A DNA stretch of 45,961 bases from Candidatus Aquidulcis sp. GTDB taxonomy: Bacteria > Chloroflexota > Anaerolineae > Anaerolineales > UBA4823. The translations under genes and the position numbers were made by a program. The notes under the pieces are model-generated. The model was not told the DNA's origin, did not search any database, and worked only from the letters and a program-made list of their open reading frames with translations. Where the stretch lies: the NCBI GenBank assembly GCA_020723385.1, contig DYIZ01000001.1, forward strand, positions 22,074-68,034. Direction: 5' to 3'. This document shows positions 1 through 45,961 of the stretch, piece after piece (position 1 is the stretch's first letter; each line of letters opens with the position of its first letter).

Positions 1-1672
1 CGGTTGGCCCGCCGCTGAACCCGCCGATGTCTGGCCCGCTGAATGGTACCCCTGACAGCCCCAAGCCAAGCACCTCGGGGATTGTCATCCGCAGGGCGCT
101 CCAGGATGTTTCCGTATCGCCAGTCCAGTTCCAGGAATAGCGCTGCATCCCGGCCCACCCGGCGCGGGTGATGATCCACGGCCGCCGGTCAGGACGGTGC
201 AGGCGCAGCGCCTCGTGGCCGGCCTGGGCCATCAGCAGCGCGTAGAGATTATGCCCCTCGCGGTGGTCGGTTCCATGCCCATCGAGATCGTGGCAGGTAG
301 CCAGCGGCAGAGCCATATCGCCCCAGGCAGTGAAGGAGGTTGGCTCGTTCATGTCGTGCCAGATGCCGGCAATGCCGGCGTCGAGCAGCCGGGGGTAGTA
401 GCTGCCCCACCATTCGCGCGTTTTGGGGTTGGTGAAATCCGGGTAAACCGACCAACCCGGCCAAACCAGCCCGTGCAATGTTTTCCCGTTAGGTAATTTG
501 CAGAATACACCCTTCTTCACGCCATCCCGGTAGACATCGAACCGGGGGTCTCGTTTGACTCCGGGGTCGAGGATCGCCACCAATTTGATTCCGTCTGCCT
601 CCAAGTCACGCGCCAGCCCTTTGAGATCGTGAAAAGCCTCGGGGTTCACCGTAAACACGCGGTAGCCTTTCATGTAATCAATGTCGAGATGAATGACACT
701 GATCGGCAAATCGTTGGCTTTGAATCCCTCTACAACTTGCCGGATATCGGCCTCGCATTTGTATCCCCACCGGCATTGGTGGTAGCCAAGCGACCAGCGC
801 GGCGGCAGGTCGGAACGCCCGGTCAGCTCGGTGTACCGTTCGATGGCGCGTGGAATCGGCCCGGGGATGACGTAATAGCGCAGCAAGCCGCCCTCGAAGC
901 TCATCTCGGCGGTGGTCTCGAAGGTGAAAGTCGCCGGGTAGGAGTTCTCGTAGAATGCCAGGTATGAGCCTTCTGCATGGAGCGACACGTACACCGGAAT
1001 GCCAACATACAGCGGATCTGTGCCGATGGTGTAATGCCCGCCGGGATCGGTGTTCCACATTTTGTACGAGCCGCCGCGCCGGTTGAGGGGACCGGAGCGT
1101 TCGCCCAGGCCGTAAATGTGCTCCTCGGGTTGCAGCAGCGCCCGATGGGTGATCGTCCCATCGAGAAATTCCGGCGGCAGCTCTTCACGCAAGATTCTCC
1201 CTTCCAGGGTGCGATAGATCAAGCCGCCGTCTCCCTGCACCACGACTTGCATGGCTCGCGTGGAAAAGGTCATTTCTTCGAGGTCAGCCTGCCATTTGTC
1301 GGTCACATCGGGCCAGCGGGCGCGCGCCTGAGCGTGATTGTTGGCAAAGCCGGCGGTCGGCTCGATGTAGCTCACCGGGGTTTTCGTGTTGCGGGTTTGG
1401 GGGAACACCTGCCAGGTGATGCGCGCCAGGTCGGGCGCCAGGAAAATGATTTCGAGATCGGCGCGTTCGAAATGGAAGCGTGCCCCGCTGGGGATGAGTT
1501 TTGTGCTGAGCACCAGCCCCGGCGTAACCGGTAAGACTGCCCGGCGGCGTTTTTTCTTCGGCGTCTTGAACCGGCGGTCGAGACGGTCGCGCATCAGCGC
1601 ATATTGCATGGCGCGCAGCGCAGCCGCCATGCCCATGGAGCGAATTCCGAGCAGGGCTTTTATAAGATCCAT
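1..1672 (-). CDS. Glycoside hydrolase family 31 alpha-glucosidase (3' end cut by window)
   Basis: GH31 enzymes hydrolyse terminal alpha-glucosidic bonds with retention. The frame begins with MDLIKALLGIR at 1672 and stays open to the left edge (about 557 residues visible). Seen in it are GYHQCRWGY at the start of the barrel, then LDIDYM, then WHDMNEP, whose Asp (about residue 440) is the family nucleophile. RYSWNWTGD follows, with its Asp (about residue 519) at the acid/base position. The N-terminal part is the usual beta-sandwich domain. No signal peptide is seen, so a cytoplasmic enzyme acting on maltodextrin-like substrates is inferred. The start is only moderately supported: a purine-rich AAAGAGG lies about 14 bases upstream. 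A secreted GH13 amylase lies in the same window, which fits an alpha-glucan diet, but exact substrate specificity cannot be read from the sequence. Confidence 0.93.
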   Translation of the reverse strand, partial: MDLIKALLGIRSMGMAAALRAMQYALMRDRLDRRFKTPKKKRRRAVLPVTPGLVLSTKLIPSGARFHFERADLEIIFLAPDLARITWQVFPQTRNTKTPVSYIEPTAGFANNHAQARARWPDVTDKWQADLEEMTFSTRAMQVVVQGDGGLIYRTLEGRILREELPPEFLDGTITHRALLQPEEHIYGLGERSGPLNRRGGSYKMWNTDPGGHYTIGTDPLYVGIPVYVSLHAEGSYLAFYENSYPATFTFETTAEMSFEGGLLRYYVIPGPIPRAIERYTELTGRSDLPPRWSLGYHQCRWGYKCEADIRQVVEGFKANDLPISVIHLDIDYMKGYRVFTVNPEAFHDLKGLARDLEADGIKLVAILDPGVKRDPRFDVYRDGVKKGVFCKLPNGKTLHGLVWPGWSVYPDFTNPKTREWWGSYYPRLLDAGIAGIWHDMNEPTSFTAWGDMALPLATCHDLDGHGTDHREGHNLYALLMAQAGHEALRLHRPDRRPWIITRAGWAGMQRYSWNWTGDTETSWSALRMTIPEVLGLGLSGVPFSGPDIGGFSGGPT

Positions 1673-1836
1673 AATCAGGGCAAAGCCTCTTTCTTCAAGA
1701 TTGGCGAGTGTGGCTTTTTTCTGTTAGGCACTGGACTTTCACTAATTTTGTTATTGCGCTTTTGAGACATCAATAATTGCATCTCAGGAAGACTGGAAAG
1801 TAGGAATTGTGCCTTTTTTTCTGTTTTCCTGCCTTC

Positions 1837-2463
1837 TTAAGCGGATATTTCTTGATTCTTTAGCGTTTGAAGCAATGCCAGCGTGATCGTTCCGCTGATG
1901 CCCCACAGCACCTCGCCGTCGAAAGGCTTGAAATAGACGACCGGGATGTGCCTGTGGCTGTCGGGCAACTGGCGCTGCTTGATTTCGTAATTGGCCTCAT
2001 CGGCGAGCCAACCCAAGGGGATGGTGAAAGCCCGGCTGACCTCTTCTGCCGCAAGCCGCAGCGGATAGGGCCAGGGGATGACGCCCACCACCGGGGTGAC
2101 GCAAAAATTTGTGATCGTGCGAAAATCGGCCAGCCGGCCCAAGACGCGCACATCTTTGGATTCGAGACCGATTTCCTCGTAGGCTTCTCGCAGCGCAGTG
2201 GCTTCCGGGGATGGATCGCCGGGGTCGTAGCGCCCGCCGGGAAAGGCTACCTGCCCTTTGTGGTCGGCGAGGGTGTCGGTGCGCCGTGTGAAGAGGATGC
2301 GCCAACCGCCGCCGGTCTCGTCTCGCAAGAAGGGAATCAGCACCGCGGCTGACCGGCAGGGATCGGGCAGCAGGCCGGGCGGCAGCGTGTATTCGCGGTC
2401 GGGATAACGGACGTTGACCAGGCGGTTGGCGATCTCGGCCTCGGTGAGCGGGGGCAGGGACAT
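1837..2463 (-). CDS. Nudix hydrolase, CoA pyrophosphatase (NudL-like)
   Basis: A 208-residue protein with the extended signature of the CoA-pyrophosphatase subfamily: HKGQVAFPGGRYDPGD followed by TALREAYEEIGL (residues about 68-100). This contains the Nudix box glutamates that bind Mg2+. Members cleave CoA or acyl-CoA to phosphopantetheine and 3',5'-ADP; the exact substrate is inferred. The frame extends further upstream, but the start at 2463 (MSLPPLTEAE) is preferred because AAGGA lies nine bases before it. An alternative ATG at 2472 overlaps the stop of the upstream zinc-ribbon gene as ATGA but has no spacing from that same AAGGA. Translational coupling with the upstream gene is likely in either case. 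Confidence 0.9.
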   Translation of the reverse strand: MSLPPLTEAEIANRLVNVRYPDREYTLPPGLLPDPCRSAAVLIPFLRDETGGGWRILFTRRTDTLADHKGQVAFPGGRYDPGDPSPEATALREAYEEIGLESKDVRVLGRLADFRTITNFCVTPVVGVIPWPYPLRLAAEEVSRAFTIPLGWLADEANYEIKQRQLPDSHRHIPVVYFKPFDGEVLWGISGTITLALLQTLKNQEISA

Positions 2464-2468
2464 CGGGA

Positions 2469-3056
2469 TCATTCCTTGGGTTTGATGATGCTCCCGCAGT
2501 AGGCGCATTCGGCGCTGGTTTCGTCCAGCCATTCGATTTCATCGGGGCGGAGGGTCGCGCCGCAAGAAGGGCAATTGGCTGGCAGAAATGGGCGGCGCGA
2601 AACCGGTTGAGGGCGCGCTGCCTGGCTGGAGGCGGGAAGGCCGGCGGGCCGGTTGGCCTCCAGCCATTGGCCGATATCTTGGGCAGGCTGTGGATAGCCG
2701 TTTCGATTCAGCTCGGTGATGGCGCGGTTGCCAATCTCATCCACCCTGGCCCATTCGGTGACGGTAGCCAGCAAGCGTAAACCCTCGAAAAAGACGTTCA
2801 ATCCGGCGCTGATTTGCCCGTCGAGCAGCAAAGCGCGGGCGGCTTGCAGGTACAGGTGGGCAGCCTGCCGGGGGCGGCCAAAATCGTGCGCGCCGCGTGC
2901 CAGGTTGTCGTAAAGCTGGGCGGCATTGGCAAAATCGCCGACTTCCATCAACCGGTTGGCGCGGATGAGCGCCCGCTGCGGGCCAGCGCCGAGCGGGGCC
3001 TGGGCGGGCCTTGGGCGATAGCGCATCCCTCGGGTAAATATACGGCCGCGACGCAT
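2469..3056 (-). CDS. Helical-repeat protein with C-terminal zinc ribbon
   Basis: 195 residues. The middle (about 28-130) is Ala/Leu-rich and helical, with a TPR-like look (ANRLMEVGDFANAAQLYDNLA, then RQAAHLYLQAARALL). The C-terminus carries a zinc ribbon with CPSCG (C162, C165) and CAYCG (C184, C187). The start at 3056 has AAGGAG seven bases upstream. The family is not one I can name. The architecture suggests a cytoplasmic protein-protein interaction or scaffold role, but no function can be assigned. It sits between trmI (upstream, separated by a palindromic repeat) and the CoA-type Nudix gene, with which it overlaps or nearly overlaps, so the two are probably cotranslated. Confidence 0.75.
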   Translation of the reverse strand: MRRGRIFTRGMRYRPRPAQAPLGAGPQRALIRANRLMEVGDFANAAQLYDNLARGAHDFGRPRQAAHLYLQAARALLLDGQISAGLNVFFEGLRLLATVTEWARVDEIGNRAITELNRNGYPQPAQDIGQWLEANRPAGLPASSQAARPQPVSRRPFLPANCPSCGATLRPDEIEWLDETSAECAYCGSIIKPKE

Positions 3057-3069
3057 AAGCTATCTCCTT

Positions 3070-3152
3070 GTGAAAGGCGCTCTGAGCGTAGTCGAAGAGC
3101 GCCAAACTGCTGCTAAACGGCATCCTTCGACTACGCTCAGGATGCCTTTCAC
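3070..3152. repeat. Paired REP-like palindromes (family R1)
   Basis: Two head-to-head copies of a small hairpin share the core CTGAGCGTAGTCGAAG. In the left copy the flanking stem is GGCGCTCT/AGAGCGCC; in the right copy it is GGCATCCT/AGGATGCC. The stem bases differ but each is self-complementary, while the core is conserved. The outer ends GTGAAAGGC and GCCTTTCAC are also inverted. The element ends directly at the stop codon of trmI (3153-3155). It fills nearly all of the gap to the next gene. Confidence 0.85.
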
Positions 3153-3986
3153 TCAAATAGCCAATTCCGGCTCCTCCGGTTGGTCTTCGATGGGCATGTC
3201 CATCGCCACCGGGCGGGCGAAGATGAGAAAGCCGGTATGGGCCACCATGCGGTCGGTGGGGCGCAGGCGGGTGGCGGCAGTTTTGTAATAGCGCAGCAAG
3301 ATTTCGCACACATCTACGAAAGCAAAGTGCTCGCGATGCAGGGCGATCAGCAATTTCGAGACCTGGTTGGTGGTGGGCAAAATACAGCCAAAGAATCCAC
3401 CCGACTTGAGCGCCCGCCGGACCTGCGCCATGTAATCGTAGGGGTTGGGAACATCCAGGAACAGGGAATCCGCGTCGGTTTCGTCGAAGCCCTCGAGGAT
3501 GTCACGCAGCTTGAAGGTCACCCGGTCGGCGAGTCCCAGGCGGGCCAGGTTTTTCTGGGCCAGTTTTTGCATCTCGGGCCGGCTCTCATAGGTGGTCACG
3601 CGTCCCTGCGGGCCGACCATCGCTGCTAACACACTTGTCAGCCCGCCGGAGCCGGTGCCCGCTTCGATGACATGCCGGCCGGGTTGAATATCCATGTGCA
3701 TCAGCGCCAGCCCGACATCTTTGGGATACATGATTTGGGTGATGCGCTTGGTCTCTTGCAGCAGATCGGCGAGAGAGGGTTGCAACAGGGTGAAGGGACT
3801 GTCAAGATGGGTGTTGACCTGGCTGCCCCATGGCTTGCCGATCAATTCGTTGTGCTGGAGAATACCCCGGTGCGTGTGCAATTGTCCATCGGGGACGAGG
3901 GTGATGAGAAAGCGTTTGTTGGTGGATGAGATGAGCTGGGCAAGGTCGCCAGGTTGGGCGAGGGAGGAGGTGGGAGGTTGGGTCAT
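3153..3986 (-). CDS. trmI: tRNA (adenine-N1)-methyltransferase, TrmI family
   Basis: Catalyses SAM-dependent m1A formation in the T-loop (position 58) of tRNA. The 277-residue protein has the expected length. An N-terminal beta domain is followed by a Rossmann fold with motif I VIEAGTGSGGLT (residues 106-117), an acidic ribose-binding residue in TTYES (E134), the catalytic-loop region LFLDVPNPY (about 176-183) and the family C-terminal block RLRPTDRMVAHTGFLIFARP. The start at 3986 has GAGGA six bases upstream. It follows the S9 peptidase on the same strand across a 26-bp-armed inverted repeat. The C-terminus is acidic (EDQPEEPE). The family tetramerises and is common in archaea, actinobacteria and thermophilic bacteria. 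Confidence 0.93.
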   Translation of the reverse strand: MTQPPTSSLAQPGDLAQLISSTNKRFLITLVPDGQLHTHRGILQHNELIGKPWGSQVNTHLDSPFTLLQPSLADLLQETKRITQIMYPKDVGLALMHMDIQPGRHVIEAGTGSGGLTSVLAAMVGPQGRVTTYESRPEMQKLAQKNLARLGLADRVTFKLRDILEGFDETDADSLFLDVPNPYDYMAQVRRALKSGGFFGCILPTTNQVSKLLIALHREHFAFVDVCEILLRYYKTAATRLRPTDRMVAHTGFLIFARPVAMDMPIEDQPEEPELAI

Positions 3987-3996
3987 TGGGGGTCCT

Positions 3997-4056
3997 CGTG
4001 AAACGTAATGCGTAAAACGTAAAAAGTTAATTACGTTTTACGCATTACGTTTCACG
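3997..4056. repeat. Inverted repeat, 26-bp perfect arms (family R2, copy 1)
   Basis: Arms 3997-4022 and 4031-4056 are perfect reverse complements around an 8-base A/T loop. Each arm is built from the words CGTGAAACGTAATGCG and TAAAACGTAA. The right end lies two bases from the stop codon of the S9 peptidase (4059-4061), and the left end touches the GAGGA ribosome site of trmI. A second copy with an identical first arm lies at 34263-34328. There is no T-tract on the gene strand, so it is a repeat element rather than a clear terminator. Confidence 0.9.
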
Positions 4057-4058
4057 TT

Positions 4059-5969
4059 TTATGGTCTCAAATGCTTCTTGAAAAACTCGGTAATGGTGTT
4101 GTAACATGCGACGCGGTTTTCGTACTTGAGAACGTCATGGCCTTCGTTTTCGAACATCAGGTATTCGACGTTTTTCCCAATGGATCGCAGGTGCTCCACC
4201 AGATCGCGCGACTCTCGCTCGACAACGCGCGGGTCGTTCTTGCCCTGGATGACGAGCATCGGGCAGGCCAGGTTGTCAATATAGGTGCGCGGCGAACGCT
4301 CGACAAGTAAGGCGCGATCCTCGGGTTTGTTCGGGTCGCCGACCTCGATGGCGAAATATGGCTTCCAGGTCTCGGGGATGCGATCTATGAAAGTGATCAG
4401 ATCGTAAGGCCCGAACATATCTACTGCCGCTGACCAAAGATCCGGGTGGCGGCCCACTTGCATGAGGGTCATGTAGCCGCCGTAGGATCGTCCAATAACT
4501 GCTGCCCGTTGGGTGTCAATTCGCTTGTCGGAGGCCAGCACTTTCATGGCGTGGACATGATCCAGGCGGTCCTGCCCGCCCCAGTCGCGGTCTACTTGCT
4601 TGGTGTAATTCAACCCATAACCGGTGCTGCCGCGCACGTTGGGGACGAATACTGCGAAGCCGTTGAGTGTCAGGAACTGGATGAGCGGCATCGAAAACCA
4701 GGCAAAATCGGGGCGTTCCTGTCCCTGCGGGCCGCCGTGGATGTAATAGACCAGCGGATGCGGCGACTTGAAGCCAAACGTTTCAGCCGGTAAGTACAGC
4801 CGCGCCGAGACGCGCGTGCCGTCGAAGGATGTGAAGGATGCATCCTCGCCGGCGGAGAGCCAGTCTCCCGATATGCCCAGGATGCGCTCGCGGGTGTGAC
4901 GGACGATGGTTTTGCGGTCTTTGCCTTCGATCGTGTAAATTTGGGTTGGGGAAGTTGCGGTTGAGAAGGAGAGCGCATACCGGTCGCCGGTTTGATCGTA
5001 GTGGCTGGCCTCCAAAACACCATTGGCAAGCACGCCCTGACCGCAAAGCACCATTTCGAGATTCAGGGTCAGTGCAGTTTCGTCAAAAACACCTTCGTAC
5101 AGCCAGGAACAACTGTCAATATTATAGGCGACCAAATAACGATTGCCAGTCAGATGTTCCATCCCGCCCATTTCGCCGCTTCCGGTATGAACGACGCCGG
5201 TTATGGTTACGGGTTTGATTTCCTGGGGATTGGCGAAACTCAGGTATCCCAGACCGTACGTGTCGCTGAACAAGGCATTCTGGAAGAGAAGTCCGCGATT
5301 GCCCGGCGCGATGTGCCCACCCTGAAAGCCGAGCAGCGGTACTTTCTGGCCTTCGGCGCGTTCTTCGAGCGGCGTCCCATACAGCAATTCAGCCTCTCCA
5401 TCGCCTTGTTTCCACAGGTAGAGCACCTGGTCGCCCACGGTGTAGCCGTCAATCAGAATAGCCTGGGTGTGATCGTCGTTGATCGCGGCAGGGTAATGAC
5501 CCCATGGGCTTGCCCCCAGCTTGACCAGTTCGCCGCTTTCCAGGTTGCCTCGGTAGGTCTCGTTCATCTGCTCGCTGCGCGATTCGGCGATGAAGTACGC
5601 GATGTTGCGTTCCGAATCGCAGTGGCCCAGGTGAACGCGGTAATTGGCGAAGAAATTGTCGAACGCCGATTCAGGAAAACCACCCTCGGTGGGGATGAGC
5701 ATCGGCTGGTAGTTCTCGTCTCCGTCGCGGTCAATCATCACCAGGATCTTATCCAGCTTGGGGAAGACAAAAAGCGCCTCACCGTCAATCAGATGGGGGT
5801 TGTGCAAAGCAATATTGGGAGGCAGGAGCGGCTCGGGCACACTGCCGCCGTAATCCATGCCGTACAGGCTGAGATGTCCGCTTATGTTGCTAAGAAAATA
5901 CAGGCGATTTCCAACGACATGCGGCGTCAGAAAAAGCCGTGCAGAGAGAAGCGATTCAACGCGTATCAT
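4059..5969 (-). CDS. S9 family peptidase (prolyl oligopeptidase / dipeptidyl-peptidase type)
   Basis: A 636-residue serine peptidase with an N-terminal beta-propeller (about residues 1-370) and a C-terminal alpha/beta-hydrolase domain. The catalytic triad can be read: Ser495 in GRSYGGYM, Asp579 in QGKNDPRV and His611 in ENEGHDVL. The oxyanion region YYIHGGPQGQ precedes them. These enzymes cut short peptides after proline or related residues, or remove acylated N-terminal residues. There is no signal peptide, so it is probably cytoplasmic. The start at 5969 (MIRVESLL) is chosen because AAGGAA lies about six bases upstream; a TTG further upstream would place that ribosome site inside the gene. 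It lies 21 bases after the GAF membrane protein gene on the same strand. Confidence 0.92.
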   Translation of the reverse strand: MIRVESLLSARLFLTPHVVGNRLYFLSNISGHLSLYGMDYGGSVPEPLLPPNIALHNPHLIDGEALFVFPKLDKILVMIDRDGDENYQPMLIPTEGGFPESAFDNFFANYRVHLGHCDSERNIAYFIAESRSEQMNETYRGNLESGELVKLGASPWGHYPAAINDDHTQAILIDGYTVGDQVLYLWKQGDGEAELLYGTPLEERAEGQKVPLLGFQGGHIAPGNRGLLFQNALFSDTYGLGYLSFANPQEIKPVTITGVVHTGSGEMGGMEHLTGNRYLVAYNIDSCSWLYEGVFDETALTLNLEMVLCGQGVLANGVLEASHYDQTGDRYALSFSTATSPTQIYTIEGKDRKTIVRHTRERILGISGDWLSAGEDASFTSFDGTRVSARLYLPAETFGFKSPHPLVYYIHGGPQGQERPDFAWFSMPLIQFLTLNGFAVFVPNVRGSTGYGLNYTKQVDRDWGGQDRLDHVHAMKVLASDKRIDTQRAAVIGRSYGGYMTLMQVGRHPDLWSAAVDMFGPYDLITFIDRIPETWKPYFAIEVGDPNKPEDRALLVERSPRTYIDNLACPMLVIQGKNDPRVVERESRDLVEHLRSIGKNVEYLMFENEGHDVLKYENRVACYNTITEFFKKHLRP

Positions 5970-5990
5970 AGGGTTTCCTTTCGAGACCAA

Positions 5991-6941
5991 TTATCCAGAT
6001 TTTACCAATTTTTCCACAGTCCAGGCTAATTCGAGTGAGCGGGCGGTGGCCGAGGTCACACTGGCTGCCAGCTCGATCTCGTGTTCGGTAAACTCGCGCA
6101 GAGTCCAGGAATCCAGTCCGAGGGTTCCAACCACCTGGCCTCCCACGATGACCGGCAGGAGCAGTAACGAGACCACCCCGCGCTGACGCATCAGCTCGCG
6201 AACGGGAGCGAGCAAGATGTCGTTTTGAGCGTCGGCCAGCGCCAGGGGCGATTTGTGTTTGAGAACGTACAACGTCGCCGGATTGCCTTCGACCGGGATA
6301 ACGACCCCCAGGGCGCTCGACCCAGTCTCGGCGCGGCATTCTGCAACCACTGTCAGGGTTTCGCCGCTCTCATCGAGCAGTGCGGCTGCCGACTGATCAA
6401 CGCCAAAAGCCCGCACCAGCTCATCGCAGACCACCTCGAGGATGTCGTTGACCTCTAAGTCAGAGGCTGTGGCGGCTATCACTCGTTTGAGCAGGGTCAA
6501 TTCACGGTCTAAAATCGTGTTCCGTTCATTCAACTGGCGGATCGTTTCGATCGCTTGCTGTCCCGCTGCTTGATCTTGAACGTTCTGTGCGATTTGTTTC
6601 TCGTTTTCGGTTTTCAATGCGATCAATTGGGTTTCGAGTGATGCAATGGATGTATTTTGTTCGGTTACAATTTTTTCCAGGCTGGCGCAGGTCTCCTCGT
6701 ATTGTCGCGTTGCAGTCGTGAAATCCGAAAAGGCTTTGGAGATTTGCCTTTCCCCTTCGTTGGCGACGAACACGGCAATGATCAGGCCCAGTCCCAGGCT
6801 CAAGAATAACAGGTTGCGAAAACTGTCGCTTTTGAATGCCAGAATGGTGAGCGAAGCAATGATGATGAGCAAGAGCACGGGTGCAATCATGGAAAATGCG
6901 AAAAATTTGTTGCGTAGGGAGGGTAGATCATGCTTCTTCAT
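5991..6941 (-). CDS. Membrane-anchored coiled-coil GAF domain protein
   Basis: 316 residues. Two hydrophobic helices (about 14-36 and 43-61) form a membrane hairpin. A long coiled coil (about 75-150) with repeated Glu/Gln/Leu heptads follows, then a GAF domain (about 160-305). The GAF domain contains VDQSAAALLDE, VIPVEGNPATLYVLKHKSP and GQVVGTLGLDSW. No kinase, cyclase or GGDEF output domain follows, so it may sense a small ligand or light/redox state and act through protein contacts. The start ATG at 6941 has AGGA about 12 bases upstream, which is weak. The gene runs toward the S9 peptidase and is probably cotranscribed with it. The specific ligand is unknown. Confidence 0.85.
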   Translation of the reverse strand: MKKHDLPSLRNKFFAFSMIAPVLLLIIIASLTILAFKSDSFRNLLFLSLGLGLIIAVFVANEGERQISKAFSDFTTATRQYEETCASLEKIVTEQNTSIASLETQLIALKTENEKQIAQNVQDQAAGQQAIETIRQLNERNTILDRELTLLKRVIAATASDLEVNDILEVVCDELVRAFGVDQSAAALLDESGETLTVVAECRAETGSSALGVVIPVEGNPATLYVLKHKSPLALADAQNDILLAPVRELMRQRGVVSLLLLPVIVGGQVVGTLGLDSWTLREFTEHEIELAASVTSATARSLELAWTVEKLVKSG

Positions 6942-7056
6942 AGTTTTTCTATCCTGCTGGAGATTCGAACGGTCATTGTAATGATTGCACTATTTATCTT
7001 ACCACAAGACTCATCACCATAAAAATTTCACGCAGCCAGCCCAGACTCAAAGTCCC

Positions 7057-7085
7057 TTGACGAAAAAGCTGTTGCCTGATAAACT
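7057..7085 (+). promoter_or_regulatory. Probable promoter of the cold-shock gene, with long leader
   Basis: TTGACG at 7057-7062, a 17-base gap, then TAAACT at 7080-7085. Transcription from here would give an untranslated leader of about 175 bases before the csp ATG. The leader contains a hairpin (AACTGG/CCAGTT, 7178-7194) and an adjacent GTCGT/ACGAC pair. Long structured leaders are typical of cspA-type mRNAs. The divergent 325-base gap 6942-7266 holds no other gene that I can see. Confidence 0.45.
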
Positions 7086-7266
7086 CCCCTCAGTAAGGCG
7101 GCACGTGAGTTCTCGATGGGAATCGGCGGTTTCAGCCGGTCTGAACAGAGCAGTGACGTTCGGGCCGGTCGTGTTTTAACTGGGATTACCAGTTCACCAA
7201 CGACCACACAGGACCACATACTCGCCATAATAACCTTTTTTTCATCATTCTGTAGGAGAAGATGTA

Positions 7267-7479
7267 ATGAGCGAACGTGTAATTGGAACGGTCAAATGGT
7301 TCAATGCCAGCAAGGGCTACGGTTTCATCGCACGCGAGGATGGCCCGGATGTGTTTGTGCACTATTCGGCCATTCAGACCGATGGATTCCGCACTCTCCA
7401 GGAAGGTCAAAAGGTGGAGTTCACCATCGAGCAAGGCCCCAAGGGCTTGCAGGCTGCGAATGTCGTTGCTGCCGCCTGA
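7267..7479 (+). CDS. Cold-shock domain protein (CspA family)
   Basis: A 70-residue single-domain OB-fold protein that binds single-stranded RNA/DNA and acts as an RNA chaperone. It shows the full family pattern [15 protein letters not shown] with RNP1 (KGYGFI) and RNP2 (VFVHYSAI), followed by [17 protein letters not shown]. The length is standard (65-75 residues). AGGAGA lies seven bases upstream of the ATG. The long leader and the strong terminator right after the gene make it monocistronic. Whether it is cold-induced or constitutive cannot be told from sequence, although the leader structure favours post-transcriptional control. Confidence 0.97.
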
Positions 7480-7501
7480 TCATTGAAAACCAAAAAACCG
7501 G

Positions 7502-7533
7502 AAATCCCTCTCGAAATTGAGAGGGATTTTTTT
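7502..7533. terminator. Bidirectional intrinsic terminator
   Basis: An 11-bp stem AAATCCCTCTC/GAGAGGGATTT with a 6-base loop is followed by a T-run on the plus strand, so it terminates csp. On the minus strand the sequence after the hairpin reads CCGGTTTTTTGG, so it can also terminate the convergent membrane-protein gene ending at 7536. Confidence 0.93.
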
Positions 7534-7535
7534 GT

Positions 7536-7802
7536 TTATTTCTTTTCCACCCTTACCAGGCTCAACCAATAACCAATCCCAATAAATAAAAAGCTGCCGA
7601 ATGTGGCTGTCCCCAGGTGTAATTGCCCCAGGCTGTCGAATGTCCAGCCGAAGTAGCCAGCCATGAAATGACCGGTCCAAAATCCCACCCAGCTCAAGGC
7701 CAAATAGAGTATCAGTCGCCCCAGATTGCCGCCACGCCATAAGTGAAAGGCAGCGCCGTAGAGAGTGGATAGGATCACGCCCAAAAGAATTGCCGGAATC
7801 AT
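7536..7802 (-). CDS. Small membrane protein of unknown function
   Basis: 88 residues (MIPAILLGVILSTLYGAAFH...) with three hydrophobic stretches: about 2-20, 30-50 and 62-82. The C-terminus is basic (RVEKK). The start at 7802 overlaps the stop of the upstream Nudix gene as ATGA and has GAGGG about six bases before it, so it is preferred over an in-frame ATG at 7817. I do not recognise the family. The pairing with a Nudix hydrolase shows only cotranscription. Confidence 0.7.
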   Translation of the reverse strand: MIPAILLGVILSTLYGAAFHLWRGGNLGRLILYLALSWVGFWTGHFMAGYFGWTFDSLGQLHLGTATFGSFLFIGIGYWLSLVRVEKK

Positions 7803-8251
7803 CGTATGCCCTCGCATTCAGATTGGCTCAAAAGCTCGAATAAACCGGTCGGGTAGAGCGGAACACCCTCGGAGTGAAGCTCAGCCAGCGGTTTCCAAAC
7901 CATCTTCAGTTTTTCGCCTTCCTCATCGGCCTCGATGATGGCCTGATCGTAGAAAGTTGGATCAGCGAAACTGGCGCGGTATAACAGCACGATCTCGTGG
8001 CCTTGCTCGCCGTTATGAATGAACACGTTTTCGATGGTACCGAGGTAACACACGTCAACCATCTCTGCCCCCATTTCCTCGCGGATTTCCCTCGTTGCCG
8101 CCTCCCGGCTGTATTCACCAAACTTGATGCCGCCCCCCGGTGGGCGGTAGAATACTTGCTGTTTGGCTCGATCAAAATATTCGGTGACGAGAATTTTTCC
8201 CTCGTGCAGGAAAACGCACAGCGCCAGCGGTCGGATTTTTCCCGGTTTCAT
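7799..8251 (-). CDS. Nudix hydrolase (MutT-like)
   Basis: 150 residues with a perfect Nudix box: G40, E46, R54-E55, E58-E59 and G61 in GGGIKFGEYSREAATREI plus REEMGAE. The protein hydrolyses a nucleoside diphosphate linked to some other moiety. The flanking sequence (FYRPPGGG; NVFIHNGEQGHEIVLLYRA) resembles the general MutT/ADP-ribose class, but the substrate cannot be named. No clear Shine-Dalgarno sequence precedes the ATG. The gene is divergent from the YprB-type exonuclease gene at 8394 and overlaps the following small membrane protein by four bases. Confidence 0.9.
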   Translation of the reverse strand: MKPGKIRPLALCVFLHEGKILVTEYFDRAKQQVFYRPPGGGIKFGEYSREAATREIREEMGAEMVDVCYLGTIENVFIHNGEQGHEIVLLYRASFADPTFYDQAIIEADEEGEKLKMVWKPLAELHSEGVPLYPTGLFELLSQSECEGIR

Positions 8252-8393
8252 GCGGGCAGTTTACTCGAAACAGAGTCTCATGTCAATGAATGGCCTCAAT
8301 CGGTGATAAAATGCCGGACAGCGGATAGCAGTCAGCCGCCAGCCGTCAGCGATAATCCTCCACCCTCCACCCTCCTCCCTCCACTCTTTCCCC

Positions 8394-9626
8394 ATGCCCA
8401 CACTATCGGATAAGCTCAAAGCTCTCGGCGTGAAAGTGGGCGCGAAAGATTTACAGCCCGCGCCTGAGCCGGATAATTTCCCCATCGAGCGGGTAGCCCC
8501 TGGCCGGTTGCAGGAAACCCCCGCCGGGCTGGCTTACCTCATCGAAGCGGTGTATCCCCCTCAGCACACCTACGGCCACACTCCGCTTGCCGTGACCAGC
8601 CCGCTCGAAGCCATCGCCGCCTGGGCTGAAGAACCGCGTATCCTCGATAATCCCCTCGAATCGTTCTATTTCCTCGATGTCGAGACCACCGGCCTGCAGG
8701 GCGGCGCAGGTACTTACGTTTTCCTGGTCGGCGTAGGCTATCTAAATTCAGAAGGCTTCCGATTAGCCCAGTTCTTCATGCGCGACCTCACCGAGGAGCC
8801 AGCGCACCTCCTGGCGCTCGAAAAATTCCTGGCCCCCTGTGAAGTCCTCGTCACCTTCAACGGCAAAGCTTTCGATGTGCCGCTGCTCAACACCCGCTAC
8901 CTGCTCCAGGGCTGGAAATCGCCGCTCAAGCCGCTGGCGCAGCTCGATCTGCTGCACCTGGCGCGCCGCCTGTGGCGTGACCGTTTCCCCAGCCGCACCC
9001 TCGGCACGCTCGAATACGAAATCCTGGGCGCTCAGCGCACCCAGGACGATGTGCCCGGCTGGATGATCCCCCAGCTTTACTTCGACTACCTGCGCAGCGG
9101 CGATGCCCGCCAACTGGCGAGCGTGCTTTATCACAATGCGATGGATGTTTTGGCGATGTCGGCTTTACTCAACCACATCGCCCATCTGCTCGAAGATCCC
9201 CTGCACGGCACGGCCCCACACAAGCTCGACCAGGCGGCGATAGGGCGGTTGTTCGAGGATTTGGGACGCACCGAGGAGGCTGTTCAGCTTTATTTGGATA
9301 GCCTCGAAGCGGGGTTGCCCCCCGAAGTGGTCGCCGACACCCGGCGGCGGCTCTCCTTCGTGTTGAAACGACGCGGCGATTGGGCGGGGGCGGTGACCCT
9401 ATGGGAGCAGGCCGCCCAATTGGACGGCGGCCCGCAGGCGCTCTATGCCTTCGAGGAATTGGCGAAATACTACGAGCACGAAGCGCGCAATCCCGCCGAG
9501 GCGCTGCGCTGGACAGAGGCAGCCCTGGAGCGAATCTTCTCGCCGGCATTCCCGCGTTTCGAGCGGGCGCGCTGGCAGGGGGAATTGGAACACCGCGCCG
9601 AACGGTTGCGGTGCAAGCTGGCTTAA
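8394..9626 (+). CDS. YprB-type ribonuclease H-like exonuclease with TPR-like tail
   Basis: 410 residues. The N-terminal half is a DEDD-type RNase H-like nuclease domain of the YprB family. It shows FLDVETTG (D95, E97), TFNGKAFDVPLL (N156, D161) and YHNAMDVLAM (H247, D251), which give the acidic residues for two metal ions. The C-terminal part (about 270-405) is made of helical TPR-like repeats (LFEDLGRTEEAVQLYLDS; EELAKYYEHEARNPAEALRW). Such proteins are predicted to trim RNA or DNA from the 3' end. No Shine-Dalgarno sequence is visible; the 5' side is a pyrimidine-rich tract (about 8352-8393, CCTCC/CTCCC words), so initiation may be leaderless. Its stop codon overlaps that of the convergent cyclase gene within TTAA. 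Confidence 0.85.
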   Translation: MPTLSDKLKALGVKVGAKDLQPAPEPDNFPIERVAPGRLQETPAGLAYLIEAVYPPQHTYGHTPLAVTSPLEAIAAWAEEPRILDNPLESFYFLDVETTGLQGGAGTYVFLVGVGYLNSEGFRLAQFFMRDLTEEPAHLLALEKFLAPCEVLVTFNGKAFDVPLLNTRYLLQGWKSPLKPLAQLDLLHLARRLWRDRFPSRTLGTLEYEILGAQRTQDDVPGWMIPQLYFDYLRSGDARQLASVLYHNAMDVLAMSALLNHIAHLLEDPLHGTAPHKLDQAAIGRLFEDLGRTEEAVQLYLDSLEAGLPPEVVADTRRRLSFVLKRRGDWAGAVTLWEQAAQLDGGPQALYAFEELAKYYEHEARNPAEALRWTEAALERIFSPAFPRFERARWQGELEHRAERLRCKLA

Positions 9627-11089
9627 TGGGCTGATACTTCGAAAATCTGCACCGGTCTGGTGCGGCCCTTGAGCGTGACCTCGCCAATGGGCTGCATTTG
9701 GAATTTGTCGCCAATCGCGGCGGCAGTCTCCGGCCCGACGACCAACCGGTAGGGGCGTGCAAATTCCTGCATCCGAAAGGCCACATTGACCGGGTCGCCG
9801 ATCACCGTGAATTCCGCCCGATCCTGTGTCCCCACATAGCCGATCATCGCCATACCGGTGTTGATTGCCACCCCGGCGATGATGCGCACATCCTTGTGTA
9901 AATGGCCCGTTTTCTTGACACGTCGCAATAGCTCACGCCCTGCTCGGACCGCGTTCTCTGCCGGGTTGGAACACGAAGGCGTCTCGACGAATATCCCCAT
10001 GACCCCATCCCCCAGGTAACGCAGGATCCCATTGAATTTGAAGATCGCTTCGCTGCAATCTTGATAAAAGCAATTCAATATTTCGGCGAAGTTTTGCGCC
10101 CCCAGCCGCTCCGCGAACAGGGTGGATTCGGCAAGGTCGGAGAATAAAATGGTGACTTTCCGCTCGGACAGGCCAGGCAGGCTGCCATTTTTGAGGTAAT
10201 CCTGAAGCAGGTATTCGGCTTCCTGTGGAGCCAGGAAGCGGCGCAAGAGATGCTGAACCTGTTGTTCTTTGCGGACTTTTTCGAGCAGTGACATTCGTTG
10301 GAGGGTGAGCGCGGCCTGATGGCCGATAGCAACTGCCAATTGCAGCTCGCGTTGGTCGAAGGGGCGTATATTTTCATGGGTGCGGGCGATCACCAAAACC
10401 GCCAGCACATCCTCGCCGCTCGAGACCGGCACGCACATAGCCGACCGGATTTTCTCGGACGCCCTGGGCTGATCCTGGCAGGCTTCGTAAGTGCCCAGGT
10501 CGGGGGTGATCTCGGCGCCCAAATTCAGGACCACCTGCCGGATCATACAGCCCGGAAAGCGGCGCGGATCGAGCTTCGAGAAGCTCTCTGCCAGGATGAC
10601 TTCGCACAAGTCAGCCCCCATAGCACGCTTGAGCAGGATCGTCACTTCTTTCAGCGCCGATTCGACATCCAGCACCGTATTGAGCTGGCGCGAGACTTCG
10701 TACAGCAGGATGGCGTGCTGATCGAGAGATTCGAGCACCAGGTTGCGATTCAGCTCGTGCGTACCCGATAATCCTCGCCGGATCGTCTCGCCGTTGGTTT
10801 CGATGGCGGTGATGTTCACCTGCCCGATGCGAATCACATCATTCGATTTGAGGGTGTGTTCGCCGGCGATGCGCTGGCGATTGACATAGGTGCCGTTTGT
10901 GCTGTTGAGGTCGCGGATGAGAAGGCTATTCGAGATGGAATCGTAAACAAATTCGGCGTGCCGCCGCGATGCGGCGGTATCCTCGATGACAATATCGTTC
11001 GACGACATGCGCCCCGCGGAGCTCAGGCCCGATTTGACTTCGATCTCTTTCGGCTGGCTGTCGGGAGAGGAGAAAATTAGACGCCACAT
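9623..11089 (-). CDS. FHA-GAF-class III nucleotidyl cyclase
   Basis: 488 residues. An FHA domain (about 24-78; GRMSSNDIVI, SRRHAEF, NSTNGTYVN) recognises phosphothreonine. A GAF domain (about 125-265) and a class III cyclase catalytic domain (about 308-485) follow. In the cyclase both metal aspartates are present: D318 in ILFSDLAES and D361 in YLGDGVMGIF. The transition-state pair N435/R439 lies in DPVNVAFRM. At the position where adenylyl cyclases carry a purine-selecting lysine (KxIGDG) this protein has Arg357, and the partner position is T428. It probably makes a cyclic nucleotide in response to phospho-signalling, but base specificity is uncertain. It starts 18 bases after valS on the same strand and ends sharing TTAA with the convergent exonuclease gene. 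Confidence 0.9.
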   Translation of the reverse strand: MWRLIFSSPDSQPKEIEVKSGLSSAGRMSSNDIVIEDTAASRRHAEFVYDSISNSLLIRDLNSTNGTYVNRQRIAGEHTLKSNDVIRIGQVNITAIETNGETIRRGLSGTHELNRNLVLESLDQHAILLYEVSRQLNTVLDVESALKEVTILLKRAMGADLCEVILAESFSKLDPRRFPGCMIRQVVLNLGAEITPDLGTYEACQDQPRASEKIRSAMCVPVSSGEDVLAVLVIARTHENIRPFDQRELQLAVAIGHQAALTLQRMSLLEKVRKEQQVQHLLRRFLAPQEAEYLLQDYLKNGSLPGLSERKVTILFSDLAESTLFAERLGAQNFAEILNCFYQDCSEAIFKFNGILRYLGDGVMGIFVETPSCSNPAENAVRAGRELLRRVKKTGHLHKDVRIIAGVAINTGMAMIGYVGTQDRAEFTVIGDPVNVAFRMQEFARPYRLVVGPETAAAIGDKFQMQPIGEVTLKGRTRPVQIFEVSAH

Positions 11090-11107
11090 CGCAACAACCG
11101 CCTCATC

Positions 11108-13843
11108 TCATTCGCCTAGTTGTGACAATTGATCCCTTAGTTTTTCCGCAGTTTCTTTGTACCCTGACAGTTTATCACGTTCTTTCTGAACCACCGGAGC
11201 GGGGGCTTTGTTGGCGAAATCGCTGGATAGCAGTTTTTCGAGACGGGCGACCTGCCCCCCGATTTCAGCCAACTCTTTCGACAAACGGGCGCGCTCCTCG
11301 GTGGTATCCACCAAACCCGCAAGGGGCAGGTAGATTTCCGCGGGGCCAACAACCAGCGCCACATGACCTTCGGGTCGGGATGGCAGCGTTTCGAAAATCG
11401 AGATTTGATTCTCGTCGAGCTGGGCCAGGCCGGCGATCACAGCAGATTGCTCCCTCAACAACTGCGCATAGCCAGATACCAGTGTTGCAGACAAGCGCTT
11501 GCTGGGTTTGACGTTGCGCTCTGCCCGCAGATTGCGGATCGAGCGTACGATATCCTGGATCAGGGTGAAATCAGCAACCTTTTGGGCTTCCCAATTCTCC
11601 ACCGGTCGCGGCTCGGGCCAAGGGGCGACGATGAGCGCCTCGGGAGCCAGGGGATAGGGGATGGGGGATTCGGCGAGCGTGCGTTTGAGGTGTCCCCATA
11701 ACTCCTCAGTCACGAAGGGGGTGAAAGGATGCAGCAGGCGCAGGCAGGTATCCAGCACACGCGCCAGCGTTTCCGCTGTGCGTGTAGCCATTGGGCGATC
11801 TCCCGCCAGTTGCAGCTTCGCCACTTCCACGTACCAATCAGCAAAGTCGCCCCAAAAGAATTCGAAGATCATCCGCCCGGCTTCTCCGTATTGAAATGCT
11901 TGGAATAACCGTTCGACATCGCGAACCAGGTTCTGAAGCCGCGCCCAAATCCAAGAATCAGCCAAAGTCCAGGATGCAGGGGAAAGGGGATAGGGGGTGG
12001 GAGAAGGAGTCTCTTGCCCCATTTCCCCTATCCCCTGAATCGCTGAAATCACAAACCTCCCCGCGTTCCACAGTTTGTTGGCAAAATTACGGTTCGCCTC
12101 CACCTTCTTCAGGCTCAGACTCATATCGTTGCCGGGAGTGGAACCGACCAGCAGGGTGAAACGCAGGGCATCGGTGCCCATCTCGTCCATCACGGGCAGC
12201 GGGTCAATCACGTTGCCATACGATTTGCTCATCTTGCGCCCATGCTCGTCGCGGATCAGCCCATGGAGGTAGACGGTATTAAACGGGATTTTCCCGGTGT
12301 ATTCCAGCCCGCTCATGATCATGCGCGCCACCCAGAAGAACAGGATGTCGTAGCCGGTCTCCATATAAGATGTCGGGTAGAAATATTTGTAGTCGGGGGT
12401 TTCGTCGGGCCAGCCGAGGGTGGAGAAAGGCCACAGGCCAGAGGAGAACCATGTATCCAGTACGTCGGGGTCCTGCTCGATCTTTGGGGAGCCGCAGTGC
12501 CCGCAGGTTTTTGGATCCTCGCGGGTCACGGTCATTTTTCCGCAGTCGGCGCAGTACCACACCGGGATGCGGTGTCCCCACCACAGTTGACGCGAGATGC
12601 ACCAATCTTTGATGTTCTCCAGCCAGTTGAAATAGACTTTCTCGAAGCGTTCCGGCACGATTTTGATGCTTCCATCGCGGACGGCTTCCAGGGCGGCATC
12701 GGCCAGCGGCTGGATTTTGACGAACCACTGCTCGGAGACCATCGGCTCGACGATCTCGCCGCCGCGCTGCGAGCGGGGCAGGGTGGTGCGGTACGGCTCG
12801 GTCTTGATGACCAGACCGGCGGTTTCCATGTCGGCCCACAGTTTTTTGCGGCACTCGAAGCGGTCGAGCCCGGCGTAGGGGCCGCCCACCGGGGTGACTT
12901 TCGCCTCCCGGTCGAGCATCGAGAGCACCGGCAGCCCGTGGCGCATCCCGATCTCGTAATCGTTGGGGTCGTGGCCGGGGGTGATCTTCAGCGCCCCGGT
13001 GCCGAACTCTAGCGAAACATAGGTGTCGGCAATCACCGGGATTTCGCGGCCCAACATGGGCACGACCGCCTTGCGGCCAATGAATCTCTGGTAGCGCGGA
13101 TCATCCGGATGAACGGCGACCGCTGTGTCGGCCAAGATCGTCTCCGGGCGCACGGTGGCGACGGGGATGTATTCCTCGCTAGAACCCCCTGGGGTTTCAG
13201 GGGCCAACATATATTTGAAATAATACAGCGTCGCGTCTTCCTCGGTGTATTCCACTTCCAAATCCGACACGGCGGTCTTGAGGCCGGGCGACCAGTTTAT
13301 CAGCCGCGGGCCGCGGTAGATCAGGCCTTTTTCGTACAGCCGCACGAAAGCTTCGCGCACCGCTCGCGATAAACCCGCGTCGAGCGTGAAGCGCTCGCGG
13401 TCCCAGTCGCAGGAGGCGCCCAACCGGCGAATCTGCCGGGTGATGATGCCGCCATATTTTTCTTTCCAGGCCCAGGTGCGTTTCAGAAATTCTTCGCGCC
13501 CGATCTGTTCACGGTTGAGACCCTCTTTTGCCAGTGATTTCTCTACCTGTAATTGCGTGGCGATCCCGGCGTGGTCGGAGCCGGGAACCCACAACGTCGA
13601 GTAGCCCTTCATCCGATGGTAGCGGATCATCAGGTCTTCCATCGAGACGAACATGGCGTGGCCCAAATGCAACTCGCCAGTGACGTTGGGCGGCGGGATA
13701 GATATGACGAAAGGCTTCTTCGATGGGTCGAAGTCTGGTCGGTTGGGGTCGCTGGATGGTTTGAAATAACCATTCTTTTCCCACCAGTCGTAGATGCGGG
13801 CTTCGGTGGCTTTGAAATCGTAGGCTTTGGGTAGGTCGGTCAT
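11108..13843 (-). CDS. valS: Valyl-tRNA synthetase, bacterial type
   Basis: 911 residues, the normal length. It charges tRNA-Val and edits mischarged Thr. Seen in order: the HIGH region PPPNVTGELHLGHAM (50-64); the CP1 editing domain beginning near VATVRPETILADTAV; a zinc knuckle CADCGK/CGHCGS; GRKMSKSYGN (KMSKS at 537-541); the anticodon-binding domain; and the C-terminal coiled coil (LAEIGGQVARLEKLL to the end). Three surface loops contain repeat-derived peptides: APETPGGSS just before the editing domain; QETPSPTPYPLSPAS between KMSKS and the anticodon domain; and AESPIPYPLAPEA in the anticodon domain. No T-box leader lies upstream; a toxin gene is only 42 bases away. A second, unrelated-type valS occurs at 17960-20602. 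Confidence 0.97.
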   Translation of the reverse strand: MTDLPKAYDFKATEARIYDWWEKNGYFKPSSDPNRPDFDPSKKPFVISIPPPNVTGELHLGHAMFVSMEDLMIRYHRMKGYSTLWVPGSDHAGIATQLQVEKSLAKEGLNREQIGREEFLKRTWAWKEKYGGIITRQIRRLGASCDWDRERFTLDAGLSRAVREAFVRLYEKGLIYRGPRLINWSPGLKTAVSDLEVEYTEEDATLYYFKYMLAPETPGGSSEEYIPVATVRPETILADTAVAVHPDDPRYQRFIGRKAVVPMLGREIPVIADTYVSLEFGTGALKITPGHDPNDYEIGMRHGLPVLSMLDREAKVTPVGGPYAGLDRFECRKKLWADMETAGLVIKTEPYRTTLPRSQRGGEIVEPMVSEQWFVKIQPLADAALEAVRDGSIKIVPERFEKVYFNWLENIKDWCISRQLWWGHRIPVWYCADCGKMTVTREDPKTCGHCGSPKIEQDPDVLDTWFSSGLWPFSTLGWPDETPDYKYFYPTSYMETGYDILFFWVARMIMSGLEYTGKIPFNTVYLHGLIRDEHGRKMSKSYGNVIDPLPVMDEMGTDALRFTLLVGSTPGNDMSLSLKKVEANRNFANKLWNAGRFVISAIQGIGEMGQETPSPTPYPLSPASWTLADSWIWARLQNLVRDVERLFQAFQYGEAGRMIFEFFWGDFADWYVEVAKLQLAGDRPMATRTAETLARVLDTCLRLLHPFTPFVTEELWGHLKRTLAESPIPYPLAPEALIVAPWPEPRPVENWEAQKVADFTLIQDIVRSIRNLRAERNVKPSKRLSATLVSGYAQLLREQSAVIAGLAQLDENQISIFETLPSRPEGHVALVVGPAEIYLPLAGLVDTTEERARLSKELAEIGGQVARLEKLLSSDFANKAPAPVVQKERDKLSGYKETAEKLRDQLSQLGE
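11646..11672. repeat. G-rich repeat tract inside valS (family R4, site 3)
   Basis: Units of GGGGATAGGGGA type on the plus strand, read in frame on the minus strand as SPIPYPLAPE. It lies in the anticodon-domain loop after VTEELW. The equivalent loop of the second ValRS carries the same family (18303-18338). Confidence 0.75.
11977..12037. repeat. G-rich palindromic tract inside valS (family R4, site 2)
   Basis: A run of GGGGAAAGGGGATAGGGG-type units on the left is followed by the complementary C-rich run, so the tract is an imperfect inverted repeat of about 60 bases. Read in frame it gives IQGIGEMGQE...PTPYPLSPAS, the linker between the KMSKS region and the anticodon-binding domain. Confidence 0.8.
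13182..13204. repeat. CCCCTGGGGTTT element inside valS (family R5, site 1)
   Basis: GAACCCCCTGGGGTTTCAGG, read in frame as LAPETPGGSS just before the editing-domain motif VATVRPE. It shares CCCCTGGGGTTT words with the intergenic palindrome at 35388-35414. Confidence 0.6.
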
Positions 13844-13885
13844 GAAGTGCTCCGTTAAAGGTGAAATGTTGAAAGTAGCCCTGAT

Positions 13886-14365
13886 TCAGGGATGTTGGTT
13901 GGGGTTTTCGGTGAGCAGGTTCTCGGCGGCGGCGGCCTGGAGCAGAACCCCGTCTGCAGCGACCAGGGTGATGGTTGGTACGCCTCTGGCGCGCACGGAA
14001 TGGTTGAGCTGCAAGGCAGTTGCCAGGTGGATGGCATCGTAGCCCCGCAGTGGGTAAGCCTGGGTCAGATCCGTAGCATCAAAAACCAACCTATCGGAAA
14101 TGGCGATGGTTTTATAGCGGGTTTCTACGTCTTTCATAAATAATTCCAAAAGCATTTTCTGTTGAGCGGCTGTGATTCTTCCTTCGCGCTTTCTCCGCGC
14201 AAGTGCAGCCGCGGCTTCGATGATGGCAGCTTTGGAAAAAACAATCGTCGCGATCCATTCACCGGATGAATTTGTCTGATTGATCAATTGATCCAGCCAT
14301 TGGCTTCCCTGTTCTGCGATGTAAAGTTTGACCAACGCGCTCGTATCGAAATAATACAGGTTCAT
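13886..14365 (-). CDS. PIN-domain toxin, VapC family
   Basis: 159 residues with the four acidic residues of the PIN nuclease site: D7 in YFDTSALVKLY, E50 in AAIIEAAAAL, D110 in GYDAIHLATAL and D138 in VAADGVLLQAA. VapC proteins are Mg2+-dependent ribonucleases that cut tRNA or rRNA and are held inactive by the cognate antitoxin. The start overlaps the stop of the antitoxin gene as ATGA (14362-14365), the usual toxin-antitoxin arrangement. The protein is slightly long for VapC (typical 130-150). It lies just upstream of valS with only 42 bases between, so some readthrough into valS is possible. Confidence 0.92.
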   Translation of the reverse strand: MNLYYFDTSALVKLYIAEQGSQWLDQLINQTNSSGEWIATIVFSKAAIIEAAAALARRKREGRITAAQQKMLLELFMKDVETRYKTIAISDRLVFDATDLTQAYPLRGYDAIHLATALQLNHSVRARGVPTITLVAADGVLLQAAAAENLLTENPNQHP

Positions 14366-14700
14366 CGCTGCGAATCTCTTTCTTCGATAATCGCTTCCGA
14401 AAGCGGAGGAACGCCTTCCAGCATCTGGCGCAGTTCAGCGTGGGTGATGTCTGGGGCGTTTTCGGTATATTTTTTCCATTCGGGACCGAGGGGTTCCAGC
14501 AATCCGGTTTCGCGCAGCACTCGTCTGATTTTTTCGTGCTCGCTTTCTTCTGGATACATACTCTCATCTGCAGCGCTCTGTTGAATACTTTCGACGATGA
14601 CGGTGTTCAGCGAACGATTGGCGGCGCGAGCACGTCGAAGCAGCTTTTCATGCAGCGCGGCGGGTAAACGCAGGGTGAGTTTGACAGTTGGTCCTTGCAT
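14362..14700 (-). CDS. Ribbon-helix-helix antitoxin of the PIN toxin
   Basis: 112 residues. The N-terminus (KLTLRLPAALHEKLLRRARA, then NRSLNTVIVESIQQ) is an Arc/CopG-like ribbon-helix-helix DNA-binding domain. The C-terminal part (about 60-112, acidic) would wrap the toxin. The start at 14700 (MQGPTVKL) has GGAGG five bases upstream. Longer in-frame starts would lie within the operator and promoter. A perfect 16-base palindrome overlaps the promoter directly upstream, as expected for an antitoxin that represses its own operon. Confidence 0.88.
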   Translation of the reverse strand: MQGPTVKLTLRLPAALHEKLLRRARAANRSLNTVIVESIQQSAADESMYPEESEHEKIRRVLRETGLLEPLGPEWKKYTENAPDITHAELRQMLEGVPPLSEAIIEERDSQR

Positions 14701-14714
14701 TTTAGCCTCCAATG

Positions 14715-14758
14715 TGCCACTATGGTGGCATAGTAACACGTTTGCCGATGACTGTCAA
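14715..14758 (-). promoter_or_regulatory. Toxin-antitoxin promoter and palindromic operator
   Basis: On the minus strand TTGACA (14758-14753), a 17-base gap and TACTAT (14735-14730) form a near-consensus promoter. The palindrome TGCCACTATGGTGGCA (14715-14730) starts at the last base of the -10 box and covers the transcription start. This is the likely binding site of the antitoxin. The -35 box contains the TGA stop codon of the upstream SDR gene. Confidence 0.85.
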
Positions 14759-15558
14759 CGCCGGGCTGCGGCCCGCAGGCGGCGGTACGCAGCCTGTGTG
14801 ATGGCCCGGGTGAGCGGGGCAAACAGCACACTGAGCGTGATAATGGCTCCATACCAGCCAGGGATCACCAACTGTGTTCGGTTTTTCTCGACAGCCCGGA
14901 TGATGCGGACGGCGGCCTGGGCAGGCGGCACATCCAATTTCCGATACCATCCTGGCTGGCCGCTCGCCGGATGGCGAATAGACTGGACGAAACGCGTTCC
15001 ACTCATCGCCGCCAGGATGACCAACAGGCAGGATATATTCGTCCCGGCCAGCTCGGCTGTGATGGCCTGGCTGAAGGCGTGCAGGGCGGCTTTGCTGGCG
15101 CTGTACAGGCTCATCGCGGGCGGATGAAGCTCCCCGGCAATCGAGCCGATATTGACGATGCACCCCGGCTGCGTTTTGGGCAGGAGCGGCAGCAGGCCCG
15201 CGGTCAACGCCAGCGGAGCCAATGTATTCACTTGCATGACCTGTTCCACCTCATCCACCGAAAGCTGGCTGAGCGACGAGTGGCTGCCGATCCCGGCGGA
15301 GTGGATGAGCAGGTCAATTTGCCCGATTTGACGGCTCACCTCGGCGATCAGTGCGGCCCGTTGGGCTGCGTCGCCCAGGTCGCAAGGAAAACTCGCAGAG
15401 CCGGGGGTGCGCAGATCCCGCTGGAGAGTCGCCAGCCCATCGGCGTCACAGTCCACCAGCAGCAAACGGCAGCCTTTGGCGTCGAGTCGAATCGCCAACT
15501 CGCGCCCCAGGCCGGAGGCCGCCCCGGTGAGAAAGATGGTTTTGTCTTGAAGGTTCAA
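14755..15558 (-). CDS. Short-chain dehydrogenase/reductase (SDR)
   Basis: 267 residues, classical SDR. It has TGAASGLG (11-18, NAD(P) binding), HSAGIG in place of NNAG, N111, and the catalytic S139-Y152-K156 (NIGSIAG; LYSASKAALHAF). The C-terminal 35 residues include a hydrophobic segment (WYGAIITLSVLFAPL) and a basic tail, suggesting membrane association. The frame is open further upstream, but the SDR fold begins at NLQDKTIFLTG. The start is therefore placed at the TTG at 15558, which overlaps the PhzF stop codon as TTGA. The substrate is unknown. Its stop codon lies within the promoter of the toxin-antitoxin operon. Confidence 0.87.
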   Translation of the reverse strand: MNLQDKTIFLTGAASGLGRELAIRLDAKGCRLLLVDCDADGLATLQRDLRTPGSASFPCDLGDAAQRAALIAEVSRQIGQIDLLIHSAGIGSHSSLSQLSVDEVEQVMQVNTLAPLALTAGLLPLLPKTQPGCIVNIGSIAGELHPPAMSLYSASKAALHAFSQAITAELAGTNISCLLVILAAMSGTRFVQSIRHPASGQPGWYRKLDVPPAQAAVRIIRAVEKNRTQLVIPGWYGAIITLSVLFAPLTRAITQAAYRRLRAAARR

Positions 15559-16445
15559 ATCCGCAGCTCGCCGCGCAGCACGGTCACTGCGCTGCCGCCC
15601 ACTTTGACGGTTTCGATATCGTCGCGCGGGCCGATGATTTCCACCGCGGCTTGGCCAGGCCGGCTCATCCAGTGACCCTGCTCGGCAATGAATTGCGGCT
15701 GCTCGATCAGCCCGTAATACCACAGGTAAGCGGCCATCCCGCCAGTGGCGGAGCCGGTGAACGGGTCTTCGAGCGTGTCGGGCGGAACGCCGAAATGGCG
15801 GGCAAACGTCGCCCCGGCGGGCGTTGCCCCTTGAAGGCAGAAAAGATGCGGACTGAAGAAATCGGAGCGGGCGCGCAGCGCGGTGTAAGCGGGAATGTTC
15901 AATACTGCTCGCCGCAGCGCGTCCAGGCTGCGCAGCGGCAGCATGAGCTGCGGCGTGCCAGTCGAGACGGTCTGGATGGGGCAGCCGGGGAGCAGATCGT
16001 CCGGTTGCAAGCCGAAAGCGGGCAGCACATCATCCGGGGTGTGAATCGCCAGAAAGGCGGGCTTTTTCTGCATCATCACGATGCGCTCAACCCGGCTGCC
16101 GGCGGCGAAAATTTCCACCGGGATCGGTCCCACTTTCAGTTCCAGAGTGATCGTGGTGTGCGGGGCAGCCAGCGCCAGCCGGCAGGTATCCACCAGCGCG
16201 AAAGTCGTGGCGATGGTGGGATGCCCCGCAAGCGGAATTTCCTCTGCCGGGGTGAAATAGCGCACGCCGAAATCGGCTACCCGCGAGCGGCGCACGAAGG
16301 CTGTTTCCGAAAGATTCATCTCGCGGGCGATAGCCAGCATGGCGGCATCGTCCAGATCGTCAGTGTCGAACACAACCGCGCACGGGTTGCCGCCCAGCGG
16401 GCGGTCGGTGAAGGCGTCTACTTGGAGTAAGGTGTAGGTTGGCAT
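15555..16445 (-). CDS. PhzF family epimerase/isomerase
   Basis: 296 residues, the usual length. The conserved N-terminal block (LQVDAFTDRPLGGNPCAVVF), the catalytic glutamate E47 in MNLSETAFV, GHPTIATTFALV and the C-terminal glycine motif DPFTGSATGGMAAYLW are all present. PhzF itself isomerises a phenazine precursor. Most homologues outside phenazine clusters have unknown substrates, and no phz genes are nearby, so a phenazine role is not claimed. The start at 16445 (MPTYTLLQVDAF) is set by homology; the upstream frame is translated repeat sequence. No good Shine-Dalgarno sequence is visible. Confidence 0.9.
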   Translation of the reverse strand: MPTYTLLQVDAFTDRPLGGNPCAVVFDTDDLDDAAMLAIAREMNLSETAFVRRSRVADFGVRYFTPAEEIPLAGHPTIATTFALVDTCRLALAAPHTTITLELKVGPIPVEIFAAGSRVERIVMMQKKPAFLAIHTPDDVLPAFGLQPDDLLPGCPIQTVSTGTPQLMLPLRSLDALRRAVLNIPAYTALRARSDFFSPHLFCLQGATPAGATFARHFGVPPDTLEDPFTGSATGGMAAYLWYYGLIEQPQFIAEQGHWMSRPGQAAVEIIGPRDDIETVKVGGSAVTVLRGELRI

Positions 16446-16462
16446 AGGTGGGTTGAAAAAGG

Positions 16463-16541
16463 GTGAAAGTTGAAGGTGGGAAGGTTGGAGGTTGAAAAGC
16501 GTGGCAGGGATACGTTCAACCTGCAACGTTCAACTTTCAAC
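16463..16541. repeat. TTGAA-rich inverted repeat (family R6) supplying a stop codon
   Basis: GAAAGTTGAA (16465-16474) pairs with TTCAACTTTC (16529-16538), and inside it GGTTGAA (16490-16496) pairs with TTCAACC (16515-16521). The last codons and the TGA stop of the epimerase gene (16530-16532) are part of the right arm. Confidence 0.8.
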
Positions 16542-17501
16542 CAAAGTATCGCGCAGCGACTGTTCCAACGAGTATCGCGGCTGCCAGCCCAGGTCGCGGC
16601 GGATTTTGTCGGAGGTGTAGGCCTTATCCACGTTGAGAGCGGATATTTTCTTGAAGCCGGGGTTGAGCCGCAGAAAATCGAGCATCTCGACCAGTATATC
16701 GCCCAACCCGAGGAGGGCAGATGGTATGGGGAAAACCGGCGCTTTTTTCCCGATGACGCGCAGCGCCGCCCGTGTGAAAGTGAGCATATCCACGTTTTCG
16801 GTGGTGACGATGTACCGCTCTCCGCTCTGACCTCGCGCAATCGCCAGCACTGCCGCATCGGCTACGTCGCGCACATCCACAAAGCTGTTGATGGTGCTGA
16901 TCATTGGGAAGACAGGCAGCCAGCGCAGGAGGCGGCTCACACTTTCGATGCGCCGCGAGCCGGGGCCGATGATGACGCTCGGATTCAGGATCACCACCCG
17001 GATGCGGTCGGCTTTTCCCTGGATGTATTGCTCACCGACGAGCTTGCTGTATCCGTATGGGTCAGCAGCCCGCTTCTCTGCGAGGTTGGGGATCATCGTC
17101 TCGTCCGAGAGTTGTCCAGCCCGCCTGCCGACGGCCGAGATCGAGCTGATAAAAATAAAATTCCGGCAGCCATGAGCGATTGCCGCTTCGAACAGCGCTT
17201 CGGTCCCGACGATGTTCGAGCGAATCAGCTCATCGGCATCGCCTTTTTTGAAGGAGACCAGCGCCGCGTTGTGGATCACAGTCTCCACGCCGTCCAACTC
17301 GGAGGCGAAAGTTACCGGCCGGGCGAGGTCGCCGGTGATCAGCCGGACGCGAGCCATCTCCCGGATGGGGAGATGTGTGCTGCGAGGCGTGCGCACCAGC
17401 ACGTGCAATTCGGCCTGAGGGTCGTGATCGTGAACCGCTTGAACGATATACTGCCCAAGGAAGCCGAACCCGCCGGTGATGAAGACCGCGCCCGTCGTCA
17501 C
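16530..17501 (-). CDS. NAD-dependent epimerase/dehydratase (extended SDR)
   Basis: 323 residues. ITGGFGFLG (8-16) is the dinucleotide site. The catalytic region has FISSISAVG (Ser about 119-122) and PYGYSK (Y149, K153). VVILNPSVIIGPG and FVDVRDVADAAVLA are typical of the 3-beta-HSD/NAD-dependent epimerase group acting on nucleotide sugars or steroid/isoprenoid alcohols; the substrate is not clear. The start is GTG at 17501, immediately after the GNAT stop codon, with GGAG six bases upstream, so the two genes are coupled. The last few codons lie in a repeat element, so the natural C-terminus may have been altered by it. Confidence 0.88.
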   Translation of the reverse strand: MTTGAVFITGGFGFLGQYIVQAVHDHDPQAELHVLVRTPRSTHLPIREMARVRLITGDLARPVTFASELDGVETVIHNAALVSFKKGDADELIRSNIVGTEALFEAAIAHGCRNFIFISSISAVGRRAGQLSDETMIPNLAEKRAADPYGYSKLVGEQYIQGKADRIRVVILNPSVIIGPGSRRIESVSRLLRWLPVFPMISTINSFVDVRDVADAAVLAIARGQSGERYIVTTENVDMLTFTRAALRVIGKKAPVFPIPSALLGLGDILVEMLDFLRLNPGFKKISALNVDKAYTSDKIRRDLGWQPRYSLEQSLRDTLVES

Positions 17502-17939
17502 TCACAACTCCATCGCAAAATACACATCGCCGCCCTCGTAATGGGTGATAAGAAAGCCGTAGTCGAGGTAAAAAGCCACAACTTCTCGCCACGCGGCGGT
17601 TGTTTCGAGGGTCACCCGGCGGCAGCCGGATGCTTTGGCCTGTTCGAGAAGCGCCTGCAAGATGGCGCGGCCAATCCCGCTGCGGCGGGCGCTCCTGGCG
17701 ACGGACATTCGCACAATCTCAGCGGTATTGTTGGTGCGGGGAACGAGCGCTCCCGTTCCAACGATTTGGCCATCCTGCCGGGCGACGAGGAAAGTGGCGC
17801 TGGCGTATGTTTGGGCAATGTCGTCGAGGTCGGGGTTCTTCGTCGGGTCGAGGAAGCCCCAATGTTCGACCAGCCCGGCCAGGATAAGCGCTTTGACCGG
17901 TTGTTGATCCTCGGGACTAAAAGGGGAGATGATAATCAT
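17502..17939 (-). CDS. GNAT family N-acetyltransferase
   Basis: 145 residues. The acetyl-CoA pyrophosphate loop is MSVARSARRSGIGRAIL (R/QxxGxG/A pattern), preceded by the beta strand GTGALVPRTNNTAEIVRM. The C-terminal Tyr motif is WREVVAFYLDYGFLITHYE. It transfers an acetyl group from CoA to an amine; the target is unknown. It begins 20 bases after the second valS on the same strand, without a clear ribosome site, and is followed directly by the epimerase start (TGA then GTG). It may be the last-but-one part of a T-box controlled transcript. Confidence 0.9.
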   Translation of the reverse strand: MIIISPFSPEDQQPVKALILAGLVEHWGFLDPTKNPDLDDIAQTYASATFLVARQDGQIVGTGALVPRTNNTAEIVRMSVARSARRSGIGRAILQALLEQAKASGCRRVTLETTAAWREVVAFYLDYGFLITHYEGGDVYFAMEL

Positions 17940-17959
17940 TTAGGGTCTGGATAACTCGA

Positions 17960-20602
17960 TCAATTTTCAATTTTCAGTCGTATCCATTCATTTACCAATG
18001 TAAAGTCATGGAGATCGCTTCCCGCGGGACAAAACTCGATGGCCTGGGTGCGGGTGATGCTCATCAAGTCGTCGCGGGCGGCGGGAAGCGCTTGCCAGAT
18101 TCGATCCTCAGCCTCCGGTCGTCCGTCAGTAATCACAGCCGCCAATTGTACTCGATTCAGTGTGCTGCCCAGGGGTAGATTTCGCTCACTTTTATAGCGC
18201 CGTACAGCGGTGGCGATCTCGACGAGCGTTTGCCCCACCTTTTCGGCATCATCGTCTTCCATCGCCGGATCGTCCGCCGGCCACGCTTCCTGGTGAAGCG
18301 AGCCTCTATCCCCAATTTCCTTTTCCCCTATCCCCTGGTATATCGCCTCGGTCACATACGGCAAGAACGGCGCGAATAGTTTGATAATGGTGAGCAGTAA
18401 ATAGCGCATAGTTGAGATCACGCCCGCATGGGTTGGGCAGGCGGCATCGTACAGGCGCTGCTTCGCTAATTCGATGTAATTGTCGGCCAGTTCGGTCCAG
18501 AAGAAGGCCTCGATCTCGCTCTTGGCGGTGGCGTAATCGTAGCCGTGGAAAAGCTCGGTCACGCGGCGGATGAGCTTTTGGGCGCGGGAGAGGATCCAGC
18601 GATCAGCAGGGGATAGGGGAATAAGGGATAAGGGGGAAAGTTCCCCTATCCCCTTTCCCTTTTCCCCTAAGAAGTTTTCCACAAACCTCGCCACATTCCA
18701 CAGTTTCGTTGCCAACTTGGCGCCCATCTGGATTTTTTCCTCGCTGATGACCGAATCTTTGCCGGGGCCGGTCGAAGCAGCCCAATAGCGCACCGCGTCG
18801 GCGGAATAGCGCTCGATCATTTCCGTGGGCGACATCGGCCCGCCGCCGCGCGATTTGCTGATCTTGCCCATGCCCTCGCCTGCCAGCCCCCAACCGGAGA
18901 TGAGCACATCCGACCAGGGCAGCGCTTCCCAGTGATACTGCGATTTGACGATGGTGTAGAAGGCCCAGGTGCGGATGATCTCGTGCGCCTGGGGGCGCAG
19001 TGAGAATGGGAATACCATCCCGTAGGGGCGACCCGTGTGGTTCTGTAAAATTTCAATTTCTGGCTCATTCTGTTGCCCATAATTTATCTCGACAGGCAGA
19101 GATGGGTCGCCCCTACGCACGCCATTATTTTCGGACGGTCTCCATCCCCCCGCAATCTGCGGCGACAACGATGAGGTTGCCCACGTGTCGAAAATATCTT
19201 CCTCGGGGATGAAATCTGCGCTGCCACATTTGGGGCAGGGATGGATGGGCTGTGTCACGGTGGGTTCCACCGGCAGTTGGGATTCTTGTGCCAGGAGAGT
19301 TTCGCCACAGGAACGGCAATACCACACCGGGAACGGCACGCCGAAATAACGCTGGCGCGACAGACACCAGTCCCAGTTCAGCCCCTCGACCCAGGCGCGG
19401 TAGCGGGCTTGCATGTGGTCGGGATGCCAGGCGATCTTCTCCCCGGCGGCAAGCAGCTTTTCTTTGAAATCCAGCACGTTCACGAACCATTGCTTCACCA
19501 CGATGTATTCAACCGGGGTGTCGCAGCGTTCGTGGACGCGTATCGTCTGCGAGGTGGGCTGGCGGCTCACGAGAAAGCCGCGACCCTCCAGGGCTTTTTT
19601 GATCTCCCTGCGGGCGTCGGTGATCTTCATTCCGGCGTAATCTCCAGCGGCAGCCGTCATCCGCCCGGCGCGGTCAATCGCTTCGACCAGGGGCAGCTTG
19701 TGGGTGTACCACCAGGCCACGTCGGTTGTATCGCCGAAAGTGCAGCACATCACCGCGCCGGTGCCTTTTTCGGGGTCCGCAGCGGGATCGGCGAGGATAG
19801 GGACAACCTGACCGAAGAGGGGCACTGCTGCCGATTGTCCGATCAGCGCCCGGTAGCGGCCATCATCCGGGTGGACGAAGATCGCCACGCAGGCCGGCAG
19901 CAGCTCAGGGCGGGTGGTGGCGATGGAGATGTGGGCGGGGGTCGTTTCCCCTATCCCCCTATCCCCTTTCCCCTCGAAGGGATAAGGGATAAGGGATAGG
20001 GGAAAGTGGAGGGTCACAAACTCACTTTCGCGTTCGAGATCGTTCAACTCCGCCTGGGCGATGGAGGTCTGGCATTCGGGGCACCAGATGGCGGGTGATT
20101 CGCGGCGATAAGCCAACCCGCGCCGGTACAGATCAATGAATGACCACTGGCACAGGCGGCGGGAGGCGTCGTCAATCGTGCGGTAGGTGTAGCGCCAGTC
20201 AATGGACAACCCCAATCGCTGCCATAGGGCTTGGTAATCTTTCTCGGCTTCTTCGCTGACTTGCAAACACCGTTCGATGAAGGCTTGTCGCCCGATCTGT
20301 GCGGCGCGCACGCCTTGTCTTTTTTCCACCAATCGCTCGGTGGGCAGGCCGTTGTCATCGTAGCCCATCGGATAGTACACGTTGTAGCCATTCATGCGCC
20401 AGAAACGGGCGACGAAATCGGGGTGGCTGTAAGAATAAACATGGCCCAGATGCAAGTGACCCGATACGGTGGGCGGCGGCGTGTCAATCGAGTAAACTGG
20501 CGCGGGCGAGTCAGGATCGAAATGGTAAATGCCTGCCTCTTGCCAGAATGCTTGCAGGCGGGGTTCGGTTTCTTTGGGGTTGTAGGTTTTAGGCAGTGTC
20601 AT
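17960..20602 (-). CDS. valS: Valyl-tRNA synthetase, archaeal-like type, T-box controlled
   Basis: 880 residues. HIGH region PPPTVSGHLHLGH (42-54), YDDNGLPTERLVEK, editing-domain entry ISIATTRPELLPA, GTGAVMCCTFGDTTD, two zinc-type Cys pairs, GKISKSRGG (KISKS 580-584) and YSADAVRYWAAS. This set is typical of the archaeal/alphaproteobacterial-like ValRS clade and differs from the bacterial type at 11108-13843. The bacterial C-terminal coiled coil is absent. The start at 20602 (MTLPKTYNPKE) has AAGGA seven bases upstream; the longer frame runs into a repeat. Four repeat-derived insertions are in frame: FPLSLIPYPFEGKGDRG before the editing domain, RRGDPSLPVEINYG...RPYG in the catalytic core, EKGKGIGELSPLSLIPLSP before the anticodon domain, and QGIGEKEIGDRGS within it. 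Confidence 0.95.
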   Translation of the reverse strand: MTLPKTYNPKETEPRLQAFWQEAGIYHFDPDSPAPVYSIDTPPPTVSGHLHLGHVYSYSHPDFVARFWRMNGYNVYYPMGYDDNGLPTERLVEKRQGVRAAQIGRQAFIERCLQVSEEAEKDYQALWQRLGLSIDWRYTYRTIDDASRRLCQWSFIDLYRRGLAYRRESPAIWCPECQTSIAQAELNDLERESEFVTLHFPLSLIPYPFEGKGDRGIGETTPAHISIATTRPELLPACVAIFVHPDDGRYRALIGQSAAVPLFGQVVPILADPAADPEKGTGAVMCCTFGDTTDVAWWYTHKLPLVEAIDRAGRMTAAAGDYAGMKITDARREIKKALEGRGFLVSRQPTSQTIRVHERCDTPVEYIVVKQWFVNVLDFKEKLLAAGEKIAWHPDHMQARYRAWVEGLNWDWCLSRQRYFGVPFPVWYCRSCGETLLAQESQLPVEPTVTQPIHPCPKCGSADFIPEEDIFDTWATSSLSPQIAGGWRPSENNGVRRGDPSLPVEINYGQQNEPEIEILQNHTGRPYGMVFPFSLRPQAHEIIRTWAFYTIVKSQYHWEALPWSDVLISGWGLAGEGMGKISKSRGGGPMSPTEMIERYSADAVRYWAASTGPGKDSVISEEKIQMGAKLATKLWNVARFVENFLGEKGKGIGELSPLSLIPLSPADRWILSRAQKLIRRVTELFHGYDYATAKSEIEAFFWTELADNYIELAKQRLYDAACPTHAGVISTMRYLLLTIIKLFAPFLPYVTEAIYQGIGEKEIGDRGSLHQEAWPADDPAMEDDDAEKVGQTLVEIATAVRRYKSERNLPLGSTLNRVQLAAVITDGRPEAEDRIWQALPAARDDLMSITRTQAIEFCPAGSDLHDFTLVNEWIRLKIEN
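18303..18338. repeat. G-rich repeat tract in second valS (family R4, site 3)
   Basis: C-rich on the plus strand (CTATCCCC and TTTTCCCCTATCCCC words), read in frame on the minus strand as QGIGEKEIGDRG. It lies in the anticodon-domain loop after VTEAIY, the same loop as 11646-11672 in the first valS. Confidence 0.8.
18608..18668. repeat. G-rich palindromic tract in second valS (family R4, site 2)
   Basis: A run of GGGGATAGGGGA and AAGGGATAAGGG units is followed, after AAAGTT, by the complementary C-rich run, forming an imperfect hairpin of about 60 bases. Read in frame it gives GEKGKGIGELSPLSLIPLSP, the linker before ADRWILSRA. It matches the position of 11977-12037 in the first valS. Confidence 0.85.
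19021..19117. repeat. 97-bp palindrome with 14-bp perfect ends inside second valS (family R7)
   Basis: The end CGTAGGGGCGACCC (19021-19034) is the exact reverse complement of 19104-19117. The AT-richer interior is unlike the surrounding gene. It is read in frame without a stop on the minus strand, adding about 33 residues (RRGDPSLPVEINYG...ILQNHTGRPYG) between TSSLSPQIAGGW and FPFSLRPQAHEIIR, two blocks that are close together in this family. Confidence 0.9.
19945..20005. repeat. G-rich palindromic tract in second valS (family R4, site 1)
   Basis: TTTCCCCTATCCC (19945-19957) is the exact reverse complement of 19993-20005. Both arms are translated in frame, one as FPLSLIPYPF and the other as GKGDRGIGE, immediately before ISIATTRPE. 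This is the same loop that carries the R5 element in the first valS. Confidence 0.85.
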
Positions 20603-20650
20603 GGCATATTCCTTGTTATGGTGATGGTGGACGGCGGAAGGCGGACGGTG

Positions 20651-20685
20651 GACCGTAGACAACATGCTGTCATCGGTCTACGGTC
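20651..20685. repeat. CGGTC-rich inverted repeat (family R8)
   Basis: GACCGTAGAC (20651-20660) pairs with GTCTACGGTC (20676-20685), between the T-box terminator and the valS start codon. Adjacent sequence (20629-20655) is also made of GGACGG-type words. Similar CGGTC words occur in frame in the polymerase gene at 45533-45598. Confidence 0.75.
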
Positions 20686-20688
20686 GAA

Positions 20689-20727
20689 CAAAAAACGCCC
20701 TTCGCCTCGATTGAGGACGAAAGGGCG
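20689..20727 (-). terminator. T-box intrinsic terminator
   Basis: On the minus strand CGCCCTTTCG pairs with CGAAGGGCG, with an inner CCTC/GAGG pair, followed by six T residues (20695-20690). It begins a few bases after the T-box sequence, as expected for the transcription-attenuation class. Confidence 0.92.
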
Positions 20728-20975
20728 CTGTGAGCCTTCCGCGGTACCACCTCAGTTCACCGTTTGAAATCCGGTGCGCTTCTCCCGGCGATCACCGGGA
20801 TTCTGCTGTAACGGGCTTACCCGTATCGGTCTACTTTCCAGCAGAGGCCGGATTTCTTCGATAATACTCCAGGCGACATTCGGCGGTTGCGGTTGGGGAG
20901 GCTTCCAGCCAAAGGCGCTCCGTCTCTATCAAAGCCCTGGCCGCTTACTCCTCCTGGAAGGAACGTATGTGATTG
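20689..20975 (-). ncRNA. T-box riboswitch (tRNA-Val) with terminator/antiterminator
   Basis: Transcribed on the minus strand toward the second valS. The conserved T-box is AGGTGGTACCGCG (complement of 20740-20752), whose UGGU can pair with an ACCA tRNA end. Stem I is closed by CCAGG (20957-20953) and CCTGG (20873-20869). AGUA stands on its 5' side and GAAUGUCG on its 3' side, so the specifier codon is GUC (Val) at 20877-20875, followed by a purine. A hairpin CCCGG/CCGGG, the antiterminator region and a terminator follow. Uncharged tRNA-Val should favour readthrough and raise ValRS synthesis. The mature 5' end is inferred from the promoter. Confidence 0.93.
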
Positions 20976-20981
20976 GACGGC

Positions 20982-21010
20982 ATTATACCCACGAGCCGGA
21001 GAGCCGTCAA
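20982..21010 (-). promoter_or_regulatory. Consensus promoter of the T-box / valS transcript
   Basis: TTGACG (21010-21005), a 17-base gap and TATAAT (20987-20982) on the minus strand. The start of transcription is expected near 20975, just before stem I of the T-box. Confidence 0.92.
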
Positions 21011-21020
21011 TGAGCGGCGA

Positions 21021-21043
21021 AGGTCGGATTGCCAATCCGACCT
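21021..21043. repeat. AGGTCGGATTG palindrome (family R12)
   Basis: AGGTCGGATTG (21021-21031) and CAATCCGACCT (21033-21043) are perfect 11-bp arms around a single C. It lies just upstream of the T-box promoter and is probably another short mobile repeat. Confidence 0.8.
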
Positions 21044-21104
21044 ACTTCTGGCGGCGTATCACGTCAAATCCCGGGTACCAAGATTAAAATAAGATGAGAA
21101 TAAC

Positions 21105-21134
21105 TTGACTTTTAAGCTACCGGTATGCTATTCT
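21105..21134 (+). promoter_or_regulatory. Probable promoter of the MBL-fold gene
   Basis: TTGACT (21105-21110), an 18-base gap and TATTCT (21129-21134), leaving a leader of about 30 bases before the ATG at 21174. With the divergent T-box promoter this accounts for the 570-base gap between the two genes. Confidence 0.6.
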
Positions 21135-21173
21135 ACTCCCTGTCCGAAATTCCACGTGTACCAAAGGTAGCCT

Positions 21174-22067
21174 ATGCAACGGGAACGTGTCGCCGAAAAT
21201 TTGTACTCTTTCCAAAGTGAAACTTATGCGCAAGTGACTGCCGGGGCAGTCATCGGGCCAAATTGGGCAGTGGTAATTGACACCCTGGCAACGCCCGAAG
21301 ATACGCTCCAAATCCGGAGCTTTATCGAACACGAATTAAATACACCGATCCGGTATGTGATCAATACGCACTATCACGCGGATCATAGTTGGGGTAATTG
21401 TTTTTTCAATGGGGCCACGATCATCTCGCATGGTTTGTGCCGCCAGCAATTAGAGACCAAGGGCATGGCATCGTTGCAGGAAGCTCGTAAGCACAACCCT
21501 GCCCTGCGACAGGTGAAGATCGTCTTACCCCACATGACGTTTGACGAAGGTTTTTTGAGTTTGCGTGTGGGAAAGAAAAACCTGAATCTCATCCCTCTGC
21601 CCGGCCCCAGCTCGGATAACATTGGCATCCTGGTCGAAGAAGACCGGGTCTTGTTCGCGGGCGACGCATTCATGCCGCTGCCGTACCTCGTTGACGGCGA
21701 CGTGGATGATCTGACGGCTTCGCTGAAGAAAATTGGCAAAATGGGATTGGAAAACGTCATCCAGGGGCATGGTGATATTGTCCTGAGAGGCGAGATTGAC
21801 ATTGCCATCAAAGAAAACCTGGCTTACCTGTCTGCTGTGCGCAAAGCTGTACGCAAGGCTTCGCGCCGCAAATATCCCTTCGAAATGCTGGCTGAAGTGA
21901 ATGTCGAGTCGTGCGGCAAGAGCCGCGTGCTCATCGGCGGCCTGGCTGAAGAGCTGCATCGCCGCAACCTGCGGGGATTGTACCGCCAGATGTACGGCGA
22001 ACCGCTTCAGCCGACCGATGATGACGATTTTGATGACGAAGAGTACGACGACGAAGACGATGAGTAG
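21174..22067 (+). CDS. Metallo-beta-lactamase-fold hydrolase with variant metal site
   Basis: 297 residues. The HxHxDH motif is intact in INTHYHADHSWGN (H66, H68, D70, H71). The bridging aspartate (FAGDAF, D163) and the last histidine (IQGHGD, H199) are present. Where the family normally has PGHT/S with a metal-binding His, this protein has LPGPSSDN, so that ligand is missing. The C-terminus is a highly acidic tail (about 277-297, mostly Asp/Glu). It is probably a cytoplasmic hydrolase of unknown substrate, and the altered site may bind a single metal. A short AAAGG precedes the ATG. It is monocistronic, with its own promoter and a strong terminator. Confidence 0.85.
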   Translation: MQRERVAENLYSFQSETYAQVTAGAVIGPNWAVVIDTLATPEDTLQIRSFIEHELNTPIRYVINTHYHADHSWGNCFFNGATIISHGLCRQQLETKGMASLQEARKHNPALRQVKIVLPHMTFDEGFLSLRVGKKNLNLIPLPGPSSDNIGILVEEDRVLFAGDAFMPLPYLVDGDVDDLTASLKKIGKMGLENVIQGHGDIVLRGEIDIAIKENLAYLSAVRKAVRKASRRKYPFEMLAEVNVESCGKSRVLIGGLAEELHRRNLRGLYRQMYGEPLQPTDDDDFDDEEYDDEDDE

Positions 22068-22068
22068 G

Positions 22069-22131
22069 AAAACCAAAAACTCGATGTCCGTGCGAGCGCA
22101 GCCTGCACGGACATCGAGTTTTTGGTTTTTT
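22069..22131. terminator. Bidirectional terminator, 25-bp perfect inverted repeat
   Basis: Arms 22069-22093 and 22105-22129 are perfect complements around an 11-base loop, with A-rich/T-rich outer ends (AAAACCAAAAAC, then GTTTTTGGTTTTTT). It lies one base after the MBL stop codon and ends before the plsY stop, so it can stop both convergent transcripts. Confidence 0.9.
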
Positions 22132-22152
22132 GCTTCCCAGGCCTGACCTCGC

Positions 22153-22818
22153 CTAGTTCTGTTTTCCTTTCTTCCGCCGCGCCCGCCATCCGACCAGCCG
22201 TTCATTGCCCTGAATCAACCGGCGAATATTGGGCCTCAGCGCCCACAGGAGCAGGAACTCAGCCAGGATTCCGTAGAAAATATACTGCCAGGGGTCGCCA
22301 AAATTGAAAAACCGGATGATAAAGATCGTGGCGATCACGATCCCCACGCTCATTGTCGTCACCGAAGCGTAACCGACGAAATACCAGACCAATCCCCCAA
22401 TAACAAGCAAGAAGATAATACTCGGCGGCCAGAGGGCAAAAGCGCCGCCAGCGCATGGAGCTGCGCCCGCTCCGCCGCGCAATTGGATTTCCCCTTTCTC
22501 GTTGCGTTCGATCAAATAGATCGAGTAATTGTGTCCCATGATAGCCGCCAGGGGAGCCAAAATCTGAACCCAGGGATCATTCGGGTAAATTGCCTGAGCG
22601 ATCCAAACTGCCGCTGCTCCTTTGGTAACATCCAGCACACCGGTGAGTATCCCGGCAAAAGCGCCCGCTGCCCGAAAAGCATTCGTCCCGCCGGTGCGCC
22701 CGCTGGCAACCTGGCGAATATCCTTGCCAGTGCTCAATTTGACGATCAGCAGCCCAAAGGGAATTGCTCCCAACATATACCCCAAAAGAACAATACCAGT
22801 TTTTGCCAGTAATTCCAT
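22153..22818 (-). CDS. plsY: Acyl-phosphate:glycerol-3-phosphate acyltransferase PlsY family
   Basis: 221 residues, integral membrane, about seven hydrophobic segments. PlsY transfers the acyl group of acyl-phosphate to glycerol-3-phosphate in the first step of phospholipid synthesis. The motif SGRTGGTNAFR (39-49) and GHNYSIYL (95-102) match the family. The glycine-rich motif that is usually GGKG is here RGGAGAAPCAGG (114-125), with Ala in place of Lys. GGAGG lies seven bases before the ATG. Because of the motif change this could be a divergent paralogue rather than the main housekeeping enzyme. It is convergent with the MBL gene. Confidence 0.85.
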   Translation of the reverse strand: MELLAKTGIVLLGYMLGAIPFGLLIVKLSTGKDIRQVASGRTGGTNAFRAAGAFAGILTGVLDVTKGAAAVWIAQAIYPNDPWVQILAPLAAIMGHNYSIYLIERNEKGEIQLRGGAGAAPCAGGAFALWPPSIIFLLVIGGLVWYFVGYASVTTMSVGIVIATIFIIRFFNFGDPWQYIFYGILAEFLLLWALRPNIRRLIQGNERLVGWRARRKKGKQN

Positions 22819-22869
22819 TACAAAACCTCCAAAGAATAGCGGTGTATCACATGAAACCCAATCGGAGGC

Positions 22870-23307
22870 TTAAAGTTGCTGGGAATGGACGATTTCGATG
22901 GGAACTTCCGCAACTTCACCGTTTTGGATGATGAAACCCCTGCAATGCCATTTGCCATCCGCAGCGCTCCAAATCAGATTGATGGTCTCGGGGTAAGCGG
23001 ATTCTGCAACATCCGTGGGGGAAGGTATTGCCGGGCCATTGGGATGGGAATGATAAATGGCGACCAGCTCCAGACCAAGTTTCTCTATCTCAAGGAAGAT
23101 GTGAATCTGCTCTGCGGGATCCAACCGAAAGCGAACGGGGCTGTGGAGGGCATTCGAGACCCGATAGACTCTCTCGGCCCGGCGGGCGCGTCCCGCCACC
23201 AGCCCGCAGGCCTCCTCGGGAGTGCGGGCCGACACATCAGCGAGCATCTGCTGGTAATGCTCTGCTCGCAAACTGAAAATATTACCAGCGAGGGTTACCG
23301 TGTCCAC
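22870..23307 (-). CDS. JAMM/MPN+ metallopeptidase (M67 family)
   Basis: 145 residues. The zinc site pattern is complete: an upstream Glu in TPEEACGLVAG (E31/E32), then YHSHPNGPAIPSPTD with H87, H89, S97 and D100. Bacterial stand-alone JAMM proteins remove ubiquitin-like or sulfur-carrier tails or process small-protein precursors. No ThiS/MoaD-like gene is seen nearby, so the partner is unknown. The frame is open upstream, but the conserved part begins just inside it. The GTG at 23307 is chosen, overlapping the end of the upstream membrane-protein gene by 13 bases, which suggests translational coupling. The ribosome site is weak. Confidence 0.88.
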   Translation of the reverse strand: MDTVTLAGNIFSLRAEHYQQMLADVSARTPEEACGLVAGRARRAERVYRVSNALHSPVRFRLDPAEQIHIFLEIEKLGLELVAIYHSHPNGPAIPSPTDVAESAYPETINLIWSAADGKWHCRGFIIQNGEVAEVPIEIVHSQQL

Positions 23308-24107
23308 CAGGCAATACCCAAGATCAGAATCAACGCCAGCCCTGGCTCGACAATTGCCTGCCGAAGCGTTCTCCCTTCTGCCAGACCGCCGATCAACCCG
23401 GTCAGGGCGAATGCCGGAGCCAGCATAACCAACCCGAAAGTGAGCGGCGCCAGGGGCCAATAATGCAGTGCTGCGCCAAACTGGCCTATCAAAAGGGCGA
23501 TGATCCCGGCAGTGATGAGATCCCAATCACCGTGAAGCCGCAGGTACAAGGCGCGCAGGCTGGCTAACCCGCCGGCCAGGGCCAACGCCGGCAGGATCAC
23601 ATACAACCGAACATTGGCTGCGCGCAGTACGGTGGCGAAGACAAGAAACAGGACAAATGCGGCGGCATTCAGCCCGGTAGCAGCCAGCGGGAAGCGCACA
23701 TCATCCGGGTCAAAGGCGATATACTCGGCGACTAAAATCAAGATGATGAGCGTGCAGCCAGCCGCCAGCCCAAGCCACCATTGAACACCGAATTCTAATT
23801 GTGATAGCGAAAACTGGATCACCCAGGCATACAAGGCCGGAAGGATCCAATGCTGGCGGCTGCGGATCGCGTTAAAGTCGGGATGATCACGCAGCAGCCA
23901 GCTTGCCCCGGTGGCCGTCAGCCCGGCCGCCAGCAGCCCGACCGCGGTCTGGATGTTGAGCGTCAAAGTCAGGTATAGCCCCGGTAACTGCACCGCAAAT
24001 TCTCGGCCCGGGAATTGGATGAAGCGCGTGGACAGGTATGCCAGCGCCATCACGGCGGCCAGCACACTGAGCCGGTCGGGATTGGGCAGGTAACGGGGCT
24101 TGTTCAT
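23295..24107 (-). CDS. Polytopic membrane protein of unknown function
   Basis: 270 residues with about eight hydrophobic helices. After a short cytoplasmic start (MNKPRYLPNPDRLSVL), hydrophobic blocks alternate with short polar loops, and a central loop contains EYIAFDPDDVRFPLAA. It resembles a Chloroflexota-restricted uncharacterised family (possibly DUF5656), but I cannot confirm that from sequence alone. The start at 24107 follows from the beginning of the conserved-looking region; the longer frame upstream translates a repeat (24125-24218). It is coupled to the JAMM peptidase gene that follows. Confidence 0.75.
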   Translation of the reverse strand: MNKPRYLPNPDRLSVLAAVMALAYLSTRFIQFPGREFAVQLPGLYLTLTLNIQTAVGLLAAGLTATGASWLLRDHPDFNAIRSRQHWILPALYAWVIQFSLSQLEFGVQWWLGLAAGCTLIILILVAEYIAFDPDDVRFPLAATGLNAAAFVLFLVFATVLRAANVRLYVILPALALAGGLASLRALYLRLHGDWDLITAGIIALLIGQFGAALHYWPLAPLTFGLVMLAPAFALTGLIGGLAEGRTLRQAIVEPGLALILILGIAWWTR

Positions 24108-24124
24108 CGCCAATGAGGTGAAAA

Positions 24125-24218
24125 AGACCTGACAGGATTCCCAACGCCGTTTGCAGATACATTCTTCAACCTGCAAACACCTTTATCAATAAAGCGCCTT
24201 GTAAAACCTGTCAGGTCT
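24125..24218. repeat. Nested inverted repeat AGACCTGACAGG (family R9)
   Basis: AGACCTGACAGG (24125-24136) pairs perfectly with CCTGTCAGGTCT (24207-24218). Inside it GTTTGCAG (24149-24156) pairs with CTGCAAAC (24171-24178). It fills most of the gap between the amylase stop and the next start. Confidence 0.85.
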
Positions 24219-24241
24219 GGTAGAAACTGGATTCCGCTTGG

Positions 24242-27200
24242 TCAGGCGCGGCGTTTGCGAACGATCACAAATGCCGCCGCCAGGCCGCCGAGAAGCGCCA
24301 GCGCAGCCGCGGCAGCCATCGGCCAGGTGGCTGGGGAGTTTCCGTTCTCGACGGTTTCGACTTCCACCACCGTGGGCGACGGGTTGCCGCCGACGATGGC
24401 CGTGCCGGTCAGATCAGACAGGCTGGGCGAGCTGGTCGCGGTGACTCTGCCCCACACATAACCGGAGGCTCCGCCGGATTGACCGCTGTTCAGGGTGCTG
24501 AAGGCGCTCCAGCGGGAGTTAACCGCATCCCACCACCACAGCCGCTCGTCGCCGCTGCACGTTCCATTACAATCCACGCGGATCTCGATCTGGGTGACAT
24601 CACTTGTGCCCGATAGGTGAACGTCTACGTAGGGCGTATTTACACTTCCCTGGTAGGGATCAACGCCACCGGCCGGGTTACCGGCAAATTTGGCGACGGT
24701 GACGGTCGGTTCGCCATTGCCGGTCTTGCTCACCCAAACATCCACCGCGCCAGTGGCATCCAGTGTCGCCGGGCCAATTGTCATGCGCTGCGAGGCTTGC
24801 GCAGAAACATTCACCGGATAGCCAACCAGCACTGCGCCAGTGGCAGCCGCGCCTGCGTATGAGCCGGCCGAAGCCTTGATAGTGGCGACTGTGCTGCCGC
24901 TGGAGGGTGCATTGTAAGTGATCGAAGCCTGTCCTGCCCCGCCGCTGACCACGGCTGTGCCGCTACTCAGGCTGCCGGTTCCGTCGAGCTGTGTGAAATT
25001 GACGGTCGTGCCATCGGGAGCCAGCTCGCCGCCCAGGTTGGTGACGGTGGCGACAAGGCTGGTGCTGCCGCCCGCCGGGATATCGTCATCTGTGACGCTC
25101 AATGTAACGCCAATAGATGGCAGCGGGCCTTCGACAAGGATCGAACCCCACAACGCCGGGATGTTATTGACGGTGACGCTGCCCCCGGTGATGGTATAGG
25201 ATGGGCAAACCACCGGGCTGCCGGAGCAGTTGAGCACATCGTACAGTATTGTACCGTCGAAGGCGGCATTGATGCCGCTCATGGTCACATTTTGGCTGCT
25301 GCCGGGGTTGCGGTTCAGCAGGATAACGGCGATGTCGCTCGCGCCGGTCGTGCGGGCGTAAGCGTAGGTGCGATTGGTGTTATGGCGGGCGCTGTCGGTC
25401 AGGTCGCCGGTGCGGAGAACGGGGTACTGATCGCGCAGCACAGCCAGTTTGCGGAAATGGGCCTGCAGAGCGGCATCGGGTGAAAGGCCCTCATCGGCCC
25501 AGGGGTAGGGCTGCCGGTTGTAGGGATCGTCTTCGTACTTCCAGCAGGAACCAGGATCGCATGGATTGACCCACATCCCATCGGTTGCCAGGCCAACCTC
25601 GTCGCCATAATAAATCGTTGGCGCACCGGGGTAGGTGAACATGAACAGGCCGAGGAACTTGAATTTGTTTTTTGCCACGTTGGCATCGTCGTTGGAGATC
25701 TTTTTGAGCAGGAACAACACCCGGTTGGTGTCGTGCGATCCCATCAGGTTCATCATGGTATACCAGGCGGGGGCTGGATAATCCTCGCGGATGCTCTTCA
25801 ACCGGTCGTCGAAGTTGTCTATCCTGATCAAAGAGATCGGCCCGCTGGAACTGCTGTTATTCGAGTCGTTGTCCTCGAACAGCGTGCCGCCGGTGCAGCC
25901 GTTGCCGGAGCAGCTATCGAACATCCAGCTCAACACGGCGCTGCGGAAGCGGTAGTTCATCACGCTGTCCCACTGTTCGCCGACCAGCCAGGCAGTCGCA
26001 TCGCCCCACTCTTCGCCAAGCAATACTGCATCGGGGTTTTCTGTGAGGGCGGCCGTGCGGTAGCCTTCCCAGAAACCGTTGCTGTCGCCCGCGCCCGAGC
26101 CGCCGCTGACATCGCCGCCGACATCGAAGCGCCAGCCGTCCGCGCCTTGCACCAGCCAGTAGCGTGCAACCGAACTGGAGCCGCTGGCGTAGATATAGTT
26201 GCGCACGTCGGCGTTGCTGCTGTTGAGTTTCGCCAGCGAGTCGAAACCGGCCCAATCCCAATAGCTCAACGTCATACTGCCCGGTGCGCCATCGTAACAT
26301 TTGTTGGGCGGCCCGGCGACAAAGGTGAACCAGCTTCGCCAACTGCTGGATGTGCCTTCACATGCGCCGCTCAAATCGTTTGCGCCGGGACCGCTCGGGC
26401 TGGTCATATTGCCAGCCGCATCGAAGCGGCTGTACCGGTCGAAATATTTGCTGTCGGAGGTCACGTGGTTGAAAACACCGTCCAGGATGAGCTTGATGCC
26501 GCGATCTTCGGCTTCGGAGGCCAGGGTTTGGAAGTCGGCGAGGTCGCCAAAGTAGGGGTCTACCAACAGGTAATCCTGGGCGTCGTACAGATGATTGGAC
26601 GGCGCTTCGAAGATGGGATTCAGGTAGATGCCGGTGACGCCCATCTCTTGCAGGTAATCCAGGTTGTCAATGATCCCCTGCAGGTCGCCGCCGGTGAACT
26701 GGTTGCCCCACTCGCCGGGGCAGTCGCCGCGAGGGTCGCACAACCCGGCGCTCCAAGTGCGTTTATTGACCGTCTGCCCGTAAATCCAATCGGTTCCGTT
26801 GACCGGGTCGTTGGTGGTATCGCCGTTGCGGAATCGCTCCGGGAAAATCTGATAAATGACGGCGTTCTTCATCCAATCGGAGGATGTGAAAGCCGGGTCA
26901 TATATGGTAATCTGGAAACTGCGCGAGTCATCGTAATTATCGCTCACGGTTCCGGCGCCGCCGCCGTAGAACTTTACATCGTCATCAACGTAGAAATCCT
27001 GATCTGCCGTGCACGAACCGGGAGCATCGTTGATCTCGAAGAAATAGTACAGAATTGTGGGCTGGCTTCCCGTGGGGATGTTGGCAACCCACCAGTCGTA
27101 GGTCGTCGGGTCTGTGTCGTATGAGCCGTCCCAAGACATGTTGTAGTAGGTTTGAGTGTTTGCTCGATCATCCCATACCCGAACGCGGGCGCTGGTGATG

Positions 27201-27463
27201 TCGCTCTGCGCCACGCGCAATCGCAGCCTGACGGCGCCTGACGGCGTTGTTGCCCCGAAGGGAGAGCGATAGACGCTATCGAAAGTGTTGTGCAGAATTT
27301 CGCCCCACCATATATTACAATCGGCGCTTGCTGCCGGGGCATTCGGCGCTATGACCGGGCCTGCGCTGGCTGGCTGTGCAACCATAAACAAGGAGAATAA
27401 TAGAATTGGGAGAAGTATCCTCGCCAGGAAACACCAGGCCGCAGTTTTCTTTGGTTTCTTCAT
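24242..27463 (-). CDS. Secreted, membrane-anchored GH13 alpha-amylase / neopullulanase-type enzyme
   Basis: 1073 residues. A signal peptide (about 1-34, ...LLFSLFMVAQPASA) leads to an N-terminal beta domain of starch-binding/CBM34 type and a GH13 barrel: YQIFPERFRNGD, region I DGVFNH, region II GWRFDVGGDV (nucleophile D447), region III LLGEEWGD (E484) and region IV GSHDTNR (D578). A C-terminal amylase beta domain, an Ig-like domain (about residues 780-880) and a further beta module follow. The protein ends with a transmembrane helix and a basic stop-transfer tail (RKRRA), so it is displayed on the cell surface. It should cut alpha-1,4 (perhaps alpha-1,6) glucan bonds outside the cell. The start at 27463 has AAGGAGG six bases upstream. 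Confidence 0.93.
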   Translation of the reverse strand: MKKPKKTAAWCFLARILLPILLFSLFMVAQPASAGPVIAPNAPAASADCNIWWGEILHNTFDSVYRSPFGATTPSGAVRLRLRVAQSDITSARVRVWDDRANTQTYYNMSWDGSYDTDPTTYDWWVANIPTGSQPTILYYFFEINDAPGSCTADQDFYVDDDVKFYGGGAGTVSDNYDDSRSFQITIYDPAFTSSDWMKNAVIYQIFPERFRNGDTTNDPVNGTDWIYGQTVNKRTWSAGLCDPRGDCPGEWGNQFTGGDLQGIIDNLDYLQEMGVTGIYLNPIFEAPSNHLYDAQDYLLVDPYFGDLADFQTLASEAEDRGIKLILDGVFNHVTSDSKYFDRYSRFDAAGNMTSPSGPGANDLSGACEGTSSSWRSWFTFVAGPPNKCYDGAPGSMTLSYWDWAGFDSLAKLNSSNADVRNYIYASGSSSVARYWLVQGADGWRFDVGGDVSGGSGAGDSNGFWEGYRTAALTENPDAVLLGEEWGDATAWLVGEQWDSVMNYRFRSAVLSWMFDSCSGNGCTGGTLFEDNDSNNSSSSGPISLIRIDNFDDRLKSIREDYPAPAWYTMMNLMGSHDTNRVLFLLKKISNDDANVAKNKFKFLGLFMFTYPGAPTIYYGDEVGLATDGMWVNPCDPGSCWKYEDDPYNRQPYPWADEGLSPDAALQAHFRKLAVLRDQYPVLRTGDLTDSARHNTNRTYAYARTTGASDIAVILLNRNPGSSQNVTMSGINAAFDGTILYDVLNCSGSPVVCPSYTITGGSVTVNNIPALWGSILVEGPLPSIGVTLSVTDDDIPAGGSTSLVATVTNLGGELAPDGTTVNFTQLDGTGSLSSGTAVVSGGAGQASITYNAPSSGSTVATIKASAGSYAGAAATGAVLVGYPVNVSAQASQRMTIGPATLDATGAVDVWVSKTGNGEPTVTVAKFAGNPAGGVDPYQGSVNTPYVDVHLSGTSDVTQIEIRVDCNGTCSGDERLWWWDAVNSRWSAFSTLNSGQSGGASGYVWGRVTATSSPSLSDLTGTAIVGGNPSPTVVEVETVENGNSPATWPMAAAAALALLGGLAAAFVIVRKRRA

Positions 27464-27510
27464 GACAAACCTCCTTATATCCAGAGAGTTCAATTGTTGA
27501 TAAGATTTGG

Positions 27511-27523
27511 CTGATTATATCAG
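27511..27523 (-). promoter_or_regulatory. Extended -10 promoter of the amylase gene
   Basis: On the minus strand TGATATAAT gives an extended -10 (TATAAT at 27519-27514). The box lies inside the small palindrome CTGAT-TAT-ATCAG (27511-27523), which could be a repressor or activator site. No good -35 is seen, as is common for extended -10 promoters. Confidence 0.55.
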
Positions 27524-27606
27524 GCAAATTACGGGCGACTGAATGCATTGTCTGCTTACTCGTTATCTTAAACCTGCGCTATAATTTCATCATAAGCGAG
27601 GCCATA

Positions 27607-28902
27607 ATGACCAATACCTTTCCTCCCCCCGGATACATCCCCATTGAGTCGGCGGTCGCCGGCATCGAAGTGTACAAGCCTGCCCCGGCCGAGGCCGGTC
27701 AACACCAGGCAGTCGTAGATTTCACCTGCCCGCAGTGCGGCGCGACCACTGCCTACAGCGTGGCCGACGGCGGGTTGAAATGTTCCCACTGCGGCTATTA
27801 CGAAGCGGCTAAAGCGGCCGTGGTTGGCAAAGCTGCCCAGCAATTTGAGTTCACTGTTGAGACGATGGAAAAAGCCGCTGAGGCCGAAGACCGCGGCTGG
27901 GGAGAGGCGCGCCAGGAGATGGAGTGCCAGAACTGCGGCGCACGCACCGCTATCTCGGTCGGCGCGCTGACTCAATCTTGCCCGTTCTGCGGCTCGAACA
28001 AGGTGATCCAGCGTGAAGCCCCGCAGGATGTGCTCCGCCCGCGGCATCTCATCCCTTTCCGGGTGGACGCGTCTGCCTGCCAGAATCTCGCCTCCCAATG
28101 GCTGGGGAGTAGCTGGATGACACCCTCGGCGCTGCGCCGCCTGGCGAGCATCAAAGCCTTCGTCCCGGTCTATCTGCCGTATTGGACGTTTCACGCCGTC
28201 ACCCAGGCCGATTGGAAAGCCGAAGTGGGCCACACGGTCACAGAGCGCCACTATAACATTTCCAAAAAAGAGTGGACGACCCGCACCAAAACAGTGTGGC
28301 GCTGGGAGTCGGGGCGCGCCCAGGTGCGGATTGATGATCTGCTCGTGGAGGGGACGGCCAAACTGAGTGCGTTGCTGCTTGGCAAGATCGCCAATTTCGA
28401 TCTGCGCGGGCTATCGCCTTACGAGCCGAAATTTCTGGCCGGGATGCACGCCCGCGCCTACGATGTTCCGCTGGAGGCAGCCTGGGAGACCGGGCGAGAG
28501 CAAATGCGCGAGCGCACCCGCCGCGCCTGCCGCGATCAGGCCAGCACCAGCCAGATTCGCAACTTCAGCATGAATCTGGATTTCAGCGACGAAACCTGGC
28601 GCTACATCCTGTTGCCGGTTTACGTGGCGGCCTACACCTACGAAAATAAGCTGTTCCAGGTTTTCCTCAACGGGCAGACCGGTGCGATTGCCGGGCAGCG
28701 CCCGGTGGATTGGGCAAAGGTCTGGCTGGCGATTGCGGCGCTGGGCTCTCCCGGTTTGCTGGTTGGATTGATCGGCTTATTGACGGTGGTCTTCGGCGGG
28801 ATGGGTGTCGTGATTGCCGGACTCGGTTTCATATTGCTGGCGGTGGGCATTGGCTTTGCCATCTGGATTTACGTGCAGGCCTCCCGGATGGACGATGCGT
28901 AA
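27607..28902 (+). CDS. Zinc-ribbon membrane protein, paralogue 1
   Basis: 431 residues. Two zinc ribbons, CPQCG/CSHCG (C41, C44, C59, C62) and CQNCG/CPFCG (C107, C110, C125, C128), each have 14 residues between the pairs. A long soluble domain with PRHLIPFRV, VYLPYWTFHAVTQADWKAEVG and FLNGQTGAIAGQRP follows, and two C-terminal hydrophobic helices (about 370-425) end the protein. Homologues are sometimes annotated as PriA-like or TFIIB-like because of the ribbons; I see no helicase or factor domain. TATAAT lies at 27580-27585 upstream. The next gene encodes a shorter protein with the same layout, so the two probably form a heteromeric membrane complex. The function is unknown. Confidence 0.8.
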   Translation: MTNTFPPPGYIPIESAVAGIEVYKPAPAEAGQHQAVVDFTCPQCGATTAYSVADGGLKCSHCGYYEAAKAAVVGKAAQQFEFTVETMEKAAEAEDRGWGEARQEMECQNCGARTAISVGALTQSCPFCGSNKVIQREAPQDVLRPRHLIPFRVDASACQNLASQWLGSSWMTPSALRRLASIKAFVPVYLPYWTFHAVTQADWKAEVGHTVTERHYNISKKEWTTRTKTVWRWESGRAQVRIDDLLVEGTAKLSALLLGKIANFDLRGLSPYEPKFLAGMHARAYDVPLEAAWETGREQMRERTRRACRDQASTSQIRNFSMNLDFSDETWRYILLPVYVAAYTYENKLFQVFLNGQTGAIAGQRPVDWAKVWLAIAALGSPGLLVGLIGLLTVVFGGMGVVIAGLGFILLAVGIGFAIWIYVQASRMDDA

Positions 28903-28915
28903 CGAGGGTAAAACG

Positions 28916-30031
28916 ATGAGTGATCAAACAGTATCTTCTGCTTCCCCGGTGGATGTCACCTCGATATGGGGCGCTCCGAGCGAGATTGCCGTTTGCGAAG
29001 TGTGCGATTGGACTTTTGTCGTTCCGCAGGCCTCGCTGCCGAGCAAATGCCCGCGCTGCTTCCGGGGCGTGTTGTCGCTGGTTCAGAACCAGCTCGAAAA
29101 CTTGCCGCATCTCCACCCGCCGGAGTTGTATCTGCCATTCACGGCCTCGGATGCCCGCCTTGCCCAGGCGATCCAGGATTTCTCGAAAGGCTTGTGGTTT
29201 CCCCCCGGCGATCTGACCGCGCAGAACCTGCGGGCGCGCCTCCAGCGAGTCTATCTGCCGATGTGGCTGGTGGACGGGCAGGTCAACGCGACCTGGAAAG
29301 CGGAGACGGGTTTCGATTACAACGTGGTCAGCCACCAAAACCGGTTCAGCGATGGCGGTGGGTGGAGTGAGCACGCCGTGACCGAGACGCGCATCCGCTG
29401 GGAGCCGCGCCTGGGCCGGTTGCAGCGCACATATCAGAATGTTCTCGCCCCGGCTATCGAAGAACACGCCCAGGTCATCCGGCAGTTGGGCAATTTCGAT
29501 GTCGCCAAATCCCAACCGGTTAAGCCCGAAAGCTACAGCGGCGCAGCGGTGCGCCTCCCCAACCGGACGACGCAGGATTCCTGGCCGGAGGCGCTGCCAG
29601 CGTTTCAGTCCACCGCAGCCGCCGAGTGCCAGCAGGCCGCCGCGGCCAATCACATCCGCTCGTTCGCATGGTCGCCGGAGTTCCACAATTTGAACTGGAC
29701 GCTGCTGCTGCTGCCGGTGTTGATGACATACTACCTCGACGATGATAAGAATCCCGTCACCGTGACCCTGCACGGGCAAACCGGGCAGTTGAGCGCCCGG
29801 CGGCGGGCTTCGATGAAGCGGGCGCAGAACGCCGCGCTGTGGATTGGGGCGGCGGCGGTGATCGTTTTCATCCTGAGCGCACTGCTGGCTGTGGCAGGGA
29901 TCGTTTTTCCGCCGGCGCTGGTGGTGGGCGGGATTGGTATCTTGCTGGCGATGGTGATCGGCGTGTGCGCCGTTATCCCGCTGGGGGTGGTGTGGCGTGT
30001 GAATCGGAAGGCGGGGCAAGTGTCTTTTTAA
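28916..30031 (+). CDS. Zinc-ribbon membrane protein, paralogue 2
   Basis: 371 residues. One zinc ribbon (C27, C30, C45, C48; again 14 residues between the pairs) is followed by a domain with VYLPMWLVDGQVNATWKAE and TLHGQTGQLSARRR, which match the VYLPYW...WKAE and LNGQTGAI blocks of the preceding protein. Two C-terminal hydrophobic helices (about 305-360) follow. GAGGG lies seven bases before the ATG at 28916, 13 bases after the upstream stop, so the pair forms an operon. It is clearly a duplicated relative of paralogue 1 that lacks one ribbon. The function is unknown; joint action at the membrane is inferred. Confidence 0.8.
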   Translation: MSDQTVSSASPVDVTSIWGAPSEIAVCEVCDWTFVVPQASLPSKCPRCFRGVLSLVQNQLENLPHLHPPELYLPFTASDARLAQAIQDFSKGLWFPPGDLTAQNLRARLQRVYLPMWLVDGQVNATWKAETGFDYNVVSHQNRFSDGGGWSEHAVTETRIRWEPRLGRLQRTYQNVLAPAIEEHAQVIRQLGNFDVAKSQPVKPESYSGAAVRLPNRTTQDSWPEALPAFQSTAAAECQQAAAANHIRSFAWSPEFHNLNWTLLLLPVLMTYYLDDDKNPVTVTLHGQTGQLSARRRASMKRAQNAALWIGAAAVIVFILSALLAVAGIVFPPALVVGGIGILLAMVIGVCAVIPLGVVWRVNRKAGQVSF

Positions 30032-30093
30032 CCCAATATGGGCTGTTGGGATTCAAAGCACCAATAATACAAATTACGATGAGAGGTGCAGAT

Positions 30094-30429
30094 ATGTTGG
30101 ACAGTCTCGAGGATTTTATGAACAGGTTGACAGAGCTGGATTGGGGATGGTGGCCTGTTGTATTCTTGCGCCCGCCCAAGAACAAGGATATCGATAATCG
30201 AGTCTTATTCAAAATGACCTTGTTCTTCGGTACAGTGGCTGGTGTTGCAATTTGGCTGATTCTTTATTGGAGATTCAAGGTAACTGCTTGGAGCAGTATT
30301 GCTCTCACATTTATTTTGGGATGGTTTTTGTTCTTTTTAGGTTATAAACTCACGTTTGCCTACTTCTGGAATCGCCGCGCCAGACGGCTTCGGAAAAGCG
30401 ACAAGAAATCAATTGAGCCTCGCTTCTAA
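30094..30429 (+). CDS. Small two-helix membrane protein
   Basis: 111 residues (MLDSLEDFMNRLTELDWGWW...). Hydrophobic helices lie at about 42-62 and 68-88, followed by a basic C-terminus (RRARRLRKSDKK). GAGAGG lies about seven bases upstream of the ATG at 30094; an ATG at 30079 is also in frame. The gene is visibly more AT-rich than its neighbours. The following 240 bases hold no gene and are AT-rich as well, so this may be a recently acquired segment. I do not recognise the family. Confidence 0.65.
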   Translation: MLDSLEDFMNRLTELDWGWWPVVFLRPPKNKDIDNRVLFKMTLFFGTVAGVAIWLILYWRFKVTAWSSIALTFILGWFLFFLGYKLTFAYFWNRRARRLRKSDKKSIEPRF

Positions 30430-30586
30430 AGTCTCTAATGGATAATATGAATTCGAGCCGATACCGGTATGAAATCATGATGCTTTACACAGAGAATGTC
30501 CGGGTGCTGCACATCCATAGAATGACCTGACTGTACGATTTTTATTAGTTTTGCCCATTTGAAGTGTGCTAATTGAATTTTGAAAT

Positions 30587-30637
30587 TTGCTTTTTATGAC
30601 GCAGTGCGTTATAATCCGATATGACGCACTGCGTCAT
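30587..30637 (+). promoter_or_regulatory. Promoter with 14-bp palindromic operator for phasin-phaR
   Basis: TTGCTT (30587-30592), a 17-base gap and TATAAT (30610-30615). Two perfect 14-base inverted arms, ATGACGCAGTGCGT (30596-30609) and ACGCACTGCGTCAT (30624-30637), flank the -10 box. The arms contain GCAG and CTGC words like those described for PhaR sites in alphaproteobacteria. Autorepression by the PhaR encoded in the operon is inferred. Confidence 0.85.
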
Positions 30638-30667
30638 CATTTCCGTGATCACCCCAAGGAGGTTGCA

Positions 30668-31036
30668 ATGTCTGCAAAAACCCAATCCGAAAGCGAAGAA
30701 AAAGGCAAATCCAAAGAATACCGGCCATTTTTCGATCTCTCCCGCAAAGTGCTGCTGGCTGGCGTCGGCGCGATGGCGCTGGCCCAGGACGAGATGGAAT
30801 CGTTCGTTGATAAGCTCGTCGAGCGCGGTGAGATCGCCGAGAAAGACGGGCGCAAGCTCGTGAAAGAGCTGGCCGAGAAGCGCAAGAAGCGCATGGCCGA
30901 AGCTGAAGACGAAGTGGGCAAGCGCGTCTCCGATGCGCTCGAAAAGCTCAATGTGCCCACCAAGGCCGATATCGAATCACTGACCGAAAAGCTGGCTGAC
31001 CTGTCGAAAAAGCTGGATGAGCTGAAGAAATCGTGA
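30668..31036 (+). CDS. Phasin-family (polyhydroxyalkanoate granule-associated) protein
   Basis: 122 residues, highly charged and helical. A central hydrophobic segment (KVLLAGVGAMALAQDEMESFVDKLVERG) typical of the PhaF/PhaI-like phasin family is followed by a long Lys/Glu-rich amphipathic helix and a C-terminal coiled coil (ADIESLTEKLADLSKKLDEL). Phasins coat PHA granules and control their number and distribution. AAGGAGG lies five bases before the ATG. The stop codon overlaps the GTG of phaR (GTGA). No PHA synthase is present in the window, so the link to PHA storage comes only from family and from the phaR neighbour. Confidence 0.85.
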   Translation: MSAKTQSESEEKGKSKEYRPFFDLSRKVLLAGVGAMALAQDEMESFVDKLVERGEIAEKDGRKLVKELAEKRKKRMAEAEDEVGKRVSDALEKLNVPTKADIESLTEKLADLSKKLDELKKS

Positions 31037-31572
31037 TCGTCAAACGTTACCCCAACCGCAAGCTGTACGATACCGCCAATAAATGTTACATCACCCTGGA
31101 TGGCCTGGCTGACCTGATCCGACAGGGCGAGGCCATCCAGGTGGTGGATCACGCCAGCGGGGAAGACCTCACTGCCCATACCCTCTCGCAGGTCATCGCC
31201 GATCAGGAGAAGCGGCGCGGCGGGTTTGTGCCGCACCCGGTATTAGCCGGGCTGGTGCAGGCTGGCGGCGACACGCTCGACGCCATGCGCCGGGCGATGG
31301 TTTCCCCGCTCGACCTGATTCGCCATGTGGATGATGAGATCGCCCGCCGGGTAGAAACGCTGGTCAGCGATGAACAAATGCCTGCCGATGAAGGGATGCG
31401 CCTGCTCGATAAACTTCTGGCTGCCGGCGCGCACTGCCGCTTCTCGCCTGCAACCATCCAACAGATCGTCGAGCGTGTGCTGGACGAGCGCGGCGTGCCC
31501 AGCCGGGACGATTTTCAGCGGCTCGAGACGATGGTTGATGATTTGGCAGAGAAGATTGACGCACTGTTATAA
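31033..31572 (+). CDS. phaR: Polyhydroxyalkanoate synthesis regulator PhaR-like repressor
   Basis: 179 residues. The N-terminus IVKRYPNRKLYDTANKCYITLDGLADLIRQGE is the PHA accumulation regulator DNA-binding domain. PhaR represses phasin genes and is released by binding nascent PHA. LTAHTLSQVIADQEKR continues the family pattern. The C-terminal half is helical and shares a short motif with the phasin (RDDFQRLETMVDDLAEKIDALL against ADIESLTEKLADLSKKLDEL), which suggests coiled-coil pairing. The start is GTG at 31033 overlapping the phasin stop. A palindromic operator sits over the operon promoter. The stop codon is directly followed by a structured inverted-repeat element. Confidence 0.88.
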   Translation: MIVKRYPNRKLYDTANKCYITLDGLADLIRQGEAIQVVDHASGEDLTAHTLSQVIADQEKRRGGFVPHPVLAGLVQAGGDTLDAMRRAMVSPLDLIRHVDDEIARRVETLVSDEQMPADEGMRLLDKLLAAGAHCRFSPATIQQIVERVLDERGVPSRDDFQRLETMVDDLAEKIDALL

Positions 31573-31663
31573 TCAGTAGATGAAAGTTCATGCTCCAAGG
31601 GGACGATAGTCCCCGTTTCCGCCGGATTTTCATCCGGCGTGAGCAAGAATTTTCATCTGCTGA
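31573..31663. repeat. Multi-branched inverted-repeat element (family R11)
   Basis: Outer arms TCAGTAGATGAAA (31573-31585) and TTTCATCTGCTGA (31651-31663) pair over 13 bases with one G-T. Inside, GCTC pairs with GAGC (31592-31595/31641-31644), GGGGAC-GATA-GTCCCC (31599-31614) forms one hairpin and GCCGGAT-TTTC-ATCCGGC (31621-31638) another. The result is a three-way junction. It begins at the base after the phaR stop codon. It could be an mRNA 3' end structure, a small RNA or a folded mobile repeat. Confidence 0.75.
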
Positions 31664-31693
31664 TAATTGAATTCACTGCAATATTTTAAATTT

Positions 31694-31777
31694 ACCGCAG
31701 AGACGCAGAGTGCGCAGAGTTTTTCTTTCGGTTTTCTCTGCGTTCTCGTCCGAACGAAGTTTGGCGGTCTCTGCGGT
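31694..31777. repeat. ACCGCAGAGAC inverted repeat (family R10)
   Basis: ACCGCAGAGAC (31694-31704) pairs perfectly with GTCTCTGCGGT (31767-31777), with further GCAGAG words inside. It lies between phaR and the convergent permease gene. Confidence 0.85.
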
Positions 31778-31799
31778 GAAAAAGCTTTTTTCAGTGCCT

Positions 31800-32585
31800 T
31801 TATAACTGAATCTGTATCGCACTGCCGCTTTCGTAACGCCTCAGCCCGCGGTAGAACACAAACACCGCCAGCGAGAGCATCACAACGGACGCGCCCACCA
31901 GTTGCGCCAATCCCCCCCAGGTGAAGGTGCGCACGAACTCGGCCGGGATAGCCCCCACGAATGCCGCCGGGATCAGCGTGAACAGGATGAACCGTGCCGA
32001 CCCCTCGAACAGCGTGATCGGGTAGACCGCAAAAGTGATCATGGCATTGGTAGCCTGGTTGCTCAATAATTGAGAATGGCCCATCCAAAACGCCAGGCTT
32101 TGCACCAAAACCAGAAATGAGATGAAAATCGTCATCGAGAATAGCGTGCCGAGCAGGAAACGGGCGAATGCATCGAGGGTGAGCTGTCCGGCGAGGAAAA
32201 AGCTCATCACCCCGTAGATCACATCCCCCATCCCGCTGGCATTGGTGCGGGTGGCGAGCAGATGCAGCAGCACCGGGCGGGGCAGCGCCAGGTAGTAATC
32301 CAGCTTCCCGGTCGCAACCGCATCGGAAAGCTGCATCGCATTCCCGAACAGCGATGTCCCCAATCCAAAACCGGCCGCCACGATGCCGAATAACAAAAAC
32401 ATATCCGGGAGCTGCCATCCACTCACCTGCTCGAATTTATTGAAGAAGATCACCCAGAACAGGAAATACATGGCGTCGTTCAAGATCATCCCGGCGACCT
32501 GCGAGATGAAAGCGGCGCGGTATTCCATGGCAGACAGTAAGTTGGCTTTCCAGACTGCGAAGAGAAAGATAAGCTCGCGTTTCAT
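31800..32585 (-). CDS. ABC-2 type transporter permease, subunit 2
   Basis: 261 residues with six hydrophobic helices and the pattern of the DUF990/COG3694-like permeases (YFLFWVIFFNKF; SDAVATGKLDYYLALPRPVLLHLL). It forms half of an exporter channel with the preceding permease, driven by the ATPase at 34318-35304. The start at 32585 (MKRELIFLF) is favoured by GGGGGATGAGG upstream. An ATG at 32594, overlapping the upstream stop as ATGA, has no spacing from that site but remains possible. The substrate is unknown. Confidence 0.87.
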   Translation of the reverse strand: MKRELIFLFAVWKANLLSAMEYRAAFISQVAGMILNDAMYFLFWVIFFNKFEQVSGWQLPDMFLLFGIVAAGFGLGTSLFGNAMQLSDAVATGKLDYYLALPRPVLLHLLATRTNASGMGDVIYGVMSFFLAGQLTLDAFARFLLGTLFSMTIFISFLVLVQSLAFWMGHSQLLSNQATNAMITFAVYPITLFEGSARFILFTLIPAAFVGAIPAEFVRTFTWGGLAQLVGASVVMLSLAVFVFYRGLRRYESGSAIQIQL

Positions 32586-32590
32586 TTGCC

Positions 32591-33376
32591 TCATCCCCCG
32601 TTGATCGTCAGCCAGGATATGCTGCGCCTGAACATCAGCGTGACCACCAGCCCCATCGCGCCAAGCCAAATGATTTGCCCGGCCAGTAATGTGGCAAAGC
32701 GGGCCAGGTCAGGCTCAACGAACAGCCTTGCCGGGCCGTAGATCGTGTAGGCGAAGGGCAGCGCCTGCGCAATCGAGCGCAGCCACTGGGGGAAAAAATC
32801 CAGCGGGATGAGCATCCCCCCCAGGATGAACAGCATTTTCTGGTAAATCCACTCGAAAGCCGAAACCTCCTCAGTCACGAACGCCGCCAGCCCGATGAGC
32901 GCTGTGAAGCAGAAATCAATCAGCCAGCCCAGGAGCATCGCCGCCAAGACCAGCGGCCAGCCGCGCGGGTCGGGCGGCGGTCCCACCAGCAGCCAGGCGA
33001 TAATGCTCCCTGACAAAAGGTTGAAAATCATCGCCGTCAGGTAATCTCCCAGCCCTACGCTCATGTGGTAGAGCAAGAAATTGTAGGGCTTGTTGAGCAT
33101 GTAGGCAATCGAGCCGTCTTTGACCGCCTCGGATATCGTGCGCGAGATGCGCGGCTTGCTCAGAATGATCGTCTCGGCCAGCATGAGATACCACAGCGTC
33201 TGGCGCAGGGTCAGCCCGGAAATTTCATCAGTCCCCATGGCGCGGTAGGTGGCCCGCCAGAGCTGCATGAAGATCCACATAAAAATGACGATGGACAGGC
33301 TCTGCGCGGCCAGATCGCCGGCGTAGGCCAGCCGGTTGGTGAGCTGGGTGGTGAAGATAGCCCAATACTTTTTCAT
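32591..33376 (-). CDS. ABC-2 type transporter permease, subunit 1
   Basis: 261 residues with six hydrophobic helices. MKKYWAIFTTQLTNRLAYAGDL and the central block GSIAYMLNKPYNFLLYHMSVGLGDY are typical of COG4587-like permeases that occur with a DUF990 partner and a COG4586-type ATPase. It probably exports a lipid, glycan or small toxic compound; the substrate cannot be read from sequence. It follows the DUF2785 gene by 18 bases and overlaps or abuts the second permease. No strong ribosome site precedes the ATG. Confidence 0.87.
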   Translation of the reverse strand: MKKYWAIFTTQLTNRLAYAGDLAAQSLSIVIFMWIFMQLWRATYRAMGTDEISGLTLRQTLWYLMLAETIILSKPRISRTISEAVKDGSIAYMLNKPYNFLLYHMSVGLGDYLTAMIFNLLSGSIIAWLLVGPPPDPRGWPLVLAAMLLGWLIDFCFTALIGLAAFVTEEVSAFEWIYQKMLFILGGMLIPLDFFPQWLRSIAQALPFAYTIYGPARLFVEPDLARFATLLAGQIIWLGAMGLVVTLMFRRSISWLTINGG

Positions 33377-33394
33377 CGTTGGCAGGGTTGGATA

Positions 33395-34240
33395 TCAATA
33401 CCGGCGGGAGATGTCCTGCAGGGTTTGCCTGACTTTAGTCGTGAAATCGCCCAATGGGGAGGCAGGAAGATCGAGCCGGGCCAATTGGAAATAGAGGCTG
33501 CGCAGGAAGGTTTTCGTGTTGACAAAGGCGCGCCGGTCGTATTCGGAGAGGAACGACTGCTCCCAGGGGGCGCGGCCCACCGGGTGAGCGAACCGATCCA
33601 GCCAATCGAGGAGAATCCCCAGGTCGAGGAGTCCCCGCTGGAGTATGGTCGTCACGATCATTGCCAGCCATTCGTCCTCGTCGTAAAGGAAAACCAGCAT
33701 CCCGGTGTGCGTCACCTTCTCGGCGATGGCTTCCAACAGATCAATTTGTTCTTTTGCCCCGGCATGGCGGCTCTTTGCCAGGGCGGTGAGCAGCTCAGCG
33801 GTGTTGCCAACCGCATTGGCCCATCCTTTACCGGTCACGTAGCCGCGTAAATCCAGTTCGGATTTCAAGTAATTGATCGCTTCGGCCTGGAGCAGGTGAG
33901 ACTCATCAGCTTCGAGGAAGGCATTTCGGTTGTCGTAATTCACCAGTTCGGCCAACCCCTGGACTGCGCAGGACCGCAGGAAAACAGAGTCCCCTCCAAT
34001 TTCGCCGAGTCCCACCATCAGGCTGCGCGTCAACTCACCGACCAGGATGCGCAATTCCCCGGGAGAGTAGTGATCCCGTTGAATCCAGCGTCCGAAGATT
34101 GGCAGCGCAATCTCATCCCGCAGCTCGGGATCGGTGTCGCCAAATAAGGCCAGCAGCTCAGGAGTGAGCTTCATCACCGAATGACCGATGGGCACGGCGT
34201 AGTCGTTGAGCTGGATGGTTTGCCAGAAGGATTTATCCAT
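33395..34240 (-). CDS. DUF2785 domain protein
   Basis: 281 residues, predicted all-helical and soluble. The block DLRGYVTGKGWANAVGNTAELLTAL is the hallmark of DUF2785, and a C-terminal block FLRSLYFQLARLD is also conserved. The family has no established function, and no catalytic residue pattern is evident. GGAG lies eight bases before the ATG. It is embedded between the ATPase and permease genes of an ABC exporter on the same strand, so a regulatory or accessory role in that transport is possible but unproven. A repeat element separates it from the ATPase gene. Confidence 0.85.
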   Translation of the reverse strand: MDKSFWQTIQLNDYAVPIGHSVMKLTPELLALFGDTDPELRDEIALPIFGRWIQRDHYSPGELRILVGELTRSLMVGLGEIGGDSVFLRSCAVQGLAELVNYDNRNAFLEADESHLLQAEAINYLKSELDLRGYVTGKGWANAVGNTAELLTALAKSRHAGAKEQIDLLEAIAEKVTHTGMLVFLYDEDEWLAMIVTTILQRGLLDLGILLDWLDRFAHPVGRAPWEQSFLSEYDRRAFVNTKTFLRSLYFQLARLDLPASPLGDFTTKVRQTLQDISRRY

Positions 34241-34262
34241 TATGTTTCTCCGATGATAAGGC

Positions 34263-34328
34263 CGTGAAACGTAATGCGTAAAACGTAAGGCGCTTTTTAT
34301 GGATTACGTTTTACGATTTACGTTCCAC
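34263..34328. repeat. Inverted repeat (family R2, copy 2) supplying a stop codon
   Basis: The first arm 34263-34288 is identical, base for base, to 3997-4022. The second arm (34304-34328) starts TTACGTTTTACG like copy 1 and then diverges slightly. The TAA stop codon of the ABC ATPase (34318-34320) and its last codons lie in the second arm. Confidence 0.88.
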
Positions 34329-35304
34329 TTTCCTCATAAATCTTGCGTATGACTTCTTCCAACGTTGGGTCTGATATGGTGATATCTACCAGGCTGCCGG
34401 CTTCTGCCAGCCGGGAAATGACGGATTCGACCGGGGTTTGGCGGCTGTCGAAGCGCAGCTTAACGCCGTAGCGCCCGGTTTTGATGATCTCGGTCCCATC
34501 GAGGGTAAAGTCGGGGTTGATCTCTTCAGCGTACCGTACATCCACCAGCTTCGAGGTCAAAAAACGCCGTTTGAGGGTGGACACTTTTTCCTGGTAAACG
34601 ATTTCGCCGTGATTGATGACGATGACGCGTTTGCACAGCGCCTCGATGTCGCCCGCATCGTGCGAGGTGAGCAGCACGCCCACGCCTTCCAATTCATTCA
34701 TGCGGCGGATCGTGTCGCGAATATGCTGCTTGGCAACCACATCCAGCCCGATGGACGGCTCGTCGAGCAGCAGCAGGCGCGGTTTGTGCAGGAGCGAGGC
34801 GGCGACCTCGCAGCGCATGCGCTGGCCGAGCGAGAGTTTGCGCACAGGGGTTTTCAGCAGCTCTTCGATCTCGAAAGCCTCCGAGAGAAAGGCAATGCGT
34901 TTGCGCGCCTCGCCGTCATCCAGCTCGTAGATTTTTCCGAACAATGCGAATGTATCAATTGCCGGAAGGTGATACCACAATTGCGGGCGCTGGCCGAAAA
35001 CAGTGCCAATCTGGTAAGCCAGTTGGCGGCGCTGCTGCCAGGGAACGAGATCGAGCACGCGTGCTTCACCGGAAGTGGGATAGAGAATGCCGGTGAGGAT
35101 CTTGATCGTGGTAGATTTTCCTGCGCCGTTGGGGCCGATCAGCCCTAAAAGCTCGCCGCTCTCCATCTCGAAGGAAATTCCCTTGACGGCCTCGATGGTC
35201 TGCTGTTCGGGACGGACGAGCGATTTCAGGCTGCCGCGCAGCCCGGCAGCTTTCTGTTTAGCGGTGAAGGTTTTGCGAAGCTGGTTGACGTGGATGGCGG
35301 GCAT
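34318..35304 (-). CDS. ABC exporter ATP-binding protein
   Basis: 328 residues. Walker A GPNGAGKST (57-65), signature LSLGQ (157-161), Walker B RLLLLDEP (D181, E182) and the switch His in LLTSHDAGDIEAL are all intact. A C-terminal extension of about 90 residues (DVRYAEEINPDFTL...) is typical of the COG4586 group that pairs with DUF990-type permeases. The start is set at 35304 (MPAIHVNQL) because a clear promoter covers 35337-35365; the longer frame would begin inside its -10 box. The C-terminal codons and the stop lie within a repeat element. Confidence 0.93.
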   Translation of the reverse strand: MPAIHVNQLRKTFTAKQKAAGLRGSLKSLVRPEQQTIEAVKGISFEMESGELLGLIGPNGAGKSTTIKILTGILYPTSGEARVLDLVPWQQRRQLAYQIGTVFGQRPQLWYHLPAIDTFALFGKIYELDDGEARKRIAFLSEAFEIEELLKTPVRKLSLGQRMRCEVAASLLHKPRLLLLDEPSIGLDVVAKQHIRDTIRRMNELEGVGVLLTSHDAGDIEALCKRVIVINHGEIVYQEKVSTLKRRFLTSKLVDVRYAEEINPDFTLDGTEIIKTGRYGVKLRFDSRQTPVESVISRLAEAGSLVDITISDPTLEEVIRKIYEESGT

Positions 35305-35336
35305 GAGAAGGCTCACATGGGGTGATGTAATCAGCA

Positions 35337-35365
35337 TATATATATCACGTTAGACGGCTTGTCAA
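35337..35365 (-). promoter_or_regulatory. Promoter of the ABC exporter operon
   Basis: On the minus strand TTGACA (35365-35360), a 17-base gap and TATATA (35342-35337). The expected transcript starts near 35330, about 26 bases before the ATG at 35304. This decides the gene start. Confidence 0.85.
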
Positions 35366-35387
35366 GGCTGTGTGTACAGAATCAAGC

Positions 35388-35414
35388 CCCCAGGGGTTTC
35401 TAAAACCCCTGGGG
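35388..35414. repeat. CCCCAGGGGTTT palindrome (family R5)
   Basis: CCCCAGGGGTTT (35388-35399) and AAACCCCTGGGG (35403-35414) form 12-bp perfect arms, and each arm is itself a palindrome (CCCC-A-GGGG). It is downstream of the alpha-2-macroglobulin gene but no T-run follows. Related words occur in frame in valS at 13182-13204. Confidence 0.85.
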
Positions 35415-35451
35415 TCTGGTCTCTCACAGAATTTTAGTGATCTTCGACGGC

Positions 35452-38400
35452 CTACTTTGTCACTAAGAAGATACTGCTGGCCGAGCGGCCCCAAATCGAA
35501 GCGTCGTACATAGCATAAAGTTCTGCGGGCATGGCAATAAAAGTTCCCGAAGTGACTGCACGAGCCAGATAAGTGAAGCCATACCAACCGGCGCTCATTT
35601 CGGTGATGAAAAAGCTGACCCGGTCGCCGCGGATTTCCTTGTTGTTATAGCCGTATTCCTGCCAGTAGAAATAGGGGTTGCCGTAATTGCTTACTTCATC
35701 ATGGCTGGTCGTGTTCAGCGCCTCGTTGAGTGCCTCCAGCCCGCCGGGCAGCTTATCTTCCAGGATGATGAAGAACCCATCGTAAGGGAGATTGATCTGA
35801 ATCTGAACTTGGACCAGTTGGCCCGCCTGGACGCTGGTAAGAGGCTGTCCCGTTTCAGGATCGAGATACTGCCGGAAGACGCCCACTTTACCAGCAGCGG
35901 CAATTTCAGATTCGGGCAGGTAGGTGCGGCTGTTGATCGAGTAATACAATTTAACATCACCCGATTGGTTGATACGGAGGGTATTCATGCCAGTTTGCAA
36001 CTGCGCTGCCGGGACAACCAAACTGACCGCTGGCTCGTTGCGTCCCAGCTCACCGCTAGCGATAGATTGCTCGTTCAAGAAGATCGAATAGCCTGCGCTG
36101 GCAGTCGTTTCCTCGAGGGTCAATAGATGATCGGTAAGCGCCAGGATAGCAAAGGATGTTTCATTGGTGCTGCCCCAACCCTGCTGGCGGCGCTGGCTCA
36201 TCAGCCATGTGACGATGCCGGGAATGTACTCGTGTTCAGGCTGGATTCGGACAAATGCATCGAGAGCCAGCGCCGTGCTGCGGGTAGTGGAAGCCATCGT
36301 CTTGTCGTAGTAGTGACCATCTTCGTTCGGCTGCGGCCAATAGATCAGCCCATCGCGATTCTCGGCAGAGGCAGCCAGAATCTCGATGACCTCACGCGCC
36401 TGATCATCGTTGCCCATCTCATTGAAGGCCAGTGCAAGCGCCGCCTGGCTGAAGGTGTCCAATTCGTAGACGCGCCCCTTCAGGGTTAGCGCGACATCCA
36501 GGTCGCCTTGACCTGCGAGGGCCATGCTGTAGAGAGCATAAGCGCGCGTACGAATGTCCATTGATTGCAGGTTCTGACTCAGCCATTTCGCACCGCGCTG
36601 GATCACGGTCGGATCCACTTCGTAGCCGGCCTCTTTCGTCACAGCTAACCCAAACACCACCCAGGCGGTCTGGTAATCGTGGGTGCTGTCATCGTACCAC
36701 CAACCCCAGCCGCCATCGTTGTGCTGGTAGCCATATAAGCGCTGGAGGCCAGCGTTGATCAGCGGCGGGAGATCGGCTGCCAGCGTGGGATTGCTGACCC
36801 CAAGCTGGTTGAAAGCTCGCCCGACAACAGCATTCGGCAGGGCGCGGCTCATGGTTTGCTCGACACACCCGTAAGGATACCCGGTCAGAAATTCCAGCCC
36901 GGTGAGCAGTGTCCCGGCAACCGAGCGGCTCAGCTCGATTTTGACTGTGCTGATGGGCAGTGCATTTTCAGGCAAGTACAACGCTGTGACGAACTCTCCG
37001 GTAAATGCACCCACCTGGCTGGTTACATCGGGAACCGCCAGCGGGTTGATGGTCAATGGCAGACGAATCGCATCGCCAACTGGATTGCCGTTCTGGACGG
37101 CAGGGGTAGCACGAACGGTGATGTCCACACCGCCTGCCGCCTGGGCAAAGGCTTCCCAATACACAATTTGCACATCTCCCGGCCCGAGTGTGATGGTTTG
37201 AGTAACGGGTCCGGTGATTTGCAACGCGCCAAATCCATCGTTGGCGGCGGTTGCCATCGAAACGTTGAAATCCAGCGGCTGTTGAGAGTAGTTGTGGATT
37301 GCGGCTGGCAACGACACTGAATCACCGGCCGTCAGAGCGCGCGGTAGCAGCGGGCGGACGATGACTTCCTGGGTGGTGATGACATTGACGACTGCCTCGC
37401 CCACCTGAGTTTCTTTCGTAACAGCCTTGGCAGTGATGCGCCAACTGGTGAGGCTGTCGGGCAAGGTGATGGTCACGACAACCTCGCCATTGACATCGGT
37501 TTGCAGGCTGGGATACCAGGCGGCTGTATCTGGGAACTCCGTGCGGGGGTTGCCGCCGCCCTCGTCGCCGCCGCCCCCGCCTCGTCCGGCGATGAATAGA
37601 TAACGTGTCAACGCCATTGAGTTGAACGTCCTCACGATATTGCTTCGTTCAGAATAGAACTTATCGTGCATTGGGCCAGATAGCTCTTCGCTCAGGCTGA
37701 AGATGGCCTCGTCAACCATCGCGAAGGAAACTTCTGCGGAGACAGGCTGCCCCTGGTCGTTGGTGACTTTCATCGTAAATATGGCCTGTTGGCGCGGTGC
37801 GTATACTGCTTGGTCTGGGGTGATCGTCACATTTAGGGATTTCTCAGTCACCGGAACATGCAGCTTTACTGAGGCCAGGCGCAAGCGGCTGTCATTTAGG
37901 TTGGTATAGGTATATTGAGTCAGGTGTGTATCCTGTTCTTGATAGGCATTGACCACAACGAAGATATTGGGGGCATCTTCAGCCTGGATAGGGATGTCCA
38001 CCAATGTGATCGGGGCGGTGAGAGTGACCAACTTCTCCCGGTGGGTGCGGCCTCGCTCGAAGGTGAGCAGCGCTGGGCCGCTGAAGGTCGATTCGATGAT
38101 GAGCCTCGCGGTGTCCCCGGGCGCGTAGCTATCCCGGTCGGCGGTTACCTGGATTCCCGAACTGTAACGGCTGGTCCAGAAATCGCTTCCGCTGAATGCA
38201 TAGATATAATCTGAATCGATGGCGAGATTGCCACGGTTGTCTGTGCTGGTGGCGCGAAGCTGATAGTATCCGGTTTCATTGATGGTAAATGGTGTGGACA
38301 CTTTCCCATCAGGTCCGGTGACGATCGCGGCAGACTGAACAACGATATCATATTCATAGTTGTCTGGGTTCCATCGGCGGAGCGACAGGTCAATTGCCCG

Positions 38401-41256
38401 CTCGGGAACTGGCGTCCCGTCAATTTGAGTTACAACGGTTTGGACAGTAAACGCTTGCCCCGGGGATTTTAACCACCCTCCGGTGTTCAGCCACACCTTT
38501 TCGGCCGCGTTGTAAACTTTGATGGCAGCAAAATTACTCACGGTCTGGTGGCTGCCGTCATCTATCGTGACTTCGAGACCCCAGACTGTCTTTTGAAGGC
38601 TGCTCCCGCCATAATAGTCTGTATTAGCGTTGTCTCCCAAATCGGCTGCAAAATTATAGTAAAACTGGCCATTGCTATCGGTTACGGCAGTGACTTCAGT
38701 CCCATAACTTTCATACCAGAAGTATTCCATTTTATTGGAGCCGTTATCCCAGTAAGTCGAATATTCGTACAGATAATATTGCTTCAGGGTCAGGGCGGCA
38801 TTGGCTACGGGCTGGCCGAAGAAATAGCTTGCATCAATTGTCAGGTTGACCATATCGCCAACAACATAGGTCTTGCTGTCAGAAGTGACGTTCACCTGGA
38901 AATCTGGCTTGCGGTAATCCTGCACTTTGAAGATTTGGTTGTACCTTTCGACCTTGGTTGACCCGGTGACAGCCAGCGCGACTTCGACAGTGTAATCACC
39001 GAGCATAGCGCCTTCGGCTACAGTGAACTGACCGGTGACGGCGCCGAAATCGTTGGTGGTCAGCTCGAAAGTCTGTGCAACGTTGTTGCGCGCATCCCGG
39101 ATGCGCACTGTCACGGGCGTCCCTGGCTGCGGCAGGCTGATGGCGGCGTCATCATCGTTGCGAATGATCGCCTTGAAGAAAACAGTCTGCCCTGGTTTGT
39201 AGATTGGACGGTCTGTGTAAATATAGGCGGCGTAGCGCGGAATCACCGGTGAGACGGCCCACCAGGCCCAATAGCCGCCATCGCGCCATTCGTTGTTCAG
39301 CCCGCTCACAGTGATATCTTCACCCACGCGGGCAACCACGATCAGCGGCTGCGGGTCACGCGGCACCTGGGTACGGTAGACCCCGTTCTCGTCAGCATAT
39401 CCCAGGGTGACCAGAACGCCATCCCGGGCGTAAACGCTCACTTCGGCAGCGGGTATACTTCCCCCATTGATGTCAGTTACCCATGCAACCAGCTCCCCCT
39501 CGGCCTGCTTGACCATCAACGAGTTGCTGGTCAATACCAGGAGAAGCTGATCGTCAATTTCATTTGTGCTCAAATTGAGGATATAAAGTCCTGACGGCAA
39601 CCCATCAGGGACGAGAGTCTCGTAGATGTTATTTTCGTAACCGACGCCTGGCACATCTATCAGTTTATCCCAACTGGCTTGCAGAGTAGCGCCTTCCAGA
39701 CTGATTGGGCGATGCTCGCTGCCAGCAACGCCGCGAAAGCCGGATGAATACCGGTCGAGGAATTGTTCCAGGCCAATGCGATAGAGATCAAAACGAACCG
39801 ACCCAGGATTTCCTTTTGTGACAAACTGAATTGCCTGCCGCCCATTGACATCGAGCACCTGGCCATTGGCCCCATAATCGCCGAAAGAGACAACTGGCGT
39901 TCCATCGCGTTCATATTGTGACGTGCGGAACGTCCATTTGTACGGCTCATTGAGAAGGGCCAGCCCATCAGAACTAATTGCTGTGGTCAGCGTGACGGTA
40001 TACAAGGTGTTGTCTTGCAAGCTGATATCTGGGGTAAAGCTGAGCGTGTTTTCCTGCCATGAAAACGCCCCGGTGGCAAGCGGTGATAATTGAAAACCGG
40101 CTTCTGTTCTGACATGATCCATTGGACGGTCGAATGTTACCTGGATCGTTGTGTTGGACTTCGTCTCCATGCCATCGCTGGGGTAAATAGAGATGATCGG
40201 CGGAGGCGTGACAAAAGTGAGTGGTTCTGGCGACGGAAGCGGCGCTCCTTGAGAGTCCAAAATCCCGTCTCGGAAGGAAATGATGTAAGTCTGATCGGCT
40301 GGCAGGGAACTATTGGGGATCAGGCTCAATTGGGTGTCGCTATCCCAACGGAGCGCGCCGTCGAAGGGCGGTTGGATATCCAGCACCGATTGGACGCTTT
40401 GGCGATCAACGGGATAGGCAAAGCTTATCGTAAGGGGCAGCTCGCGGGCGCCAAAGGTTGGTCCGCTAACGAGTACATCGAACCCATCGAGATAGTAATC
40501 CCAGTTGTAATCGCTCCACAAAGGGATTCCCTGGGAGTCGGCGGCGCTGCCGTCCAGTTTGAAACGATACCGCACTCCGGGTATCAGGGCCTGCTCGACT
40601 TTGACGGTGGCGGTAAAGCCTTGCTGCCATTCGATGGTGATTGGGATTTCTGGCGTCACCGAAAGTGCGGATTGAACACTATTCGCATCCATCGGGTGAT
40701 CGAAAGCAAGCTGGATGGATGGGTAGCGGGTGTCGAGCCGGGAAATGCCCGGCGCGCGGCGGATGAGCTGCGGCGCGGTGAGCGTGCTGATCTGCCAGCC
40801 GGCGGGGGGCGGAACGGTCGCGCCGAGAGAGCTGCGTAAATCCTGGTTTAGAAAAACACGATAGGATTGGCCGGGTGAAAAACCTGTGTCAGGGGTATAG
40901 GTCAGGCTGGTGAAGTCGCTGCTCCAGGTAGTTGTACCATCAACCCATGGATAAGTGAGCACGGCTGGCTGTGCACTGGTCGTATCCATTGGCTGGCTAA
41001 AGAAGAAAACCACCGGTTGAATTGGCGACCTTTGTTCGAGAGGGATGGTTTGATCTATGGTAACAACAAGGGGCGGGGGGATAGGCGTGGGTGATGGGAT
41101 CGCGGTAGGCGGCAGCGGCGTTGTGACGACTGGCGCAGGGGTAAGAGTATTCGCTGCGCTCATGTTGCAGGCGATGCCGGTAAACATGATGACTAATAAG
41201 AATAAGTGAATTTTCCGTGACACAGATTTCTCCTCATGGCTAATTTTGCGTAACAT
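35452..41256 (-). CDS. Alpha-2-macroglobulin-like lipoprotein
   Basis: 1934 residues. A signal sequence ends in a lipobox-like TGIAC (Cys30), followed by a Thr/Pro linker (about 38-62). Four to five SbsA/Big_5-type Ig domains occupy about residues 65-455 (repeated QPMD/HPMD/RPMDH...FSW...LSFTPD patterns). The MG domains with YIYTDRPIYKPGQTVFFKA follow, then a Gly-rich bait-like segment (GRGGGGGDEGGGNPRTEF). The thioester motif PYGCVEQTMSR has Cys1464, and a receptor-like domain is near the end. Such proteins trap attacking proteases: cleavage of the bait activates the thioester. It should sit on the outside of the membrane. GGAGGG lies seven bases before the ATG at 41256. Confidence 0.95.
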   Translation of the reverse strand: MLRKISHEEKSVSRKIHLFLLVIMFTGIACNMSAANTLTPAPVVTTPLPPTAIPSPTPIPPPLVVTIDQTIPLEQRSPIQPVVFFFSQPMDTTSAQPAVLTYPWVDGTTTWSSDFTSLTYTPDTGFSPGQSYRVFLNQDLRSSLGATVPPPAGWQISTLTAPQLIRRAPGISRLDTRYPSIQLAFDHPMDANSVQSALSVTPEIPITIEWQQGFTATVKVEQALIPGVRYRFKLDGSAADSQGIPLWSDYNWDYYLDGFDVLVSGPTFGARELPLTISFAYPVDRQSVQSVLDIQPPFDGALRWDSDTQLSLIPNSSLPADQTYIISFRDGILDSQGAPLPSPEPLTFVTPPPIISIYPSDGMETKSNTTIQVTFDRPMDHVRTEAGFQLSPLATGAFSWQENTLSFTPDISLQDNTLYTVTLTTAISSDGLALLNEPYKWTFRTSQYERDGTPVVSFGDYGANGQVLDVNGRQAIQFVTKGNPGSVRFDLYRIGLEQFLDRYSSGFRGVAGSEHRPISLEGATLQASWDKLIDVPGVGYENNIYETLVPDGLPSGLYILNLSTNEIDDQLLLVLTSNSLMVKQAEGELVAWVTDINGGSIPAAEVSVYARDGVLVTLGYADENGVYRTQVPRDPQPLIVVARVGEDITVSGLNNEWRDGGYWAWWAVSPVIPRYAAYIYTDRPIYKPGQTVFFKAIIRNDDDAAISLPQPGTPVTVRIRDARNNVAQTFELTTNDFGAVTGQFTVAEGAMLGDYTVEVALAVTGSTKVERYNQIFKVQDYRKPDFQVNVTSDSKTYVVGDMVNLTIDASYFFGQPVANAALTLKQYYLYEYSTYWDNGSNKMEYFWYESYGTEVTAVTDSNGQFYYNFAADLGDNANTDYYGGSSLQKTVWGLEVTIDDGSHQTVSNFAAIKVYNAAEKVWLNTGGWLKSPGQAFTVQTVVTQIDGTPVPERAIDLSLRRWNPDNYEYDIVVQSAAIVTGPDGKVSTPFTINETGYYQLRATSTDNRGNLAIDSDYIYAFSGSDFWTSRYSSGIQVTADRDSYAPGDTARLIIESTFSGPALLTFERGRTHREKLVTLTAPITLVDIPIQAEDAPNIFVVVNAYQEQDTHLTQYTYTNLNDSRLRLASVKLHVPVTEKSLNVTITPDQAVYAPRQQAIFTMKVTNDQGQPVSAEVSFAMVDEAIFSLSEELSGPMHDKFYSERSNIVRTFNSMALTRYLFIAGRGGGGGDEGGGNPRTEFPDTAAWYPSLQTDVNGEVVVTITLPDSLTSWRITAKAVTKETQVGEAVVNVITTQEVIVRPLLPRALTAGDSVSLPAAIHNYSQQPLDFNVSMATAANDGFGALQITGPVTQTITLGPGDVQIVYWEAFAQAAGGVDITVRATPAVQNGNPVGDAIRLPLTINPLAVPDVTSQVGAFTGEFVTALYLPENALPISTVKIELSRSVAGTLLTGLEFLTGYPYGCVEQTMSRALPNAVVGRAFNQLGVSNPTLAADLPPLINAGLQRLYGYQHNDGGWGWWYDDSTHDYQTAWVVFGLAVTKEAGYEVDPTVIQRGAKWLSQNLQSMDIRTRAYALYSMALAGQGDLDVALTLKGRVYELDTFSQAALALAFNEMGNDDQAREVIEILAASAENRDGLIYWPQPNEDGHYYDKTMASTTRSTALALDAFVRIQPEHEYIPGIVTWLMSQRRQQGWGSTNETSFAILALTDHLLTLEETTASAGYSIFLNEQSIASGELGRNEPAVSLVVPAAQLQTGMNTLRINQSGDVKLYYSINSRTYLPESEIAAAGKVGVFRQYLDPETGQPLTSVQAGQLVQVQIQINLPYDGFFIILEDKLPGGLEALNEALNTTSHDEVSNYGNPYFYWQEYGYNNKEIRGDRVSFFITEMSAGWYGFTYLARAVTSGTFIAMPAELYAMYDASIWGRSASSIFLVTK

Positions 41257-41288
41257 TTGTCGGCCCTCCAAGCTCCCCGGGAATTACA

Positions 41289-41322
41289 GAGGCGGCAGAT
41301 GCTGATAGTCACCTGCCGCCTC
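41289..41322. other. Strong intergenic hairpin between AKR and A2M genes
   Basis: GAGGCGGCAGATG (41289-41301) pairs with CACCTGCCGCCTC (41310-41322) with one G-T. It lies between the aldo-keto reductase stop and the A2M start. It is not followed by a T-run on the gene strand, so it may attenuate, stabilise an mRNA end, or be another repeat. Confidence 0.6.
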
Positions 41323-41335
41323 CGTTGGAATTATT

Positions 41336-42301
41336 TTACCAGGCGTAGGCTTCGGGGGCTTCACCGCCGGGGCCAGGCCAGATTTCGTCGAGTTTTTTCA
41401 GAATTTCATCGGGGAGTTGCATGGCTAAGGGACGCAGGCTGCCTTCGAGTTGTTCCATCGTACGCGGGCCGATGATCGGCGCGGTGACAGCCGGGTTGTG
41501 CAGCAGCCAGGCCAATGCGACATCAGCGGGCTGCTCGCCCATTTCTTTGCATAACCCCTCGTAGGCTTCCAATTTTGAGCGATTTTCCTCGATTTCCTTT
41601 TGAACATGCTCGGAGGCGCGTCTCCCTTTGGCCTGTTTCTCCAATGCCCCGCCGAGAATGCCTCCGGCCAGCGGACTGTAGGGAATCAGCCCCAAGCCAT
41701 AGCTGCGACAGGCCGGTATGACTTCCAGTTCGATCATGCGGTCTCTCAGGTTGTACAGGCTTTGCTCACAAACCAGCCCCATGAAGTGGTGCGCCTTTTG
41801 CTGGGCTTGCGCGATCTGCCATCCTGCAAAGTTACTGCTGCCGATGTAGAGAACCTTGCCTTGTTGGACGAGCAGTTCCATCGCCTGCCAGATTTCTTCC
41901 CAGGGCGTCTCCCGGTCAACATGGTGCATCTGGTACAGGTCAATGTGATCGGTTTGCAGCCGGCTCAGCGATTCATCGCAGGCGCGGCGAATTTGGTAGG
42001 CCGACAACCGCCGGTCGTTCGGCCCCTCGCCCATTTTGCCGTAGACCTTTGTCGCCAGAACGATCTTCTCGCGCCGCCCGCCGCCTTGCGCCAGCCAACG
42101 GCCAATGATTTGCTCGGTAACGCCCTCACCGATCTTCCATCCATAGACGTTGGCTGTATCGAAGAAATTGATGCCTAATTCCAGGGCTTTGTCCATAATT
42201 GCGAAACTGTCGGCCTCGATCGTTTGTGGGCCAAAATTCATCGTGCCCAGGCACAGTTTACTGACGAGTAGGCCTGTCCGGCCAAGATGTGTGTAGTTCA
42301 T
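41336..42301 (-). CDS. Aldo/keto reductase
   Basis: 321 residues, TIM-barrel NADPH oxidoreductase. The catalytic tetrad is present: D48 and Y53 in FFDTANVYGWKIGEG, K85 in IVLATKVYG and His126/127 in LYQMHHVDRETPWEE. The late block GLIPYSPLAGGILGG is typical of the AKR11/AKR12-like (YghZ/IolS) group. It reduces an aldehyde or ketone; the substrate is unknown. The start at 42301 (MNYTHLGRTGLLVSKL) has AAGGAG ten bases upstream. The longer frame begins inside the -35 box of its promoter and is rejected. A palindrome overlaps that promoter. The divergent neighbour is a nitroreductase, which suggests a shared redox or electrophile stress role. Confidence 0.95.
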   Translation of the reverse strand: MNYTHLGRTGLLVSKLCLGTMNFGPQTIEADSFAIMDKALELGINFFDTANVYGWKIGEGVTEQIIGRWLAQGGGRREKIVLATKVYGKMGEGPNDRRLSAYQIRRACDESLSRLQTDHIDLYQMHHVDRETPWEEIWQAMELLVQQGKVLYIGSSNFAGWQIAQAQQKAHHFMGLVCEQSLYNLRDRMIELEVIPACRSYGLGLIPYSPLAGGILGGALEKQAKGRRASEHVQKEIEENRSKLEAYEGLCKEMGEQPADVALAWLLHNPAVTAPIIGPRTMEQLEGSLRPLAMQLPDEILKKLDEIWPGPGGEAPEAYAW

Positions 42302-42322
42302 CGCTAGCAATCTCCTTTCGTT

Positions 42323-42361
42323 TGGTATGTGTTGTATACCATCGAGATGGAGATGGGTCAA
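42323..42361 (-). promoter_or_regulatory. Promoter and palindromic operator of the aldo/keto reductase gene
   Basis: On the minus strand TTGACC (42361-42356), a 17-base gap and TATACA (42338-42333). The inverted repeat TGGTAT-N7-ATACCA (42323-42341) covers the -10 box and the start of transcription, a typical repressor position. The regulator is not in the window. Confidence 0.75.
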
Positions 42362-42433
42362 GCCAAAAACCGATACTATTAAGATGCAATATGGCGGTAT
42401 ACTTCGGGTTTGGTTTCAAGAAAGGAGGAGCAG

Positions 42434-42946
42434 ATGGAATTTTCGGAACTGATCCGCCGCCGTTACAGCGTACGCGCTTACAAACCCGACCCGGTCGAGG
42501 ATGAAAAATTGCAATCCATTCTCGAGGCTGCGCGTCTGGCGCCTACCGCAGCCAACCGCCAGCCATTTCAATTGATCGTTATTCGCACGCGAGGTCGGGA
42601 AGATGATCTGCGCCGGATGTACCAGCGCGAGTGGTTCGTTCAGGCGCCGTTGGTTCTGTGTGCTTGCGGGATTCCGGCGCAAGGCTGGGTGCGCAACTTC
42701 GATGGTAAAAACGAAGCCGAAGTGGATGTCGCTATTGTGATGACGCACATTCTCCTATCCGCGGCTGATCTGGGTTTGGGTACCTGCTGGATCGCACATT
42801 TCAACCCGGCGGCCGTGAGTGAGATTCTTGGCTTGCCCGCGGATGTCGAGCCGATAGCCCTCACCCCACTCGGTTATCCAGCGGATCAACCGAGGCCCAA
42901 AGATCGCAAACCGCTGACCGAATTGGTGCGATACGACAAGTGGTAA
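42434..42946 (+). CDS. Nitroreductase family FMN-dependent oxidoreductase
   Basis: 170 residues. The FMN-binding pattern is RRRYSVRAYKPDPVED at the N-terminus, AARLAPTAANRQPFQ near residues 38-52, and LLSAADLGLGTCWIAHFN and LTPLGYPADQPRPKDRKPL in the second half. It is a small nitroreductase that reduces nitro- or quinone compounds with NAD(P)H; the natural substrate is unknown. The ATG at 42434 has AAAGGAGG five bases upstream, which decides against the frame start at 42410. A small hairpin follows the gene (42971-42995). Confidence 0.93.
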   Translation: MEFSELIRRRYSVRAYKPDPVEDEKLQSILEAARLAPTAANRQPFQLIVIRTRGREDDLRRMYQREWFVQAPLVLCACGIPAQGWVRNFDGKNEAEVDVAIVMTHILLSAADLGLGTCWIAHFNPAAVSEILGLPADVEPIALTPLGYPADQPRPKDRKPLTELVRYDKW

Positions 42947-42970
42947 ATTAATTTACCCCGAATTGATGTG

Positions 42971-42995
42971 TGAGTCCGGGCTTCACCCGCACTCA
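42971..42995. other. Hairpin downstream of the nitroreductase gene
   Basis: TGAGT-C-CGGG pairs with CCCG-C-ACTCA around CTTCA, with one C/C mismatch. No T-run follows. It may be a weak terminator or a repeat remnant. Confidence 0.4.
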
Positions 42996-43057
42996 TAGAC
43001 CAATCCGGGAGTTTTCCCTATCAAAAATCTGTTTTGTCACCCAAAACGAGGTAGAAA

Positions 43058-44083
43058 ATGGAAGCCGAAGACCCTCTCATACAAATCGCCATCGTCTATA
43101 ACCTGGACGAGCAGACCATCCGGGGCGAACCCGAAGATTTGATTGCGATTCAATATACTGCTAATACCACTCAATACCTGTTCGATGCATTTTGTGCGCT
43201 TGGCTACGCAACTTCAAAAATTGCCGTGCGCACCTCGTTGGAAGACTTCAAGTGGGAGTTGAGTCAGTTTTCTCCAAAAAATACATTTATATTCAATAAC
43301 TGCGATGGTTTTTCGGGGGAAAATATCGGCTCAGTGCTGGTCACCCGAATTATCGAAGAAATGGGGTTCAAGCACACAGGCGCAACCGCCGATGTCGTCG
43401 AGTTGTGCATTGATAAAGCCCAAACCAAGAAACGTTTGATGGCGTTTGGCGTGCCAACGCCGCTTTTTCAGGTCATCGAAGATCCCGGCGAGGAGCTTCA
43501 CCTTCAGTTGCCAGTGATTCTCAAGCCCCTCACTGAAGATGGCAGCATTGGCATAGATTTGCGCTCTGTCGCCGCTACCCCCGCTGATTTCCGCGCCCGT
43601 CTGGCATACATCATCGAGCGCTACTGCCAGCCAGCGATGGTCGAAGAGTACATCTCAGGCCGTGAGTTTGCGGTAGCAATGTGGGGCAATCTTCAGGTTG
43701 AAACGCTCCCCATTGCGGAGGAGGATTACTCCTGGGTGCAGGATCCTCTCCAGCGGTTTCTCACCTACGAAGCCAAGTGGGATGAGAAATCCCCTTATTT
43801 TCAGAATATCAACGTTTGCTGCCCAGCCTCATTGGCTGAGATAGAAGCCGAACGAGTGTGTCAAACCGCCGTTGCGGCCTATCGCGCCATCGGATTGCGC
43901 GACTTTGGTCGAGTTGACATCCGCTACCGCGACGGCATCCCTTTTATCATTGATGTGAACGAAATCCCCGACCTTTCGCCCGAGTCCGGTTATCCACGCA
44001 CAGCCCAGATTGCTGGATACACGTACAACGCGATGGTCGAAAAACTACTGGATTTTGCCCTGCGAAGAGAAGGATGGCGATGA
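43058..44083 (+). CDS. D-alanine-D-alanine ligase-like ATP-grasp enzyme
   Basis: 341 residues. The N-terminal Rossmann-like part has TFIFNNCDGFSGE, where Ddl has the NxxxG(x)xGED pattern. The ATP-grasp fold shows DKAQTKKRLMAFGVPTP (119-135), VILKPLTEDGSIGID (153-167, ATP lysine and Gly loop) and metal-site DIRYRDGIPFIIDVNEIPDL near the end. It ligates an amino acid or a peptide amine with ATP. The C-terminal motif DVNEIPDLS differs from the EVNTLPGM of true Ddl, so a peptide or small-molecule ligase other than cell-wall D-Ala-D-Ala is more likely. The stop overlaps the start of a GNAT gene (ATGA), so the two products probably act together. Confidence 0.87.
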   Translation: MEAEDPLIQIAIVYNLDEQTIRGEPEDLIAIQYTANTTQYLFDAFCALGYATSKIAVRTSLEDFKWELSQFSPKNTFIFNNCDGFSGENIGSVLVTRIIEEMGFKHTGATADVVELCIDKAQTKKRLMAFGVPTPLFQVIEDPGEELHLQLPVILKPLTEDGSIGIDLRSVAATPADFRARLAYIIERYCQPAMVEEYISGREFAVAMWGNLQVETLPIAEEDYSWVQDPLQRFLTYEAKWDEKSPYFQNINVCCPASLAEIEAERVCQTAVAAYRAIGLRDFGRVDIRYRDGIPFIIDVNEIPDLSPESGYPRTAQIAGYTYNAMVEKLLDFALRREGWR

Positions 44084-44559
44084 CTGTGATGATAATGATT
44101 GCTGAACTCACCGATGGTCCTGCGATTCACGATGTGACTGCCAACGCTGGCGTCTTCACCCAGGAAGAAATAGACTGCGTTGACGAGCTTTGGAATGAAC
44201 AGCTTGCCAACGGCGCGGAAACCAGCGGCTATTACTTTTGTGTTTACCGCGATGGCAGCCGCATCCTTGGATATGCCTGTTATGGCCCCCGCGCCCTCAC
44301 AGATAACACTTACGACCTTTACTGGATTGCCGTCCACCCGGATGGCCGCCGGCTGGGCGTTGGGCGGTCGCTGATGGGCTGGGTCGAGCAGGCAATCCGC
44401 GAGATGGGCGGGAGGCTGGTGGTGGTCGAGACCTCTGGCTTGCCAAAATACGAACCCACCCGCCGCTTCTACATCGCCACCGGCTACCTGCTCGAAGCCA
44501 CGCTGCGCGATTTCTACGCCGATGGCGATGATCTGGTGATATTTACCAAGCATCTTTAG
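44080..44559 (+). CDS. GNAT family N-acetyltransferase coupled to the ATP-grasp gene
   Basis: 159 residues. The acetyl-CoA motif is AVHPDGRRLGVGRSLMGWVE. The C-terminal Tyr motif is YEPTRRFYIATGYLLEA. The N-terminal half includes CYGPRALTDNTYDLYWIAV. The start at 44080 overlaps the ATP-grasp stop codon (ATGA), and AAGG lies six bases upstream. An ATG at 44074 touches the ribosome site and is less likely. Close coupling suggests that the acetyltransferase modifies the product or substrate of the ligase. The specific substrate is unknown. Confidence 0.9.
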   Translation: MTVMIMIAELTDGPAIHDVTANAGVFTQEEIDCVDELWNEQLANGAETSGYYFCVYRDGSRILGYACYGPRALTDNTYDLYWIAVHPDGRRLGVGRSLMGWVEQAIREMGGRLVVVETSGLPKYEPTRRFYIATGYLLEATLRDFYADGDDLVIFTKHL

Positions 44560-44633
44560 CAGATAAAAGAGGCCAGAATATAGGATGCCGGGCGGTGCAG
44601 CCGCCATGAATCCCAAATTCCGGATATTCTGCT

Positions 44634-45961
44634 ATGACTTTTATACACCTGCGCGCTCAATCTTCGTATTCGTTTCTGCGCGGGCTGGCCTCACCGCAAG
44701 AATTGGTGAAGGCTGCTGTGCAGCATGGTTTGACCGCGCTGGCGCTCACCGATCATCACAGCCTGACCGGGGCGGTAGAATTCTACGACGCGTGCCGTGA
44801 GAGCGGGATTCGACCGATTCTCGGGGTGGAGGTCAACCTCCGGGGAATTTCACCACAACCAATGGGGGCGCTGATCCTCCTGGCGACCGGCTTGCCCGGT
44901 TGGCGCAGCCTGTGCCGTCTGAGCAGCGTCCTCGCCAGCGACGAAGACAGCCTCTCGCTGGAGCAGTTGTCCGCCGAACGCGTTGGGCTGATCTGCCTGA
45001 CCGGCGGTGTACGCGGGACGCTGGCGAGGCTTATCGCTTCCGGTCAGCCGGATGCCGCCGCGAACTGGCTCGCCCAACTGACCGAGATATTCCCCTCCGA
45101 TCTGTACGTCGAGTTGCAGCGCCACACGCCGGCTGGCGGTGATCTGGTTGACCGGTTGGCGTCCATCGCCCAACGTCAGCGGCTGCCAGTTGTCGCCACG
45201 CACGATATCCATTACATTGCCCCACAGCAGGCGCATTTGCAGCGCATCGCCGCTGCCATCCGGCGCATCCAGCCGGTGGATGCCCTGCCCGTTGATGCCT
45301 GCGCTCCCGAAAACGCCGGTTTCCTCTCCTCTGCCGAGATGGCGGTGAATTTCGCCGCTTACCCCGCGGCGCTGGAAACCACCCTCGAGATCGCTGACCG
45401 CTGCCGGCTGGAGCTTCCCCTCGGTGTGCCGCATTTCCCCGAGATCGCCCTCCCCGATGGGATGACCGCCCTCGACCTCCTCCGCCAGAAAGCCGAAGTC
45501 GGAGCACGCCAGCTATACGGTGCGGCCCCATCCAACGGTCAACCGTCCTCGGTCTCCGGACTTTCTTCGGTCACCGGTCTACCGGCCCCCGTCCTCTCCC
45601 GCCTCGATCACGAATTATCCGTCATCGAACAGACCGGCTACGCCGCGCTTTTCCTCATCGTCGAAGACATCCTCGATTACGCCCGCGCCTGCGGGGTGCC
45701 CATTTCGTCGCGCGGCTCGGCGGCCTCCTCGCTCGTGGCGCACTGCCTGGGCATCACCTCCCCCGACCCGCTGCGCCTTAATCTATATTTTGAGAGATTT
45801 CTCAACCCGGCGCGCGCCACCCCACCCGACATTGACACCGATCTGTGCTCGCGCCGCCGCGAAGACGTGATTCGTTACGTGTACGAACGGTTTGGGCACG
45901 ACCGCGTCGCTACCGTGTGTACCATCAACCGCTTTCGCAGCCGCTCGGCGCTGCGCGAGGT
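44634..45961 (+). CDS. Error-prone DNA polymerase III alpha, DnaE2/ImuC-like (3' end cut)
   Basis: 442 residues visible of an expected 1000 or more. The N-terminal PHP domain has HLRAQSSYSFLRG (one of the HxH histidines replaced by Arg) and ALTDHHSLTGAVEFYDAC. The palm has SRGSAASSLVAHCLGIT, YFERFLNPAR and PPDIDTDLCSRRREDV with D399, D401 and D403 at the catalytic positions. INRFRSRSALREV matches the ImuC/DnaE2 branch rather than replicative DnaE. Translesion synthesis after DNA damage is inferred. The tract APSNGQPSSVSGLSSVTGLP (about 296-318) between PHP and palm is derived from a CGGTC repeat. No clear Shine-Dalgarno sequence is seen; the start is set by homology. Confidence 0.9.
   Translation, partial: MTFIHLRAQSSYSFLRGLASPQELVKAAVQHGLTALALTDHHSLTGAVEFYDACRESGIRPILGVEVNLRGISPQPMGALILLATGLPGWRSLCRLSSVLASDEDSLSLEQLSAERVGLICLTGGVRGTLARLIASGQPDAAANWLAQLTEIFPSDLYVELQRHTPAGGDLVDRLASIAQRQRLPVVATHDIHYIAPQQAHLQRIAAAIRRIQPVDALPVDACAPENAGFLSSAEMAVNFAAYPAALETTLEIADRCRLELPLGVPHFPEIALPDGMTALDLLRQKAEVGARQLYGAAPSNGQPSSVSGLSSVTGLPAPVLSRLDHELSVIEQTGYAALFLIVEDILDYARACGVPISSRGSAASSLVAHCLGITSPDPLRLNLYFERFLNPARATPPDIDTDLCSRRREDVIRYVYERFGHDRVATVCTINRFRSRSALRE
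45533..45598. repeat. CGGTC-rich repeat tract inside the polymerase gene (family R8-like)
   Basis: A tract of CGGTC, CCGTC and CCGGTC words (such as CGGTCTCCGG and CGGTCACCGGTCTACCGG), read in frame as NGQPSSVSGLSSVTGLPAPV. It lies at the PHP-palm linker. It is similar in wording to the inverted repeat at 20651-20685. Confidence 0.7.

Follow-up and report, generated by a model that had tools for sequence, protein, structure and literature searches.

The element at positions 3070-3152 of the window, by which we mean the entire 45,961-nucleotide stretch of DNA analysed, appears to be a REPIN-like pair within a family of REP-like hairpins that carry the core CTGAGCGNAGYCGAAG, occur in many phyla and might be mobilised in trans as single-stranded DNA hairpins. 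We assign this reading a probability of about one half. What is preserved and propagated would be the folded, single-stranded hairpin of the core strand. Its core bases would be fixed at all but one apical position, the adjoining stem pairs would need only to be complementary, and the 5' foot would vary by host group. A single-strand-specific enzyme (of the Y1/HUH type or similar), acting in trans and not encoded beside most copies, would cut the folded unit and join it into new sites without target duplication. In the window, two such units would have come to lie in opposite orientations between trmI and its neighbour, and elsewhere in the same genome other copies would ride in MITE-like elements, some with ISL3-type ends. 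The analysis shows the copy number, the covariation, the arrangement in pairs, the occupancy of this site in the source genome but in none of the relatives read, and net insertions of 24 nt in arrays; that the intermediate is single-stranded, that an enzyme acts on it and in which direction it spread are inferred.

A pair of inverted hairpins beside a trmI-like gene

The core CTGAGCGTAGTCGAAG is present twice in the element, in inverted orientation. Hairpin 1 occupies positions 3076-3103 on the plus strand (GGCGCTCTGAGCGTAGTCGAAGAGCGCC) and has the arrangement GGCGCTCT-GAGCGTAGTCGA-AGAGCGCC, and hairpin 2 occupies positions 3119-3146 on the minus strand (GGCATCCTGAGCGTAGTCGAAGGATGCC) and has the arrangement GGCATCCT-GAGCGTAGTCGA-AGGATGCC; both have 8-bp stems. 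A motif search places the conserved 16-nt core at 3082-3097 (plus strand) and 3125-3140 (minus strand). The hairpins are separated by a 15-nt spacer (3104-3118), and an inverted-repeat search shows that an outer GTGAAA (3070-3075) and TTTCAC (3147-3152) lengthen the inverted repeat, whose arms (3070-3097 and 3125-3152) are 89% complementary. Three adjacent stem pairs are swapped between hairpins 1 and 2 (T-A/C-G, C-G/T-A, G-C/A-T), and all are still complementary. The first-pass annotation was therefore correct in describing two inverted copies of a core with different, self-complementary stems.

When folded as single-stranded DNA, the region adopts as its best predicted structure one long hairpin in which the two cores pair together (-30.7 kcal/mol, z -6.45). 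By our reading of this fold, the three differing stem pairs are mismatched in the long hairpin and are matched only inside the two small hairpins. The stem differences between the copies thus suggest that each small hairpin is maintained by itself. With up to three mismatches allowed, the window contains two exact cores and one three-mismatch site, compared with 0.28 expected, and three core matches of any kind were seen in 1 of 100 shuffles of the window. We found no Rfam match and no terminator-like or promoter-like site on the element, which does not present the GC-rich hairpin and subsequent T run of an intrinsic terminator; an RNA family or terminator at this position was rejected on the basis of the Rfam and terminator scans.

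Other palindromes are also found in the window. A perfect 26-nt inverted repeat, CGTGAAACGTAATGCGTAAAACGTAA, resides beside trmI at 3997-4056 and has a degenerate second copy at 34263-34328, and the two represent another palindromic repeat family. Sub-threshold Rfam scores for microRNA families at 3988-4070 are due to this perfect palindrome beside trmI, which is unrelated to the element. A further perfect inverted repeat, of 25 nt with an 11-nt loop, is located at 22069-22129.

The element makes up 83 of the 96 nt that separate two co-directional genes on the minus strand. The upstream gene (3153-3986) encodes a TrmI/GCD14-like tRNA methyltransferase of 277 amino acids, as judged by its protein-family match, and its stop codon abuts the element. 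The downstream ORF (2469-3056) encodes 195 amino acids and has no Pfam match; the short stretch separating its start codon from the element includes AAGGAG, a possible ribosome-binding site (3064-3069, minus strand). To compare the trmI locus, we searched 38 genomes, of which 36 matched, and read 29 loci including our own. In one genome of the same family (G022), 1 nt separates the trmI stop codon from the start codon of a gene related to the second one (41% identical), which constitutes an empty site. The second gene was not found adjoining trmI in the other 27 relatives, and no core occurs within 200 bp of the trmI stop codon in any of the 28, the best site there having four mismatches. Given the empty site in G022 and the absence of the core at trmI in the 28 relatives, the element is most simply viewed as a probable addition in this lineage.

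Copies within the source genome

The first-pass annotation had regarded a lack of further copies as grounds for abandoning a REP-like interpretation. The source genome instead contains 118 core sites with up to two mismatches, compared with 4 for a reversed control pattern. We retrieved 108 of these sites, one of which (on contig C32) is apparently a chance match and was dropped from later counts, leaving 107. The family fits the general description of REPs as palindromes of 20-40 nt that are numerous, dispersed and mostly extragenic, the last point being judged from copies in other genomes. They are arranged as 34 inverted pairs, each consisting of two inverted REP-like units at short spacing as in a REPIN, and 39 other copies. 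Half of the pairs are outward (17) and half inward (17); start-to-start distances are 33-34 nt in 13 of the 17 outward pairs and 40-44 nt in 14 of the 17 inward pairs. Among these 39, a short run at C93:52055-52142 consists of hairpin units in tandem with a period of 24, and an array of the same period is present at L103 1453-1564 in another genome (G430).

Position 8 of the core (N8) is the sole free position in the source genome (T 56, C 47, A 5 of 108), position 1 is C in 97 of 108 sites, and each remaining fixed position is at least 94% one base, a composition that is biased by a search permitting up to two mismatches and leaving position 8 open.

Stem covariation and the hairpin apex

Covariation was examined in four collections by comparing the stem pairs of copies, which are kin and hence not independent trials, with 2000 shuffles. 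At pairs 1 and 2, which adjoin the core, Watson-Crick pairing is found in 98 and 97 of 107 copies in the source genome (shuffle means 39 and 38, maxima 57 and 52), in 54 and 52 of 66 copies in other Chloroflexota (means 31 and 32, maxima 40 and 47), in 123 and 118 of 139 copies in other genomes (means 56 and 48, maxima 71 and 71), and in 124 and 123 of 143 copies in viral contigs (means 49 and 53, maxima 65 and 70). Sliding the alignment by one base reduces pair 1 to 44, 33, 70 and 57 copies in these same four sets. All four pair types are represented at pair 1 in three of the sets, and three types in the other Chloroflexota. Pair 3 is Watson-Crick in 61 of 107 copies in the source genome (shuffle maximum 56) and exhibits little or no excess outside it (64 of 139 in other genomes, maximum 67; 50 of 143 in viral contigs, maximum 57; and 10 of 66 in other Chloroflexota, which is below the mean). 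Among the matches listed, stem pairing is the majority state in each phylum with at least four copies, and the chance matches that the reversed pattern gives in viral contigs pair without excess (6 of 19 and 5 of 19). The test of stem covariation over genomic copies that the first-pass annotation had called for is therefore strongly positive at the core-adjacent pairs in all four collections, and the absence of base-pair covariation that it had set against its own idea does not apply, as illustrated by pair 1 in the source genome.

G-T wobble pairs on the core strand outnumber the mirror mismatches at pairs 1 and 2 (46 vs 23 in 478 copies), which is a modest sign that the core strand may be the strand that folds; at pair 3 they are barely more frequent (89 vs 73 in the same 478 copies). 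Because N8 is the free base, the composition of the core suggests an apex with tandem sheared G-A pairs, a GNA triloop and a bulged pyrimidine. GNA triloops are stable structures. Position 11, the counts for which are informative only for C against G and A because loci were retrieved with T patterns, is T in 438, C in 35, G in 1 and A in 0 of 474 cases. In the fold predicted for DNA the 12-nt apex is unpaired, and an RNA program favours an alternative CG/CG helix. A version without the bulge, CTGAGCGNAGCGAAG, covaries too (71 of 122 vs 31.6 expected). Hairpins of the GTCATTCTGAGCGAAGCGAAGAATC type are common in genomes and may be relatives of the core, a relationship with which the no-bulge search agrees.

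Distribution across phyla

Exact copies of the core are present in 54 of 400 Chloroflexota genomes, including our own, compared with 3 control matches among those listed. Dense sets are found in distant families, with 89 (G414), 32 (G138) and 23 (G086) sites, and the other 36 genomes of the window's own family have 0 to 10 sites each at up to one mismatch. In a collection of named genomes, the matches listed comprise at least 119 core loci and 24 phylum names, with Bacteroidota commonest (48) and cyanobacterial genomes accounting for 13 of the 119 listed. By our own arithmetic, a 15-base pattern in 257 Gb of even composition should yield ~480 chance matches, so a single match in a phylum proves little, but the pairing excess shows that most listed matches are real. 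Viral contigs hold at least 120 core stretches, whereas the reversed pattern gives 26 in all of them together.

The 5' foot of the hairpin varies by group. It is mostly AGGC or AAGC in the source genome, and TGTCA, GTTC, GTTTA and GCYTG are found elsewhere; among the matches listed, TGTCA occurs in 24 of 55 Bacteroidota copies and GTTC in 6 of 15 Pseudomonadota copies. TGTCA or CGTCA is a frequent foot in the listed copies from Bacteroidota and Bacillota. In other genomes, 80 of 104 copies lie outside ORFs of at least 150 amino acids and 24 lie inside, according to a crude ORF call in which some ORFs are perhaps spurious. One genome (G309, loci L137-L146) carries a longer conserved repeat of the form TAGCGGCGATCCCTTGTGGTCGGTC-core-GATGGCCC, apparently a larger repeat family. 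A search of literature text, with figures and most subscription papers outside its reach, returned no match to the exact core. The literature matches listed for related 11-12-mers look unrelated by title, and the one that concerns repeats is a primer match.

Insertion and replacement at target sites

Some copies reside in short-period arrays that become regular once the hairpin unit is removed. This pattern was detected for 6 of 468 copies (one in the source genome, four in other Chloroflexota and one in a Chisholmbacteria genome). All six arrays have period 7, and the net length removed is 24 nt in three of them and 31 nt (24+7) in the other three. In six rounds of a control with shuffled right flanks, 2, 0, 0, 0, 0 and 0 copies passed, with lengths of 36 and 38. 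Two period-8 arrays (L131 and L132) that were identified by eye also give 24 nt. The net 24 nt would fit insertion without target duplication.

Two coding sites show a different outcome and constitute the evidence for replacement. In a loop of a fused methylmalonyl-CoA mutase gene of Flavobacterium, for which 50 of 113 matching genomes were read, 8 of the 50 aligned orthologs carry T(G/C)TC(A/T)TC(C/A)TGAGCGNAGTCGAAGGA and the others carry sequences resembling TGTTTTACCAAGCGGAATTGCAGAA. The hairpin here replaces a partly similar target, with length kept in seven of the eight; the F. tructae sequence is 18 nt longer. All eight belong to the 30 orthologs that were aligned first, and none to the 20 aligned later, although one of these (L476) shows partial similarity. 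When the flanks of the first 30 are placed on a tree, the hairpin state requires 6 changes, at least 3 of which are forced by well supported branches, and a single change suffices in 0 of 200 bootstrap trees. The state is not clearly clustered on this tree, since 82 of 500 shuffles were as low. In a histidine-kinase gene of Aequorivita, 3 of 21 aligned orthologs are filled, and the filled gene has a net gain of 15 nt relative to the nearest empty ortholog, with target bases replaced. The mode of arrival is thus mixed, with 24-nt insertion in some settings and replacement elsewhere.

MITE-like elements that carry the core

Terminal inverted repeats accompanied by a target duplication, the hallmarks of MITEs, are present around 4 of 67 core clusters in the source genome under a strict test, compared with a mean of 0.2 and a maximum of 1 in 30 shuffles. 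The clusters on contigs C55 and C80 have 8-bp target duplications and GGTTCTCTGGG-like ends. These ends resemble, at 16 of 25 positions and against a hand-typed consensus, those of an ISL3-family element on contig C203 (L703 1469-3248), which has GGTTCTCCCGCAATTT ends and a transposase gene divided between two ORFs. About 1 kb from this ISL3-family element there is also a MITE-like element that carries the core. The outer flanks of copies define three families with 9, 6 and 5 copies. The window element has no terminal repeats with target duplication, and its flanks match none of the outer-flank families. As only a minority of clusters pass, MITEs were rejected as a general account of the core.

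RAYT and other Y1 enzymes

A profile search of the source genome detected six Y1 matches: an IS200 gene (C176), a RAYT gene above the cut-off of NCBIfam NF047646 (C66, L033 1106-1900), a RAYT-like gene below the NCBIfam cut-off (C133), a Y1-like domain within an ORF of 519 amino acids (C169), and two fragments located where contigs end (C74 and C95). The RAYT gene that the first-pass annotation had suggested looking for is thus present on C66, but the palindromes flanking it are not the core: GTGGACTATCGTCCAC and GCCGGACGACAGTCCGGC are located directly at the gene ends, and a core pair is 1.1 kb away. With its own palindromes, the C66 RAYT gene forms a separate REP system in the source genome.

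We also inspected 60 further RAYT loci, the best-scoring 30 from Chloroflexota and 30 from other groups, in which three genes appear twice. None of the 60 has a core with up to two mismatches within 300 bp of the RAYT gene. Cores with up to one mismatch occur within ~1.5 kb of RAYT in three (L391, L404 and L425), a two-mismatch site is found at a greater distance in L403, and three-mismatch sites are near RAYT in L429 and, on both sides, in L424. The last of these loci is from Hymenobacter, in a genome where the core is present as well. Within 180 bp of its RAYT gene (1309-2094), two hairpins upstream and one downstream share the apex AGCGNAGCGA; they have the form CAGTCTAAGCGNAGCGACGACTG, stems of 6-7 bp and A, A and T as apical base. 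This apex equals that of the no-bulge variant save for one base and has three mismatches to the core pattern. Across the 60 loci and our own RAYT locus, sites with the AGCGNAGCGA apex occur near RAYT genes three times, always in L424, and elsewhere three times. The L424 hairpins keep a RAYT-type enzyme in play.

In a Balneolia locus (L165), the core is 107 bp from a RAYT-like gene (1380-2215), upstream of which are two core-like hairpins. This gene contains an internal GTAG palindrome, GTAGAGACGCG...CGCGTCTCTAC (identified by eye), that is unrelated to the core. We considered L165 as a REPtron and rejected this, reading the closeness of core and gene, at this one locus, as probably coincidental because the gene carries its own GTAG palindrome. 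RAYT matches were absent from 6 of 19 Chloroflexota genomes picked for core copies, one of which (G088) is a single contig, and from 9 of 48 genomes of other groups. Orientation relative to local GC skew is unbiased (50 vs 47 of 97 single copies), and the lagging-strand preference expected of a transposon that uses lagging-strand single-stranded DNA was accordingly discarded. RAYT as a linked mobiliser of the core was rejected as well, given the different palindromes at C66 and the 60 loci without a nearby core. The REP/REPIN interpretation of the first-pass annotation hence stands as regards the large family, the covariation and the common inverted pairs, and its proposal of mobilisation by RAYT is not borne out.

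Possible modes of spread

We consider, with moderate confidence, that an unlinked single-strand-specific enzyme is the most likely mobiliser, and that templated copying is its main rival. An unlinked enzyme is favoured because the core does not flank RAYT genes and because RAYT matches are absent in some core-bearing genomes. No enzyme was found to be linked to the core itself, in a survey that covered RAYT genes systematically and other transposase classes less so. Further observations count against the main reading: copies show no orientation bias relative to GC skew, the Flavobacterium hairpin replaces its target and is not an insertion, the DNA fold leaves the apex open, and pair 3 has little or no pairing excess outside the source genome. 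In the rival account, the hairpin would be copied without a transposase, by a stalled or switching strand that copies a resident hairpin and returns at chance microhomology, so that the hairpin overwrites or extends its target; stems would also stay complementary if palindromes were corrected in this way. The patchy distribution of the hairpin among Flavobacterium orthologs (8 of 50, with seven of eight at the same length), the net 15-nt gain with replaced bases in Aequorivita, the lack of a linked transposase among the RAYT genes surveyed and the lack of target duplication in arrays all agree with such copying. Allelic recombination of a gene segment between Flavobacterium species can produce patchiness too, however, the clean 24-nt insertions in arrays look like those of a defined unit, and the argument rests on two coding sites, so we regard templated copying as rather unlikely. 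Somewhat more doubtful is selection at the RNA level, with hairpins kept as mRNA elements (for stability or operon attenuation) and their spread being secondary. The location between two co-directional genes, the tolerance of G-T pairs on the core strand and the crude count of 80 of 104 copies outside ORFs of at least 150 amino acids are compatible with this, but the other 24 copies are inside such ORFs, some perhaps spurious, the element has no Rfam match or terminator-like site, and a mobile unit accounts more readily for the inverted pairs and tandem arrays.

Two explanations that invoke known transposases seem improbable to a similar degree. If the copies were carried along passively inside DDE-type MITEs that ISL3-like and other transposases mobilise, the four clusters that pass the strict test (e.g., those on C55 and C80, against a shuffled maximum of 1), the ISL3 transposase with GGTTCTCCCGCAATTT ends on C203 and the three outer-flank families would be accounted for. 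The other 63 of 67 clusters fail this test, including that of the window, whose flanks are outside the outer families, and capture by MITEs leaves unexplained why the same core with varied stems is found in many phyla. A classical REP/REPIN moved by RAYT might be suspected from the RAYT gene in the same genome, from inverted pairs that are typical of REPINs, from the AGCGNAGCGA-apex hairpins on both sides of the L424 RAYT gene and from the core near the L165 gene; yet the RAYT gene of the source genome has other palindromes, none of the 60 loci has a core with up to two mismatches within 300 bp, the foot lacks an unpaired GTAG (GYAG sits in the apex), and several core-bearing genomes have no RAYT match. 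A bolder proposal, which we hold as speculative and doubtful, is that the 16-nt hairpin core is a transposase-free replicator that spans many phyla and whose folded single strand is copied at replication forks, both overwriting targets of partial similarity and inserting elsewhere, with the same coding loop repeatedly rewritten in related species and with host groups differing mainly in the 5' foot.

Relationship to known repeats and significance

The element resembles the CGTC-tagged REPs (Di Nocera et al. 2013), which are described as short palindromes with complementary stem variants and dimers in 5 phyla, and, in that description, as REP-like repeats with no known mobilising enzyme and no flanking transposase gene (PMC3733652). 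The core hairpins share the short palindromes, complementary stem variants, dimers, presence in several phyla and absence of flanking RAYT genes, and many core copies from Bacteroidota are preceded by the tag in its TGTC form (as TGTCA in the 24 of 55 among the matches listed). Unlike CGTC REPs, the foot in the source genome is mostly AGGC or AAGC and not CGTC, TGTC or CCTC, none of which occurs at the window element, and the 8-bp stems in the window begin with G-C, G-C, whereas CGTC REPs have 8-9 bp stems with A-T as first and second pairs. In a comparison based on the published text, the core may overlap with a described CGTC family, especially as regards the TGTC-tagged Bacteroidota copies.

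GTAG REPs, REPINs and REPtrons, which are associated with RAYT/TnpA-REP, are presented as small intergenic hairpins for which single-stranded DNA recognition is presumed (PMC8266576). The core hairpins are likewise small, intergenic, arranged in inverted pairs and irregular in stem or apex, and the L424 RAYT gene is accompanied by a related apex. However, the core foot lacks GTAG (most own copies have AGGC or AAGC, and GYAG is in the apex), and, unlike in REPtrons, no RAYT gene is directly beside the core except near L165. REP double-foot insertions are reported for subclass 2.4 RAYT genes (PMC6006769), and the GTAG palindrome within the L165 gene, although unrelated to the core, is similar in this respect. 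The SDR repeats of cyanobacteria (Elhai et al. 2008) are characterised as dispersed, possibly mobile sequences of ~20 nt, of which SDR5 reportedly uses the interior of HIP1 sites for insertion (PMC4390886, PMC2884548). By description, not by sequence, the core unit is comparable in being small, dispersed and also present in cyanobacterial genomes, but the one Nostoc core copy inspected (L201) lies outside a HIP1 site, unlike SDR5. In its own genome, the element works like a REP/REPIN and departs from GTAG REPs in tag and RAYT association, and from CGTC REPs in tag and in the A-T start of the stem.

A survey of REPs in bacterial and archaeal genomes refers, in a section heading, to relatively low REP motif similarity across them (PMC12306157), and one core shared so widely is therefore unexpected. 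A core in which a single apical base is free, the stem pairs covary and the feet depend on the host provides a defined substrate with which to fish for the mobilising enzyme, for which the L424 RAYT with its related apex is a first candidate. The pairs of filled and empty genes in Flavobacterium and Aequorivita allow a direct test of whether the hairpin inserts or overwrites.
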